This document shows, in pieces, positions 1 through 51,988 of a DNA stretch of 51,988 nt. Each line of letters begins with the position of its first letter. Position 1 is the first letter of the stretch. Source of the stretch: Oscillospiraceae bacterium (GTDB lineage Bacteria > Bacillota > Clostridia > Oscillospirales > Oscillospiraceae); the NCBI GenBank assembly GCA_017428565.1, contig JAFRQP010000036.1, forward strand, positions 1 to 51,988. The letters are read 5' to 3'. Under the pieces are notes generated by a model. The model saw only the letters and a program-made list of their open reading frames with translations, made no database searches and was not told the DNA's origin. The translations under genes were made by a program, and so were the position numbers.

Positions 1-26
1 CCGCCTCGAGTACAATAGCCCGCCGC

Positions 27-181
27 TCGAAAAGCCTTGAAAACCAAGGCTTTTCGAAAACAGCATTTTGTGTTCGGCCAAAATGCTCGGCGGGGAAGCG
101 CAGTCAAAAAAGCCCCATAAGGGACTTTTTTGACAAGCTGGCGAACACCGGACAGAAGCAAAGTCTTCTGTCCGGTGTTCG
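27..181. repeat. Four consecutive stem-loops upstream of guaA
   Basis: Four inverted repeats sit end to end. Arms are 27-39/45-57 (13 bp), 62-70/79-87 (9 bp), 103-112/125-134 (10 bp, A-rich arm then T-rich arm) and 142-158/165-181 (17 bp). All outer arms are perfect. The third resembles a bidirectional terminator. The group lies between the window edge and the guaA promoter, and no gene is visible in it. It could be a terminator cluster for an upstream gene or a dispersed palindromic repeat. Confidence 0.75.
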
Positions 182-244
182 TATGAGGGCAAATATCACG
201 AGAGCCGCGGCGCGCGGACTGGGAAATTTGTGCAATCAAAACTC

Positions 245-273
245 TTGCGCGGGCCGCGGGAAAAAAGTATAAT
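245..273 (+). promoter_or_regulatory. guaA promoter
   Basis: TTGCGC at 245-250 and a perfect TATAAT at 268-273 are separated by 17 bp. The start codon follows at 313. Confidence 0.7.
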
Positions 274-312
274 AGCGGCGTCAAAAACAGAACGCTCTAG
301 GGGGTAATCGCT

Positions 313-1293
313 ATGGCAAACAATGTCCGTCCCGAGACGATGGAACGCATCACCACGCCCGAGCTGGCCCGGGCCTTTATCGACGAGCAGCTGACCGCGC
401 TGCGGGAGCAGATCGGGGACAAGAAGGTCCTCCTGGCCCTCTCCGGCGGCGTGGATTCCTCCGTGGTCGCCGCCCTGCTCATCAAGGCGGTGGGCAAGCA
501 GCTCACCTGCGTGCACGTGAACCACGGCCTGCTGCGCAAGGGCGAGCCCGAGCAGGTCATCCAGGTCTTCCGCAACGAAATGGACGCAAACCTCGTCTAT
601 GTGGACGCGGTGGACCGCTTCCTGGACAAGCTGGCCGGCGTGGCCGAGCCGGAGCAGAAGCGCAGGATCATCGGCGCCGAGTTCATCCGGGTCTTTGAGG
701 AAGAGGCCCGCAAGCTGGACGGCATCGAATTCCTGGCCCAGGGCACCATTTACCCCGACATTCTGGAGAGCGGCCCGGTGAAGGCCCACCACAACGTGGG
801 CGGCCTGCCGGAGGATCTGCGGTTTGAGCTGGTGGAGCCCCTGAAGTTCCTGTACAAGGACGAGGTGCGCGTGGTGGGTCACGAGCTGGGCCTGCCCGAC
901 AACATGGTGTATCGCCAGCCCTTCCCCGGCCCCGGCCTGGGCGTGCGCTGCGTGGGCGCCATCACCCGGGACCGGCTGGAGGCCGTGCGGGAGTCCGACG
1001 CCATCCTTCGCGAGGAGTTTGCCAAAAACGGCCTGGCCGGCAAGGTCTGGCAGTATTTCACCATCGTGCCCGACTTCAAGTCCACCGGCATCAAGGACGG
1101 GCTCCGGACCTATGACTGGCCCGTGGTCATCCGCGCCGTCAACACCCGGGACGCCGTCACCGCCACCGTGGAGGACGTGCCCTTCGCCCTGCTGCAGCAC
1201 ATCACCGCCCGCATCACCGGCGAGGTCAAGGGCGTGAACCGGGTCCTCTTCGACCTGACCCCCAAGCCCTCCGGGACCATCGAGTGGGAATAA
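313..1293 (+). CDS. guaA: GMP synthase, ATP-pyrophosphatase subunit (stand-alone)
   Basis: Activates XMP with ATP and aminates it to GMP, the last step of guanine nucleotide synthesis. The PP-loop SGGVDSS is at residues 44-50. The family sequences around the XMP site and C-terminal dimerisation domain follow (RQPFPGPGLGVR, and KPSGTIEWE at the end). At 326 aa it lacks the roughly 190-residue N-terminal glutamine amidotransferase domain of the usual bacterial enzyme, so it corresponds to the separate subunit B known mainly in archaea. The matching glutaminase is not in this window. Start ATG 313 has AGGGGG 299-304 upstream. Its last codons form the left attachment core of the adjacent mobile element, and the reading frame and stop are intact. 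Confidence 0.93.
   Translation: MANNVRPETMERITTPELARAFIDEQLTALREQIGDKKVLLALSGGVDSSVVAALLIKAVGKQLTCVHVNHGLLRKGEPEQVIQVFRNEMDANLVYVDAVDRFLDKLAGVAEPEQKRRIIGAEFIRVFEEEARKLDGIEFLAQGTIYPDILESGPVKAHHNVGGLPEDLRFELVEPLKFLYKDEVRVVGHELGLPDNMVYRQPFPGPGLGVRCVGAITRDRLEAVRESDAILREEFAKNGLAGKVWQYFTIVPDFKSTGIKDGLRTYDWPVVIRAVNTRDAVTATVEDVPFALLQHITARITGEVKGVNRVLFDLTPKPSGTIEWE
1281..1291 (+). other. attL core (left attachment site)
   Basis: CGAGTGGGAAT at the guaA 3' end is identical to 18790-18800. The flanking bases differ, which limits the visible core to 11 bp. Confidence 0.82.
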
Positions 1294-1338
1294 TTGCAGA
1301 ACCGTCTAGAAGGCGCATAAACACTAGGCTTTTTCAGC

Positions 1339-1370
1339 TTGACAACGCCTCGTGACAACGTTTTGACAAC
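1339..1370 (+). repeat. Integrase arm-type direct repeats, left end
   Basis: Three copies of (T/G)TGACAAC lie at 1339-1346, 1352-1359 and 1363-1370. The same motif recurs twice at the right end (18671-18678, 18682-18689) in the same orientation. This matches the arm-binding repeats used by Tn916-type integrases, whose N-terminal arm-binding domain is present in the integrase at 3494. Confidence 0.65.
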
Positions 1371-1393
1371 ACTTTAAGCATTAAACATAAAGT

Positions 1394-1432
1394 AAAGAGC
1401 TAACTGATTTTTGTTGGATCAGTTAGCTCTTT
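1394..1432. terminator. Bidirectional terminator
   Basis: A perfect 15-bp stem (1394-1408/1418-1432) with a 9-nt loop is followed on the + side by a long T-run. It lies 1 bp beyond the stop of the minus-strand HEPN gene. Confidence 0.8.
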
Positions 1433-1433
1433 T

Positions 1434-2354
1434 TTATTTTATTGCATTGTTTGCAAGCAAGAAGCTGTACACATCAGTTGTTTTTCCAACATATGGTGGA
1501 CACATGTTGATGCTAGTCATGTAATTCCGAATATGCCTATTTCTCTTTTCTTCTGAAGAAGGCAGTACTCTAGCCGGAATACTACCCCATCTTTTTAATA
1601 ATTCAGCTTCAACGCAAGATTTTTCTGCTGCGACAAGGTCGTAATGATTAATAATCCTTATTAGCACATCGTAGAAGCCCACAACACCGCGAAGAAATAG
1701 TTTGAGAGGGGCTCCCTGTTGGGTAGCAGCAATTTTGGGAAATTCATTTATGCCACAATCCTCTTTCGTAAAACCCTTAATTGCATTGTAGTTGCTTTCA
1801 GCTCTGTCATCAAACCGGCGATTTCCATGCGCACAGCAATTTCTGCAACTTTTGAAATACTTATATACAAGTCTGAGGTTGTTAATATATGCATCTTGTT
1901 TTTGGCTTGAATAGTGAAAGCACCCAGATAGAGAAGAGGTGTTCTCTGCAGCTAATACTCTTTCAAAAGAAGAAAAATCTCCTTTTTTCAGATCCTCTTT
2001 TATCTTCTTTTTTTGCGTGTTTGATTGGTTAAGTAATGATGAATCAACGAGGGAATCCACCCACGAATCAAAGATTGCTAATGCATTAATCAAAAGCAGT
2101 TCCGCAATAAATTGTTCCTGGTATTCCCACGACAACTCGTTTGCAATTCTCTTTGGATTTAGTCCGTGTATATCCAATCCACTAACTAACGCATTCTTTA
2201 CTTCTATGTTGTTTGCATCAGGATGCTCAATGAAGTATTTCTTAGCATCTTGCCTAAGGTTCCATAGTCCTGCATCAAGAGCCCATACCATATCAAAAGT
2301 AGCAGTTATTTGCTGAGATGCAAAATAGGTTGCTTCAAAGATAGTGTTAGACAT
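1434..2354 (-). CDS. HEPN-type protein, putative RNase or defence factor
   Basis: No named family is recognised over the full 306 aa. Residues 171-176 read R-N-C-C-A-H, which fits the RNxxxH catalytic motif of HEPN ribonucleases (as in Abi_2-type abortive-infection proteins). The motif follows a helical stretch (YKYFKSC), as is typical of the domain. There is no signal peptide or membrane segment. The gene is AT-rich compared with the chromosome and sits in the cargo position next to attL. It is transcribed toward guaA and ends at a strong terminator. The start has only a weak GAGAGGG Shine-Dalgarno about 10 nt upstream. An RNase activity, anti-phage or toxic, is an inference from the motif and location only. 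Confidence 0.6.
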   Translation of the reverse strand: MSNTIFEATYFASQQITATFDMVWALDAGLWNLRQDAKKYFIEHPDANNIEVKNALVSGLDIHGLNPKRIANELSWEYQEQFIAELLLINALAIFDSWVDSLVDSSLLNQSNTQKKKIKEDLKKGDFSSFERVLAAENTSSLSGCFHYSSQKQDAYINNLRLVYKYFKSCRNCCAHGNRRFDDRAESNYNAIKGFTKEDCGINEFPKIAATQQGAPLKLFLRGVVGFYDVLIRIINHYDLVAAEKSCVEAELLKRWGSIPARVLPSSEEKRNRHIRNYMTSINMCPPYVGKTTDVYSFLLANNAIK

Positions 2355-2401
2355 GCAGAATCAGCCCTCTCTCTTTTTGTTTTCCCTACAGCAGACCCTG
2401 A

Positions 2402-2929
2402 TTAATCCTTTAGTTTGTCCATAAAGGCTTCTATGAGGGCATCGCTTAACTCCTGAGACGGCACTTTTACCCAAAGCCGGGAACTGTCGTTTTGTGGATA
2501 GTTATAGCGCCACTTGTCATACTCTTCTTTACTGATCTCCCCGGCGCGATACTTCTCCGCGATAGGAGCCCAGGCATAGACCATTTCCGAGATGCGCGCG
2601 GCTTCTCTTCCCCTGCGGGGGTCAATACGGAAAACAACTTCTCCGTCTCTGTCCTCAATAGTCAGACCATAGCGATCCTCCAAAGCAAACAGTGTATGCA
2701 TCAAGCCAAGGTAGCTGTCAATATCGGGAATATCCAGCGCAAGCGGAGAAACCTCCAGGGCACTGGCAAGGGCTTTGGTCAGATCCTCCTTGGGCGTGCG
2801 TGTCCCGGCTTCATATTGCGCCATACGAATATCAGCGGTCTTTTCAGGAAAGCCAACCAGCGTCCCCAGATATTTCTGTGTCATGCCCCGCAGATTGCGT
2901 ATAAAGCGGATTCGTTCACCGATGGCCAT
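2402..2929 (-). CDS. XRE-family regulator of the element
   Basis: A helix-turn-helix of the Cro/C1 type occupies roughly the first 60 residues (GERIRFIRNLRGMTQKYLG and following). An uncharacterised C-terminal part contains EISKEEYDKWRYNYP. I chose the start at 2929 because AAGGGAGG stands 6 nt upstream; the frame is open 25 codons further but lacks a ribosome site there. It is divergent from xis-int. Its own promoter and the facing xis-int promoter share an operator-like sequence, so it probably represses its own transcription and that of the recombination genes, as in prophage and ICE switches. Confidence 0.8.
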   Translation of the reverse strand: MAIGERIRFIRNLRGMTQKYLGTLVGFPEKTADIRMAQYEAGTRTPKEDLTKALASALEVSPLALDIPDIDSYLGLMHTLFALEDRYGLTIEDRDGEVVFRIDPRRGREAARISEMVYAWAPIAEKYRAGEISKEEYDKWRYNYPQNDSSRLWVKVPSQELSDALIEAFMDKLKD

Positions 2930-2960
2930 AACAATTCCTCCCTTAGGTGTTCTTGCATCG

Positions 2961-2989
2961 ATTATAGCAGATGTGTTTAATGCCGTCAA
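2961..2989 (-). promoter_or_regulatory. Promoter of the XRE regulator
   Basis: On the minus strand TTGACG (2989-2984) and TATAAT (2966-2961) are separated by 17 bp, 32 bp ahead of the chosen start codon. Confidence 0.7.
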
Positions 2990-2996
2990 GAATAAC

Positions 2997-3091
2997 TTAA
3001 GCAAATTTATTTAATTATTTTCTCAGAAGCCCTTGACATAAACAAATTCCGTTAGTATAATGGCTTTTGGAAGTTAAGCAAATATGTTTAT
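2997..3091. promoter_or_regulatory. Paired XRE operators flanking divergent promoters
   Basis: Two related 18-mers beginning TTAAGCAAAT lie at 2997-3014 and 3074-3091 (15 of 18 positions identical). One lies just upstream of the minus-strand -35 and the other 12 bp downstream of the plus-strand -10. The placement is what a repressor of both promoters would need. The regulator is assumed to be the adjacent XRE protein. Confidence 0.55.
3033..3061 (+). promoter_or_regulatory. xis-int promoter
   Basis: Perfect consensus: TTGACA 3033-3038, 17-bp spacer, TATAAT 3056-3061. A 226-nt untranslated leader precedes xis. It contains one more TGACAAC (3179-3185) and no ORF I can support. Confidence 0.85.
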
Positions 3092-3287
3092 CTTCATAAA
3101 CGAATGACCGTCCGCATGGGATACTTCGCCACGACCTCTTGGGCTGTTGCAAGGCAAGAGCGAGCGAGAAAACGCCGCTGACAACAAGGGGGCAGGAACG
3201 ACATGCGGAGAGAACGGCAACGCAGGATTCCCGGCATTCCAGTAATAAAATAACTGCTCTCACTTTTTTGCAGGAGGAGGTGAAATC

Positions 3288-3488
3288 ATGTCTAGTAATA
3301 CATTTATGAAAGTCGATGAAGTAGCGGAAACACTTGGAATATCCAAGTCCTATGCCTACAAGATCGTCCAGAAACTCAATGCAGAGCTGAAGGAGAAGGG
3401 ATATTTAACCATTTCCGGGCGGGTCAACAAACAGTACTTTATGGAAAAGACCTGCTACGGAACAAGTGACAGCAAGGAAAGGAAGTGA
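3288..3488 (+). CDS. Excisionase-like helix-turn-helix protein
   Basis: A 66-aa protein with a MerR/Xis-type helix-turn-helix near its N-terminus (FMKVDEVAETLGISKSYAYKIVQKL). It is preceded by a strong AGGAGGAGGTG ribosome site and sits 5 bp upstream of the integrase. Proteins of this size and position assist excision by Tn916-like integrases, binding near the att sites. The role is inferred from size, fold and location. Confidence 0.78.
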   Translation: MSSNTFMKVDEVAETLGISKSYAYKIVQKLNAELKEKGYLTISGRVNKQYFMEKTCYGTSDSKERK

Positions 3489-3493
3489 TCTGA

Positions 3494-4573
3494 ATGGCTG
3501 TCTACAAAGAAGAAAAAACAAACACATGGAAGGTTTACTACCGCTATACCGATTGGAAGGGTGAGCGGAAGCAGACAACAAAGCGCGGGTTTGCCACCAA
3601 ACGAGAGGCACTGGCATGGGAACGAGAGCAGCTTAACAAGACCCAGGCCGATCTGGATATGACCTTTGCGAGCTTTGTGGAGACCTACATGGCGGACATG
3701 AAAAACCGGATCAAGGAGAACACCTGGCACACCAAGGATCATATTCTCCGGACAAAAATACTCCCGTATTTCGGAAAACGAAAGATCAGTGAGATCCAGG
3801 CAAAGGACATCATCGCCTGGCAAAACGAGATGCTTAAAGGTAAGGACAAAAACGGAAAGCCATATTCTCCTGTATATCTCAAAACCCTGCACAATCAGCT
3901 CAGTGCCGTTTTTAATCATGCAGTGAAGTACTACGGACTGCATGAAAACCCGGCTGCAAAAGTCGGAAACATGGGAAAAGCACGGAGCCGGGAAATGCTG
4001 TTCTGGACCCAGGAAGAGTATCAAAAGTTTTCTGATGCGATCATGGACAAGCCGGTTTCCTTTTATGCCTTTGAGATGCTGTACTGGTGCGGAATCCGTG
4101 AGGGCGAGCTCCTGGCGCTCACTCCGGCGGACTTCAATTTTGACCGCAAAACCGTTTCTATCACGAAATCCTATCAGCGTATTGAAGGCAGGGATGTAAT
4201 TACCGATCCCAAAACACCCAAGAGTATCCGCGACATTGTCATGCCGGATTTCCTCGTCGATGAGATGAAGGATTATCTGAAGCAGTTATATGGGATCGGA
4301 GAAAATGACAGGATTTTTGAGATTACCAAAAGCTATCTCCACCGGGAAATGACCCGTGGTGCAGATGCGGCAGGGATCAAGCGAATCCGGATTCACGATC
4401 TCCGGCACAGTCACATCTCTCTCCTGATCGACATGGGCTATTCCGCAGTTGCGATTGCTGACCGTGTTGGGCATGAAAGCATCAACATCACCTACAACTA
4501 TGCGCACCTGTTTCCGTCGACGCAAACAGAAATGGCAAACAAACTTAACGATTTCAGAAAGGTGGATTTATAA
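3494..4573 (+). CDS. Tyrosine recombinase / integrase of the element
   Basis: Catalyses site-specific integration and excision at guaA. The 359 aa divide into an AP2-like arm-binding domain (about 1-50), a SAM-like core-binding domain (about 55-155) and a catalytic domain. Catalytic residues visible are R202 (GIREGELLAL), H301 and R304 (HDLRHSH), H327 (VGHESI) and the probable nucleophile Y336 (YAHLFP). The length is usual for Tn916-type integrases. It is translated just after xis and directly followed by mobC. The gene appears intact, so the element may still be able to excise. Confidence 0.93.
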   Translation: MAVYKEEKTNTWKVYYRYTDWKGERKQTTKRGFATKREALAWEREQLNKTQADLDMTFASFVETYMADMKNRIKENTWHTKDHILRTKILPYFGKRKISEIQAKDIIAWQNEMLKGKDKNGKPYSPVYLKTLHNQLSAVFNHAVKYYGLHENPAAKVGNMGKARSREMLFWTQEEYQKFSDAIMDKPVSFYAFEMLYWCGIREGELLALTPADFNFDRKTVSITKSYQRIEGRDVITDPKTPKSIRDIVMPDFLVDEMKDYLKQLYGIGENDRIFEITKSYLHREMTRGADAAGIKRIRIHDLRHSHISLLIDMGYSAVAIADRVGHESINITYNYAHLFPSTQTEMANKLNDFRKVDL

Positions 4574-4575
4574 AA

Positions 4576-4902
4576 ATGTCAGCCAAAAACAGAGATGAAC
4601 ACAACCGTTTTAGAAATATCACCGTAGGGTTCCGGGTATCGCCCGAGGAAAATGAACAGATCAACATCGCCGTGGCGCTTTCCGGCCTGCCGAAGCAGGA
4701 ATACTGCTATCGCCGTTGTCTAAACCGCGAGATCGTGGTCCAGGGTAATCCGAGAGTGTACAAGGCGCTGCGAGATCAGCTCGCTGCTGTTCTCGATGAA
4801 CTGAGACGCATCGAGGCAGCCGGAGAGATCCGTGACGAGCTGCCGGACAACATCGAGCTGATTACCCGGACGCTGGACGGCATGAAGGAGGAACGACGAT
4901 GA
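4576..4902 (+). CDS. MobC-like relaxosome accessory protein
   Basis: A 108-aa protein starting 2 bp after the integrase stop. The segment NITVGFRVSPEENEQINIAVALSG looks like the ribbon-helix-helix DNA-binding part of plasmid mobilisation protein MobC (with V-x-F-R-V-S-x-E-E). MobC-type proteins bind near oriT and help the relaxase open the strands. The C-terminal half is helical and charged. The gene overlaps the next start by 4 nt (ATGA), so the two are translationally coupled. Identification rests on the N-terminal pattern and the mobilisation context. Confidence 0.7.
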   Translation: MSAKNRDEHNRFRNITVGFRVSPEENEQINIAVALSGLPKQEYCYRRCLNREIVVQGNPRVYKALRDQLAAVLDELRRIEAAGEIRDELPDNIELITRTLDGMKEERR

Positions 4903-6020
4903 CAGAAACAAAAGAAACGACTGTCCTCAACACATCTGTTGGCGCAGATGCAGGACAGCCGAATCAAAAACCTTATGAAGACAGTTTAGCAGATTCTCTC
5001 GAAGAATACAATAGATATTTTCGCCAACTGAACGATCCCTCATACCTGGCGACGGTATCCATGAGAGAACTGTATGAAACCGCGTATGAGAGCAAGCCGC
5101 CGCTGATCGACGGTCTGCTCTTTCCCGGAACCTATCTTCTGGTCGGCGCGCCGAAGCTGGGCAAAAGCTTCCTGGTCGCGCAGATTGCCTACCATGTCAG
5201 CACCGGGACGTCGCTGTGGAATTATCCGGTACGAAAGGGAACGGTTTTGTATCTGGCGCTGGAGGATGATAACCAGCGCCTGCAAAGCCGGATGTATCAG
5301 ATGTTCGATATGGAAATCGCGGATCAGCTCTATTTTGCTACACGAGCGCGACAACTCGGGAAAGGATTGGACGAGCAGCTGGAGCGTTTTGTCCGTGAGC
5401 ACCCGGATACCAGGCTCATTATCATCGACACCTTGCAAAAGGTTCGTGAGATCGGCGGCGAGGCGTATAGTTACGCAAGCGACTACGATATCATTACCCG
5501 GCTGAAAAGCTTTGCCGATTGCCGCGGCCTGTGCCTGATCCTGGTGCATCACACACGCAAGCAAAAAGCAGACGATGTGTTCGATATGATCTCCGGCACA
5601 AATGGTTTGCTCGGTGCCGCGGATGGAGCATTTCTTCTACAGAAACCCAAGCGCACGGCAAACGAGGCCACGCTGGACATCTCCGGCAGAGACCAGCAGG
5701 ATCAGAGACTTCATCTTTTTCGGAATGAAGAAAAACTGTGCTGGGAACTGGAGCGATGCGAAACCGAGCTATGGAAAGCGCCGCAGGAAGCAATTCTGGA
5801 TGCTGTAGCCATGCTCGTAAATGCAGAACAGCCGGAATGGACCGGAAGCCCAACAGAGCTGGTCGAAGCGCTTGCAGTAGATATGAAAGCAAATGCTCTG
5901 ACCATGAAGCTGAATGTCAATACAGGGCGTTTATATCGCGAGCACGGTATCCGCTACTGGAACAGCAGGACACACGATGGGCGAAAGATCGTTTTGCAGT
6001 ATGAGCCGCAGAGCACGTGA
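4899..6020 (+). CDS. RepA-like AAA ATPase (AAA_25, DnaB/RecA fold)
   Basis: A 373-aa protein with Walker A GAPKLGKS at 83-90, Walker B LIIID at 173-177 and VHHTRK further on, the layout of RSF1010 RepA-type hexameric helicases. The C-terminal third is likely a small winged-helix domain (SPTELVEALAVDMKANALTMKLNVNTGRLYREHGI). It is translationally coupled to mobC. In mobilizable elements of this kind it may support replication or strand unwinding after excision. Iteron-like GTGACG repeats begin over its stop codon. Intact; helicase activity is inferred. Confidence 0.82.
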   Translation: MTETKETTVLNTSVGADAGQPNQKPYEDSLADSLEEYNRYFRQLNDPSYLATVSMRELYETAYESKPPLIDGLLFPGTYLLVGAPKLGKSFLVAQIAYHVSTGTSLWNYPVRKGTVLYLALEDDNQRLQSRMYQMFDMEIADQLYFATRARQLGKGLDEQLERFVREHPDTRLIIIDTLQKVREIGGEAYSYASDYDIITRLKSFADCRGLCLILVHHTRKQKADDVFDMISGTNGLLGAADGAFLLQKPKRTANEATLDISGRDQQDQRLHLFRNEEKLCWELERCETELWKAPQEAILDAVAMLVNAEQPEWTGSPTELVEALAVDMKANALTMKLNVNTGRLYREHGIRYWNSRTHDGRKIVLQYEPQST

Positions 6021-6044
6021 CGATGTGTGACGGTCGTGACGATG
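6017..6044 (+). repeat. Iteron-like GTGACG(A/G)T repeats after repA
   Basis: Three 9-bp copies (6017-6025, 6027-6035, 6036-6044) are spaced 9-10 bp. They start over the repA stop codon. The number and length are small for an origin. Confidence 0.35.
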
Positions 6045-6206
6045 ATTTCGGCAGCGGGTGCGGTATCCAAAACATCGACACCATCGACACGGATCGTCAC
6101 AGGGAGCGGAGGACAGGTCAAGGGGGCATACCTGCGGGTGGAGATCGCCACAAGGGAATACAACCCGAACCCCTTGAGCTTCTCTCACGGAAAACACTCG
6201 CGCAGC

Positions 6207-6471
6207 GGAGGGGAAAGAAAAAGCTTTCCCCTCCTGCCTAACGGCGAGTGACGCGGCTCTTTATGCTTGCAAAATGAAAGCATTGTCATGATGTCCATGC
6301 TTTCAAATTGCAAGCACGGATCGACGGCGCGGATGCAGCGGCGATCCGGCGAAGGGGTACGGGGGAAACTGGTGTTCCCCCTGTGCTCTCGGCAGAGCCC
6401 ACGGCACTTTGCAGCCCCATGGGGATGAAAGTGTCATAGTGGGTTACACACTTTGAAAAAGTCGTGTAACC
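6207..6471 (+). other. Putative oriT region
   Basis: The 493-bp gap between repA and the relaxase holds no supported gene but three dyads. The first is an 11-bp stem (6207-6217/6224-6234). The second is an interrupted palindrome of TGCTTGCA, then TGAAAGCAT and their complements (6264-6316). The third is a hairpin with arms GGTTACAC 6442-6449 and GTGTAACC 6464-6471 and an inner ACTTT/AAAGT pairing. The stretch TAGTGGGTTACAC at 6437-6449 resembles the nick region of MobV plasmids such as pMV158 (TAGTGTG then TTA). Nicking would be expected near 6443. The site lies 43 bp before the MobV gene, the usual position. Confidence 0.62.
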
Positions 6472-6513
6472 GCGCCCTGCTCCACCGTTGCAAGGAAAGG
6501 AAGTGAAAAGCGT

Positions 6514-7819
6514 ATGAATGATAAAAACTACAGTGTAGCCCGCGTTGAGCAGCACACGAAGGCAAGCATCGGGAAATCCGAGCGCCATATCGAGCGCAAG
6601 AACGAGAGCTACGAAAATATGAATGTCGATCTGTCCCGGACACCAATGAATATCCACTACCAAAGCTGCGGCGATCTGACCTACAACGCCCATCTGGATA
6701 AGCTGGTGGAAGAAGGCAGCATTTCTCTTCGGGGACTGAAGAAGGATGCAAAGGTGTTCGATGAAATGATCTTCGATGTGAACACAGCCTATTTCGAGGA
6801 ACGCGGCGGCTACGAATATGCCTGCCAGTTTTATGAAGAGGCATTCCACTTCGCCCAAAAGGAATATGGCCAGGAGAACATTGTCTCCGCCGTCATGCAC
6901 GCTGACGAGCTGAACACAGCGCTGACAGAGCAGTTAGGCCATCCGGTCTGCCACTACCACATGCATGTTGTCGCGCTGCCGGTGGTTGATAAAGAAGTCC
7001 TCTGGACAAAAAGGTGCAAAGACCCGGCGCTGGTGGGAACAGTCAAAGAGGTTATCCATCAAATCAGCCTCTCCAAGAAATGGGCTTCACCGAAGATCAC
7101 GGACGAGAACGGTCACACAGATTATCAAATCCTACAGTCTGTTGCAAGACCGTTTTTTCGAGCACATGCGGGACGCCGGATTAGAGGACTTTGAGCGCGG
7201 AGAGCGCGGCAGCACAGCCCAGCACCTTTCGGTCACAGAGTTCAAGATCAAAAAGGAGGCAGAACGGCTGGATAACCTGGAAACTACCGTTGCATTCATG
7301 GAGAACAGTATCAGTTTCCTCGAAGGGCAGACAGAGGAAGCCCAAAAGAAAGCCGACAAAGCGCAGGCGCGGGTGGACAAGCTTGTCCCCAAGATGGAAC
7401 AGATCGAAGACCTGGCCCGCAAATACACCAACGATGCGGATCAGGTGCTTCCTCCGCCGGATATGCTGGAATCTGCCAAGTCGTACCGGGAGAAGAAGGC
7501 AATGCCCTTGTACCGGAAGATCGTCGGTGTGCTGCGAAATCTGTTCGACAAGTATCTGACGCTGAAACATGATTATGAAGATCTGCATCGCAAATACGAA
7601 CGGGAGATCGGCGGCGGAAATCAAATGAAAAAGACGATCAAGCGCTTGAATGAGGAAAAGGACAGCCAATCCGGGATTGTTGCCAAGTTCTACGCCCTGT
7701 GCCGCGGCTTCGGAGAAGAGTATATCGAATCCCAGGCCATGGGTATTCTGGAACGGGAGGCAATGGAACGACAGCAGAAAAAGCTCGCCCGCAAGCAGCA
7801 TGACCGGGATGCAAGGTAA
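6514..7819 (+). pseudogene. MobV-family relaxase, interrupted by a frameshift
   Basis: The relaxase would nick oriT and lead the strand into a recipient. The first 226 codons (6514-7194) include the N-terminal Pre/Mob motif (YSVARVEQH) and the catalytic histidine motif with H129-A-D-E and H147-x-H149-x-H151. The frame is lost near 7135-7150. The +1 frame then continues with sequence expected for the rest of the protein (QDRFFEHMRDAGLEDFERG and following) and a long coiled coil to the stop at 7817-7819. Removing one base near 7141-7150 restores a single frame of about 434 residues. The truncated product keeps the catalytic motif but loses the coiled-coil half. A sequencing error or programmed shift cannot be excluded; no slippery heptamer stands out. 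Confidence 0.8.
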
Positions 7820-7950
7820 AGGAAGGTCTTTTTTGACCTGCCATAGCATGACCAAATGGTGTTTTTCATCCAACCGGCCAAAGCGTCTTGACCTGCAGAT
7901 GTTGAATACTTGCAAGAGGAAACACAGGAAAAAAGTACACAAAATACAAG

Positions 7951-7982
7951 TGCCGAGGTTGAAGTGTACTTCAGCCTCGGCA
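7951..7982. terminator. Convergent terminator between mobV and the reverse transcriptase
   Basis: A 15-bp stem (7951-7965/7968-7982, one G-T pair) with a 2-nt gap. The minus side is followed by T-rich sequence and the stem lies 8 bp beyond the minus-strand stop. Confidence 0.6.
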
Positions 7983-7990
7983 GTATATTG

Positions 7991-9019
7991 TTAATTCGTT
8001 CTCGGCTTTGGAATATGGATTTTCCCTTTTGCCTTTCTACGGTGCGGAGGCTTCGGCTTGAAATCTCTTTGGGGCTCTTGAATATTGCGAATTTCCTTAG
8101 TTAGGCGTTCGATTTCCGGAAATTTCTTGTTGTCAATACTTTTTGCGGCCTGTACTTGGCCTAGCAAGATTTGCGCAGCATGGTCAATTTGTTTGAAATC
8201 ATTTTGCTCAGATAATTGCTTTATTCCCTGAAAGCCATTGTATATTTTTTCTTGGAGACGGTTGGGAACCTCCAATTCATGGTCGGAAGTAACAATCGTT
8301 CCCGTAATAGGCTTTGGCTTTTCTTTCGCAAAAAATACGACTTTCTTGTACTTCGGTTTGTGCCCATATCTTCTTAAGATGATATCTATTTCACGTGAGA
8401 GTTTTTCCTGAGGGAATGGGTCTTTACTGGAAAAAGTCATGTCATCAACATATAGTGTAAAGATGCACCCATATGATTCGGCACAAGCTTGGATTTGCTT
8501 GAACATATCCTCATAAGCATAGTACGCGATCAATTGGCTTGTCGGGCACCCTGTAGGTATTCCGCCTTTATACGTAACAATGTCTGTAAGGATCTTAGCA
8601 ACATCCGGGGCTGTTTGCATCTTGTCCAGAAAGAAGCGATAGACATATTCACGCCTACAATTATCATAGAATTTTTTTATATCCATCGTAAGCACATAGG
8701 CGGAACCGATATGGGCTTTCCCATTATCTATATAACATTTCCCTTTTTCGCCAGAAATGAGCCATTCTGGTCTCTCTATGCGCTGGATAAGCGTGAGAAT
8801 TCGTGCCTGGACTGCCTTTATAGTTCTTTTTGGTGCGGTTATAGTTCTCTTCTCAGATGAGTCCTTTTTGTCAATCTCAAATGAACTATATTTAATGGCA
8901 GATTGTATATTCCGCAAGTCTCCTTGCTCAATTGCAAGTATTGACTCTAGTTTCTTTCGTGAGCGACACTTATATAGAGCGCATTGGTCTAGCGGATATT
9001 TTTGCTTATTCGCTTTCAT
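7991..9019 (-). CDS. Retron-type reverse transcriptase
   Basis: A 342-aa RNA-directed DNA polymerase. Motifs are NGKAH at 99-103, in the place of the retron NAXXH signature and ten residues before the catalytic Asp113 (TMDIKKFY); GIPTGCPTSQ at 153-162; the active-site YVDD at 190-193; and PITG at 237-240, corresponding to the retron VTG motif. There is no maturase (X/En) domain, so it is not a group II intron protein. The tail is basic (PPHRRKAKGK). It overlaps the preceding XRE gene by 14 nt and shares its promoter. Upstream lies a structured non-coding region closed by a long-range inverted repeat, as expected for msr-msd RNA. Retrons act mostly in anti-phage defence. Confidence 0.85.
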   Translation of the reverse strand: MKANKQKYPLDQCALYKCRSRKKLESILAIEQGDLRNIQSAIKYSSFEIDKKDSSEKRTITAPKRTIKAVQARILTLIQRIERPEWLISGEKGKCYIDNGKAHIGSAYVLTMDIKKFYDNCRREYVYRFFLDKMQTAPDVAKILTDIVTYKGGIPTGCPTSQLIAYYAYEDMFKQIQACAESYGCIFTLYVDDMTFSSKDPFPQEKLSREIDIILRRYGHKPKYKKVVFFAKEKPKPITGTIVTSDHELEVPNRLQEKIYNGFQGIKQLSEQNDFKQIDHAAQILLGQVQAAKSIDNKKFPEIERLTKEIRNIQEPQRDFKPKPPHRRKAKGKIHIPKPRTN

Positions 9020-9323
9020 ACCGCTCTCCCGGTGCTTTTGACATTCCGGTTATCAAAGATATCATCATGGTACGAATCAGGGCCGCACCTTTCCCATCTT
9101 TTTCTGCCTCTTCATAAGATTCCGACAGGAGAATCAAAGAAGACAGCTTAATGCCAAAAATCTCTGCATACTTTCTTAAATGTTCAAGAGAAGGCTGTTT
9201 TTTGCCATTTTCTATTTCCGATAAATAGCTTGGAGAAATATTGAGCATTTTGGACATTTCGGAGGCCTTATAACCATATATCACACGCAGCCGTTTTAGA
9301 ACATCCCCAATCAACACAAGCAC
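9006..9323 (-). CDS. XRE-family protein partnered with the reverse transcriptase
   Basis: A 105-aa protein with a clear Cro/C1 helix-turn-helix (YKASEMSKMLNISPSYLSEIENGKKQPSL at about 18-46) and a short helical tail (SESYEEAEKDGKG). It is the first gene of a two-gene minus-strand operon and overlaps the reverse transcriptase start by 14 nt, so the two are probably coupled. Retrons with a small HTH partner have been described (type VI in one published classification, from memory). The protein could be the effector, or it could repress the operon promoter, where a dyad at 9867-9893 abuts the -35 box. Confidence 0.8.
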   Translation of the reverse strand: MLVLIGDVLKRLRVIYGYKASEMSKMLNISPSYLSEIENGKKQPSLEHLRKYAEIFGIKLSSLILLSESYEEAEKDGKGAALIRTMMISLITGMSKAPGERYESE

Positions 9324-9360
9324 CTCCCACTAGAACACGCAACATGCACGATATAAAAGG

Positions 9361-9662
9361 GGATTAGGCGGGTTTCCTCTTCCGTGCCCACCACATCACC
9401 AATGGAAAATCTCGCGTAGCTGCTGGATAATCTGCATGATCATCCAGGCTGCCTCAATCAGCTTAAAACCGATTAGAAAAATCGATTTCCTCCAGTTCGG
9501 AGCACTCATAGATTTTCCAGAATGATTGTGGTTTGCCGAGGGTTTCCTGTGCGAGCAGTGATTTCTTTTTGACATTTGTCGTCTCCATTTCTCAAAGCCC
9601 AAGTATAGTGAAGGGCTTCGTCCCGGAGAAATGGTTGGTGCACACAGGAACCCGCCTAATCA
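9361..9662 (-). ncRNA. Candidate retron msr-msd RNA
   Basis: On the minus strand the ends of this 302-nt segment pair: GATTAGGCGGGTT at the 5' end (near 9661-9649) with AACCCGCCTAATC at the 3' end (near 9374-9362), continuing with a one-base bulge and CC/GG. This is the a1/a2 arrangement of retron RNAs. Inside, a hairpin has outer arms 9585-9593/9626-9634 and inner arms 9595-9600/9613-9618. It lies on the same transcript as, and directly upstream of, the XRE and RT genes. The exact msr/msd borders and branching G cannot be assigned by eye, and 300 nt is long for the class. Confidence 0.5.
9396..9575 (-). CDS. Possible 59-aa small protein inside the candidate retron RNA
   Basis: The ORF starts at ATG 9575 with GGAG 7 nt upstream. 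The product has a His/Ser-rich polar N-terminus (RNHCSHRKPSANHNHSG) and a hydrophobic C-terminal stretch (IFLIGFKLIEAAWMIMQII), which could be an amphipathic helix or a membrane segment. It may be a chance ORF in structured RNA or a small toxin-like partner. No homologue is recognised. Confidence 0.25.
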   Translation of the reverse strand: MSKRNHCSHRKPSANHNHSGKSMSAPNWRKSIFLIGFKLIEAAWMIMQIIQQLREIFHW

Positions 9663-9681
9663 TTTCGCACCTGCCCAAGCT

Positions 9682-9710
9682 TCCCGGCTTGGGCGGGTGC
9701 GGGCGACGGC
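9682..9710 (-). other. Strong hairpin in the 5' part of the retron-operon transcript
   Basis: Around 9670-9701 the minus strand folds as GCACC-c-GCCCAAGC, a 6-nt loop, then GCTTGGGC-a-GGTGC. The rest of 9663-9830 contains smaller dyads but no gene. Confidence 0.5.
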
Positions 9711-9835
9711 TTGTCGGTCGGTCAGGCCACATGCCGCCCCGCTAAACAGAACACCGTTAAGATGTTCCACGAGCAGAGACCTGCTCCAGATTAGGGGACA
9801 AGACCAGCAGAAAGCTCTGCGATCACTGTGCCTGT

Positions 9836-9893
9836 AGTATAGCAAATTCAAATCTCACTGTCAAGATGAAAATTCGCTATTTGCGAATTTTCA
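9836..9893 (-). promoter_or_regulatory. Promoter and operator-like dyad of the retron operon
   Basis: On the minus strand TTGACA (9864-9859) and TATACT (9841-9836) are 17 bp apart, so transcription should begin near 9829 and run leftward for about 500 nt before the XRE start. Just upstream of the -35 is an 11-bp perfect dyad TGAAAATTCGC/GCGAATTTTCA (9867-9877/9883-9893), a likely regulator site. Confidence 0.75.
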
Positions 9894-9982
9894 TACAATG
9901 CAATCTCCCCAAGTGCTCATGGACTACAAGAAACAACTAGATTATTGATTCTATTGAGGCTACTTGCCTTTCAATTCTCTTC

Positions 9983-9998
9983 CTTACGTTTTCGTAAG
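9983..9998. promoter_or_regulatory. Operator-like CTTACG-N4-CGTAAG upstream of the response regulator
   Basis: CTTACG 9983-9988 and CGTAAG 9993-9998 form a perfect dyad. The same arrangement recurs at 11583-11598, before the ABC genes. It is the likely binding site of the OmpR-family regulator encoded between them. Confidence 0.6.
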
Positions 9999-10013
9999 AT
10001 TGCCCCGCTGTCG

Positions 10014-10042
10014 TTGAAAGCGGGGCATTTTTCGTATATAAT
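10014..10042 (+). promoter_or_regulatory. Promoter of the two-component genes
   Basis: TTGAAA 10014-10019, 17-bp spacer, TATAAT 10037-10042. A terminator-like stem (10002-10009/10019-10026 followed by ATTTTT) overlaps the -35 and would stop transcripts entering from the left. Confidence 0.7.
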
Positions 10043-10080
10043 TCAGAGAAAGAAAACACACCTCTTTTGTGGAGGAAGCT

Positions 10081-10734
10081 ATGCAAACAACGATCCTGCT
10101 TGTCGAGGACGACGCCGTTTTGCGCCGGGGGCTCGCGGAGCTGTTTGCCCGCGAGGGCTACCAGGTGATCGAGGCCGCATCCGTGCGCGAGGCAAAGGAC
10201 AAACTGAATAGCGAAGTGCAGGCCGTAGTGCTGGACGTTGGCCTCCCGGACGGCGACGGGGTCACGCTCTGCCGCGCATGGCGGGAGGCCGGAGAGCAGA
10301 GGCCGATCCTGTTCCTCACGGCAAAGGACGAGGAGCTGGACGTGGTACGCGCGCTGGACTCCGGCGGAAACGACTATGTGACCAAGCCCTTTCGGATGCA
10401 GGAGCTGCTTTCCCGCGTCCGTGTCCTTTTGCGCAGCGCAAAGCCTCAGACTGTTCAGCGCGACAGCTTTACCGTTGACGAGAGTAAAATGCAGATCGTG
10501 AAGGACGGCGCTCCGCTGCCTTTGACGCTGACGGAATACAAGATCGTAAAAATGCTGATGGAGCGCCGGGGCGTCGTGCCGCGGAATCTACTGCTGGAAG
10601 TCCTGTGGGATGACGGTAGCAAGTTTATTGACGATAATACCTTGTCCGTTCACATGAGCCGCCTGCGCGAGAAAATCGGCGCGGAGCATATCAAGACGAT
10701 CCGGGGAGTGGGGTATCAATGGTCAGAACTGTAA
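10081..10734 (+). CDS. OmpR/PhoB-family response regulator
   Basis: A 217-aa regulator. The receiver domain has acidic residues E9, D10 and D11, phosphoacceptor D52 (VVLDVGLPDGDG), the conserved Thr (FLTAKDE) and Lys (VTKPF). The winged-helix effector domain ends with RGVGYQW. ATG 10081 is taken as the start because GGAGGA lies 5 nt upstream; an in-frame GTG 12 nt earlier overlaps that ribosome site. It overlaps the kinase gene by 16 nt. It probably activates its own operon and the ABC genes through the two CTTACG dyads. It belongs to the VanR/BceR-like group typical of antimicrobial-peptide or envelope-stress modules. Confidence 0.9.
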   Translation: MQTTILLVEDDAVLRRGLAELFAREGYQVIEAASVREAKDKLNSEVQAVVLDVGLPDGDGVTLCRAWREAGEQRPILFLTAKDEELDVVRALDSGGNDYVTKPFRMQELLSRVRVLLRSAKPQTVQRDSFTVDESKMQIVKDGAPLPLTLTEYKIVKMLMERRGVVPRNLLLEVLWDDGSKFIDDNTLSVHMSRLREKIGAEHIKTIRGVGYQWSEL

Positions 10735-11597
10735 TTGCGGCTGTCCTCCTGCTTGTCGGCATCGTGCTGGCCGTGAAGCTACTGCTTCAAAGGAAGCGCC
10801 TGCGGGACTTGGCTGAATCTATGGAGGACTATTTGAGCCGGGGCGGTGAGCCTGCCCCGTTTTCTCTCCGCGAGGACACGGTCGCTCCCGTGGAGAACGC
10901 TGCCTCGGAGCTGGAAAACCGAATCGCCGTGCTGACGGAACGGCTGCGGGAGGAAAACGAGCGCACCAGCTCCCTCACGGCGGACATTTCCCATCAGCTC
11001 AAGACGCCGCTTGCCTCTCTGCGCCTGTTCGTGGAAATGGACGAGAGCGCGCACATGAGCGAAGAGCTCGGCCAGATCGAGCGCATGGAAAAGCTGATCG
11101 GCAGCCTCCTGCGGCTGGAAAAGCTCTGTGCCGACGGGTATGAGTTTACCTTTTCCGAGCAAGCGGTACGGCCTCTGATCGAAAACGCATGGGAGAGCCT
11201 GCACGCGCTGTGGCCGGATAAGCATCTGGAGATCGAGGGCGACGCCTCCCTCCGTTGTGACGGCAAATGGCTGGGAGAGGCGCTTCAAAATCTGCTGAAA
11301 AACGCCTGCGAACACACCGCTGCGGATGGCTGTATTTGGGTTAAGATCGAGCAGACGGAGCACACGGTTTATTGCTCCGTCGAGGATAACGGCGGCGGGG
11401 TACGGGAGAAAGACCTGCCGCACCTGTTCGAGCGCTTCTATCGCTCGGAGGATCAGGCGCAAAGCGGCTCCGGCCTGGGGCTTGCTATCGTAAAAGAGAT
11501 CGCGGTCCGCCACCACGGACACGTCAGCGCCGAGAACACAAAAAAAGGTCTGCGGATCAATTTGGAGCTTCCGATCCTCAACCTTACGAAAACGTAA
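10719..11597 (+). CDS. Sensor histidine kinase with minimal input domain
   Basis: A 292-aa kinase with one N-terminal membrane segment (about 4-23), then a coiled linker. The H-box is DISHQLKTPLASL (H92), the N-box LLKNACEHT, the G1 box VEDNGGGV and the G2 box GSGLGLAIVKEI. It has no extracellular sensor domain, which fits kinases that sense through a partner ABC transporter (as in Bce-type systems). The start overlaps the response regulator end. The stop codon lies inside the second CTTACG dyad, so the ABC promoter begins right at the end of this gene. Confidence 0.9.
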   Translation: MVRTVIAAVLLLVGIVLAVKLLLQRKRLRDLAESMEDYLSRGGEPAPFSLREDTVAPVENAASELENRIAVLTERLREENERTSSLTADISHQLKTPLASLRLFVEMDESAHMSEELGQIERMEKLIGSLLRLEKLCADGYEFTFSEQAVRPLIENAWESLHALWPDKHLEIEGDASLRCDGKWLGEALQNLLKNACEHTAADGCIWVKIEQTEHTVYCSVEDNGGGVREKDLPHLFERFYRSEDQAQSGSGLGLAIVKEIAVRHHGHVSAENTKKGLRINLELPILNLTKT

Positions 11598-11636
11598 GCT
11601 AAAAGTCACCGAAAAGTAAGATTGACCTTGTATGAT
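11583..11636 (+). promoter_or_regulatory. Activator-type promoter of the ABC operon
   Basis: CTTACG 11583-11588 and CGTAAG 11593-11598 match the dyad at 9983-9998, followed by GTAAGATTG at 11616-11624 (also seen after the first dyad). A -10-like TATGAT is at 11631-11636. No good -35 exists at the right distance, as expected if the response regulator recruits polymerase. Confidence 0.6.
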
Positions 11637-11638
11637 AC

Positions 11639-11783
11639 AGCCAAAGGGCAAAAAGCTCTTTGGCTATATTCATACGAACAAAATCGAAGCCCAACGAAGT
11701 GGGTTCGATTTTGAAAGGAAAAACAAGGCAGGCGGTCGATGTGACGGCGCCTGCGGCGGCACATGACCTCGCTGCCTTGTTTT
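11639..11783 (+). other. Three-hairpin leader of the ABC operon
   Basis: Three stem-loops fill the leader. Their arms are 11639-11646/11658-11665 (8 bp), 11680-11693/11700-11712 (13 paired bases, one bulge) and 11720-11731/11772-11783 (12-bp perfect outer arms with more pairing inside). The last ends 17 bp before the start codon of the ATPase, just ahead of its GGAGGG site. None has a clear U-run for termination, so translational control or mRNA stability is more likely. Confidence 0.55.
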
Positions 11784-11800
11784 GACGCTGGAGGGATGAT

Positions 11801-12487
11801 ATGAACATTATCAGTTGCGAAAATCTAACCAAGACCTACGGCAGCGCTGCCGCGCCTGTTCACGCCCTGCAGGACGTGAGCCTCGCCTTTGAGCAGGGCT
11901 CCTTTACGGCGATCACCGGCAAATCCGGCAGCGGCAAATCCACGCTCCTGCATTTGCTCAGCGGACTGGACAGGCCGACAAGCGGACAGGTCATCTACCA
12001 GGGGAAGAATCTCTTTTCCTACAACGACAATCAGCTTTCGGTGCTGCGCCGCAGGCGCTTCGGTTTTGTGTTCCAGAGCTATAACCTTGTGCGCGAGCTG
12101 ACGGCGCAGGAAAACATCCTGCTGCCCGTGATGCTGGACGGGCGCAAGCCGGACGAGCAGCACATCGGCCACTTGATCGAGCTGCTGGGCATAGAGGATC
12201 GTCTTTCTCATCTGCCCGGCGCCATGAGCGGCGGCCAGCAGCAGCGGGTATGCATCGCCCGCGCTCTCTCAAACAAGCCCGCGATCCTCTTCGCGGACGA
12301 GCCGACCGGAAATCTGGACGGCAAAACCGGGCGCGAGGTGCTGTCCCTCATGCGCACCGTGGGCAAGGAGCTGGGGATCACGCTCATCATGGTCACGCAT
12401 GATCTCGGCGTGGCGGAGCAGGCCGAGCGCGTGATCCGTCTGGAGGACGGCCATGTAGCCGAGGACAGCGGGGCGGTGAGCGTATGA
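11801..12487 (+). CDS. ABC transporter ATP-binding protein (MacB/LolD/BceA type)
   Basis: A 228-aa ATPase with Walker A GKSGSGKST (40-48), Q-loop VFQSYNLV, signature MSGGQQQRV, Walker B ILFADEPTGNLD and H-loop VTHD. DEPTGNLD is typical of the MacB/LolD/FtsE group that works with FtsX-type permeases. It overlaps the permease start by 4 nt (ATGA), which implies a complex made in stoichiometric balance. With the two-component pair upstream, the set resembles antimicrobial-peptide or envelope-stress modules. Substrate unknown. Confidence 0.92.
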   Translation: MNIISCENLTKTYGSAAAPVHALQDVSLAFEQGSFTAITGKSGSGKSTLLHLLSGLDRPTSGQVIYQGKNLFSYNDNQLSVLRRRRFGFVFQSYNLVRELTAQENILLPVMLDGRKPDEQHIGHLIELLGIEDRLSHLPGAMSGGQQQRVCIARALSNKPAILFADEPTGNLDGKTGREVLSLMRTVGKELGITLIMVTHDLGVAEQAERVIRLEDGHVAEDSGAVSV

Positions 12488-15249
12488 AGCGGCTCAGCAT
12501 CAACCACATTTCCGCCGCCTCGATCCGCGCCAACCGCAAGACCTATTTGAGCCTTGCCGCCGGGATCGTGCTGGCGGTGCTGCTGGCGACGGTCATGACG
12601 CTCTGCGCTTTTGGAATCATTGAAGCCCGTGAGCAGCAGATCGTGCAGACCGTGGGTTATACCGACTGTATTTTGCTGGACGAGCCGGACATTACAGACG
12701 AATCGCTGCGACAGAGCGGCTTGTTTGACCGGATCGGGCATCAGTTCGTCGCCGCCTCGGTTACGGACAGCACTGTATATCTGGGCTGGCTGGATGAGGC
12801 GGGACAGGACATTGTCTGCCGCGCCCTGGCCGAAGGGCGTATGCCCGAGCACAGCGGAGAGATCGCCATCGAGCGCAGCGCGTTGGAAAAGCTGCGGCTG
12901 GAAGCGGAAGTGGGCGACACGGTGACCTGGACGTTGCTGCCCATAGACGGCGTGCCGGAAGAACATTGCTTTACCATCGTGGGTATACTCAAGGAACAGT
13001 CCGGAGCACTGGACGTGAGCGGTTTTGCATGGTCAGCCAGCGGCGTCCTTAACTGGCCTTCGGCCCTCATTTCTTCTGAAGAATCGTTTGCAACCGGGCG
13101 TGTTGCAGCGCATCGGGTGATGACCTACGCCCCGTTTACGTCTCTTTCCCAAGTGGAGAAGAGATATAGCTATGGTCTCTTTTTCGGTGTCAGCCGCACT
13201 CAAGGCGCGGCTCAACCCACCGATCCCGCGGAGATGGACGCGGCCGGCTATGCGGATATGATAGCCATGCTGCTGATCCTCGGCCTCGCTTTGCTGTTGG
13301 CTGTCTGTATTGGAATCTCCTCGGCGATGGAGGGCGTGTTAGCTTCCAAGACAGAAGAGATCGGGATGCTGCGGGCTGTCGGTGCGACGAAACGGCAGAT
13401 CCGGCGTATTTTCGGGCGCGACGCCTGGCTTCTGAGCCTCATTGCGCTTCCGATTGGCTTGCTGTTCGGGCTCGTGCTTACTTGGCTCCTTTGCCGTATG
13501 GCTCCCGGTGAAATGATCTTTGCGCCGTACCTTTGGCTGCTATTTCCGATCCTGCTGATTTCGGCGCTGTGCATTGTAATTGCGTCCGGGTTGCCCCTGC
13601 GCCGGGCGTCCAAACAAATGCCTATGGGCGTACTGCGTGACACGGCGCTTTTGCGCAAGGCTGGCAGCTTCAAAAGTAAACGCAGCTTCCATGCCACGGA
13701 ATTGATCGCCGCACGGCAATTACGAATCCACCCCTGGCGGCAGATCGGCGCCGCGCTGCTGGTAGCGGCCACGCTGCTCTGTGCCGCGATCATTGGAGAA
13801 CAGAGCTATGACGCCGTCTCGGAGTTTGCCCGCAGTAAGCCGGTGGCTTTCTCTCTGACGAACCAAAAAGCGACCTTTTCCAACACTCCCTTTTCCGTGG
13901 TGCGCCCGGAAAACCAGCTCTCCGAGCAGGATGTGGCGCAGATCCGCGGTCTGCCGCTCGTGGACTATGCCAGTCTGGAAGCACAGACAAAAGTCAATTT
14001 GATTCTCTATGACGAAGTTCCGGATTACTTCCTGCCCTTTACCGGAGGAACGCTCGGCCAAGGGACAGACGGAGAAAACACCTGGGTCTACAACATCTTC
14101 GGCGGGGGCAGCGGTCTGAATTATCTCAGCATTTCACCGGACGACCCGGAGCCGCCGACTCTCGGCGAGGACGCCAGCACGACAGAGCGGCAGCAGAGCA
14201 GAGCATGGGAACAATATCGTCAGATGCGCGCCCTCATGGAAGCCCAGGGGCTGGCGGGAAAGCCCGTACACTTCACGTTCTATGTCACAGATTTGAGCCG
14301 GGTGGACTTCACCGACCGGATCGCCGAGGGCAAGGTCGATCTGGCCGCTATCGACGCCGGGCAGCAGGTGCTGGTCTACGCGCCAACCTATCATATTTTT
14401 CGTTTGGAGGACGGCATGCGCATCGCCGCAGCCTTGGATGCCTGGGGTCGCGCGGCATCGGAAGCGGAATTTGAAAACGACTTTTTCCACGCGGGCCAGA
14501 CGCTGGAGCTGGTACAGTTTGTACAGGAGCACCTGTTTGACGATGTGAGCGACGAGGCTTTGCGCGCCCAGTTTGCGCAGTTGACACGGCACGACGCCAC
14601 GGTCACCGTCGGCGCTGTTTTGAACGGCAAGCCGATCCGAGACAGCGAAGTTTGCATCTTGACCACAGAAGCGGGTGCAAAGGCGCTGGGCTTTGAAATG
14701 ACAGAGATCACCGGTATGGAGATCTCTCTGACACAGGATATTGATCTGGAGACGGAACAGGCGCTGGAAAAGCGCCTGGAGCGGATCGCCATGCGCGGCG
14801 ATATGACGCTCTTTAACTGGCTGCAGAGCTGGCGGGACGAGGTCGCCTCCATCCGCTCCTCCATGGGTCTGCTTGCGGCCCTGTTGCTGCTCTTCTTCAC
14901 CTTGGCCGTCGCCATGCAGGTGGGCAACGCCGGGCGGCGCATCCGCGCGGACGCCCGTATGATCGGTACGCTCCGTGCCGTGGGTGCGGACGAGAAAGCG
15001 CTGCTGGGCTGCTACCGTCTGCCGCTGTTGCTGACCACTGGCATCGGTGCGGCGCTTGGCGCGGGTGCCTACATCGCCATTGCGATTTGGTATCATGTCC
15101 AGACAGGCGAGCACATGCACACGATCCCTGTCCTGGCCGCCATGCTGATCCTTGCCGCGCTTTGCGCTCTGTGCTGCCTGGCCGGGCTGCGGATGAGGCT
15201 GAAAAGCGTGCTGGATCAGAGTATCGTTGAGAACATTCGGGAGCTGTGA
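12484..15249 (+). CDS. FtsX-type ABC transporter permease
   Basis: A 921-aa protein with an N-terminal membrane segment (about 20-45) and a roughly 200-residue extracytoplasmic domain. A first FtsX block follows with three segments (ADMIAMLLILGLALLLAVCIG, WLLSLIALPIGLLFGLVL, LWLLFPILLISALCIVIA). A fifth segment near 420 is followed by a second large external domain of about 350 residues, and a final FtsX block has three more segments. The EEIGMLRAVGATKRQI and ARMIGTLRAVGADEKAL motifs are the cytoplasmic coupling helices of FtsX permeases and occur twice, as expected. The size and two external domains fit BceB/MacB-like exporters or mechanotransmitters. Confidence 0.9.
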   Translation: MKRLSINHISAASIRANRKTYLSLAAGIVLAVLLATVMTLCAFGIIEAREQQIVQTVGYTDCILLDEPDITDESLRQSGLFDRIGHQFVAASVTDSTVYLGWLDEAGQDIVCRALAEGRMPEHSGEIAIERSALEKLRLEAEVGDTVTWTLLPIDGVPEEHCFTIVGILKEQSGALDVSGFAWSASGVLNWPSALISSEESFATGRVAAHRVMTYAPFTSLSQVEKRYSYGLFFGVSRTQGAAQPTDPAEMDAAGYADMIAMLLILGLALLLAVCIGISSAMEGVLASKTEEIGMLRAVGATKRQIRRIFGRDAWLLSLIALPIGLLFGLVLTWLLCRMAPGEMIFAPYLWLLFPILLISALCIVIASGLPLRRASKQMPMGVLRDTALLRKAGSFKSKRSFHATELIAARQLRIHPWRQIGAALLVAATLLCAAIIGEQSYDAVSEFARSKPVAFSLTNQKATFSNTPFSVVRPENQLSEQDVAQIRGLPLVDYASLEAQTKVNLILYDEVPDYFLPFTGGTLGQGTDGENTWVYNIFGGGSGLNYLSISPDDPEPPTLGEDASTTERQQSRAWEQYRQMRALMEAQGLAGKPVHFTFYVTDLSRVDFTDRIAEGKVDLAAIDAGQQVLVYAPTYHIFRLEDGMRIAAALDAWGRAASEAEFENDFFHAGQTLELVQFVQEHLFDDVSDEALRAQFAQLTRHDATVTVGAVLNGKPIRDSEVCILTTEAGAKALGFEMTEITGMEISLTQDIDLETEQALEKRLERIAMRGDMTLFNWLQSWRDEVASIRSSMGLLAALLLLFFTLAVAMQVGNAGRRIRADARMIGTLRAVGADEKALLGCYRLPLLLTTGIGAALGAGAYIAIAIWYHVQTGEHMHTIPVLAAMLILAALCALCCLAGLRMRLKSVLDQSIVENIREL

Positions 15250-15250
15250 C

Positions 15251-16534
15251 ATGAAAAAGATTCTTTCTATTCTTTTACTGGCCGTTTTGATCGCTGCCAT
15301 GATCCCCAGCGCCTATGCAGACAACACGGATGCCTTTACCATTGAAGAACGCACCGTTTTCAATGACATGAGCCGGTCTTATCTGCAAGGCTACGAACCC
15401 GTCATTTCCTGGGATCGTCTGACGATGGTGATCCCGATTCGCTCGGAAAAGGCCGTGGGTAATATCCAGGCGGAGCTGATCGTTGCCAACGAGGACATAT
15501 CTCCGTTCAAACCGCAGAGCATGAGCGCCAGAACGCAGCGCGTGGAGAATGGCCTGTGGGCGGTGCGCTTCAATCTCTCCCTGTTTTCTGACCGTATAAA
15601 CGGAGACTATATATGCACTGTGCGTATCAGCGGATCTGACGCGGAGGGCAAAGAGCTGACTACCGACCTCCCAATGGTCATCCATATCCGGGACGGCCAG
15701 ACGAACACGGAGCCTGCGCAGATCAGCATTTCAGAGAACACATCGAGCTTGAACGTGGGCGAGGACGGCGTGATTGCGGTAAAGCTCACAAATACAAGCC
15801 GCAGTATCGGCTTTGAAAACCTGTCTCTCACATTGAGCGATCCCAGCGGCGACATTCTCCCGAAGGAGCTGGACACCGTTGTGCTGGGCGATCTGATGCC
15901 CGGCGAGAGCCTTGACCTCTCGTTCCCCGTCACCGTGCTTTCTACCGCAAAGGTCGCGCCGCACAGCCTGCACTTCGATTTCAGCGGGCAGTCTCTGGGG
16001 CAGGAGGCAAAGCTCTCCGTCAGCTATACCATCCCCGTCCGGCAGGAGATTCGTTTGGAGCAGGGCGGGCTTCGCATGGCCGAAAGCGTCGTGGCCGGAG
16101 ACTCCATTACGGCGACGCTGCCCCTTATGAACATGGGCAAAGCCGACATTATAAACGCAATGGTCACAATCTCCCTGCCGGGGATCACCGAGCGCCAGAG
16201 TGTGCTTGTCGGCACGATCCAGCCCGGTGAAACAAAGCAGGCACAGATCACCCTCACTGCCCCGAAGGATGTACTCGGCAGCTTCGACGGAACGCTCACC
16301 GTCACCGGCGAGGACAACGACAGCAATTCCGTCTCCTTCGATTTCCCCGTCAGCCTCAACGTGGAGGAAGCCGTCAAGACCGACGTGCTCGACACCCAGG
16401 GAACGGCCAAACAAAAAACGCCTGTGTCTGTGATTGTGCTCTCCATTGTCTGCACCATGCTTGTCGCCGCACTGATAACGCAAAGCATCCTCCTCAGAGG
16501 CAAGCTCCACAGGCTGGAAGAAGAACGGCTGTAG
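15251..16534 (+). CDS. Exported membrane-anchored protein with NEW3/CARDB-like repeats
   Basis: A 427-aa protein with a signal peptide (MKKILSILLLAVLIAAMIPSAYA) and several beta-sandwich units with the pattern of N-linked-sugar/CARDB-type domains (for example SLNVGEDGVIAVKLTNTS and ESVVAGDSITATLPLMN). It ends in a C-terminal membrane anchor (VSVIVLSIVCTMLVAALI) and a short basic tail. ATG 15251 lies 2 bp after the permease stop, and the signal peptide fixes the start. It is probably a surface partner of the ABC transporter. Similar transporter plus COG1361-like exported protein pairs are common in Firmicutes. Ligand unknown. Confidence 0.8.
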   Translation: MKKILSILLLAVLIAAMIPSAYADNTDAFTIEERTVFNDMSRSYLQGYEPVISWDRLTMVIPIRSEKAVGNIQAELIVANEDISPFKPQSMSARTQRVENGLWAVRFNLSLFSDRINGDYICTVRISGSDAEGKELTTDLPMVIHIRDGQTNTEPAQISISENTSSLNVGEDGVIAVKLTNTSRSIGFENLSLTLSDPSGDILPKELDTVVLGDLMPGESLDLSFPVTVLSTAKVAPHSLHFDFSGQSLGQEAKLSVSYTIPVRQEIRLEQGGLRMAESVVAGDSITATLPLMNMGKADIINAMVTISLPGITERQSVLVGTIQPGETKQAQITLTAPKDVLGSFDGTLTVTGEDNDSNSVSFDFPVSLNVEEAVKTDVLDTQGTAKQKTPVSVIVLSIVCTMLVAALITQSILLRGKLHRLEEERL

Positions 16535-16563
16535 GACTCTTGACAAATAAGCGAACGCATGAT

Positions 16564-16610
16564 AAAGTATCGACAAATCCAGAAATGAATTCTGGATTTG
16601 TCGATACTTT
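16564..16610. repeat. 21-bp perfect palindrome before the DUF4143 ATPase
   Basis: Arms 16564-16584 and 16590-16610 are perfectly complementary over 21 bp with a 5-nt loop. The right arm runs into TTTTG, so as RNA it would act as a terminator-like or protective hairpin. The element is only 16 bp from the start codon. TTGACA lies at 16540-16545, upstream of the left arm. Confidence 0.85.
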
Positions 16611-16626
16611 TGTTTTGGTGATCTAT

Positions 16627-17886
16627 ATGAACTATATTAAGCGCAGTATTGAGGATTTAGTCAAGTCCTCGGACAAGACCTTTAAATGTGTGCTGGTCAC
16701 TGGTGCAAGGCAGACCGGGAAATCTACTATGCTCAAAGCTTTGTTTCCCGATAAGAAGTATGTGCCCATTGACGATCCCTTTATCGAGGATCAAGCGAAT
16801 GAGAATCCCAACATGTTCATGATGCTCAATCCGCCCCCGGCGTTTTATGATGAGGTACAGCGCGCCCCTGGGCTGTTTCGCTTTATCAAGATCAAGTGTG
16901 ACGAAAGCGATAAACGTGGGCAATTCTGCCTGTCAGGATCACAGCCGCTAGAACTGATGGAGAGCGCTTCCGAATCCTTATCCGGCCGAGTCAGCATCAT
17001 AGAATTGGCAGGCTTATCTCTGCGCGAGATCCAGGGGTCCCCGTTCAACGAACCGTTTGTCCCGACAATGGAGCATGTGCAAAGACGCAGCGGTTCCGCA
17101 AAAGCACCTGATAATCTCTGGGCCATTATCCATCGCGGAAGCTATCCCGAGCTGCAGAATCCAGATCTGGACTGGTCGGCATTTTTCTCAAGCTATGTAA
17201 AGACGTATCTGGAGCGCGATGTGCGCAAGCTGTCCGCTGTTCAGGATCTGGATGATTTTCGCCGCTTCATGGTAGCGGTGGCCGCCAGGACCGGGCAGAT
17301 GTTGAACTATGCAAACATCGCTGACGAAATCAGCAAGGACGCCATGACGGTCAAAAAATGGATGTCCATTCTGGAAGCGTCCGGAATTGTGTATTTGCTG
17401 GAGCCCTATACACCGTCCGTGATGAAAAAGGCAATCAAAACCCCGAAAGTATATTTCCGCGATACTGGCCTTGCGGCCTATCTCACTCGCTGGCTCACGC
17501 CGGAGGCACTTGCTTACGGTGCCATGAGCGGCGCTATGTTTGAAACCTTTGTTATTTCTGAAATTCTGAAATCCTATTCTAATCGCGGTATTGATTACCG
17601 GTATTGTGTTTCCTATTACCGTGGCCGTGATAAGAAAAAAGTCCGGAAGGATGGGCAAGAATACGAGACCGAGAGCGAAATCGATCTGATCATTGAAGAA
17701 AACGGAACGCTCTATCCCATAGAAATCAAGCAAAGCCCCGCAGTCACGGCAGATGAGGCCAGTGCTTTCACCGTGCTAGACAAGGTTGAGGAGAAGCGCC
17801 GTGGAATGGGAGCAATCATCTGCACCTGCCCGCAGCCAAATTTGCTTAGGGATAATCTGCTGCAGCTGCCGGTGTACTATATATAA
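16627..17886 (+). CDS. AAA ATPase with DUF4143 domain
   Basis: A 419-aa protein with Walker A GARQTGKST at 26-34, Walker B-like AFYDEVQRAPGLF, LSGSQ (sensor) and the C-terminal DUF4143 nuclease-like domain. The latter contains a PD-(D/E)xK-like pattern E-S-E-I-D-L-I-I followed by YPIEIKQS. Proteins of this family are abundant in gut bacteria with no settled function. Start ATG 16627 is preferred because the open frame further upstream would translate the palindrome. It is a separate transcription unit from the ABC genes. Confidence 0.88.
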   Translation: MNYIKRSIEDLVKSSDKTFKCVLVTGARQTGKSTMLKALFPDKKYVPIDDPFIEDQANENPNMFMMLNPPPAFYDEVQRAPGLFRFIKIKCDESDKRGQFCLSGSQPLELMESASESLSGRVSIIELAGLSLREIQGSPFNEPFVPTMEHVQRRSGSAKAPDNLWAIIHRGSYPELQNPDLDWSAFFSSYVKTYLERDVRKLSAVQDLDDFRRFMVAVAARTGQMLNYANIADEISKDAMTVKKWMSILEASGIVYLLEPYTPSVMKKAIKTPKVYFRDTGLAAYLTRWLTPEALAYGAMSGAMFETFVISEILKSYSNRGIDYRYCVSYYRGRDKKKVRKDGQEYETESEIDLIIEENGTLYPIEIKQSPAVTADEASAFTVLDKVEEKRRGMGAIICTCPQPNLLRDNLLQLPVYYI

Positions 17887-17939
17887 TTCTTATGTCAGGC
17901 CTCAATGATGATACAGCAAAAGAAAGGAGTGAAAAAGAG

Positions 17940-18650
17940 ATGTCGTTTTTAGTGGCGGTACATGTAAATGAGGGAATCGTTTTGGCAAGTGATCGGCGTA
18001 CAACATACACAAATACACAGACAATTGATAATAAAGTAGTACAGCGCATCGGAATCCATACAACCAATTCTACAGATAAAACATTTGCGTGTCCCAATGG
18101 TGCAGGAATATCCTGCTGTGGCGACGCATCTTTATTGGGAAAGCCAATAACAGGTTTTATTCAAGATATGATCCGCACGGAAATATCAGAAGACTGCCAA
18201 ATTGGAAGTATGCCTCAGCTCATCATCGATTATTTCAACAGGCTTCCTGTTGTTCCAAACACCAATTTTATTGTAGCTGGGTATGATTCTATTGACGGGA
18301 AAAAGACACAGAAAATATTTAAATTCAATGTCCAATCCAAGAAAATTGAGCAAATTGATACCGCGTCACAAGGGGCTACATGGGATGGAGAAACCCTTAC
18401 GTTAACAAGGCTCATACAAAATGTTGCTGTTAAAACAGCAAATAATAATTACTTAGATCTTCCTTTTGAAGAAATACTCTGGAGCTATTTTACGCTACAG
18501 GATGCAGTTGATTTTGCTCGGTATGCAGTTGAAACAACAATTCAAACTATGCGCTTTAAGAATGTTGTTGAGACTGTTGGCGGAGCAGTTGATGTCCTTG
18601 TAATTACTCCAGATAAAACAACTTGGCTCCAAAAAGAATCTATACGATAG
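17940..18650 (+). CDS. Stand-alone proteasome-fold Ntn-hydrolase with N-terminal Ser
   Basis: A 236-aa protein. After removal of Met the chain begins SFLVAVHVNEGIVLASDRRTT, the signature of proteasome beta/HslV-type Ntn-hydrolases. Ser stands in the place of the catalytic Thr1 and Asp falls exactly at position 17 with the usual D-R-R. The pattern DKTFACPNGAGISCCGDA then matches the K-x(n)-G-x-x-A-D region. The start is fixed at 17940 by AAAGGAG 10 nt upstream, which also puts Ser at position 2 as needed for the nucleophile. No HslU/Mpa-like ATPase is adjacent. The gene is AT-rich and is the last cargo gene before the right arm repeats. Substrate and biological role unknown. Confidence 0.72.
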   Translation: MSFLVAVHVNEGIVLASDRRTTYTNTQTIDNKVVQRIGIHTTNSTDKTFACPNGAGISCCGDASLLGKPITGFIQDMIRTEISEDCQIGSMPQLIIDYFNRLPVVPNTNFIVAGYDSIDGKKTQKIFKFNVQSKKIEQIDTASQGATWDGETLTLTRLIQNVAVKTANNNYLDLPFEEILWSYFTLQDAVDFARYAVETTIQTMRFKNVVETVGGAVDVLVITPDKTTWLQKESIR

Positions 18651-18670
18651 CCAAAGGTCACGCATATAAT

Positions 18671-18689
18671 GTGACAACACAGTGACAAC
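18671..18689 (+). repeat. Integrase arm-type direct repeats, right end
   Basis: GTGACAAC at 18671-18678 and 18682-18689 has the same sequence and 11-bp spacing as the repeats near attL. Confidence 0.65.
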
Positions 18690-18789
18690 AAAAATCTTGA
18701 TAGCCCATAATTTATAGGTAATGCAAATAATCCTGATAATCTGAGCTAAATGGCCTATACAAAATCGTTTAGCTTACGGTTTCCAGGAG

Positions 18790-18800
18790 CGAGTGGGAAT
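18790..18800 (+). other. attR core (right attachment site)
   Basis: CGAGTGGGAAT is identical to the end of guaA. It is followed by chromosomal sequence and, 24 bp later, a terminator that would suit guaA before insertion. Confidence 0.82.
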
Positions 18801-18823
18801 GAGCCCAGCATTATAAATCTCCT

Positions 18824-18869
18824 TAAAAAGGACCCGAAAGAAGAAAGTTTCTTCTTTCGGGTCCTTTTT
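18824..18869 (+). terminator. Intrinsic terminator, probably the original guaA terminator
   Basis: A stem of about 19 bp (AAAAGGACCCGAAAGAAG and its complement) around a short loop is followed by TTTTTT. Before insertion it would have lain 24 bp past the guaA stop. Confidence 0.8.
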
Positions 18870-18906
18870 TGGGGGTAAAGCGAGAACTCTGGCCCGGGCA
18901 AAAACT

Positions 18907-18935
18907 TGACTTTGCGGCATGTTTGCGCTATTTTG
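18907..18935 (+). promoter_or_regulatory. Promoter of the GNAT gene
   Basis: TTGACT 18907-18912, 17-bp spacer, TATTTT 18930-18935. Confidence 0.5.
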
Positions 18936-18973
18936 AGACTGCAGATGCGGAGCGCGATTCAGGAGGCTTTGCC

Positions 18974-19477
18974 ATGTTGGACTATCAAGCAGAAAACCTG
19001 ATCCTCCATTTCGTAACGATGGATGATCTGACGGAAGTCATGCGGACATGGCCCTCCGACCATCACCCTCTTTCTGACGCGGAGGCGCGGGAGGCCGTCG
19101 CTTCCATGTGGGAAAATTACGAAAGGAATACGAAAGGCCATATCCGTCATTTTTGCCTCGCGGTGTGCGGGAAAGAGCGCCCCGGAACCATCATGGGCTG
19201 GTGCGGGCTGGATGGCAGCCGGAATCCGGCGGAGCCTGAAATATTCGTCCTGCTGGAGGAGGCGTACCAGAATCGGGGATACGGAACCCAATGCGTAAAG
19301 GAACTGCTGCGGGTCGCCGTGGAAGATTATGCGCTTTCCGGCGTGCACGGCGGCTGCGCTAAAGAGAACATCGCCTCCGCCCGGGTCATGGAAAAGGGCG
19401 GCATGGAGCGATATGGCTCGGAAGAAAACGGCGATCCGCTGTTCCGCTATACGGCAAAGGAGAAAACCGGAGCATGA
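18974..19477 (+). CDS. GNAT acetyltransferase (RimJ/RimL-like)
   Basis: A 167-aa acyl-CoA N-acyltransferase. The acetyl-CoA loop is NRGYGTQCVKELLRVA, preceded by the beta strand IFVLLEEAYQ and followed by CAKENIASARVMEKGGM, the Asn-Ala-Ser pattern of RimJ/RimL-type enzymes. I chose ATG 18974 because AGGAGG at 18961-18966 is 7 nt upstream. It overlaps the decayed kinase by 4 nt. Substrate unknown. Confidence 0.85.
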   Translation: MLDYQAENLILHFVTMDDLTEVMRTWPSDHHPLSDAEAREAVASMWENYERNTKGHIRHFCLAVCGKERPGTIMGWCGLDGSRNPAEPEIFVLLEEAYQNRGYGTQCVKELLRVAVEDYALSGVHGGCAKENIASARVMEKGGMERYGSEENGDPLFRYTAKEKTGA

Positions 19478-19956
19478 AAAAGAAACGGATCCTCATCAGC
19501 GGATCCCTCTGCGTTGGAAAGACGGCCGTGGGCACGCGGCTCTTTGAAAGCTATGGCAACAGCGCGTTTCTGGACGGGGATTGGTGCTGGAGGGCGCCCT
19601 TCGTGCATCTCGTTTCCGTTACGGACAGCCGGCTCTGCAATGGGGACAAAAGCATGGCCTTTGTTCTTTCCAACGATCTGGATTTTGGTTTCGCGTATGT
19701 GTTTTTCGCCTCCGTCGTGCTGACAGACCCAAGATTCGGGAAGACGTTCTGAATGAAATCACGGCGACAGAGTTCGAAACCATCGCCTTCACGCTCACCT
19801 GCTCGGAAGAAGCGCTGAAAGCGCCACGATAAGCGGGGCGACTTGGGCGAGACGAATTACCGCTGGCTGCGCCTGCCGCCCTGCCCGGGCGAATCCAGAA
19901 TGGTCGGAACGGAATCAGACAAGGCGGGCTCGGCCCGGGAAAAGAGACAGGCTTGA
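19474..19956 (+). pseudogene. Decayed P-loop kinase
   Basis: The first 92 codons encode a nucleotide-kinase-like N-terminus with Walker A GSLCVGKTAVG and FLDGDWCW. Near 19738 the frame shifts by one base; the other frame continues with IREDVLNEITATEFETIAF. Near 19824 an extra C shifts it back to the first frame, which reads DKRGDLGETNYRWLRLPPC and ends at TGA 19954-19956. Two compensating single-base insertions in one gene indicate a pseudogene. The original would be a protein of about 160 aa, perhaps a small-molecule or nucleotide kinase. Confidence 0.75.
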
Positions 19957-20283
19957 TCAGGGGACCAGGTCAACGCCAACGCGTTGGCGCGCAGGGAGGC
20001 TGAGAAAGGACCTGCGGAAAGAGCGACTTCTTTCCGGCATAGAAAAAGAGACGGTGGAATCGGATAGAATGCGACGCGTATGTGAGCTTGTCCGCTTACA
20101 TGCCTCTTGAGCGTCAAAAGGACACATTTGCTGAACGTGCCGCGAAGACAAGCGGAGGAACCCAAAACAAGATGGAACGAAAGAGCCGCGCGGCTGCAGA
20201 AATCTTGCAGTTGCAAGGCTTTTTTCGCGTCCTGAAGCCGTGAAGTGCCCGGGAAACGACCCTAAGGCGGCAACAAATCACTC
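19957..20283. other. Gene-free gap
   Basis: About 330 bp with no ORF bearing a ribosome site or recognisable protein. A small hairpin CTTGCA/TGCAAG near 20205-20218 with a T-run could be a weak terminator. The rest may be remnant sequence of the decayed gene or its neighbour. Confidence 0.5.
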
Positions 20284-20312
20284 TTGCGAAAGGATAGGTA
20301 CTGTATTATAAT
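20284..20312 (+). promoter_or_regulatory. iclR promoter
   Basis: TTGCGA 20284-20289, 17-bp spacer, TATAAT 20307-20312. Confidence 0.7.
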
Positions 20313-20366
20313 TCAGAGAAGAGAGCATCCCGACAGGAAATAGACTTCAGAAGAGGGGACTGCACG

Positions 20367-21113
20367 ATGCCGGTAAAGGTGAAAAGTCTGAAAAAATCCC
20401 TGGATGTACTGAGCTGCTTTGCCGAGAAACAGCCCATGGGCGTGTCGGAAATCAGCGAAAAGCTGGGACTGAACAAGAGCAATGTCTATGATATCCTGCA
20501 GACCTTTGTGGAGATGGACTATCTGGATCAGGACCGCGAGACGGGGAAATACTCCCTCGGTCTGGGCATCCTGAAGTTCAGCCGCGCCGTGGGCAACAAG
20601 TACAACTTCCATAATATTGCGCTGGAGTATATGAAGGTCCTGTCAGACGAGGTGGAGGAGACCATCTATCTGACCGTGCCCATGCAGCGGCGCATCTATT
20701 ATCTGGAGGTCATCCGCCCCTCCCAGGGCCGTTATCTGACCGGCGCCATGCGGGCCGCCACGGACTATATGCACGTCACAAGCTGCGGGAAAGCGATGAT
20801 GGCCTATATGCCGGAGGGCTTCCTGGACAATTATTTCAAAAAACCTGTCATCGCCTATACCAAAAACTCCATCACTGACAAGGACGCGCTGCGGGAAGAG
20901 CTGCGCAGGATCCGCGCCAGAGGCTACGCGGTGGACAACATGGAAAACTCTGAGAACATCAAGTGCGTGGGCGTGCCCATCAAGGCGCGCAACGGCACGG
21001 TGGTCGGCGCGCTGAGCATCAGCGGCAGCCCCGAGAAGCTGACGGACGAGAGGATCCTGTTCCTGGCGAACAAAATGAAGGAGTACGCCTTCCAGATCGA
21101 GGAGGTCCTTTGA
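20367..21113 (+). CDS. IclR-family transcriptional regulator
   Basis: A 248-aa regulator. The N-terminal winged helix spans about 1-65 (LDVLSCFAEKQPMGVSEISEKLGLNKSNVYDIL), and the IclR effector-binding domain contains AATDYMHVTSCGKAMMAYMPE and VGVPIKARNGTVVGALSISG. IclR proteins sense small organic acids and control their catabolic operons. It stands directly upstream of, and in the same direction as, the hydroxyacid operon beginning at 21627. Inverted repeats with AGAAC/GTTCT halves between the two are candidate operators. The ligand is presumably a substrate or intermediate of that operon. Confidence 0.9.
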   Translation: MPVKVKSLKKSLDVLSCFAEKQPMGVSEISEKLGLNKSNVYDILQTFVEMDYLDQDRETGKYSLGLGILKFSRAVGNKYNFHNIALEYMKVLSDEVEETIYLTVPMQRRIYYLEVIRPSQGRYLTGAMRAATDYMHVTSCGKAMMAYMPEGFLDNYFKKPVIAYTKNSITDKDALREELRRIRARGYAVDNMENSENIKCVGVPIKARNGTVVGALSISGSPEKLTDERILFLANKMKEYAFQIEEVL

Positions 21114-21177
21114 ACAGGGCGCCCGATTTGTATAAATAGTACAAAAACATATGCACAGGATTTTACATTCTGCGGAA

Positions 21178-21210
21178 TTGACAAGCGGCAAAGCGCAGGT
21201 GTAACATAAT
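21178..21210 (+). promoter_or_regulatory. Promoter upstream of the hydroxyacid operon
   Basis: TTGACA 21178-21183 with TAACAT 18 bp later (21202-21207); the -10 is weak. A long leader of about 410 nt follows. Confidence 0.5.
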
Positions 21211-21239
21211 CTTGGATTGGGAGAACTGTTCTCCGTTTT

Positions 21240-21264
21240 GCAGCCCCGTCCCGGACGGGGCTGC
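21240..21264 (+). terminator. Hairpin in the operon leader
   Basis: 11-bp perfect GC-rich stem (21240-21250/21254-21264) with a 3-nt loop, followed by TTCTTC. It could be an attenuator; the U-run is poor. Confidence 0.45.
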
Positions 21265-21284
21265 TTCTTCAAGGACAGCAATTC

Positions 21285-21414
21285 AGAACATCGTTCTATA
21301 TTAGAGAACCTAAGCGTGCGACAGCGAACAACAAAGACCGCCCGCCGGATCGCGGCAGGGGCGTCTGTGCTCGCCGAAGCGGTGCTTTCTTCTTTTTGTT
21401 CTACTATACAGAAC
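21285..21414. promoter_or_regulatory. Two AGAAC/GTTCT dyads, candidate IclR operators
   Basis: AGAAC-ATC-GTTCT at 21285-21297 and GTTCT-N7-AGAAC at 21398-21414 lie between iclR and the first operon gene. No other gene is visible in this 513-bp gap. Confidence 0.4.
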
Positions 21415-21626
21415 GACGTTATGAAATGCATAACGGAAATGGGGCCCGGCGCCCTTTTCCGGATGCGGTTTGACATGACTTTTCTCGGGACGTTCCTTCC
21501 CCAGGCGAGGAGATCCTGGCCTGACAGGGCGCGCTCCCCGGGCGGCTGCCCGGGGAACTCCCTGCGCGGCGCCTTCCCGGAGACGCGTACGCCCCGAAAA
21601 AGATAAAAAAATAAGGAGAGGATTTT

Positions 21627-23090
21627 ATGAGCGAAGAAACCAAGAAAACCCCGAAGCCAGCAAGAAAAGTAAGCTTCCTCGAGGCTGTGATCCTGTTTCT
21701 GATCGTCGTGTTCATCATGCTGATGGGCGCGCTGAAATGGAAAACGGCTACGGCGCTGAACCTGGGTCTCAGCGCAGCGGTGGTCGGCGCTTATGCCACC
21801 TTTGTCTGTCACATCAAGTTTGACGACTTGATGAAGGAAGCGGTCGAGAATGTCAAACGCGCATTCCCCTCTATTTTCTTCATTATGATCGTCGGCGCGG
21901 TCGCGGGTTCCTGGATCGCCTGCGGCACGGTCCCCTTCCTCATGTACTGGGGCCTGAAGATCATCAACCCGCACATGCTGCTGTTTGTGACCTTCTTTGT
22001 TCTGGCTGTGGTCAGCATGGCCACCGGCCAGGCCTGGTCGACCATCACCTCTCTGGGCGTGGCCATGGCGGGCGTGGCGATCGGTCTGGGCGTCCCCATT
22101 CCTCTGGCTGCCGGCGCTGCGGTCTCCGGCGCGTTCCTGGGTGATAAATGGTCCCCCATCTCCGACGTGCCCGCCCTCAACTCCGGTATCTCCGGCGAGA
22201 CCACCTTCCGCATTTTCGGCCACATGATGCCCACCACCGGCCTCGGCGCCCTGATCGCGGCGATCCTGTATCTGATCGTCGGCTTCTTCTTCACCGCGGA
22301 CTCTGTGGACGTGGCGCTCAGCGGCGAGATGATCGGCGCCCTGGAGGGAAGCTTCAATCTGAACTTCCTGGTGCTGATCCCCCTGTTGGTGATGCTGGGT
22401 CTGGCCATCTTCACCAAGCTCCCCACCACGCCCGTTGTGTTCGGCAGCGTGCTGCTGGCCGTCATCACCGGCGCGATCTTCCAGCACAAGACCATCATCG
22501 AGATGCTGAACACCTGCTGGAGCGGCGCCGTCGTGTCCGGCTCCGGCTCCGAGACCGTGGACAAGCTGCTCACCAAGGGCGGCGTGTCCAGCTTTGCAAG
22601 CCTGATCATCCTGCTGCTCATCGCCCTGGTCTTTGCCGGCTTCCTGGCCCGCTCCGGCGTGCTGGACGCGCTGATGAGCAAGATGGAGAAGGTCATCAAC
22701 TCCAGAGGTACCCTGATCCTGGTCAGCTCTCTGACCACCGTGCTCTTCGTGTGGCTGACCTCCTCCGTGTACGTCTCCATGATCCTGAACTACAACCTCT
22801 ACCTGAAGATCTACAACGAAAAATTCAACCTCCACCGCATCAACCTCTGCCGCACGGTCAACGACTGCGCGCCCATGTTCGGCGCCATCTGCCCCTGGAG
22901 CAACGGCGCCATCCTGGCGGCCACGGCCTTCGACATTTCCAGCTGGGCCTATCTGCCCTATGTGTGGGCCTGCTACATCCCCATCGTCCTCGGCATCATC
23001 TACGGCTTCGTCGGCAAAGAGAAGATGTACCCCACCTTCGACAAGCAGAAGGAGGAGGAGCTGGCGGCTCTGGGCGAGGTTCCGGCCTGA
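21627..23090 (+). CDS. NhaC-family Na+/H+ (or Na+/organic acid) antiporter
   Basis: A 487-aa membrane protein with about 11-12 hydrophobic segments. Typical NhaC stretches are TGQAWSTITSLGVAMAG, GAAVSGAFLGDKWSPISDVPAL and APMFGAICPWSNGAIL. The family includes Bacillus MleN, which exchanges malate and protons for lactate and Na+, so a role in hydroxyacid uptake or product efflux is possible here. It starts with AAGGAGAGG 6-8 nt upstream and is the first gene of the hydroxyacid operon. Ion and substrate specificity cannot be read from sequence. Confidence 0.88.
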   Translation: MSEETKKTPKPARKVSFLEAVILFLIVVFIMLMGALKWKTATALNLGLSAAVVGAYATFVCHIKFDDLMKEAVENVKRAFPSIFFIMIVGAVAGSWIACGTVPFLMYWGLKIINPHMLLFVTFFVLAVVSMATGQAWSTITSLGVAMAGVAIGLGVPIPLAAGAAVSGAFLGDKWSPISDVPALNSGISGETTFRIFGHMMPTTGLGALIAAILYLIVGFFFTADSVDVALSGEMIGALEGSFNLNFLVLIPLLVMLGLAIFTKLPTTPVVFGSVLLAVITGAIFQHKTIIEMLNTCWSGAVVSGSGSETVDKLLTKGGVSSFASLIILLLIALVFAGFLARSGVLDALMSKMEKVINSRGTLILVSSLTTVLFVWLTSSVYVSMILNYNLYLKIYNEKFNLHRINLCRTVNDCAPMFGAICPWSNGAILAATAFDISSWAYLPYVWACYIPIVLGIIYGFVGKEKMYPTFDKQKEEELAALGEVPA

Positions 23091-23175
23091 TTACAGGATG
23101 AGGGACAGACTCCTCACCGTCATGCGGAAACCGCTGTTTCTCAGCATCAATTGACCCGGAAGAACAAGCAGGACG

Positions 23176-23205
23176 GAGAAGAGGGGACCACAAACCCCTC
23201 TTCTC
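23176..23205 (+). terminator. Hairpin between antiporter and kinase genes
   Basis: 11-bp stem GAGAAGAGGGG/CCCCTCTTCTC (23176-23186/23195-23205) followed by TCTCTCTT. It may reduce read-through so the antiporter is made in excess of downstream enzymes. Confidence 0.5.
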
Positions 23206-23266
23206 TCTCTTCCGGGGGAGAGGAACAGCTGTGAGACCGGGTGTTCCCGGAGTTTGGAGACGAGAT

Positions 23267-24679
23267 ATGGCAAATATGATCAAAAACAGAGACGAGATCC
23301 TGTCGGTAGGAGACGTGGAGTCCCGGAGGCTGGTTCTGGAGCTGACAGACCGCGTCCTCCGGCGGCTGGACGCCACCCGCCGCGTCAAGGACTTCATGCG
23401 CCTGGAGGGCGATATCCTCCATGTGGGGAACCGCCGGTGGGATCTGAGCAAAAAGAAGAATCTCTACATTTTCGGCGCGGGGAAGGCCTGCAATCAGATG
23501 GCCATGGCCGCCACGGAAATGCTGAAGGATCGAATGAGCAAGGGCGTCATCATCGTCAAGATCCCGGAGGAGACCGACCGCTATTACAACACGGAGGTCT
23601 TCGTGGGTGGACACCCCCTGCCCAACCACGAGGGAGAGGCGGGCTGCCGCCGGATGCTGGAGATCGTGGACGCCTCCGGGCCGGACGATCTCTTCCTGGT
23701 CCTGATCAGCGGAGGCAGCACCTCCCTGATGGGCTGCCCCATCGACGGGATCAGTCTGGAGGAGCTGATGGAGTCCCGGGACGTGATGCTGAAGTCCAAC
23801 ATGCGCATCCTGGACATCAACTGTGTCAACGGCCACTGCGAACAGCTCAACCGGGGCCGGCTGGCCCAGCGGATCATGCGCCGCGGCGGCGAGATCATCT
23901 GTCTGAATATCTGGGACGTGATCGGCTGGCCGGAGATCGAGGATTATCGGGAGCCCATCGACATGTTCGGCACCCCGGTGGGACCGGACCGTTCCACCTT
24001 CGAGCAGGCCAGACAGATCATGGAAGCCTATGACCTGAAGGGAAAGATCCCCGACAGCATCTATACCTATATCCAGAACGGCACGCCGGAGCAGGAAACG
24101 CCCAAGCAGATCGAGCGCGCCACCTACTTCTTCCTGAACATCCTGTCGGACTCCTGTAAATACGCCGTGGAAGAGGCGTCCCAGATGGGGGTGGAGAGCC
24201 ACATCCTGACCACCAGTCTGGAGGGCGAGAGCAAGGATGCGGGCATGGTGCTGGCCACCATCGCCAAGGAGATCCAGCAGTACGGTCGGCCCTTCCAGGC
24301 GCCCTGCTTCCTCATCGCCGGCGGCGAGACCACCACCTACATTGACAAGAGCAAGCCCATCACCGGCCACGGCGGTCCTGGCCACGAGCTGACCGCGGGC
24401 TTTGCCCTGGTGGCCAACGACGCCCCCGGCGCCTGCATGCTCTCCATCGACACCGAGGGCTCCGACGGGACCACGGTCTATGCCGGCGGGATCACCGATT
24501 CCACTAGCTATCGCCGCGCCGCCGAGAAAAAACTGATCCTGCAGGAGGCGCTGCGCGGCCACGCCACCTTTGAAGCGCTCCACCAGTTGCACGACTGCGT
24601 TTATACGGGGAACACCGGCACCAATCTCTGCGATTTCAATGTCCTCTATGTGCCGGCGCTTCAAACACGGGAGGAATAA
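23267..24679 (+). CDS. Glycerate 2-kinase family protein (DUF4147-MOFRL)
   Basis: A 470-aa kinase. The N-terminal DUF4147 domain contains YIFGAGKACNQMA, VGGHPLPNHEG and LVLISGGSTSLMG, the family's nucleotide/substrate motifs. The C-terminal MOFRL domain has the SDGTTVYAGGITDSTS pattern. Members phosphorylate glycerate on the 2-OH to 2-phosphoglycerate, or act on hydroxypyruvate-like acids. Start ATG 23267 has TTGGAGA upstream and is preferred over an in-frame GTG at 23231. It is followed within 3 bp by the enolase-like gene, suggesting that the 2-phospho product is passed to it. Confidence 0.88.
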   Translation: MANMIKNRDEILSVGDVESRRLVLELTDRVLRRLDATRRVKDFMRLEGDILHVGNRRWDLSKKKNLYIFGAGKACNQMAMAATEMLKDRMSKGVIIVKIPEETDRYYNTEVFVGGHPLPNHEGEAGCRRMLEIVDASGPDDLFLVLISGGSTSLMGCPIDGISLEELMESRDVMLKSNMRILDINCVNGHCEQLNRGRLAQRIMRRGGEIICLNIWDVIGWPEIEDYREPIDMFGTPVGPDRSTFEQARQIMEAYDLKGKIPDSIYTYIQNGTPEQETPKQIERATYFFLNILSDSCKYAVEEASQMGVESHILTTSLEGESKDAGMVLATIAKEIQQYGRPFQAPCFLIAGGETTTYIDKSKPITGHGGPGHELTAGFALVANDAPGACMLSIDTEGSDGTTVYAGGITDSTSYRRAAEKKLILQEALRGHATFEALHQLHDCVYTGNTGTNLCDFNVLYVPALQTREE

Positions 24680-24682
24680 GCC

Positions 24683-25957
24683 ATGGATACCAGAATCAAG
24701 TATGTCCACGGCCGGGCGGGGATCGACTGCAAGGGCCTGCCCTGCCTGGAGGTGGATCTGATTACCGGCGACGGCGTACTGGGCCGCGCCTCCTCGCCCT
24801 CCGGCATTTCGGCCGGCACTCACGAGGCCTTCGTCCTGCGGGACGGGGATCCCAAGTGGTTCAAGGGCCTGGGCGTCTTCAAGGCGGTGGAGACGGTCAA
24901 CGAGATCATCGCCCCCGCGATCATCGGCCTGGACGTGAACGATCAGGCGGCGCTGGACCGGCGGCTCATCGAGCTGGACGGCACGCCCCGGAAGACCCGC
25001 CTGGGGGGCAACTGTACCTTCAGTGTGTCCCTGGCGGGGCTGCGCGCCGCGGCCGCCATCCGCCGCGAGCCTCTCTACAGGCTGCTGAACCCCGGCCCGG
25101 TGAAGACCATCCCCCTGCCCACGGCCAACTGCTTCTCCGGCGGCAGCTACCAGAAAAATTCCATGCCCTTCCAGGAAATCACCGTGGTGCCCTACAAGGC
25201 CGCCACGCTCCAGGAGGCGGTGGCCGTCATCGCCGCGGTGTACGGGGAGATGCCCCGGGCCATCAAGGCCTATTCCGGCAAGGAGGCGATCCCCGGCTCC
25301 CACTCCTCCTTCCGCTGCCCCAGCAGCTCCCCGGAGGACGCTTACGCCATGGCCGCCCTGGCGGCGGAGATGGCGGGTGTGGCGGACAAGATCGCCTTTG
25401 CCGCCGACTGCGCCTTCAGCGAGATCTACGATCCCGAGACGGGGACCTATAACCTGATCGGGCGGAAGGCGACGCTGGACGAGGTGCTGGACCAGCTGGA
25501 AGCGCTGACCGAAAAGTATCCCTTCCTCTATGTGGAGGATCCGGTGGATGAAAACGACTGGGAGGGCTGGAGCAAGGCCCGCAAGCGCCTGACTCGGACC
25601 GTGCTGGTGGGGGACGATCTGACCGTCACCAACATCGAGCGGCTGAAGCTGGCGGTGCAGGTCGGCGCCTGCGACGCCTTCATCCTCAAGCCCAACCAGG
25701 TGGGCACTGTCACGGAGACCCTGGAGGCGGCGGCCTATGCCGCGGAGCACGGGATTTTCAGCATCCCCTCCACCCGGGCCGGCGGCGTGAACGATGATCC
25801 CATTGCGGACTTTGCCATCGCCCTGGGCAGTCCCTCCATCAAGTGCGGGCCGCCCCGCAACGGCCACTGCATCCACTGTTACAATGTGCTGACCCGCTGC
25901 GAGGACGAAAACCCCGGAGCCAGGCCCTTCGACTTCGGGCCCTACATCCGCTTCTGA
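24683..25957 (+). CDS. Enolase-superfamily protein with altered active site
   Basis: A 424-aa enolase homologue. Metal ligands are kept (D242, E285 in YVEDP, D311 in GDDLTVTN), as are the general base K336 (LKPNQVGT), second lysine K387 (SIKCG), R365 and E165 (FQE). Missing are the GDEGGFAP loop carrying the acid/base Glu (yeast E211), replaced here by AIPGSHSSFRCP; the loop His (yeast H159, here Y156); and the phosphate-contact Ser after R365, here Ala. The first loop reads SGISAG instead of SGASTG. A canonical 2-phosphoglycerate dehydratase is therefore unlikely, though a related phospho-hydroxyacid is plausible given the kinase next door. It is not the cell's housekeeping enolase. Confidence 0.85.
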   Translation: MDTRIKYVHGRAGIDCKGLPCLEVDLITGDGVLGRASSPSGISAGTHEAFVLRDGDPKWFKGLGVFKAVETVNEIIAPAIIGLDVNDQAALDRRLIELDGTPRKTRLGGNCTFSVSLAGLRAAAAIRREPLYRLLNPGPVKTIPLPTANCFSGGSYQKNSMPFQEITVVPYKAATLQEAVAVIAAVYGEMPRAIKAYSGKEAIPGSHSSFRCPSSSPEDAYAMAALAAEMAGVADKIAFAADCAFSEIYDPETGTYNLIGRKATLDEVLDQLEALTEKYPFLYVEDPVDENDWEGWSKARKRLTRTVLVGDDLTVTNIERLKLAVQVGACDAFILKPNQVGTVTETLEAAAYAAEHGIFSIPSTRAGGVNDDPIADFAIALGSPSIKCGPPRNGHCIHCYNVLTRCEDENPGARPFDFGPYIRF

Positions 25958-25981
25958 GCGGGAGAAGAACAGGAGGGAACC

Positions 25982-27301
25982 ATGCTCTACTATACAACGA
26001 CTGAAAACGGCCGCGTGACCTACCACGACGAGGTGGAGAACATGCGCTTCACCATCCCCGAGGAGGACTTTGCCGGCCTGATCTCCGGCCGGGGGATGCC
26101 TGCTCTGGACGAGAGCGAGGACTTCTGCCGCGCCGCCCTGGCCAAGCCCATCGGCTCCGCCCGCATCGGAGAACTGGTGCGGGAGAAGCAGGCGAAAACC
26201 GTCAGCATCATCGTGTCCGACGGCACCCGCGGCGTGCCCACCAATCGCGTCTCCGGGCTCATCATCGAGGAGCTGCTGGAGGCCGGGATCCGGATGGAGG
26301 ATATCCTTTTCATCGTAGCCCTGGGCCTGCACCGGCCTCCCACCGAGGCGGAATACCGGGAGATCGTGCCCGAGGCGTATTACGGCCGCGTGCGCATGAT
26401 CGCCAGCAACGCCTTTGATCCGGACAGCGCCGTCAACATCGGCACCAGCTTCCGGGGCACGCCCGTCGACGTGAACCGGGAAGCCTACGCCTGCGACCTG
26501 CACATCGCTATCGGCAAGGCGGAGATGCACGCCATGGCGGGCTTCTCCGGCGGCAGGAAGTCCGTGCTGCCCGGCATCGCCTCCTACCGCACCATCATCG
26601 GCAACCACACAGCCCCCATGATCACCGACAAGCGCACCCGCCGGGGCGTGCTGGAGGGAAACCCCTTCCACGAGGAGATGCTGGAGGCGGCGCGGATGTA
26701 CGGCGTGGACTTCTGCGTGACCTTCGTCATGAACGAGCAGAACCGCATCGCCGGCGTCTTTGCCGGAGATCTGAACGAATCCCACGTGAAGGCCTGCGAG
26801 CTGGTGCTGCGCTATGCCAACGTCACCCTGCCCGAGAAGCCGGACATCGTCTTCGTCACCACGGGCAAGCCCCTGAACGTGAACTTTTATCAGGCGTCCC
26901 GGGCCATGCGGGTGCTCAATGACGTGATCGACGAGCACTCGGTGGTGGCCTTCTATGCCGGCTGCCCGGAGGGCGTCATGTCCGACGTGATGCTGCTGCC
27001 CTTCGAGCACGCCCACACCGCCGACGAGGCGGAGCGCTGGATGTGGGAAAACTGGGAGCCGCGGATGGACGACGCGCTGCTGTTCATCAAGACCCTGCGC
27101 ACCGGCGCGCATTTCGTCTGCTACTCCCCGGGCGTGCCCGGCTCGGAATTTGAGAAGATGCTGTGCCAGAGCGCGTCCAGCTGCGAGGACCTGGTGGCCA
27201 AGGCCTACGCCGCCTGCGGCAAGGAGCACCCCCGGGTCATGTTCTACCCCCTTGCCCACAAGTACTTCACCAGCCTGCCGAAGGAGGGAGACGCGAAATG
27301 A
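25982..27301 (+). CDS. LarA-family nickel-pincer racemase/epimerase
   Basis: A 439-aa protein of the lactate racemase (DUF2088) family. All residues needed for NPN-cofactor chemistry are present: D80 and R83 (SDGTRGVPT), H117 (ALGLHRPPT), H183 (AEMHAMAGFSGG), K193 (GGRKSVLPG, which attaches the pyridinium cofactor) and H209 (IGNH, a Ni ligand). It should racemise or epimerise a 2-hydroxy acid. The cofactor genes larB, larC and larE are not in this operon and must lie elsewhere. It overlaps the ferredoxin start (ATGA). The neighbouring D-2-hydroxyacid dehydrogenase suggests it supplies the D-epimer. Confidence 0.87.
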   Translation: MLYYTTTENGRVTYHDEVENMRFTIPEEDFAGLISGRGMPALDESEDFCRAALAKPIGSARIGELVREKQAKTVSIIVSDGTRGVPTNRVSGLIIEELLEAGIRMEDILFIVALGLHRPPTEAEYREIVPEAYYGRVRMIASNAFDPDSAVNIGTSFRGTPVDVNREAYACDLHIAIGKAEMHAMAGFSGGRKSVLPGIASYRTIIGNHTAPMITDKRTRRGVLEGNPFHEEMLEAARMYGVDFCVTFVMNEQNRIAGVFAGDLNESHVKACELVLRYANVTLPEKPDIVFVTTGKPLNVNFYQASRAMRVLNDVIDEHSVVAFYAGCPEGVMSDVMLLPFEHAHTADEAERWMWENWEPRMDDALLFIKTLRTGAHFVCYSPGVPGSEFEKMLCQSASSCEDLVAKAYAACGKEHPRVMFYPLAHKYFTSLPKEGDAK

Positions 27302-27498
27302 GCAAAGCGGTGCTGAATGACAAAAAATGCAAGGGCTGCTTCCTCTGCGCCAGCGTCTGCCCGAAAAACGCCCTGTCGGATTCCGGCAGGATCAACGAGA
27401 AGGGCTATAAGATCGTGGCGCTGGACACGGAAAAATGCATCGGCTGCGGCGCCTGTTATCGGATGTGCCCGGACTGGGCCTTTGAGATCGTGGATTGA
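27298..27498 (+). CDS. 2-oxoacid:ferredoxin oxidoreductase delta subunit (2[4Fe-4S] ferredoxin)
   Basis: A 66-aa protein with two CxxCxxCxxxCP clusters (CKGCFLCASVCP and CIGCGACYRMCP), the small electron-carrying subunit of VOR/KOR-type enzymes. The start overlaps the LarA stop by 4 nt. It precedes the alpha, beta and gamma subunit genes and delivers electrons to external ferredoxin. Confidence 0.92.
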   Translation: MSKAVLNDKKCKGCFLCASVCPKNALSDSGRINEKGYKIVALDTEKCIGCGACYRMCPDWAFEIVD

Positions 27499-27509
27499 GG
27501 AGGCGAAAC

Positions 27510-28577
27510 ATGGAAAAGGTATTGATGAAGGGCAACGAGGCCTTCGCGGAAGCCTGTATCCGCGCCGGCTGCCGCTTCTTCAGCGGCTATCCCATCACGC
27601 CCCAGACCGAGGTGCTGGAGTACATGTCCTGGCGTATGGAGCAGGTGGGCGGCCAGTTTATCCAGACGGAGTCGGAGCTGGCGGGGATCAACATGGTCTT
27701 CGGCGCCGCCGCCGCGGGCGCGCGGGCTCTAACCACCTCCTCCGGCCCGGGCTTCTCCCTCAAGCAGGAGGGCATCTCCTATCTCTGCGGCACGGACCTG
27801 CCGGCTGTGATCGCGGACGTGATGCGCATCGGCTCTGCCCTGGGCGAGATCTTCCAGGGGCAGGGCGACTACTGGCAGCTCACCCGCGGCGGCGGCCACG
27901 GCGACTACCGCACGGTGGTGCTGGCCCCTGCCAGCGTGCAGGAGAACGCGGATCTGGCCTACATCGCCTTCGATATCGCGGAGAAATACCGCCACCCGGT
28001 GATCATCGCCTCCGACGCCGCCATCGGCCAGATGGTGGAACCGGTGGAGCTGCCGCCCATGCGGGAGCATGACATCGACCGCTATGACTGGGTCATCCGC
28101 GGGCGCAAGCCCGGCGAAGAGCAGCGGCGGATGAAAAACGTGTTTTACCGCATGGGGGCGGACAAGTACCCCGCCTTCCTGCTGGACAAGTACCGGCGCA
28201 TGGAGGAAAACGAGCAGCGCTGGGAGAGCCTGGCGGTGGAGGATGCGGAGCTGGTCCTGGTGGCCTACGGCATCAGCTCCCGGGTCTCCAAGGAGGCGGT
28301 GAAGCTGGCCCGGAGCAGGGGGATCCCGCTGGGCCTGATCCGGCCCATCTCCCTCTGGCCCTTCCCGCAAAAGGCCTTCGACGCCCTGGGCGGGCAGGTC
28401 AAGGGCTTCCTCTGTGTGGAGATGAGCATCCTGGGCCAGATGGTGGACGACGTGGTCCTGGCCTGCGGCAACCGGGTCCCCGTGGGCTTCTACGGGGAGT
28501 TTTCCCAGGTGCCGGAGCCGGAGATCATTGTGGAGCGCGCAGCAGCGATGCTGAACGGCAAGGAGGTGCAGGCATGA
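27510..28577 (+). CDS. 2-oxoacid:ferredoxin oxidoreductase alpha subunit
   Basis: A 355-aa subunit of the four-subunit VOR/KOR class, starting LMKGNEAFAEACIRAGCRFFSGYPITPQTE, typical of the pyrimidine-binding alpha chain. The conserved domain II contains YGISSRVSKEAVKLAR. With the beta chain it oxidatively decarboxylates a 2-oxo acid to acyl-CoA. The start is chosen at 27510 because GAGGAGG is 6 nt upstream. The 2-oxoacid specificity (2-oxoglutarate, branched or other) cannot be told. Confidence 0.93.
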   Translation: MEKVLMKGNEAFAEACIRAGCRFFSGYPITPQTEVLEYMSWRMEQVGGQFIQTESELAGINMVFGAAAAGARALTTSSGPGFSLKQEGISYLCGTDLPAVIADVMRIGSALGEIFQGQGDYWQLTRGGGHGDYRTVVLAPASVQENADLAYIAFDIAEKYRHPVIIASDAAIGQMVEPVELPPMREHDIDRYDWVIRGRKPGEEQRRMKNVFYRMGADKYPAFLLDKYRRMEENEQRWESLAVEDAELVLVAYGISSRVSKEAVKLARSRGIPLGLIRPISLWPFPQKAFDALGGQVKGFLCVEMSILGQMVDDVVLACGNRVPVGFYGEFSQVPEPEIIVERAAAMLNGKEVQA

Positions 28578-29329
28578 AACTGAGCTTACCCGACAGCCTT
28601 TTGCGCGACAAGAGCAGCGGCTGGTGTCCCGGCTGCGGCCACGGCATCATCACCCGCATGGTGGCCGAGGCCGTGGAGGAGCTGGGGCTGGAGGAGAACT
28701 TCATCCTCTGTACCGACGTGGCCTGCGGCGCCCTGGCGGCCTATGTGACGAAGTGGAACGTGATCGGCGCCGCCCACGGCCGCACCATCATCGCCGCCGC
28801 CGGCGCCAAGCGGGTCCGGCCGGACCAGATCGTCCTGGCGGCCCCCGGCGACGGCTCCGCCTACTCCATCGGCATCGAGAGCACCATCCACTGCGCCCTG
28901 CGCAACGAAAATATCCTGGCGCTGGTGGTCAACAACTGCGTCTTCGGCATGACGGGAGGCCAGATGTCTCCGGAATCCCTGCCCGGACAGAAGACCACCT
29001 CCTCCCCCTTCGGGCGGGACCCCGCGCGCAACGGCGCGCCCTTCGACGTGGTGAAGACCCTGGGCTCCTATGACATCGCCTATCTGGCCCGGGGCTCGGT
29101 CAGCAGCCCGGCCAATGTGATCCGGACCGGGAAGATGATCCGCAAGGCCCTGCAGAAGCAGCTGGACGGCCAGGGCTTTTGCCTGCTGGAGATCCTGAGC
29201 CCCTGCCCCACCAACTGGGGTTTCCCGGACGACAGAGCCGGCAAGGCGCTGGACTACATGCGCCAGCAGCAGGAGGTTTTTTACCCGCTGGGCGAGTTCA
29301 TTGACAAGGAGGGGAGCAAAGATGCTTGA
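28574..29329 (+). CDS. 2-oxoacid:ferredoxin oxidoreductase beta subunit (TPP-binding)
   Basis: A 251-aa chain with GWCPGCGHGIITRMV (TPP-proximal cysteines), AAPGDGSAYSIGIEST and VVNNCVFGMTGGQMSP, the TPP/Mg motif GDG-x(n)-N. It overlaps the alpha gene by 4 nt. This beta chain binds thiamine pyrophosphate and a 4Fe-4S cluster. Confidence 0.93.
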   Translation: MKLSLPDSLLRDKSSGWCPGCGHGIITRMVAEAVEELGLEENFILCTDVACGALAAYVTKWNVIGAAHGRTIIAAAGAKRVRPDQIVLAAPGDGSAYSIGIESTIHCALRNENILALVVNNCVFGMTGGQMSPESLPGQKTTSSPFGRDPARNGAPFDVVKTLGSYDIAYLARGSVSSPANVIRTGKMIRKALQKQLDGQGFCLLEILSPCPTNWGFPDDRAGKALDYMRQQQEVFYPLGEFIDKEGSKDA

Positions 29330-29888
29330 GATCATCTGCTCGGGCTTCGGCGGACAGGGCGTGCTGACGGCCGGCCTGATCCTGGCCGACGCCGGGATGG
29401 AGAACGGCAAATACGTCACCTGGTATCCCTCTTACGGCTCGGAGATGCGGGGCGGAACCGCCAACTGCAACGTAAAGCTCAGCGACGAGGAGATCGCCAG
29501 CCCCTACTGCGGGAAAACCAGCCTGGATATCCTGCTGGCCCTCAACAGGGCCGCTGCGGATAAGTTTGAAAACACCCTCCGCCCGGGCGGGCTGATGCTG
29601 CTGAACAGCTCCCTGGTGCCGGCCGACCGGCCTTGCCGGCAGGACATCCGGGTGATCCGGGTGCCCGCCAACGAGATCGCCGCGGAGGAAAAGAACGCCC
29701 AGGGCGTGAACCTGGTGATGCTGGGCGCCATGGCCGCGGCCTCCGCCGCCTTTGACGCCGAGCAGCTCTGCCGGGACGTGAATCACTACTTTTATAAGAA
29801 GAAAAAGAAAATGTTCCCGCAAAACGAGGCCTGCTTCCGCCGCGGGATGCAGATCGGCGCCGAGGCCGGGAAAGAAGGAGAGCCATGA
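29322..29888 (+). CDS. 2-oxoacid:ferredoxin oxidoreductase gamma subunit
   Basis: A 188-aa chain with the gamma-subunit opening LEIICSGFGGQGVLTAGLILADA, then WYPSYGSEMRGGTANCNV. This subunit binds CoA. The start at 29322 is set by AGGAGGGG upstream and overlaps the beta stop by 8 nt. It completes a full delta-alpha-beta-gamma set in one operon. Confidence 0.92.
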   Translation: MLEIICSGFGGQGVLTAGLILADAGMENGKYVTWYPSYGSEMRGGTANCNVKLSDEEIASPYCGKTSLDILLALNRAAADKFENTLRPGGLMLLNSSLVPADRPCRQDIRVIRVPANEIAAEEKNAQGVNLVMLGAMAAASAAFDAEQLCRDVNHYFYKKKKKMFPQNEACFRRGMQIGAEAGKEGEP

Positions 29889-30901
29889 AATTCGTATTCA
29901 CCAACGATCCCGGCACCATCGGCAAGCCCCATCTGCCGGAGCGCAAGTATCTGCCCGAGGGGGCCGAGGCCGTCATCGCGGACTTCCTCCCCGAGGGGGA
30001 CAACGAGGAATTCTACCGCAAGCTCGCCGACGCGGACGCCGTGCTCAACAGCTATGTCTATCTGGGGAAGAAGGAGATCGACGCCATGCAGAAATGCAAG
30101 TGCATCTCCTTCCAGTCCACGGGCTACAACGAGGTGGACCTGGACTACGCGGCGCAGAAGGGGATCCCCGTGACCTCGATCCTGGACTACTGCACCCAGG
30201 AGACGGCGGAGAACGCCATTGCCATGATGCTCTGCCTGCAGCGGAGCACCCTGGGCTACAACAAGCTGATCCAGGAGGATCACGTCTGGAACGTGAAGGC
30301 CATCCTGCACCAGCAGCGGGTGGAGGGCCAGGTCATGGGCATTGTGGGCCTGGGCCGCATCGGCCGCCATGTGGCGAGGATCGCCGGGAAGGGCCTGGGC
30401 ATGAAGATCCTGGCCTATGATCCCTATGTGTCGCCGGAGACGGCGCAGCAGGCCGGCGCGGAGCTGGTGGAGCTGGACCGGCTGCTGGCGGAGTCCGACG
30501 TGGTCTCCATCCACATGAGTCTCACAGACAGCAACCATAACATGTTCAATCGGGAGCTGTTCCAAAAAATGAAGAAGCGCCCCTATCTGATCAACGAGGG
30601 CCGGGGCCAGATGGTTTCGGAGAAGGACCTGGCCTGGGCGCTGGACGAGGGTCTGGTGCGCGGCGCGGGCCTGGACATGCTGGAGAGCGAGTTCCCGGAC
30701 GCCGAGTATCTGGCCCAATCTCCCCTGGTGGGGCGCAGCAACGTGATCCTCAACCCCCACAGCGGCTTCCAGAGCGACACCTCCCTGGAGCTGATTTACA
30801 AGATCTCCATGGAAAATGCCATCAAGTGCATCGAGGGCCGCTACGAAGACTGCTGGGTGATCCGCAACGGCGTGGGGATCGGCGGCAGATATATCCGCTG
30901 A
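29885..30901 (+). CDS. D-isomer-specific 2-hydroxyacid dehydrogenase
   Basis: A 338-aa NAD-dependent dehydrogenase. The Rossmann motif is GIVGLGRIGRHVA. The catalytic triad corresponds to Arg in NEGRGQMV, Glu in LDMLESEF and His in LNPHSGF. The usual HxAW end motif is replaced by HSGF. It starts inside the gamma-subunit stop codon. In the operon it would interconvert a D-2-hydroxy acid and the 2-oxo acid used by the oxidoreductase. The substrate is not deducible. Confidence 0.9.
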   Translation: MKFVFTNDPGTIGKPHLPERKYLPEGAEAVIADFLPEGDNEEFYRKLADADAVLNSYVYLGKKEIDAMQKCKCISFQSTGYNEVDLDYAAQKGIPVTSILDYCTQETAENAIAMMLCLQRSTLGYNKLIQEDHVWNVKAILHQQRVEGQVMGIVGLGRIGRHVARIAGKGLGMKILAYDPYVSPETAQQAGAELVELDRLLAESDVVSIHMSLTDSNHNMFNRELFQKMKKRPYLINEGRGQMVSEKDLAWALDEGLVRGAGLDMLESEFPDAEYLAQSPLVGRSNVILNPHSGFQSDTSLELIYKISMENAIKCIEGRYEDCWVIRNGVGIGGRYIR

Positions 30902-30982
30902 TCGCCCGGACTCCACAAGCTTTTCACTCCTTATTATTTCCTCTTCCTCTCTTTTCTCTCACCCCGCGGGCAGCCGGTCTTT

Positions 30983-31005
30983 CCACAGCAGGCCGGCTGC
31001 TGTGG
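30983..31005 (+). other. Hairpin between dehydrogenase and permease genes
   Basis: 9-bp perfect stem CCACAGCAG/CTGCTGTGG without a U-run; no promoter seen in this 148-bp gap, so the permease is probably co-transcribed. Confidence 0.4.
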
Positions 31006-31049
31006 GGGGAGGAAGAGGAACCTGCCCGGAGAAAGGAGCGTGATAATCC

Positions 31050-32453
31050 ATGGAAAAACAGAGTAAATTTGCCCGGGTGCTCCGCTGGACGGACGTGCTG
31101 GTGCTGGCCTTCGGCGCCATGATCGGCTGGGGCTGGGTGGTCCAGGCCGGAAACTGGATCGAGACCGCCGGAAGCCTTGGGGCCGCGCTGGCCTTTGTGA
31201 TCGGCGGCGTCATCATCTACTTCGTGGGCCTGGTCTACGCCGAGCTCACCTCCGCCATGCCCGAGTGCGGCGGCGAACATGTGTTCAGCAAGGAGGCCTT
31301 CGGCTACGGCGTCTCCTTTCTGTGCTCCTGGTCCCTGGTTCTGGGCTATCTGAGCGTGGTCCTGTTTGAGGTGGTGTCGCTGCCCACGGTGCTGGAATAT
31401 CTGTTTCCCAGCTTCTCACAGATCCCGCTGTACAGCGTCGCCGGCTATGAGGTGCGCCTCACCTGGGTGCTGGTGGGCATTCTGGGCGCGCTGCTGATTA
31501 CCGCGATCAACTATTTCGGCATCCGCTTTGCCGCCCGGCTGCAGACGATCCTGGTGGTCGTCATGGCGGCGGTGGGCATCGCGCTGCTGTCCGGCTCCTC
31601 CGCCATGGGGCACAGCGAGAGCCTGCAGCCCCTGGTCACCGACGGCGCGGGCGGGGTCCTGAACGTGCTGGTGCTGGTGCCGTTTTTCTATATGGGCTTT
31701 GACGTGATCCCCCAGGCCGCGGAGGAGATCAACATCCCCTTCCGCAAAATCGGCCGGGTGATCCTGCTGTCCATCATCCTGGCGGTCCTCTGGCATGTGA
31801 TCGTGATCTTCTCCGTCTCCTTTGTGATGACGGACAGCGAGATCCGCTCCGCGAGCCTGGTCACCGCCACCGCCATGCAAAAGGCCTTCGGCGATTCGGC
31901 GCTGGCCGCCAAGATCCTCATCATCGGCGGCATCTCCGGCATCGTGACCAGCTGGAACGCCTTTTTCGTGGGCGGCTCCCGGGCCATCTTCGCCATGGCG
32001 GAATCCGGGATGCTGCCGCCGTTCTTCGCCCGTCTCAGCAAAAAGTACAAGAGCCCGGTGGGCGCCGTGCTGTTTATCGGCGCGGCCAGCTGCATCGCGC
32101 CCTTCTTCGGCCGCAAGGCGCTGATCTGGATCTCCGACGCGGGCAGCATCTCCGTCTGCGCCTCCTACTTCATCGTCTCGCTGTCCTTCCTGAAGCTGCG
32201 AAAGAGCAGACCGGAGATGGAGCGCCCCTACCGGGTCAAGCACGGACGGATCGTGGGGATCCTGGCCTCGGTGCTGTCCGGCTGCGTGCTGCTGCTGTTC
32301 ATGATCCCGGTCTTCCCCTCCTGCCTCTCGGCGACGGAGTGGATCATCGTGGGCGCCTGGACCCTGGCGGGACTGCTGTTTTACCTCTTCTCCCGGCAAA
32401 AAAGCTGGGCGGCGAAAGGGACTCCGGAGGGAGAGTACCATGGCGATCGATAA
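31050..32453 (+). CDS. APC-superfamily permease
   Basis: A 467-aa membrane protein with about 12 hydrophobic segments. The first (VLAFGAMIGWGWVVQAG) carries the G-A-M-I-G-W-G motif of amino acid-polyamine-organocation transporters, and PFFYMGFDVIPQAAEEIN is the segment-6 region. It probably imports the substrate of the operon (amino or hydroxy acid). The start has AAGGAG about 13 nt upstream; its end overlaps the CoA-transferase A start by 14 nt. It is the second transporter of the operon after the NhaC protein. Confidence 0.87.
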   Translation: MEKQSKFARVLRWTDVLVLAFGAMIGWGWVVQAGNWIETAGSLGAALAFVIGGVIIYFVGLVYAELTSAMPECGGEHVFSKEAFGYGVSFLCSWSLVLGYLSVVLFEVVSLPTVLEYLFPSFSQIPLYSVAGYEVRLTWVLVGILGALLITAINYFGIRFAARLQTILVVVMAAVGIALLSGSSAMGHSESLQPLVTDGAGGVLNVLVLVPFFYMGFDVIPQAAEEINIPFRKIGRVILLSIILAVLWHVIVIFSVSFVMTDSEIRSASLVTATAMQKAFGDSALAAKILIIGGISGIVTSWNAFFVGGSRAIFAMAESGMLPPFFARLSKKYKSPVGAVLFIGAASCIAPFFGRKALIWISDAGSISVCASYFIVSLSFLKLRKSRPEMERPYRVKHGRIVGILASVLSGCVLLLFMIPVFPSCLSATEWIIVGAWTLAGLLFYLFSRQKSWAAKGTPEGEYHGDR

Positions 32454-33123
32454 AGTGACGGAACTGGCCGCAGCCATCGACAAGATCCGCAGCGGAGACA
32501 CAGTGCTGCTGGGGGGCTTCAACATCTGCGGCTGTCCCACCAATCTGCTCTACGCCCTGGCGGAGCGGACGGATATCCGGGATCTGACGCTGGTCTCGGA
32601 GGACTTCGGCAGCAGCGGCCTGTCGTTTACCCAGGGGCCGGAAAAGCTCTTTCTCAACGGCCAGCTGCGCAAGATCATCCTCAGCTTTCTGGGCAACCAC
32701 AAGTCCGCGGAGCTGGCCATCGCGGAGGGCCGTCTGGAGGCGGAATTCGTTCCCCAGGGCACCTTGGTGGAGCGGCTGCGCTGCGCGGGCGCGGGCCTGG
32801 GCGGCTTTTACACCCGCACCGGCGTGGGCACCGAGGTGGAAGCCGGGAAGGAAACCAAGGTGATCGGCGGCGTCAAATATCTGCTGGAGCTGCCCCTGCG
32901 GGGAAATGTGGCGCTGGTGAAGGCCCACCGGGCCGACCGTTACGGCAACGCGGTGTTCCGCTACACGGCGGCCAATCTGAATCCCTGCATGGCCATGGCG
33001 GCGGATCTGGTGATCCTGGAAGCGGAAGAGCTGGCGGAGCCCGGGGAGATCCGGCCGGACGAAGTCCAGCTTCCCGGGGTCTTCGTGGATCACATCGTGG
33101 TGACCCGGGAGGTGCAGTTCTGA
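32440..33123 (+). CDS. 3-oxoacid CoA-transferase family, subunit A
   Basis: A 227-aa chain of the SCOT/AtoD type. IRSGDTVLLGGFNICGCP, the AGLGGFYTRTGVGT glycine-rich stretch and ALVKAHRADRYGNAVFRYTA are all typical of the alpha subunit. It moves CoA between acids together with subunit B, so the acyl-CoA made by the oxidoreductase can be converted without spending ATP. It overlaps both neighbouring genes. Confidence 0.92.
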   Translation: MAIDKVTELAAAIDKIRSGDTVLLGGFNICGCPTNLLYALAERTDIRDLTLVSEDFGSSGLSFTQGPEKLFLNGQLRKIILSFLGNHKSAELAIAEGRLEAEFVPQGTLVERLRCAGAGLGGFYTRTGVGTEVEAGKETKVIGGVKYLLELPLRGNVALVKAHRADRYGNAVFRYTAANLNPCMAMAADLVILEAEELAEPGEIRPDEVQLPGVFVDHIVVTREVQF

Positions 33124-33851
33124 TGGATAAGCGCCATTTTATCGCAAAGAACGTGGCCGCACTGTTTCGGGACGGAGACGTGGTCAACCTGGGGATCGGG
33201 ATCCCCACCCTGGCAAGTCTCTACATCCCTGCGGGACTCACGGTGTTCTTCCACGCGGAGAACGGCTGCGTAGGTACGGACCGGACCTTCACCAAGCCCT
33301 GGAACCCGGAAAGCACCCGGGAATCCGTGCGGCAGTGGCTGCTGGAGCATAACGAATACAGCGGGACCGGCCGGGAAGTGCACCGGGATCTCTGCAACGC
33401 CGGCAACGAGAGCATCACCCTGCTGCCCGGCGCGGCCTGTTTTGACAGCTGCACCTCCTTCGCCATCGCCAAGGGAGGGCGGCTGAGCGCCACGGTCCTG
33501 GGAGCCCTGCAGGTGGATCGGGAGGGGAATCTGGCCAACTGGAAAATCCCCGGAAAAAAGCTGAACGGCATGGGCGGGGCCATGGACATGGTCACGGGAG
33601 CCAAGACCGTCATTGTGGCCATGGAGCACTGCACCAAACGGGGCGAGCCGAAGATCGTGGAGCGCTGCACCCTGCCGCTGACGGCGCTGGGCTGCGTCAA
33701 CCGGATCGTCACGGAGCTGTGCGTCATGGAATGCAGATCCGGTGAGCTGCTGGTCACCGCGCTGGCCCCGGGCGTGGAGCGGGAAGACGTCATCTCCCGG
33801 ACGGCGGCGGAGCTTCGCTTTGCCGACAAGCTTACGCAAATGAGCGTATGA
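33123..33851 (+). CDS. 3-oxoacid CoA-transferase family, subunit B
   Basis: A 242-aa AtoA-type chain. VNLGIGIPTLASLYIP and FFHAENGCVG carry the catalytic Glu of the ENG motif that forms the glutamyl-CoA intermediate; LNGMGGAMDMVTGAKTVIVAMEH follows. It begins at the last base of subunit A and is the last gene before a strong terminator. Confidence 0.93.
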   Translation: MDKRHFIAKNVAALFRDGDVVNLGIGIPTLASLYIPAGLTVFFHAENGCVGTDRTFTKPWNPESTRESVRQWLLEHNEYSGTGREVHRDLCNAGNESITLLPGAACFDSCTSFAIAKGGRLSATVLGALQVDREGNLANWKIPGKKLNGMGGAMDMVTGAKTVIVAMEHCTKRGEPKIVERCTLPLTALGCVNRIVTELCVMECRSGELLVTALAPGVEREDVISRTAAELRFADKLTQMSV

Positions 33852-33890
33852 GCCTGAGACAGGGCGAAATCAAGGCTTCTCCCGCTGCTC

Positions 33891-33931
33891 GCCGGCGGAT
33901 GTTCTGCGGAACATCCGCCGGCTTCCTTTTT
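33891..33931 (+). terminator. Terminator of the hydroxyacid operon
   Basis: 14-bp perfect stem (33891-33904/33909-33922), 4-nt loop, then TTCCTTTTT. Confidence 0.88.
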
Positions 33932-34015
33932 CCCGGGCGCCATGGCGCCGCCCCACTCCCAGCCGCGGAACAGGGGGCAAAAACGATTTGAGCCCGGGGG
34001 CGGGACAGGAAAGCG

Positions 34016-34044
34016 TTGAATCGGCGGCGCGAGTATGATACAAT
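34016..34044 (+). promoter_or_regulatory. Promoter of the M13 peptidase gene
   Basis: TTGAAT 34016-34021, 17-bp spacer, TACAAT 34039-34044. Confidence 0.6.
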
Positions 34045-34141
34045 CAAACCGTTGAGCGCCGGCGCGCCCTGGGGGGCGAAGGGCCGGAAAGCGCGAAAAA
34101 CAAGGAAAATGCGAATACAGAACAGGAAAGGAAGCAAAAAC

Positions 34142-36049
34142 ATGAGCGAGACGACTGTCAGGATCCAGGACGATCTGTACGAGGCTGTCAACGGGGAATG
34201 GCTGAAAACGGCCGTGATCCCCGACGACCGGCCCGCTACCGGCGGCATTGCCGTGCTGGACCAGGAAGTGGAAAAGACCATGATGGCGGACTTCCGGGCC
34301 TTTGCCGCAGGGGAAAAGACCAGCGACATCCCGGAGATGCATTACGCCGTGGCCCTGTACAAAAAGGTGCTGGACAAGGAGCGCCGGAACCGGGAGGGCA
34401 TCGGCCCCGCGCTGCCGCTTCTGGACCGGATCCGCGCCATCAAAACCGTGGAGGAGCTGAACGCCGCGGCGCCGGAGCTGCTGCCGCTGGACTTCGATCT
34501 GCCGCTGCGGATGGGCGTGGAGGCCGATATGCAGGACGCGACGAAGCACTCCTTCATCGTCCTGGGGCCGGACATCATCCTGCCCGACACCAGCTACTAC
34601 GCCGAGGACAACGAGAGCGGCAGGCAGCTGCTGGCCCTCTATGCGGACATGGCGTCAAAGGTGCTGGCCTTCACCCCCCTCTCCGGGGAGGAGCAGAAGC
34701 GCTATTTGGAGGACGCCCTGGCCTTTGACGCGCTGGTCGCCAAAAAGGTCAAGAGCCAGCTGGAGTGGTCGGAGTACTACAAGTGCCACAATCCCATGTC
34801 GGCGGACGAGGTGGCCGAGCTGGCCGCGCCCTTTGACATCAAGGGCCTGCTGCGGGCGCTGTACGGGGAGAAGGCTCCCGAGACGCTGATTGTTTACGAT
34901 CCCCGGGCCGTCCGGGAGATGAAGGACTATTTCTCCCGGGAGACCCTCCCGCTCTACCTCCACTGGGCCTATGTGAAGACCCTGCTGCGGGCGACGCCCT
35001 ATCTCTCCGAGGAGCTGGCCGCCCTGGGCCGGACCTACCGGCGGGCGCTGACCGGCGTCGCCGCCGACCCCAGCCTGGAAAAGCAGGCCTATCAGACGGC
35101 CTCTTCCCTGTACGCCGAGCCCATCGGCGTCTACTACGGGCGGACCTATTTCGGCGAGGAGGCCAAAAAGGACGTGGTGGAGATGGTCCGGCGGATCATC
35201 GAGACCTACAAGCTCCGCATGCGCAAAAACAGCTTCCTGGCCGAGGAGACCAAGGAGCAGGCCATCCGGAAGCTCTCCACCATCGAGATCAAGATGGGCT
35301 ATCCCGACGAGATCAAGGAGATCTGGTCCAAGCAGATCTTCGATGAGAGCGAATCGCTGCTGCCCGTCATGCTCCGCCTGCTGGAGATCCGGGGCAGGGA
35401 CGCCCTGGAAAAGCTGCTCAAGCCCGTGGACCGGACGGAGTGGCTGATGCCGGGCCACATGGTCAACGCCTGCTATAACCCCAGCGCCAACGACATCACC
35501 TTCCCGGCGGCCATCCTGCAGAAGCCCTTCTACTCCCTGGAGCAGAGCGCCAGCGAGAATCTGGGCGGCATCGGCGCGGTCATCGGCCACGAGATCAGCC
35601 ACGCCTTCGACAACAACGGCGCCAACTTCGACGAGAACGGCAATCTGAAAAACTGGTGGAAGGAGGAGGACTTCGCCGCCTTCCGGAAGCTGACCGAGAA
35701 CATGATCGAGCAGTTCGACGGCATCGAGTTCCACGGCGGCAAGGTCAGCGGCGAGCTCACCGTCAGCGAGAACATCGCGGACAACGGCGGCATGGGCGTG
35801 ACCCTGGAGATCGTGCACGGCCTCCCCGACCCGGATTTTCGCGGCTACTTCATCAACTGGGCCAGGGTCTGGTGCAGAAAGGCCAAGGAGGAGTACATCC
35901 AGCTCCTGCTGAAAAACGACGTGCACTCTCCCGCTGTGCTGCGGGCCAACATGCCGCCCCGGAACTTCCCCGAGTGGTACGAGGCCTTCTCCGTCACGGA
36001 AACGGACGGCATGTACCTGCCGCCGGAGAAGCGCATCAGCATCTGGTAA
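34142..36049 (+). CDS. M13-family zinc metallopeptidase (PepO/neprilysin-like)
   Basis: A 635-aa peptidase with the zinc site IGHEISHAFDNNGANFDENG (HExxH near residue 483) and the downstream ENIADNGG motif with the third ligand Glu. The N-terminal domain begins VRIQDDLYEAVNGEWLKTA, as in bacterial PepO. There is no signal peptide, so it is probably a cytosolic oligoendopeptidase. Start ATG 34142 follows AGGAAAGGAAG; the frame is open upstream but overlaps the promoter. It is a single-gene unit ending at a clear terminator. The family is common in Firmicutes and cleaves short peptides. Confidence 0.92.
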   Translation: MSETTVRIQDDLYEAVNGEWLKTAVIPDDRPATGGIAVLDQEVEKTMMADFRAFAAGEKTSDIPEMHYAVALYKKVLDKERRNREGIGPALPLLDRIRAIKTVEELNAAAPELLPLDFDLPLRMGVEADMQDATKHSFIVLGPDIILPDTSYYAEDNESGRQLLALYADMASKVLAFTPLSGEEQKRYLEDALAFDALVAKKVKSQLEWSEYYKCHNPMSADEVAELAAPFDIKGLLRALYGEKAPETLIVYDPRAVREMKDYFSRETLPLYLHWAYVKTLLRATPYLSEELAALGRTYRRALTGVAADPSLEKQAYQTASSLYAEPIGVYYGRTYFGEEAKKDVVEMVRRIIETYKLRMRKNSFLAEETKEQAIRKLSTIEIKMGYPDEIKEIWSKQIFDESESLLPVMLRLLEIRGRDALEKLLKPVDRTEWLMPGHMVNACYNPSANDITFPAAILQKPFYSLEQSASENLGGIGAVIGHEISHAFDNNGANFDENGNLKNWWKEEDFAAFRKLTENMIEQFDGIEFHGGKVSGELTVSENIADNGGMGVTLEIVHGLPDPDFRGYFINWARVWCRKAKEEYIQLLLKNDVHSPAVLRANMPPRNFPEWYEAFSVTETDGMYLPPEKRISIW

Positions 36050-36064
36050 GCCCTCTCATACGAT

Positions 36065-36102
36065 AAAAAGCTGTCTGACCGAATTGGTCAGACAGCTTTT
36101 TT
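36065..36102. terminator. Terminator after the M13 peptidase
   Basis: 16-bp perfect stem (36065-36080/36086-36101) with a 5-nt loop and T-run on the + side, A-run on the other; it may serve both directions. Confidence 0.88.
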
Positions 36103-36199
36103 GTTGTTTTTCGGATCATTCGAGCCTGGTGAGATCGAAGCGCTCCGGCCGCTGCGCGGCGATGGCGTCGGAGGCCTTTTCCTTCGCCGGACTTGTTCC

Positions 36200-37075
36200 C
36201 TACTGCGCGCGTTCCAGCGTCTTGTAGAGCTCGTAGCAGTCGTGTCCCTTGGGCACGTCCCTGAGCTCGCCTCTCGGCAGATAGCCGTTCTTTCGGAAGA
36301 AGGCCACGTTCCAGTCCCCCGCGCTTGTCAAAACCATGGACGCGCCGTTTGCCTGTGCCAGCGCTTCCACTTCCCGCAGGAGCCGGGTGCCCAGACCCTG
36401 CCCCCGGAGCGGCTCTTCCACGAACAGCGCTTCAACGAAGCCGGCGGCCCCTTTCTCCACGTCCGCGATCACGCCGGCCGCAAAGTTTCCGTCCCGGTCC
36501 ACAAGCTTCTTGCAGAAGTCCACGCTCTCATATTCCGGCTCGTAGGCCTCGCTGTATTCGCTCAGACCCTTCAGGATCCGCTCCGTGTCGTCCTCGCCGC
36601 CCGGCGAAACCCGGAAGCGCGCGCCGCTGTTGTCGGTGGGCACATAGTCCGGCCGCTCCCGATCCAGGTATTTGACCAGGGAGTAGCTGAGATAGCCGTT
36701 TGCCTTTTTCAGCGTGGTGAAAACCGCGTAGCCGTGTTTTTCATAGAAGGGTCTTGCCATATAGCTGGCGGTGCCCAGCGTCACGACCCGGCAGCCCTTC
36801 TCCCTTGCGATCCGCTCCACTTCGCGGAGGATGCTGGAGCCGATCCCGTGATGGCGATAGCGCTCGTCCACCCAAAGCGTGTCAAGGAACATTCTCGACC
36901 AGCGGTATTCGTAGGCCTCCGCAACACAGCCGCCGACGATCTCGCCGGCTTCGTTCTCGACCTTGAGGACGAATTCTTCGACCTCCGCATCCACTTCGCG
37001 CGGCACGATCTCATTGATCTTTTCGCCGATATAGGCGGCCTCTTCTTTTATCAGATCCTCAATTGTGTATTCCAT
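36200..37075 (-). CDS. Tandem-GNAT acetyltransferase
   Basis: A 291-aa protein with two GNAT domains. The first (about 1-150) has the acetyl-CoA loop RYRHHGIGSSILREVERIA, then VVTLGTASYMARPFYEKHGY. The second (about 155-290) has PLRGQGLGTRLLREVEALA and NVAFFRKNGYL. Both loops look functional. AGAGGAAA lies upstream of ATG 37075. It stands alone on the minus strand after a convergent terminator. Substrate unknown. Confidence 0.85.
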   Translation of the reverse strand: MEYTIEDLIKEEAAYIGEKINEIVPREVDAEVEEFVLKVENEAGEIVGGCVAEAYEYRWSRMFLDTLWVDERYRHHGIGSSILREVERIAREKGCRVVTLGTASYMARPFYEKHGYAVFTTLKKANGYLSYSLVKYLDRERPDYVPTDNSGARFRVSPGGEDDTERILKGLSEYSEAYEPEYESVDFCKKLVDRDGNFAAGVIADVEKGAAGFVEALFVEEPLRGQGLGTRLLREVEALAQANGASMVLTSAGDWNVAFFRKNGYLPRGELRDVPKGHDCYELYKTLERAQ

Positions 37076-37164
37076 TTTTTCGTTTCCTCTTATTCCGCGG
37101 CGGGGAGCGATCCCCGCCGCTGTTCTGTGTCAAACTGATCGGCGAACGGCCAGCCCAACTTGGG

Positions 37165-37521
37165 TTATTCAATTTCTGCGTTGTTTTTCTTCAGGAAGTC
37201 GATATTCCTACCGTAAGCTGCGGCAATCTCCGCATCATTCGTTTGAAATGCTTCAAACAATTCTGCAGGGATCTTTCCCGGCTTCGTCCGTTCATAGATG
37301 GTGAGGTTCCAGGAATGCTTGCATTTTTTGCATCGGTAGATCAGCCACACGTCGACGCTGTTCCCGTTGGCGTTTACTCTGAATTTGCCGGAATTGAGGA
37401 ATTCCTGCTTTTTCCCGCAGCCTCCGCAGCGGCGATACACGCGGATCGGCCCGGCCTCCTGCTGACAAAACGCGCTGTTCTCTGCGCCGGACGGCCTTTC
37501 GTCCGGCCTGGTTTCGCTCAT
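37165..37521 (-). CDS. DUF1062-like zinc-ribbon protein, probably C-terminally truncated
   Basis: A 118-aa protein with YRRCGGCGKKQEFLNSGKFRV and IYRCKKCKHSWNLTIYER, two CxxC pairs as in DUF1062 proteins. Family members, as I recall them, are about 180-200 aa, and this one stops at NNAEIE, so the end may be lost. A 10-bp hairpin (37097-37106/37111-37120) follows. Function unknown. Confidence 0.65.
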   Translation of the reverse strand: MSETRPDERPSGAENSAFCQQEAGPIRVYRRCGGCGKKQEFLNSGKFRVNANGNSVDVWLIYRCKKCKHSWNLTIYERTKPGKIPAELFEAFQTNDAEIAAAYGRNIDFLKKNNAEIE

Positions 37522-37547
37522 CCGTTCCTCCTGTATTTGCCGGGAAC

Positions 37548-37590
37548 CGTCTGAGCTTATAGAATTATAGAATAGATTTAAGCTCAGACG
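37548..37590. terminator. Inverted repeat between DUF1062 gene and serine hydrolase 1
   Basis: 11-bp perfect arms CGTCTGAGCTT/AAGCTCAGACG (37548-37558/37580-37590) around 21 A/T-rich nt. It lies 50 bp past the end of the four-gene minus-strand cluster. Confidence 0.5.
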
Positions 37591-37640
37591 TTCTGAGCGA
37601 AAACGACCTCACCGGTCATGCGGTGATGCTCCTTTCCAAA

Positions 37641-39023
37641 TTACAGTTTTTTGCAGGTATAGTCGTCGAACATCAGGCAGCCGTCGCCGAATTTCAGCTT
37701 GAGCATGCCGCCCTTGCGGCCGAACTCGTTCTCCCCGATGGGGTAGAGGCGGAAGCGCAGCTCATCTCCGTCTTCGTCGATGGCTTTGGCCCACAGATCG
37801 CCGTCCTTCATAAACACCTCGTCGACGATGAAATCGGCGTCCCCGGGATGCTCGTACTTGCCGCAGAAGCTCTCCCACCGGGACTTGTCCGGATCCTTGA
37901 TCGTGATGTCCTCCAGCGTCCGGAAGGGTTCGGGCTCTTTGCCCCTTGCGATCGCTTCCAGCCCCCGCTCAAAGCTCAGGTAGGCTCTGACGTCCGCATA
38001 ATCGCGGCAGTTCATCACGATGATCACCCTGTCCTGATCGACAAAACGCTCGAACCAGGTGCCGAGCCCCGGCATCCCGCCCGAGTGGCTTACAACAAGG
38101 CCCATTTCGGGTTCGGTGATAAAGCCCCAGCCGAAGCCGTAGCCGCCGCCATCCTCATCGGCGCCGGCGATCTCGCCGTTCAGAAGCGGCATCGGGGCGT
38201 ACATCGCGTTCTGCTCTTCCCGGGTCAGCACCTTCTCCTCGCGGAGCGCCCGGTCCCAGGCGAGCATATCGAAGATGGTGGTGTACAGATAGTCGCAGCC
38301 GTTCATCCCGTCGGAGCCGACCACGTATCTCGCGGTCAGCGTAGAGACGTCCGAGGGGACGTAGCTGCCGTCGTCCTCCAGCACCATGTTGCGGGTAAAG
38401 CGGTCGGAGGGTCTCCCGTCCCGGCGGGTGTGGTAAATGCCGCTGTCCTTCATGCCCGCGGGCTCGAAGACCCTCTTCTTCATGAAGTCCTCGAACTTCA
38501 TGCCGGAGACCTTTTCCACGGCGTTTGCGAGCAGCATGTAGTTGACGTCGGAATACGAAAAGCTCTCGCCCGGAGCGCAGGCGGGCGCCTCTCCGGCTTC
38601 CCGGAGCAGGCGGATGATCTCGCTGTTGGCCGGGATCCGCTTTTCCCCGTCAAGAACGGGGCCGACCAGATCCTCGACGTTAAAATCGGGCATGCCGCTG
38701 GTGTGGGTCAGCAGATGCCGGAGCGTAACGCCCTTGTAGGGGTACTCCGGAAAATACTCGGTGTATTCTGCATCAAGGCCCAGCTTGCCCTCCCGCACCA
38801 GGAGCATGACTGCCGTCGCCGTGAACATTTTGCTGACGGAAGCCATTTCAAAAATGCTGTCCTCGCGCATGGGCAGCGTGTTTTCCGCGTCCACCCAGCC
38901 GAGCGCGCCCTTGCTTACGATCTCGCCGTTCTCGGCGTAGAGCCAGGCGCCGTTGAACGAGCCCTTCTCAAAGGCCGCGCGGGCCAGGGCGTCTATGCTT
39001 GTTTTCTTATCCACGCGCTTCAT
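37641..39023 (-). CDS. Cytosolic serine beta-lactamase-fold protein 1 with shared C-terminal module
   Basis: A 460-aa protein of the class C beta-lactamase/serine hydrolase family. The nucleophile motif S62-V-S-K65 is in MASVSKMFTATAVML. The second motif reads Y-S-D rather than YxN (FSYSDVNYM). HSGGMPG fits the third motif (H-S-G). There is no signal peptide, so it acts in the cytosol, which is unusual for the fold. From about residue 375 it carries a module (DKSRWESFCGKYEHP, LYPIGENEFGRKGG, DDYTCKKL) found in the next three genes too. It is the last gene of the minus-strand cluster and overlaps serine hydrolase 2 by 4 nt. Confidence 0.87.
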   Translation of the reverse strand: MKRVDKKTSIDALARAAFEKGSFNGAWLYAENGEIVSKGALGWVDAENTLPMREDSIFEMASVSKMFTATAVMLLVREGKLGLDAEYTEYFPEYPYKGVTLRHLLTHTSGMPDFNVEDLVGPVLDGEKRIPANSEIIRLLREAGEAPACAPGESFSYSDVNYMLLANAVEKVSGMKFEDFMKKRVFEPAGMKDSGIYHTRRDGRPSDRFTRNMVLEDDGSYVPSDVSTLTARYVVGSDGMNGCDYLYTTIFDMLAWDRALREEKVLTREEQNAMYAPMPLLNGEIAGADEDGGGYGFGWGFITEPEMGLVVSHSGGMPGLGTWFERFVDQDRVIIVMNCRDYADVRAYLSFERGLEAIARGKEPEPFRTLEDITIKDPDKSRWESFCGKYEHPGDADFIVDEVFMKDGDLWAKAIDEDGDELRFRLYPIGENEFGRKGGMLKLKFGDGCLMFDDYTCKKL

Positions 39024-40402
39024 TCTCCTTCCTGTTTTTTGCAGGTGTAATCGTCGAACATCAGGCAGCCCTCGCCGAACTTCAGCTTCAGCATGCCGCC
39101 CTTGCGGCCGAACTCGTCCTCGCCGATGGGATAGAGCCGGAAGCTGAAGTCGTCGCCGTCCTCGTCGATGGCTTTTGCGTACAGCTCGCCCTCCTGCAGC
39201 CAGACCTCATCCACGAGGAAGTCCGCGTCCTCCGGATGCTCGTATTTGCCGCAGAAGCTCTCCCACCTGGATTTGTCGGGGTTCTTGATCTCGATATCTT
39301 CGATGGTCTGGATGGGCTTGGGCTCTCTGTCTCTGGCGATCTCCTCCAGGCCCTTGAAGAAGCCCCCATGGGCTCTGGCGTCCTGCTCCTCCCGGCAGCA
39401 GAGGATCACCAGCATCCGATCCGCGTCGATAAAGCGCCCAAACCAGGTGTGGACGCCCGGCATGCCGCCGCTGTGGCTGACTACGAGGCCCAGCTCCGGG
39501 TCTGTGGCGACGCACCAGCCGAAGCCGTAGCTTTCCTCGTCGTCAAAGCCCGCGTTTTCCCCGTTGTTAAGCTTGGTGGGCGCTGTCATGCGCTGCTGCT
39601 CTTCTTTCGTCAGCACGGTTCCGTTCCGCAGGGCCGAATCCCAGGCCAGCATGTCGAAGATGTTGGTATACACGTAGTCGTCGCCGTTCAGACCGTCGAA
39701 GGCGGTCACGATGCTGTCCTCCTCGGAATCCACGTCCCGGACGTACCGATCGCCTTCGATCACGGTCGCCTGGGCGTAGTTGGCAAAGGGCACGCCGTCC
39801 CGGCGGATATGGCAGCAGCGGGTGTGGGTCATCCCGGCGGGCTCAAAGACGTTCTTCTGCAGGAAGTCCTCAAAGGGGACGCCGGAGAGGCGCTCCACCA
39901 GCAGGGCCAGCAGGTTGTAGCCGGTGTTGGAATAGGAGAACTTCTCCCCCGGGGCGAACTCCGCCTTCAGCTCGGTCTCGCAGAGGAAGCGAAGGATCTC
40001 GTCGTTGCCGGGAACGTGCAGTTCCTCTTTCCACACCTTGATGAACCAGTCGGCGTCCTCAAAATAGTCGGGCACGCCGCCGGTGTGGGTCAGCAGATGC
40101 CGGACCGTCACGCCCGGATAGGGGATCTCCGGGAAGAACCGGGTGATCTCGTCCTCCAGGCGCAGCTTGTCCTCCCGGACCAGCAGCATCACCGCCGCCG
40201 CCGTGAACTGCTTGGTGACCGAGGCCAGCTGGAAGATGCTGTCCTCGGTAATGGGCAGCGTGTCCGCCGGGTCGCAGAAGCCCACCGCGCCCTTGGAGAC
40301 GATCTCGCCCTTTTCGGCGTAGAGCCAGGCTCCGTTGAAGCTGTCCGCCTCATAGGCTTTCCGGGCCAGGTTTTGTATCATTGCGTTTTTATCCATAACC
40401 AT
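39020..40402 (-). CDS. Cytosolic serine beta-lactamase-fold protein 2 with shared C-terminal module
   Basis: A paralogue of the following gene with the same length (460 aa). Catalytic motifs are S61-V-T-K64 (LASVTKQFTAAAVMLL), Y-S-N (FSYSNTGYN) and HSGGMPG. All three match active serine hydrolases, so this copy appears more canonical than copy 1. There is no signal peptide. The C-terminal module (NPDKSRWESFCGKYEHP to DDYTCKKQEGE) is nearly the same as in copy 1. It probably arose by tandem duplication. The substrate could be an ester, amide or lactam of a small molecule. Confidence 0.88.
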   Translation of the reverse strand: MVMDKNAMIQNLARKAYEADSFNGAWLYAEKGEIVSKGAVGFCDPADTLPITEDSIFQLASVTKQFTAAAVMLLVREDKLRLEDEITRFFPEIPYPGVTVRHLLTHTGGVPDYFEDADWFIKVWKEELHVPGNDEILRFLCETELKAEFAPGEKFSYSNTGYNLLALLVERLSGVPFEDFLQKNVFEPAGMTHTRCCHIRRDGVPFANYAQATVIEGDRYVRDVDSEEDSIVTAFDGLNGDDYVYTNIFDMLAWDSALRNGTVLTKEEQQRMTAPTKLNNGENAGFDDEESYGFGWCVATDPELGLVVSHSGGMPGVHTWFGRFIDADRMLVILCCREEQDARAHGGFFKGLEEIARDREPKPIQTIEDIEIKNPDKSRWESFCGKYEHPEDADFLVDEVWLQEGELYAKAIDEDGDDFSFRLYPIGEDEFGRKGGMLKLKFGEGCLMFDDYTCKKQEGE

Positions 40403-40413
40403 TCTCCTTTTGT

Positions 40414-41952
40414 TTACAGTTTTTTGCAGGGTTCTCCATTGACGGTCATGCCGCCGTCCGCGAAGACGATCTCATCGTCCGCCCACAGGAAACCAAAGCT
40501 GTTTGCCCCCACGGGGAACAGCTTCAGCTCCAGCGGCTCGCCCTTCCGGTTCATGAATTTGACGTACAGATCCTCGCCCTTCCGCAGCACCTCGAAGACC
40601 TTGCGGTCCTCGGTCTGCCGCTCCCAGCGCCCGCAGAGGGCGTCCCAGCCGGACTTGTCGGGGTTCGGGATCACCCGATCCAGCAGCTTGTCCAGCCAGT
40701 AGCAGGGATATTCGTGGCTGAGCTCGTAGCCCAGCTTCTCCGCCAAGTGCACGGAATTCAGATTCGCCGCATCCCAGCTGGGGTAGAGCCCGTCGTCCAG
40801 GCAGGAGAGGATCAGCGCCGCGCCGGCCACGGTGGCCAGCCCCTTGCGCCGATACGCCTCTTCCGTGTCGATCTGGATGTCGATGCCCCCTCGGTACACG
40901 ATGTAGCTGGAGGCGACGGAGACCGGCTCTCCGTCCTTCAGGACGGCAAAGCCCCGTCCCAGCGCCAGATACTGCTCTTTGGACGCAAAATGGCAGACGT
41001 TGTCCCCGAAGTCCTCGCTCTCCAGAAGGGCGTCATAGAGTTCGCCGTCGATCCTGCGCAGCTCGTAGTCTTTGGGCAGCGCGGCGACGATGGCCTCCAG
41101 CTTCTCCCGGTCGAAGCGCGTGTCCTTGCGGATGAAATAGCGCGTCACCTTGTCGGCGTCGGGCCAGCATTCCTCGATCAAGGCCGCCCAGGCGTCATTT
41201 GGCGGAACCATCCCCACATAGCCCTCGGGCTTGAAGGCCGCCAGCTCCCGATCCGGCTCCCCGGCGAAGTAGGCAAACTCCGCCAGAAAGGCCATCGCGG
41301 AACGGGGCGCCTCCGGGTCGGTGACGTAGACTTTTCCGTCCAGCACGCCCTGCAGGCAGGAGAGGATCATGGGATCCTCCGTGCCCGCAAAGAGCGCCTC
41401 CGCCTTGGAGCTGTCCTCCAGCTCGAAAACGGTGGGGAGCTCCTTTTCCTGTTCGGCCTCATCCCGCAGCTTCCGCACGGCGACGATCTCGTCCTCGTCC
41501 ATTTCGCCGTTTTCCGCGAAGCCGAAGGAGGCGTACAGCTTTTTTGCCACCTCGTTCTCGGGGTTGTAGGAGGTGACGCAGTACTCCGCCTCGCCGTGGG
41601 GCCAGGTTTTCACGAATTCCAGGGCCAGCCGCACGGCCTCCCGGCCAAAGCCCTTTTTCTGATAGCGCTTGTCGATCATGAGCCGCCAGAGGCTGTAGTT
41701 GTCCTTCAGGGATGCGGGAGCGTCCGGCCCTTCCAGCGCGGCCTCGTTGTAGCCGATCATCAGAAAGCCCACCAGGGTCTCGTCGTCATAGACGGCGAAG
41801 GGATAGGCGTAAGCCTCGCCGGACATCACGGCCAAATAGGCTTCCGCCAGGCTTTCCGTGTTGTCGGCCACGAAGGGATACTGGGATTCGAATATGTTCA
41901 GTTCCGTAACGTCCTCAAAATCCCGGGGCGTTATCTTTTCCAGATGTACCAT
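40414..41952 (-). CDS. Double GNAT protein with shared C-terminal module
   Basis: A 512-aa fusion. Domain 1 (about 1-165) is a SpeG/BltD-like GNAT with KRYQKKGFGREAVRLALEF and ENEVAKKLYASFGF. Domain 2 (about 175-425) is of the GNAT_acetyltran type, with IDTEEAYRRKGLATVAGAAL, then WDAANLNSVHLAEKLGYE. The last 85 residues (NPDKSGWDALCGRW to NGEPCKKL) are the module shared with the serine hydrolases on either side. It starts 29 bp after the previous gene and ends 12 bp before the next. It suggests that the module, not the catalytic fold, defines the system. Confidence 0.85.
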   Translation of the reverse strand: MVHLEKITPRDFEDVTELNIFESQYPFVADNTESLAEAYLAVMSGEAYAYPFAVYDDETLVGFLMIGYNEAALEGPDAPASLKDNYSLWRLMIDKRYQKKGFGREAVRLALEFVKTWPHGEAEYCVTSYNPENEVAKKLYASFGFAENGEMDEDEIVAVRKLRDEAEQEKELPTVFELEDSSKAEALFAGTEDPMILSCLQGVLDGKVYVTDPEAPRSAMAFLAEFAYFAGEPDRELAAFKPEGYVGMVPPNDAWAALIEECWPDADKVTRYFIRKDTRFDREKLEAIVAALPKDYELRRIDGELYDALLESEDFGDNVCHFASKEQYLALGRGFAVLKDGEPVSVASSYIVYRGGIDIQIDTEEAYRRKGLATVAGAALILSCLDDGLYPSWDAANLNSVHLAEKLGYELSHEYPCYWLDKLLDRVIPNPDKSGWDALCGRWERQTEDRKVFEVLRKGEDLYVKFMNRKGEPLELKLFPVGANSFGFLWADDEIVFADGGMTVNGEPCKKL

Positions 41953-41981
41953 GGTGTGCTCCTCCGGTTTTGCTTTTTCGT

Positions 41982-43721
41982 TTACAGCTTATTGCAGCTC
42001 GGGCCGTCGTTGAGCGTCAGGCAGTCCTCGCCGAAGACGATCCTCGGAAAGCCGCCCTTGCGGCCGAAGGTCTTCTTTCCGATGGGGTAGAGCTGGGCGG
42101 TGAATTCGCTGCCCTCGTCGAGGAACCTGGCCTGCAGCTTTCCGTCCTGCAGGAACACCTCGTCGACGTAGTAGTCGGCGTCCTCGGGATGCTCATACTT
42201 GCCGCAACAGGCCTGCAGGGTCTTTTTGCGCGGGGCGGGAACCAGTTCTTCCTCTTCGTTCTGGAAGATCTCCAGGGCCAGATTCGTCTGGGCCCAGTCC
42301 AGCTCCTCCGTGGAGCGGTTGAACATGCTGGCCACGCACAGATCCGCCCGCAGGGAGAAGATCCACTCGGTCACAAAGCCCTCGTTCCAGCCGCCGTGCT
42401 CGCCCACGTCGCCCCGGAGGCAGTAGACGCAGAGGCCGTAGGGCTCCTTCACCGGCGTCAGCATCCGCCGGGCCGTCTCCTTTTTGAGGAAGCCGCCCTT
42501 CCGGTAGCTGCGGGACAGGGCGAGGCCCAGCTGGACCAGCTCCGTGGGCGTGGTCCAAAGGCCAGCCGCCGCGTGCTCGGGGTAGTAATGCCAGCCGTGG
42601 GCCGGGTCTTCCTTCTCGCCCAGCCTGCCGCCGAAGGCGGCGTTGGACACCAGCTCCTCGTCCAGGGGCTGGAAGAAGCCGCTCCTCTTAAGTCCCAGAG
42701 GCGCCGCGACCTCCTCCCGGAAGGCCTCCCGCAGGGTCTTGCCCGTGATGCGCGTAAAGGCCAGCTCCGCCAGGGTGATGCCGCCGCCGGAATACATATA
42801 CTGCTTGCCGTAGGGCCTGATGCGGCGGAGCTTCGGCGTGACGCCTTTGCCGTTCAGCACGTCCTCCAGGCTGAGCGGCGCATGGTCCGCCCGGTAGCCC
42901 GGGAAGCCGTGGAGGTTATAGCCCGCCGTGTGGCTGAGGAGCGCGGCGAAGCTCACCGGGCCCTTCTTGACGAATTCCGGCACCACGCCGGAGATGTCCG
43001 CGTCCAGGTCAATGAGGCCCTTGTCCACGTAGCGCAGCAGGGTCATGGCGAACACGGGCTTCGAGACGGAGCCCGCCTGGAACAGCATGTCCGGGTTCAC
43101 CGGGAAGTCCTGTCCATAGCGGCCGCTGCCGGAGCAGTAGGTGAGGAAATCCCCGTCTCCGTCATGGACGGCGATGCTGACGCCGCAGCCCTTCCTGCCC
43201 TTGATCTTCAGGCGCTTGTCCACGTCGACGCCGTAAAATTCCTTGATGAGCTTGTTCGGGCCCTTGAGCATCCGCATCAGCACGGCCTCGTCGTCGCTGA
43301 TGATGCCGGTCTCCCGGAAGCCGGCCTTGTGATAGACGTGCAGGCCCAGCTCGTTTTCCGGCTCGGTGGACAGGAAGAGCCGATCCGCGCCGTTGTCCTT
43401 GAAATACCGGATGATCTCCGCAAGGGCGGCCTGGCCGTAGCCCCTGCCCTGATAGCGCCGGTCGATCATGAAGCGCCAGAGCCAGTAGCGATCGTCCGGA
43501 TCCTCTTCCTCGGGATCGAAGACGAACATGCAGAAGCCCACCAGCGTATCGTCCGCGTAGATCGCGAAGGGCCGGGCCACGCCGGGCGCCTCGGCCTCGG
43601 CCTCCTCATGCTGCCGCAGAGAGACCTTGTTGGAGGCCACGAAGGGCTGATCCTCCCGCACGGAGAGGGCCAGCACGGCCTCTCTGTTTTCCTCGTTTAT
43701 GGGTACAAGCTTGATTGCCAT
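41982..43721 (-). CDS. GNAT-beta-lactamase fusion with shared C-terminal module
   Basis: A 579-aa protein. Residues 1-155 form a GNAT (DRRYQGRGYGQAALAEII and ENELGLHVYHKAGF). Residues about 165-485 form a serine beta-lactamase fold with S218-V-S-K221 and Y-S-G (MYSGGGITLAEL) in place of YxN. Residues about 495-579 are the shared module (CCGKYEHPEDADYYVDEV, LYPIGKKTFGRKGG, SCNKL). The start is 43721, with GGAGG 8 nt upstream. It is the first gene of the operon and lies behind an attenuator-like leader. Joining acyl transfer and hydrolysis in one chain suggests both act on the same small molecule. Confidence 0.87.
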   Translation of the reverse strand: MAIKLVPINEENREAVLALSVREDQPFVASNKVSLRQHEEAEAEAPGVARPFAIYADDTLVGFCMFVFDPEEEDPDDRYWLWRFMIDRRYQGRGYGQAALAEIIRYFKDNGADRLFLSTEPENELGLHVYHKAGFRETGIISDDEAVLMRMLKGPNKLIKEFYGVDVDKRLKIKGRKGCGVSIAVHDGDGDFLTYCSGSGRYGQDFPVNPDMLFQAGSVSKPVFAMTLLRYVDKGLIDLDADISGVVPEFVKKGPVSFAALLSHTAGYNLHGFPGYRADHAPLSLEDVLNGKGVTPKLRRIRPYGKQYMYSGGGITLAELAFTRITGKTLREAFREEVAAPLGLKRSGFFQPLDEELVSNAAFGGRLGEKEDPAHGWHYYPEHAAAGLWTTPTELVQLGLALSRSYRKGGFLKKETARRMLTPVKEPYGLCVYCLRGDVGEHGGWNEGFVTEWIFSLRADLCVASMFNRSTEELDWAQTNLALEIFQNEEEELVPAPRKKTLQACCGKYEHPEDADYYVDEVFLQDGKLQARFLDEGSEFTAQLYPIGKKTFGRKGGFPRIVFGEDCLTLNDGPSCNKL

Positions 43722-43788
43722 TTTATTTTCCTCCAAATAAGCGTTTTGTTCGGTTTCGGGGTTGTTTTTCCTTGGGCCAAACAGGCGC

Positions 43789-43910
43789 AAAAAATCCGCA
43801 GAGAAGCAGCTCCCGTCTGTGGCTGCGTCCTGCGGTTCCCACTATCCGAAAGTACCCCGAAAAACGGCGCACAAAGCCAGAGGGGCAAGCCCCCCGTCCC
43901 GTTCTGCGCC
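43789..43910 (-). terminator. Two intrinsic terminators in the leader of the GNAT/beta-lactamase operon
   Basis: On the minus strand the first has outer arms GGCGCA/TGCGCC (43905-43910/43866-43871), an inner GGGGC/GCCCC hairpin and then GTTTTT. The second has nested arms CCGCAG/CTGCGG (43830-43835/43796-43801) and GCAGC/GCTGC, then ATTTTTT. Both lie between the promoter and the first gene, so transcription would normally stop before the operon unless they are blocked. Confidence 0.75.
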
Positions 43911-43922
43911 TTTATGCACTTG

Positions 43923-43946
43923 TCAGGCGATCGTGCTGGTAATCAT
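43923..43946 (-). CDS. Leader peptide MITSTIA
   Basis: A 7-codon ORF (ATG 43946 to TGA) with AAGGAG 9 nt upstream, located between the promoter and the two leader terminators. Its placement matches regulatory peptides on which stalled ribosomes prevent termination. Whether it is translated is inferred. Confidence 0.55.
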   Translation of the reverse strand: MITSTIA

Positions 43947-43994
43947 CGGATGACGCTCCTTTTCCGCCTGCTCCCGCAGACTTTTCTGATATTC

Positions 43995-44023
43995 AATATA
44001 ACACCTGCGCCGGCCCCTGTCAA
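43995..44023 (-). promoter_or_regulatory. Promoter of the GNAT/beta-lactamase operon
   Basis: Minus-strand TTGACA (44023-44018), 17-bp spacer, TATATT (44000-43995). The untranslated leader to the first start codon is about 265 nt. Confidence 0.75.
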
Positions 44024-44100
44024 CGCCGTTTTTGCGGCGCCGGGCGGAAAGGGGAAAAGGCCCCTCGCCGCGGAGACGGCGAGAGGCTGTTCGCTTGGGC

Positions 44101-44598
44101 TTATGAGATCAGGCCCTTGTTTCGGGCTTCCTTGGGCGTCATCCAGACCACGTCCGTTGACCCGGCATAGCGGCTCTCCTTGCGGTGGGTGCCCAAAGCC
44201 TGGCTGCCGTAGTCCCCGCCCAGACAGCGGAAAAGAGCCACAAGGCCCGCGATGGCGAATACCAGGGTGAAGGCGGCGCCCACCAGCGCGAGGAAGAAGA
44301 GCAGTCCGTTCCCGTCCTGGCCGATCCAGTTCAGGGCGAGGAGCATGCCGACGAAGAGCACGGCGCTGATGAGAAAGGTGCGACCGTGCCGCAGGGCGGC
44401 GCTTTTCCGGTATTTCTCCCGGCAGGGGTCACAGATACACTCGGTGTTCCGCTCCATGACGCTGTAGTTGTGGGTGACCTTCGCGGCCTGCTTGCGCCGC
44501 GTCTTGGTTTTCGTGACGGTGTGTCGGACCATCAGATATTCGTAGGCTTTGCCCTCTGCCTGCCCGCAGACCGTGCAAAGCGTGGCGCTGTTTTCCAT
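44101..44598 (-). CDS. Membrane protein with N-terminal zinc-ribbon-like cysteines
   Basis: A 165-aa protein. Cysteine pairs CTVC (8-11) and CICDPC suggest a metal-binding N-terminal region on the cytosolic side. Two membrane segments follow (TFLISAVLFVGMLLALNWIG and LLFFLALVGAAFTLVFAIAG), then a polar tail. No family is recognised. A promoter TTGACA (44661-44656), 16 bp, TGTAAT (44639-44634) lies upstream. It is convergent to nothing and may stand alone. Confidence 0.65.
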   Translation of the reverse strand: MENSATLCTVCGQAEGKAYEYLMVRHTVTKTKTRRKQAAKVTHNYSVMERNTECICDPCREKYRKSAALRHGRTFLISAVLFVGMLLALNWIGQDGNGLLFFLALVGAAFTLVFAIAGLVALFRCLGGDYGSQALGTHRKESRYAGSTDVVWMTPKEARNKGLIS

Positions 44599-44720
44599 GC
44601 TCGATCCCTCCCGGCGTTGTACTTTAACTCGATATTACACTACCGCGGCGCCTGCTGTCAAGCCCCGGCCGCAAAGCCTTTTTCGGGTCACATCCCGCCC
44701 GAGGGCCCTTTCCCCGGCGC

Positions 44721-44749
44721 TTGACAAGGGCCGCGCCCCATGATAAAAC
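44721..44749 (+). promoter_or_regulatory. Promoter of the following GNAT gene
   Basis: TTGACA 44721-44726 with GATAAA (44742-44747) or TAAAAC (44744-44749) as -10; the former is 15 bp and the latter 17 bp away. Confidence 0.5.
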
Positions 44750-44812
44750 TCAGATGACGGCGCAGAGGGCGAAGAAGGCCGGCTGCGCAGAGAACGAAGA
44801 GAGGAGTGCAGC

Positions 44813-45268
44813 ATGCTGAGACTGCTTGAGGTAAACGAGGAGAACTGGCTGGCCGTCCGCCGCCTCTCTGTCCGGGAGGAGCAGGAGGGCTTTCTGGACA
44901 GCGCCCTGGGCATCCTGGCGCGGGGCTATGTGTACCGGGCCGAGCGGGCCCGGGTCATCGCCGTTGCGGAGGAGGATACGATCCTGGGTCTGGCCCTGGT
45001 GAAGGACCTGGACGAGGAGCCCGCCTGCTACGATCTGCAGCAGTTTTTCATCGACCGGGCGTATCAGGGGCAGGGTTACGGCACCGCGGCCCTGGGTCTG
45101 ATCCTGGAGGAGCTGGGGCGGGAGCGGAAATACGGCTGCGTGGAGGTCTGCGTCAAGCGGGAGGACGCCGCGGCCCTGCGCGTCTATGAAAAATGCGGCT
45201 TTCAGGACACCGGCTACGTGGACGAGGACGCGCCGGACTGCCTGAATCTGATGTTCTTCTTCCCCTGA
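44813..45268 (+). CDS. GNAT acetyltransferase (SpeG/BltD-like)
   Basis: A 151-aa protein similar in layout to the N-terminal GNAT domains at 40414-43721 (opening LRLLEVNEENWLAVRRLSV resembles the IKLVPINEENREAVLALSV start of the fusion). The acetyl-CoA loop is DRAYQGQGYGTAALGLIL, then VKREDAAALRVYEKCGF. It is a plausible spermidine or small-amine acetyltransferase. GAGAGGAG lies upstream. It ends at a strong terminator shared with the convergent gene. Confidence 0.87.
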   Translation: MLRLLEVNEENWLAVRRLSVREEQEGFLDSALGILARGYVYRAERARVIAVAEEDTILGLALVKDLDEEPACYDLQQFFIDRAYQGQGYGTAALGLILEELGRERKYGCVEVCVKREDAAALRVYEKCGFQDTGYVDEDAPDCLNLMFFFP

Positions 45269-45294
45269 GCGCCGAAACGGGATCGGCGGAAGGA

Positions 45295-45348
45295 AAAAAC
45301 AGCGCCTGTCGGGCACCCTCACGGGAGGATGCGGCAGGCGCTGTTTTT
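45295..45348. terminator. Bidirectional terminator
   Basis: 14-bp arms AAAAACAGCGCCTG/CAGGCGCTGTTTTT (45295-45308/45335-45348) with further pairing inside, between two convergent genes. The right arm reaches the stop of the minus-strand gene. Confidence 0.8.
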
Positions 45349-45851
45349 CAATCGGGGAGGAGCACCCGGTCAACGATCTCGTAGCCGGGATCCAGCACCC
45401 GGGAAAACTCCAGGGCGACGACCCGGGCCGAAAAAGGGCGGAAGCGGGCGTCCAGCTGCCGGCGGAGGGCGGGCAGATCCGCCCCCGGCCCGTAGAAGAG
45501 CGTCACGTGGGGGAGCCAGCTCTCATCCCGGGTCCACTTGTCCAGCTCCCCGCCGAAGCGGGCCGCCAGACGGCGGTGGAGCGCGTCCAGCATCCCGGCC
45601 TTCTCCGGCAGGGCCACCAGGATGGAGGTCTCCTCCAGCACTTCCAGCGTTTCGATGCGCAGGGAAAAGGCGGAGAGCCCCGCAAGCAGCTCCCGGCAGC
45701 CGCGGAGGAAGCCCGCCTCGTCCTCCCCCGTGTAGGCGGCCAGGGTGACGTGCCCGTAGAGGGGCCTCCCGGCGCCTCCGGGGAGGGCCCGCCGCAGGGC
45801 GGCCAGGGTCTCCGTGGCCGTGTCGTCCAGTTTTGCGATCAGACAGAGCAT
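45348..45851 (-). CDS. 2H phosphoesterase (2'-5' RNA ligase family)
   Basis: A 167-aa protein with the two H-x-T motifs of the LigT/2H superfamily (YGHVTLAAY and LPHVTLFYG), each in a beta strand. Members hydrolyse 2'-5' or cyclic phosphodiesters, but many have unknown substrates. It is a single gene; its end overlaps the shared terminator. Confidence 0.87.
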   Translation of the reverse strand: MLCLIAKLDDTATETLAALRRALPGGAGRPLYGHVTLAAYTGEDEAGFLRGCRELLAGLSAFSLRIETLEVLEETSILVALPEKAGMLDALHRRLAARFGGELDKWTRDESWLPHVTLFYGPGADLPALRRQLDARFRPFSARVVALEFSRVLDPGYEIVDRVLLPD

Positions 45852-45918
45852 GGCGGGCCTCCTTCTGCGTTTTCTGGCAGCAGTATAGCATCAAAAGCCG
45901 CCGGGGACAAGCTGCCTC

Positions 45919-45946
45919 TTGCATTTTGCCGCGGGGCCTGTATAAT
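45919..45946 (+). promoter_or_regulatory. Promoter of the HD gene
   Basis: TTGCAT 45919-45924, 16-bp spacer, TATAAT 45941-45946; AAAGGAGAG is 7 nt before the start codon. Confidence 0.65.
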
Positions 45947-45983
45947 GGAGAGGACAGTTTAACCAAATAAAGGAGAGATTCTG

Positions 45984-46556
45984 ATGTTGACGCTGGAACG
46001 GGCAAAGGAACTGAACGCCTCCATGGTGAGCCAGGAGGCCCTGCTGCTGCACGAAAAGAACGTCTGCTACGCCATGGGGGCCATGGCCGGGCACTTCGGG
46101 GAGGAGCCGGAGCACTGGCAGGCCATCGGCATGCTGCACGACTACGACTATGAGAAGTTCCCGGAGGAGCATCTGCAGCACACGAAGGAGCCGCTGCTGG
46201 CCGCCGGCGTGTCCGAGGAGGACGTGCGCGCCATTTTGAGCCACGGCTGGGGCCTCTGCAGCGAGGTCAAGCCCGAGACGAACCTGGAGAAGAGCCTTTT
46301 CACCGTGGACGAGCTCACCGGCATCATTCAGGCCTGCGCCCGGATGCGGCCCCACGGGCTGGAGGATCTGGAGGTCAAGAGCGTGCTGAAGAAGTTCAAG
46401 GACAAAAAGTTTGCCGCCAAGTGCAACCGGGAGGTGATCCTCCGGGGCTGCGAGCTGCTGGGGATGGAGCTGCGGCAGGTGGCGGAGCTCTGCATCGAGG
46501 GCATGCGCCCCCACGCGGCGGAGCTGGGTCTCCTGGGCACCTCTGCCAGTGCTTAG
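45984..46556 (+). CDS. HD-domain phosphohydrolase-like protein
   Basis: A 190-aa protein with a metal-binding HD motif in IGMLHDYDYEKFP, an upstream His (LLLHEKNVCYAMG) and a downstream SHGWG. This is the pattern of the small HDIG-type hydrolases widespread in Firmicutes. Its stop codon lies inside a palindromic repeat (46547-46648), so the final residues (TSASA) may be encoded by the repeat. Substrate unknown. Confidence 0.82.
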   Translation: MLTLERAKELNASMVSQEALLLHEKNVCYAMGAMAGHFGEEPEHWQAIGMLHDYDYEKFPEEHLQHTKEPLLAAGVSEEDVRAILSHGWGLCSEVKPETNLEKSLFTVDELTGIIQACARMRPHGLEDLEVKSVLKKFKDKKFAAKCNREVILRGCELLGMELRQVAELCIEGMRPHAAELGLLGTSASA

Positions 46557-46648
46557 TAATTAGGAATTGGTGCTTAGAAACCCGGCCGGGATATGTATCC
46601 CGGCCGGGTTTCCTGTTCTAAGCACTAAGTACTACGCACTAAGCACTG
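46547..46648. repeat. Nested palindromic repeat overlapping the HD gene stop
   Basis: Three concentric inverted repeats lie here. They are CAGTGCTTAG 46547-46556 with CTAAGCACTG 46639-46648; GTGCTTAG 46570-46577 with CTAAGCAC 46619-46626; and a perfect core stem around AAACCCGGCCGGGAT near 46578-46612. The 102-bp size and layout suggest a mobile palindromic repeat that also works as a terminator. Confidence 0.7.
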
Positions 46649-46653
46649 CGCGC

Positions 46654-47589
46654 TCACTTGAAATACTTCCCGCTGGCCCACATGGCGGCGCAGGCGGCCA
46701 GGGACAGGAAGGCCTGGTCCGGCGCGTCGCTGCGGGAGCAGATGGCGATGGGGATGGTGGCCCCCACCAAAATGCCGCAGCCGGTGGCGCCCGCGTTGCG
46801 CTGCAGGACCTTGATCATCACGTTGCCGGTGCTCAGATTCGGGACCACGATGCCGTCAAACTCGCCGCAGTAGGGGCAGTCGTAATTCTTCAGCCGGGCG
46901 GCCTCCTTGCTCATAATGAGGTCATAGGCGATGGGGCCGACGATGTTGCAGTCGGCGATGGGGCGGCGCTGGTGCTGGCGGACGATGTTGTCGTCCTCCA
47001 CGGTGTCCCGCATCTGGAAGCTGGGGGTTTCCACCAGGCTCAGCAGGGCGATGTTGGGCTTCTCCACGCCGAAGACGTTCAGCGCCCGCACCAGGTTCCT
47101 GGCGACCTCGCGGCGCTCCCCCTCGTCGGGGTAGATGAGCAGCGTCACGTCGGAGATGGCCAGCACCCGCTCATAGCCGGGGACCTTCAGGAAGACCACG
47201 TGGGTCACCAGAGCGTCTTTGCGGATGAGATGGTTGGCCTTGTTCAGCACGGGCATCAGAAAGTCCCGGGTCTGGGTGTTGCCGCGCATCAGCGCGTCTG
47301 CCTGCCCGGCCTGGATCATCTCGATGGCGTACTGGACGGCGTTGGCGCTGCTGTCGATGGGCTGCAGCTGATAGGGCCGGTCCTCCAGACCCAGGCGCTT
47401 GAGCATCTCGCGGATCTTTTTCTCTCTCCCCACCAGGATGGGCTCCACAAAGCCCTCCTCCTGGGCGGCAAAGGCGCCGAGGAGGATGTTTTCCACATCC
47501 GCGCCGGCAATGGCCACCCGCATGGGCTTCTGTGCCGCCTTGGCCTTGGCGACGACGCCCTTGAATTCCTCTGCATACTCGATTTTCAT
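46654..47589 (-). CDS. Phosphate acyltransferase (PTA/PTB family)
   Basis: A 311-aa protein like phosphotransbutyrylase/phosphate acetyltransferase. Visible stretches are ADALMRGNTQTRDFLMPVLNK (resembling the ADGLVKG region), VLAISDVTLLIYPD (resembling the lxTDaa region), FDGIVVPNLSTGNVMIKVL and GCGILVGATIPIAICSRSDAPDQ. It exchanges CoA and phosphate on an acyl group. It is the last gene of a minus-strand group with rsmE and an M42 peptidase, 37 bp after the latter. No kinase (buk/ack) is adjacent. It could use acyl-CoA from the 2-oxoacid oxidoreductase, but this is a guess. Confidence 0.85.
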   Translation of the reverse strand: MKIEYAEEFKGVVAKAKAAQKPMRVAIAGADVENILLGAFAAQEEGFVEPILVGREKKIREMLKRLGLEDRPYQLQPIDSSANAVQYAIEMIQAGQADALMRGNTQTRDFLMPVLNKANHLIRKDALVTHVVFLKVPGYERVLAISDVTLLIYPDEGERREVARNLVRALNVFGVEKPNIALLSLVETPSFQMRDTVEDDNIVRQHQRRPIADCNIVGPIAYDLIMSKEAARLKNYDCPYCGEFDGIVVPNLSTGNVMIKVLQRNAGATGCGILVGATIPIAICSRSDAPDQAFLSLAACAAMWASGKYFK

Positions 47590-47626
47590 GGATTTACCCT
47601 TCTCCGGAAAATGAAATCTGTTTGAA

Positions 47627-48661
47627 TCAGCGCTCCAGATAGGCCGCCAGCAGCTCGTAGCATGCCCGGAGACCGTCGATATGCGTGCGCTCGTAGCCGT
47701 GGGAGTTTGCGGTGCCGGGGCCGATGGCCGCGTGGCGGATGTCGTAGCCCGCCACCACGCTGGGGTCGCAGTCCGTGCCGTAGTGGGGCGTGAAAATGTC
47801 CATCACGAAGTCCACCCCGGCGTCGATGGCGGTCTGCCGCAGCTCGTTGGTCAGCCCCCAGTGATAGGGGAAGCGGGAGTCCTTGGCGAAGAGGGACGCC
47901 TTCCGCTCGTCGGAGTTCTGGTCCGGGCCGGTGGGGGCGATGTCCACGGCGATCATGTCCGTCACGTCCTCCGGCAGCACGGTGGTGCCGTGGCCGATCT
48001 CCTCATAATAGGCGAAGTAGGCGTAGACCTTGCGCTTCAGGACGGCGTCCGTCTCCTTCAGCGCCTTCATCAGGGTCAGCAGCAGGGCGGCGCAGGCCTT
48101 GTCGTCCACAAAATGGCTCTTGAGATAGCCGTTGGCATACACAAAGCGGGGCATTAGTGCGATGCTGTCCCCGGTCTCGATGCCCAGGGCGCGGACCTCC
48201 GCCGCGCTGTGCACATCCTCGTCCAGCACCACGCAGACATTGCTGCGAAAGTCCGGCGGTGTGACGCGCAGCTCCTCCTCCGTCACGTGGACGGAATTGG
48301 GCGTGCGGCAGACGGAGCCGGTGTAGACCTTCCCGTCCCGGGTGTGGACGCGGACGTTCTCCATCATGCAGTAGAAGGGGTAGAGCCCGCCCACGGGGCA
48401 GACGTTCAGAGTCCCGTCGGCGTTCAGGCGCCGCACCATCAGGCCGATATCGTCCAGATGGGCGGTGATGCAGAGGGCGTCCCCCTCTCCGCCCAGGTCG
48501 GCGATGACGCCGCCCTTGCGGACGGTCTTGTAGGGATAGCCCATCTCATCCAGCATAGCGCAGAGCTGCCGCTGGCTCTCCTCGTAAAAGCCGGTGGTGC
48601 TGTCCACCGCCAGCAGCTTTTCAAAGGTTTCGATACAATACTTTGCGTCGAAGGCGATCAT
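47627..48661 (-). CDS. M42-family metallo-aminopeptidase
   Basis: A 344-aa enzyme of the dodecameric (TET-type) peptidase family. The expected metal ligands and catalytic residues are present: ITAHLDDIG (His, Asp), SHFVDDKACAALL (Asp), YYEEIGHG (Glu-Glu), AVDIAPTG (Asp) and NSHGYERTH (His). It is likely an aminopeptidase for short peptides in the cytosol. It begins 12 bp after the rsmE stop. Confidence 0.92.
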   Translation of the reverse strand: MIAFDAKYCIETFEKLLAVDSTTGFYEESQRQLCAMLDEMGYPYKTVRKGGVIADLGGEGDALCITAHLDDIGLMVRRLNADGTLNVCPVGGLYPFYCMMENVRVHTRDGKVYTGSVCRTPNSVHVTEEELRVTPPDFRSNVCVVLDEDVHSAAEVRALGIETGDSIALMPRFVYANGYLKSHFVDDKACAALLLTLMKALKETDAVLKRKVYAYFAYYEEIGHGTTVLPEDVTDMIAVDIAPTGPDQNSDERKASLFAKDSRFPYHWGLTNELRQTAIDAGVDFVMDIFTPHYGTDCDPSVVAGYDIRHAAIGPGTANSHGYERTHIDGLRACYELLAAYLER

Positions 48662-48673
48662 GGTCCTTCTCCT

Positions 48674-49411
48674 TTATCCTAAATTTCCAGTGGCGTACAT
48701 GGCCGCGGTCAGCGCCACCACCGGCGCCGTCTCGCAGCGGAGGATCCGCTCGCCCATGGAGCAGATGTGCAGCCCCGTGATCCGCGCCAGATCCGCCTCG
48801 AAGGGGGCGAAGCCGCCCTCCGGCCCGGTGATCAGCGCCAGGGTCTCGATATGCCGGTTGCTGTCCAGCACGGCGTTCAGACTCTCCCGCTCCCCGGTCT
48901 CGTAGAGGAAGAGGCCCAGATCCTTCTGGATGGCCAGGTTCAGCGCGTCGGCAAATTCCCCGATCCAGTCCACCTTTGGGATGATGCCCCGGCCGGACTG
49001 CTTGGCGGCCTCCTCGCTGATGCGCTGCCAGCGCTCCAGCTTCTTCTCCGGCGCGTCGGGCCGGGCGACGCAGCGCCTGGACTGGAAGAACAGGATCTCG
49101 TGGGCGCCGGCCTCCACGCATTTCTGGATGATGTACTCGGTCTTGTCGCCCTTGGGCAGACCGCAGAGCACCGTGACCTTCACGCTGGGCTCCGCCGGGC
49201 AGGGGACCACCTCCACCACCTCCGCCTGGGCCTGCTCCTTGTCGGCCATGACCAGGCGGCACTTGTAGTCGGTGCCCTGTCCGTCGCAGATGACCACGTC
49301 CTCCCCGGGCTTGAGACGCAGCACCTTCACATGCTCCGCGTCCCGGCCCCGGATGATCACCGTGCCGCCGGCGAGATTGGTTCCCGCCATGAAAAATCTT
49401 GCCATGCGCAT
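48674..49411 (-). CDS. rsmE: 16S rRNA m3U1498 methyltransferase
   Basis: A 245-aa SPOUT methyltransferase that methylates N3 of U1498 in 16S rRNA. The N-terminal PUA-like part starts MARFFMAG. The SPOUT knot is shown by LITGPEGGFAPFE and the end MGERILRCETAPVVAL. The first Met (49411) or the next (49405, better spaced from GGGGTGGA) could be the start. It is the first gene of the minus-strand group with M42 peptidase and acyltransferase. Confidence 0.95.
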   Translation of the reverse strand: MRMARFFMAGTNLAGGTVIIRGRDAEHVKVLRLKPGEDVVICDGQGTDYKCRLVMADKEQAQAEVVEVVPCPAEPSVKVTVLCGLPKGDKTEYIIQKCVEAGAHEILFFQSRRCVARPDAPEKKLERWQRISEEAAKQSGRGIIPKVDWIGEFADALNLAIQKDLGLFLYETGERESLNAVLDSNRHIETLALITGPEGGFAPFEADLARITGLHICSMGERILRCETAPVVALTAAMYATGNLG

Positions 49412-49515
49412 TCCACCCCATTTTCAAGGATTGTCTGTATTATCGCACAGTTTTCACCGCTTTGCAAGAGCGGGCATAGACTGGAGCGCAGGAAAAAGCG
49501 AAGGGGGCGAGGGAA

Positions 49516-49677
49516 ATGACGGAGAAGCGGGACCGGGATTTCGCCCGGGGCCTGGCGCAGTTTGAGCGGCTGTGGGCGCGGGTTTCGGCGGCGAAGGAGC
49601 CGCGGACGGCGGCGGCGGACTGCGGCGTGAAGCTGATGCCCCGCCGGGACTGCCGCCGCAGACGCGGGAAATCGTAG
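49516..49677 (+). CDS. Possible 53-aa basic small protein
   Basis: ATG 49516 with GAGGG upstream; the product starts MTEKRDRDFARGLAQFERLW and is Arg-rich at the end. Its stop lies inside the repeat at 49673. No family recognised; coding status doubtful. Confidence 0.25.
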   Translation: MTEKRDRDFARGLAQFERLWARVSAAKEPRTAAADCGVKLMPRRDCRRRRGKS

Positions 49678-49798
49678 GGGCGGCTATCAGCCGCCCGCTG
49701 CTCTTGCCTCCCCCGCCGGGGGAGGTGTCGCGGCGCGGCCCCCGCAAGCGCCGTGACGGAAGGGGCTGAGGACGGGCGCATCGTGATGCGCCCCTACG
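49673..49798. repeat. MITE-like composite repeat
   Basis: Terminal inverted repeats CGTAGGGGCG (49673-49682) and CGCCCCTACG (49789-49798) enclose smaller palindromes (GGGCGGCT/AGCCGCCC, CCTCCCCC/GGGGGAGG, GGCGCATC/GATGCGCC). GC-rich, without a gene. It fills most of the gap between the minus-strand rsmE group and the AAA ATPase. Confidence 0.6.
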
Positions 49799-49861
49799 GC
49801 GCGAACCGCCGTTCCCCCGCAGGAGCGCCGCCGAATTCCGGGACGGCGCCGCCGAATCCTC

Positions 49862-49889
49862 TTGACCCCGCGCGGATTTGTATTATAAT
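49862..49889 (+). promoter_or_regulatory. Promoter of the AAA ATPase gene
   Basis: TTGACC 49862-49867, 16-bp spacer, TATAAT 49884-49889. Confidence 0.65.
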
Positions 49890-49928
49890 AAAAAGGTACG
49901 ACAGATTATACAGACAGGAGGACGCTCT

Positions 49929-51458
49929 ATGCCCACCACCTGGAACCGCTCCCCCGAGGAGTTTCACAAGATCTATCTGGCCAATACCGACGCCTTTTAC
50001 CGCATCGGCAACAACCTGCTGGCCAAGGAGCTGGACGATTTCATGACCCGCTGCGCCCTGGGGCTCTGGAGCCGCTCCGGCGGCATCAACGAGCGCCATG
50101 TGGAGATGGCAAACCAGATCTATTCCCGCGGCCAGGCCAAGCCCAGCTGGCTGCTGTGGAATCTGACCAGCGCGGCCTGCGGCGAGGACGTGTTCATGCC
50201 GCCGGTGTTCTTCTGGAACCTGGCGGAGAGCGACGCCAAGCGGGGAGCCGAGACCTCCCGCACCTTCATCCGGATGCTGACCAACATCCTGCTGTATCTG
50301 GCCGCCGTGGACGACGATGTGACCTATGCCGAGGCCGCCTATATCACCGACTGCACCGACCGCCTCACCGCCATCTGCGACACCACCGGCGTGCGCAAGA
50401 GCCGGGAGGGGCTCAACCCCCTGGACTATGTGACCAGCGGGGAGCCCAGCTTCCAGGACAAGCACAAGCCCCAGCCCTCCGCCCAGACCTCCGGCGGGGA
50501 GAAGAAGCCCGAGACCGAGGCCAAGGCCGAGAGCGAGGAGAAAAAGCCCAGCTTTGAGGAGCTGATGGCCGAGCTGGAGGACCTGGTAGGGCTGGAGGAC
50601 GTGAAGAAGGACGTCAAGAACCTGATGAACCTGGTGAAGGTCCGCAAGCTCCGCCAGCAGCACGAGCTGCCCGTGCCCCCCATGAGCCTGCACATGGTCT
50701 TCGTGGGCAACCCCGGCACCGGCAAGACCACCGTGGCAAGGCTGGTCAGCGGGCTCTATGCCGCCATCGGCGTGCTGTCCAAGGGCCAGCTGGTGGAGGT
50801 GGACCGCTCCGGTCTGGTGGCGGGCTACGTGGGCCAGACCGCTCTCAAGACCCAGGAGGCCATCAAGTCCGCCCTGGGCGGCGTGCTCTTCATCGACGAG
50901 GCCTATTCCCTCTCCTCCGGCGGGGAGAACGACTTCGGCCGGGAGGCCATCGAGACCATCCTGAAGGCCATGGAGGACCACCGGGACGATCTCATCGTCA
51001 TTGTGGCGGGCTACACCGGGCCCATGGAGAAGTTCATCCACTCCAACCCCGGTCTGGAATCCCGCTTCAACAAGTATTTCTTCTTCCCCGACTATAACGG
51101 CGAGCAGCTCATGGCCATGTTCCGCAGCCGCTGCAAGAAAAACGGCTACAGCCTCAGCGAAGAGGCGGAGAAGGCCGCGGTGGAGCACTTCAACAAGCTC
51201 TACGAGGAGCGGACCGAGAACTTCGGTAACGGCCGCGACGTGCGCAACGAGTTTGAGGACATGGTGGTGCGGCAGGCCAACCGGGTGGCCAGGCTGGAGG
51301 ACCCCGGCAAGGAGGATCTGATGGCCGTGCTTCCGGAGGATCTGGAGGATCGGGAAGAGGAGGAAGAGGAAGCCGCAGAGGCCGAGGCCCCCGCGCCCGC
51401 GCCGGAGGATACCCCCGCGGAGCCGGAAGCCCCTTCCGAGCCGAAGCCCGAGGAATAA
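49929..51458 (+). CDS. CbbX/SpoVK-like AAA ATPase with N-terminal TerB-like region
   Basis: A 509-aa protein. The N-terminal 165 residues are helical and contain RTFIRMLTNILLYLAAVDDDVTYAEAAYI, similar to TerB-type tellurite/stress domains. A charged linker (QPSAQTSGGEKKPETEAKAE) leads to a CbbX-like AAA core: LVGLEDVKKDVKNLMNLVKVR, Walker A GNPGTGKTT, VDRSGLVAGYVGQTA, Walker B GVLFIDEAYSL and a sensor/arginine-finger region (NPGLESRFNKYFFF). The C-terminus is a long Glu/Ala/Pro tail. Start ATG 49929 has ACAGGAGGA upstream. CbbX-type proteins remodel enzymes or secretion complexes; the client here is unknown. Confidence 0.88.
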   Translation: MPTTWNRSPEEFHKIYLANTDAFYRIGNNLLAKELDDFMTRCALGLWSRSGGINERHVEMANQIYSRGQAKPSWLLWNLTSAACGEDVFMPPVFFWNLAESDAKRGAETSRTFIRMLTNILLYLAAVDDDVTYAEAAYITDCTDRLTAICDTTGVRKSREGLNPLDYVTSGEPSFQDKHKPQPSAQTSGGEKKPETEAKAESEEKKPSFEELMAELEDLVGLEDVKKDVKNLMNLVKVRKLRQQHELPVPPMSLHMVFVGNPGTGKTTVARLVSGLYAAIGVLSKGQLVEVDRSGLVAGYVGQTALKTQEAIKSALGGVLFIDEAYSLSSGGENDFGREAIETILKAMEDHRDDLIVIVAGYTGPMEKFIHSNPGLESRFNKYFFFPDYNGEQLMAMFRSRCKKNGYSLSEEAEKAAVEHFNKLYEERTENFGNGRDVRNEFEDMVVRQANRVARLEDPGKEDLMAVLPEDLEDREEEEEEAAEAEAPAPAPEDTPAEPEAPSEPKPEE

Positions 51459-51475
51459 AGAAGCAATCCCATACG

Positions 51476-51503
51476 AACAGCCGCCCTGTTTGGGGCGGCT
51501 GTT
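51476..51503 (+). terminator. Terminator of the AAA ATPase gene
   Basis: 11-bp stem AACAGCCGCCC/GGGCGGCTGTT (51476-51486/51493-51503) followed by TTC; 18 bp after the stop codon. Confidence 0.75.
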
Positions 51504-51559
51504 TTCGCTCTCCGGCCCCCCGCAGGGGCCCGGCCACAGGCTCCCCGGCGGCCCGCCCA

Positions 51560-51623
51560 CACCTCATCCGTCATCCGCCTTGCGGGAGACGGCGGATGCC
51601 ACCTTCCCCTCAAGGGGAAGGCA
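51560..51623. repeat. Palindromic repeat before rpsB
   Basis: CATCCGCC/GGCGGATG arms and the near-perfect dyad CTTCCCCT/AGGGGAAG sit side by side. Similar in style to the repeat at 49673-49798. No gene in the 51504-51706 stretch. Confidence 0.45.
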
Positions 51624-51706
51624 TGGGACGCGCCGGGATTCCCTTCCGGTCGCCGAAAAAAGCGCAAATTCCCCGAAAAAAAGCCCGATATTTCCGAAAA
51701 AAGCTC

Positions 51707-51735
51707 TTGCAATTTGGAAACAATTCTTATATAAT
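51707..51735 (+). promoter_or_regulatory. rpsB promoter
   Basis: TTGCAA 51707-51712, 17-bp spacer, TATAAT 51730-51735. The transcript would have a leader of about 110 nt. Confidence 0.75.
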
Positions 51736-51850
51736 GTCAAGGCATTTCGCATGGAGCCGGACTTCGCTCCCGGTGACGCGGGAAAACGCGTTGGGCGCGG
51801 GGGAGGAAAGCTCCAGAGGAAATAACAAATAGGAAAAGGAGAAAAAGCAA

Positions 51851-51988
51851 ATGTCTGTCGTATCCATGAAGCAGCTGCTGGAAGCCGGTGTCCACTTCGG
51901 TCACCAGACCCGCCGCTGGAACCCCAAGATGGCCGAGTACATCTACTGCGAGCGTAACGGCATCCACATCATCGACCTGCAGAAGACC
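51851..51988 (+). CDS. rpsB: 30S ribosomal protein S2, N-terminal part (cut by window end)
   Basis: The first 46 codons read [20 protein letters not shown], then [20 protein letters not shown], the invariant start of S2. AAAAGGAG lies upstream. S2 is an essential protein of the small subunit, usually followed by tsf. The gene runs off the window. Confidence 0.97.

What the first reader, a model, noticed from the sequence alone, without database searches (positions are those of the whole stretch)
7991..9893. Retron-like defence locus on a guaA-integrated mobilizable element
The reverse transcriptase carries NGKAH (retron NAXXH position), YVDD and PITG (VTG-like). It is co-transcribed with a small XRE protein from a consensus promoter behind about 500 nt of structured non-coding DNA. 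The partner protein and the RT form (GIPTGCPTSQ, YVDD) are unlike the well-studied Ec86-type retrons. It could be a little-studied or new retron subtype, carried as transferable cargo.
Basis: partly seen in the sequence, partly recalled or inferred. Interest (0 to 1): 0.82.

Follow-up and report, generated by a model that had tools for sequence, protein, structure and literature searches.

The report
Type VI retron hiding a mini-protein
This is a known class of bacterial retron (type VI), and inside its supposedly non-coding RNA lies a conserved gene for a tiny, probably membrane-seeking protein that may be the system's missing killer component, sitting in the stretch of RNA that the reverse transcriptase would be expected to copy into DNA.

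Summary
The locus is a type VI retron, not a new subtype: the RT scores 308 bits against PADLOC RT_VI (next model 141), the XRE protein 97 bits against HTH_VI, and 20 type VI rows form one clade. The upstream RNA is strongly structured but not all non-coding. Inside it, on the RT strand, lies a 59-codon ORF (9396-9575) with a Shine-Dalgarno, a basic N-terminus and a hydrophobic C-terminus. Such an ORF was found in 64 of 78 non-duplicate loci from several phyla (reverse strand 3 of 78; shuffles 74 of 1560). Three groups show an excess of synonymous changes in its frame, one does not. It lies inside a long a1/a2-like inverted repeat, and in two far-diverged clades the RNA structure around and within it covaries. 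Pfam gives no hit above cut-off, PADLOC none. Best reading: this mini-protein is the type VI effector and its message overlaps the RT's template, so reverse transcription could silence it. Toxicity, msDNA and defence are untested here. The founding classification paper was not readable, so priority is unverified.

The parts
7991..9019 (-). Retron reverse transcriptase, type VI, 342 aa (NGKAH, YVDD, ITG)
9006..9323 (-). Small XRE/Cro-type HTH protein (HTH_VI). The likely true start is TTG 9312-9314 behind GGGAGG, judged from homologues that start at M-I-G
9396..9575 (-). Conserved small ORF, 59 codons plus stop: basic N-terminus, hydrophobic C-terminal stretch; candidate effector (toxin)
   Evidence: (E 1.5e-13 to an HMM of six homologues)
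9583..9586 (-). Shine-Dalgarno GGAG of the small ORF, 7 nt before its ATG
9649..9661 (-). 5' arm of the outer long-range stem (a1-like), GATTAGGCGGGTT; its last two bases could pair in either the outer stem or stem II
9362..9374 (-). 3' arm of the outer stem (a2-like), AACCCGCCTAATC
9640..9650 (-). 5' arm of stem II; stem II encloses the SD and start codon of the small ORF
9544..9552 (-). 3' arm of stem II, inside the first codons of the small ORF
9510..9531 (-). 5' arm of the msd-like hairpin, inside the small ORF
   Evidence: (core 9510-9519); the longer arm was read by eye
9391..9412 (-). 3' arm of the msd-like hairpin, covering the last codons and stop of the small ORF
   Evidence: (core 9403-9412); the longer arm was read by eye
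9666..9701 (-). GC-rich hairpin just 5' of a1
9750..9787 (-). Two conserved hairpins of the 5' domain (GGAACAUC..GGUGUUC and GGAGCAG..CUGCUC)
   Evidence: window coordinates read by eye
9836..9864 (-). Promoter TTGACA-17-TATACT; transcript start expected near 9829
9866..9894 (-). Palindrome ATGAAAATTCGC-N5-GCGAATTTTCAT directly upstream of the -35, core TCGC-N5-GCGA: probable operator of the HTH protein

Best explanation
The locus is a type VI retron. One transcript, started at a promoter next to a palindromic operator, carries in order: a 5' multi-hairpin domain, an a1-like arm, an msr-like part that holds the ribosome-binding site and start codon of a small ORF, an msd-like hairpin made largely of the rest of that ORF, an a2-like arm, the XRE gene and the RT gene. 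The small ORF makes a mini-protein of roughly 40-70 aa, basic at the N-terminus and hydrophobic or amphipathic at the C-terminus, which I infer to be the effector: a membrane-active toxin. In an uninfected cell the RT binds the RNA and copies the msd into DNA. Because the template would be the effector's own coding sequence, binding, copying and host RNase H would remove or block the message, so RT plus RNA act as antitoxin, while the XRE protein limits transcription of the whole unit. A phage that disturbs the RT, its DNA product or the repressor would let the mini-protein be made and the cell would stop or die. Shown here: type VI membership, the conserved coding ORF, its nesting in the conserved RNA structure, the recurring operator-like palindrome. 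Inferred: toxicity, membrane action, msDNA synthesis, the RT's antitoxin role, repression by the XRE protein, phage defence. My step probabilities: type VI retron 0.97; real protein-coding gene 0.95; it is the effector 0.75; its codons lie in the reverse-transcribed part 0.7; silencing by reverse transcription of its message 0.35.
For: Type VI: RT_VI 308.1 bits, HTH_VI 97.1 bits; 10 of 10 wider relatives scanned, and own-family L007, score best with RT_VI; 20 rows labelled type VI, 12 of them scanned singly against PADLOC, form one clade, support 100/100. Small ORF: an HMM of six homologues, window not among them, finds it in the window at E 1.5e-13. Under one set of criteria it is present in 64 of 78 non-duplicate loci, 60 of 63 where an HTH start anchors the search, against 3 of 78 on the reverse strand and 74 of 1560 dinucleotide shuffles; 1 of 13 own-family retron loci outside type VI. 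Selection for the protein: 144 of 450 differences synonymous vs 81.4 +/- 7.6 by random placement (0 of 300 as high), the other two frames below expectation; E. coli prophage clade 168 of 714 vs 99.3 +/- 9.3 (0 of 500). A small hydrophobic ORF persists in a subclade without a detected XRE gene (L007, L008, L009, L103, L104). Nesting in RNA structure: in 21 loci 70 cells changed on both sides vs 20.8 +/- 4.9 shuffled, slid versions at most 16; in 8 distinct Enterobacteria/Aeromonas rows 23 vs 7.2 +/- 2.1, slid at most 4, including an msd-like hairpin (columns 416-545) built from the ORF's codons. A flanking inverted repeat beats shuffles at p <= 0.05 in 37 of 64 loci. An operator core TCGC-N-GCGA (or GCGA-N-TCGC) lies 430-720 nt upstream of the XRE start in 39 of 63 loci vs 71 of 1260 shuffles. 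General retron anatomy (complementary msr 5' and msd 3' ends, short msr hairpins, one long msd hairpin, template removed by host RNase H; accessory toxins neutralised by RT and RT-DNA): passages of PMC6868368 and PMC8989520.
Against: No expression, toxicity, msDNA or phage data exist here. No priming guanosine in the usual TAGC context was seen consistently after the a1-like arm, so where reverse transcription starts is unproven. The transcript has an extra 5' structured domain, so the true msr could lie elsewhere. In the E. coli-type clade the outer (a1/a2-like) stem shows no pair changed on both sides: 9 of its 12 pairs never vary. The tested structures were predicted from the same alignments, which favours them over slid versions; in A3 the number of further pair types is only marginally above shuffles (45 vs 41.6, 39 of 500 as high). 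In the window the family's N-terminal motif lies in another frame than the start codon and C-terminus (the HMM match of that segment is not significant, E 4), so there it seems conserved as RNA and not as protein. One group shows no excess of synonymous changes (L028, L030-L032: 39 of 144 vs 36.3, 96 of 300 as high), and some pairwise dN/dS values exceed 1. 14 of 78 loci lacked an ORF under the criteria, 11 of them without a detected HTH anchor, and the criteria were set after seeing the pattern. 27 of 64 flanking-repeat tests were not significant. The co-loss evidence for toxin and antitoxin is a handful of loci.
Confidence: 0.6

Rival explanations
1. The mini-protein is the effector, but it is controlled as in other retrons: the RT-RNA-msDNA complex binds and holds the protein, and the overlap with the msd is mere genome economy.
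For: Accessory toxins of other retrons are neutralised by RT and RT-DNA (passages of PMC8989520); the charged and hydrophobic pattern (25 copies) could be a binding surface; ORF and RNA structure are both conserved.
Against: It does not explain why ORF and msd-like hairpin coincide in two far-diverged clades (RT of L139 30% identical to the window's). No complex was modelled.
Confidence: 0.25
2. The mini-protein is not a toxin but a partner of the RT, for example a membrane anchor or a sensor subunit, and the effector is the XRE protein or an unlinked host factor.
For: It is small, basic and hydrophobic in the 25 copies, and such an ORF persists where no XRE gene was detected.
Against: The XRE protein is undetected in a subclade, and a Cro/C1-type protein next to an operator-like palindrome looks like a regulator.
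Confidence: 0.12
3. The ORF is a leader peptide or translational coupler that sets expression of the XRE and RT genes, not a functional protein.
For: Its stop lies 24-108 nt upstream of the XRE or RT start in the 64 loci (range).
Against: Protein-level conservation, with codon position 2 most conserved (0.13 vs 0.29 and 0.41), a persistent hydrophobic C-terminus, and annotation as a protein of its own in E. coli prophages and a PHROG.
Confidence: 0.05
4. The long inverted repeat is not a1/a2: the small ORF is a plain type I-like toxin gene whose translation is blocked by RNA structure, and the true msr-msd is the 5' multi-hairpin domain.
For: The 5' domain has short hairpins as msr regions do; the SD lies in a small predicted hairpin (columns 337-350); no TAGC priming site is evident; the outer stem does not covary in the E. 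coli-type clade.
Against: The order closing stem, short hairpins, long hairpin, closing arm matches the described retron anatomy (passages) and appears in two far-diverged clades.
Confidence: 0.2

Closest known systems
Type VI retrons (RT_VI plus HTH_VI of PADLOC-DB 2.0; the type scheme of Mestre et al. 2020 is recalled, that paper was not readable here)
   Same: Same RT family, same small XRE protein, same order XRE then RT with adjoining or overlapping ends, structured RNA upstream.
   Different: PADLOC-DB has no model that matches the small ORF (0 of 8 copies at E <= 1); the ORF inside the RNA is, as far as I could check, not part of the published definition.
Retron Eco1/Ec86 and other retrons with solved structures
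   Same: RT fold (7v9x, TM 0.70 by query length), NAXXH- and VTG-like motifs, RNA with closing stem, short hairpins and a long hairpin.
   Different: Their effector is a separate or RT-fused protein; here the only candidate effector is encoded within the RNA itself. No TAGC priming site was recognised.
DRT2 (neo) defence system
   Same: A toxic ORF hidden in a structured RNA next to a reverse transcriptase (abstract and passages of PMC12039810).
   Different: In DRT2 the ORF arises only after repeat synthesis, so the RT switches the toxin on; here the ORF is readable in the primary transcript, so the RT would switch it off. The window RT matches retron models, not DRT2 (Drt2 E 0.0016, far below cut-off).
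Type I toxin-antitoxin systems (small hydrophobic toxins under RNA control; recalled)
   Same: Tiny basic-hydrophobic protein, long structured 5' region, SD in a predicted hairpin.
   Different: A reverse transcriptase and an XRE protein are part of the unit; I did not search for an antisense RNA gene.

Membership tests
Retron (general) | RT of the retron group with NAXXH-like region X and VTG-like region Y | tested here: met
   NGKAH and ITG in the window; N, H, T, G invariant in 39 rows; first 18 PDB matches are retron RTs; apart from two group II RTs in the tree
Retron (general) | Upstream msr-msd RNA with complementary ends, short msr hairpins and one long msd hairpin | tested here: met
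   Conserved closing stem, stem II and hairpins in two clades with covariation overall; the closing stem itself covaries in A3 (6 of 12 pairs) but not in A5 (0 of 12)
Retron (general) | Priming guanosine in TAGC-like context at the inner end of a1 | tested here: inconclusive
   No consistent TAGC after the a1-like arm in the alignments, judged by eye
Retron (general) | Production of msDNA/RT-DNA | not testable with these tools
   Needs wet work
Type VI retron | RT groups with type VI RTs | tested here: met
   RT_VI 308.1 bits, next 141.3; clade of 20 at 100/100
Type VI retron | Small XRE/Cro HTH protein encoded next to the RT | tested here: met
   HTH_VI 97.1 bits; HTH adjacent in 74 of 87 loci examined, an overlapping HTH ORF in 4 more (L083, L087, L096, L102)
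Anti-phage defence system | Protects against phage | not tested
   No experiment; inferred from retrons in general
Toxin-antitoxin-like unit | Toxic partner neutralised by the RT and RNA | not testable with these tools
   Only sequence-level hints: of 89 loci checked two have a broken RT, and both lack an intact ORF (L051 premature stop, L061 none found)

The most novel reading that the evidence does not exclude
In type VI retrons the reverse transcriptase is an antitoxin that works by turning its toxin's own messenger into DNA: the msd template is the coding sequence of a membrane-active mini-protein, so continuous reverse transcription plus RNase H keeps the toxin unmade, and a phage that stalls the RT releases it. 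The same bases would be selected twice, as protein code and as msd hairpin.
Probability: 0.35. Interest if true: 0.92.

Novelty: new variant of a known kind. Interest (0 to 1): 0.72.

Why it matters
Retrons are usually described as RT, RNA and a toxic effector, yet the type VI models in PADLOC cover only an RT and a small DNA-binding protein. A conserved mini-protein gene inside the RNA would supply the missing effector and explain why it went unseen: it is short and lies in sequence filed as non-coding or as a hypothetical protein. If its codons really are the RT template, one stretch of nucleic acid would be at once toxin message and antitoxin substrate, a form of control I know from no other retron. 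It can be tested directly in laboratory E. coli with a P2-like prophage copy.

Tried and rejected
Rejected: (1) a new retron subtype, because the type VI models fit far better than any other. (2) Abi, UG or CRISPR-associated RT, because the RT scores, groups and folds with retron RTs (no Abi, UG or CRISPR RT was put in the tree). (3) A purely non-coding upstream RNA, because of the frame-specific selection. (4) The annotated Fst or Hok/Gef toxins behind the RT as partner: listed in 3 of the 14 annotated stretches that I opened (L002, L004, L140), on the other strand. (5) An Rfam family for the RNA: none at gathering threshold. (6) A right-hand attachment site: the only repeat of the guaA end is an 11-mer at 18790 that does not extend; left open.

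Led nowhere: viral-contig search with the single protein; searching the genus with a stretch from the right side; papers on type VI effectors in the held library. Searches listed none that I recognised as describing a small ORF in a type VI retron RNA; of most papers I saw listing and abstract start only, of PMC8934634, PMC12548924, PMC12262390, PMC13405049, PMC9252829, PMC6868368, PMC8989520 and PMC12039810 passages. The two papers most likely to mention it (Mestre 2020, Khan 2024) are not held, so I cannot say it is unpublished.

Rows dropped or altered before counts: one search kept the best 80 of 131 relatives; of the 31 viral loci only L105 was analysed; of 184 plasmid records five were opened. 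One search looked at 88 loci, dropped 3 with short upstream sequence (L027, L058, L088) and 7 duplicates, and used the RT start as anchor where no HTH was detected; of the 11 such loci without a hit, one search shows a small ORF of some kind in nine when read by eye, none in L077, and L061 has none. One search tested the 64 loci with an ORF. In one search, 12 of 20 type VI labels rest on single PADLOC scans and the rest on similarity; L011 and L022 are near ties between III-A and Ec107-like, L018 was labelled by similarity, the L024 row was begun 900 nt inside its ORF and the two I-C rows were cut to 340 residues. One search took 13 of the 15 non-VI loci (L017 and L024 left out), 8 of them typed; its one hit is the end of an upstream ORF. 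The 21 rows of A3 are the closer relatives, by choice; L031, whose upstream half is unlike the others, was kept.
Full report
What was checked. The region upstream folds much better than shuffled sequence (z -8.8; z -7.2 for 9355-9665).

What family it is. Against PADLOC-DB the RT scores 308.1 bits with RT_VI (next RT_III-A 141.3) and the XRE protein 97.1 bits with HTH_VI. In a maximum-likelihood tree of 32 rows, the 20 rows labelled type VI form one clade with support 100/100, apart from III-A, Ec107-like, I-C and group II rows (12 of the 20 labels rest on single PADLOC scans, the outgroup rows are long and the root is a midpoint). The predicted RT structure is confident (mean pLDDT 94.4) and the first 18 PDB matches by Foldseek are retron RTs. 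N99, H103, the YVDD block and T239-G240 are invariant in 39 rows. A scan of genome contigs gave 131 relatives, of which the best 80 were kept; an XRE gene sits next to the RT in 74 of 87 loci examined. So the locus is an ordinary type VI retron.

The hidden gene. Listing small ORFs upstream of the XRE gene showed, in locus after locus, a short ORF with a basic N-terminus and a C-terminal stretch such as FRGIEALWMLLQIVQYLLQIFK. In the window it runs from ATG 9575 to stop 9396, 59 codons, with GGAG 7 nt before the ATG. An HMM from six homologues finds it in the window at E 1.5e-13, matching positions 17-57. With fixed criteria (SD, 33-95 codons, stop within 130 nt of the next gene, hydrophobic 15-mer in the last 40 residues) 64 of 78 non-duplicate loci have it, 60 of 63 when the XRE start is the anchor; lengths found are 38-86 aa; the reverse strand gives 3 of 78 and dinucleotide shuffles 74 of 1560. 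The criteria were chosen after seeing the pattern, but the controls used the same ones. Among 13 retron loci outside type VI from the window's own taxonomic family, 1 passes, and that one is the end of an upstream ORF. In a type VI subclade without a detected XRE gene (L007, L008, L009, L103, L104) a 64-72 aa ORF with a strong hydrophobic stretch lies directly before the RT, overlapping its start in L103, so a mini-protein is kept even where the XRE gene is not seen.

Is it translated? In six close loci (L033-L036, L038, L040) 144 of 450 pairwise differences are synonymous in the ORF frame against 81.4 +/- 7.6 for random placement (0 of 300), and the other frames fall below expectation; for L025, L026 and L029 31 of 202 against 14.7 +/- 3.6 (0 of 300); for L028, L030-L032 there is no excess (39 of 144 against 36.3, 96 of 300). 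The 14 pairs of the six loci that are printed have dN/dS 0.16-0.31; other printed pairs range up to 1.7, among them very close or near-saturated pairs. In the E. coli prophage clade (7 distinct of 8 copies) it is 168 of 714 against 99.3 +/- 9.3 (0 of 500). Pairs share ancestry, so these are not independent draws. RefSeq annotates the E. coli copy as a hypothetical protein (six loci), and the L139 copy matches PHROG 15287, unknown function, while in the Staphylococcus and Aeromonas plasmid tables, which are incomplete, no gene is listed there. Of eight copies scanned, none has a Pfam hit above cut-off (best E 0.029) and none a PADLOC hit. The window copy keeps its start and C-terminus in one frame, but the family's N-terminal motif lies in another frame (HMM match of that segment E 4); the RNA pairing of that stretch is kept, so it seems held there as RNA.

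Where it lies in the RNA. In 21 aligned loci an outer stem (columns 258-270 with 610-622) encloses the ORF and a second stem (273-283 with 387-397) encloses its start; with two 5' hairpins they are paired in 94.8% of cells, with 70 cells changed on both sides against 20.8 +/- 4.9 in shuffles and at most 16 in slid versions; the number of further pair types is only marginally raised (45 against 41.6, 39 of 500). In 8 distinct rows from E. coli, a coliphage, a Klebsiella phage and an Aeromonas plasmid, whose RTs are far diverged (L139 30% identical to the window), the same layout appears: outer stem, second stem pairing with codons 9-11, hairpins holding the SD, then one long hairpin (columns 416-545) formed by the remaining codons and abutting the closing arm; 23 cells changed on both sides against 7.2 +/- 2.1, slid at most 4; here the outer stem itself has no two-sided change. 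The structures were predicted from these same alignments. A simple ungapped test finds a flanking inverted repeat at p <= 0.05 in 37 of 64 loci. In the window the arms are 9649-9661 and 9362-9374, and a long imperfect stem 9510-9531 with 9391-9412 encloses the C-terminal codons. This order fits the retron anatomy described in PMC6868368 (passages): complementary ends, short msr hairpins, one long msd hairpin. The usual TAGC priming site is not evident, and there is an additional 5' structured domain.

Regulation. A palindrome core TCGC-N-GCGA (or GCGA-N-TCGC) lies 430-720 nt upstream of the XRE start in 39 of 63 loci, against 71 of 1260 shuffles, often next to the promoter; in the window it is part of 9866-9894. 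The XRE protein probably binds it (inference).

Mechanism. Host RNase H degrades the msd template as it is copied, and accessory toxins are neutralised by RT and RT-DNA in other retrons (passages of PMC8989520). If the template is the mini-protein's message, reverse transcription would consume it. That is inference; binding or structural block are the main rivals. Natural damage fits an order in which the mini-protein is lost before or with the RT: of 89 loci checked, two have a broken RT (L051, L061), the first with a premature stop in the ORF and the second without an ORF, and L006/L027 has an intact RT with only the last part of the ORF; no locus with a broken RT and an intact ORF was seen, but the numbers are tiny.

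Context and spread. The window copy lies behind guaA with an integrase, a NikA-like protein and a MobV relaxase; alignments with same-genus genomes end at 1291-1334 in 9 of 10 stretches, so that end is an insertion site, while the other end was not found. Relatives also occur on Staphylococcus, Enterococcus and Ligilactobacillus plasmids, in P2-like phages and, for the prophage type, in 99 of 5426 E. coli genomes.

Novelty. The locus is a new member of type VI. The mini-protein inside the template-like RNA is, to my knowledge, not part of any published definition; nine library searches showed none that I recognised, but the key classification papers could not be read.

Noticed in passing
window 6514-7819 (+): The MobV relaxase reads in two frames (226-aa ORF 6514-7194, then its continuation in ORF 6965-7819): a frameshift or a sequencing error, so the element may not mobilise itself.
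   Followed up: no
window 1291-1334: Alignments with same-genus genomes break at or just behind the guaA stop codon with different DNA behind it, so the guaA 3' end looks like an insertion hotspot in this genus.
   Followed up: partly
L143 and L146 (E. coli): Two alleles share 98% of the 300 nt before the small ORF and 96% of the mini-protein but only 81% of the RT protein, as if RT and RNA parts recombine separately.
   Followed up: no
L031, upstream of about 2360: The 5' domain and a1-like arm are unlike the other rows while the small ORF and the rest stay intact: perhaps a natural replacement of the RNA's 5' half.
   Followed up: no
L006/L027 1-265: A same-family relative (Flavonifractor sp. 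An100) keeps XRE and RT but only about the last 15 codons of the small ORF; the contig starts nearby, so an assembly cause is possible.
   Followed up: partly
L002 3521-3616, L004 3052-3153, L140 2874-3026: Annotated Fst or Hok/Gef toxins lie just behind the RT on the other strand in three plasmid copies: probably plasmid maintenance.
   Followed up: no
window 10069-15249 (+): Directly beside the retron: response regulator, sensor kinase, ABC ATPase and a 921-aa permease-like protein, resembling peptide-antibiotic response modules (judged from the sequences, not scanned).
   Followed up: no
window 1434-3004 (-): A 306-aa protein without Pfam match and a second XRE-type protein lie between guaA and the integrase; the stretch 1127-2690 recurs at 84% identity in a same-genus genome (L173).
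   Followed up: partly
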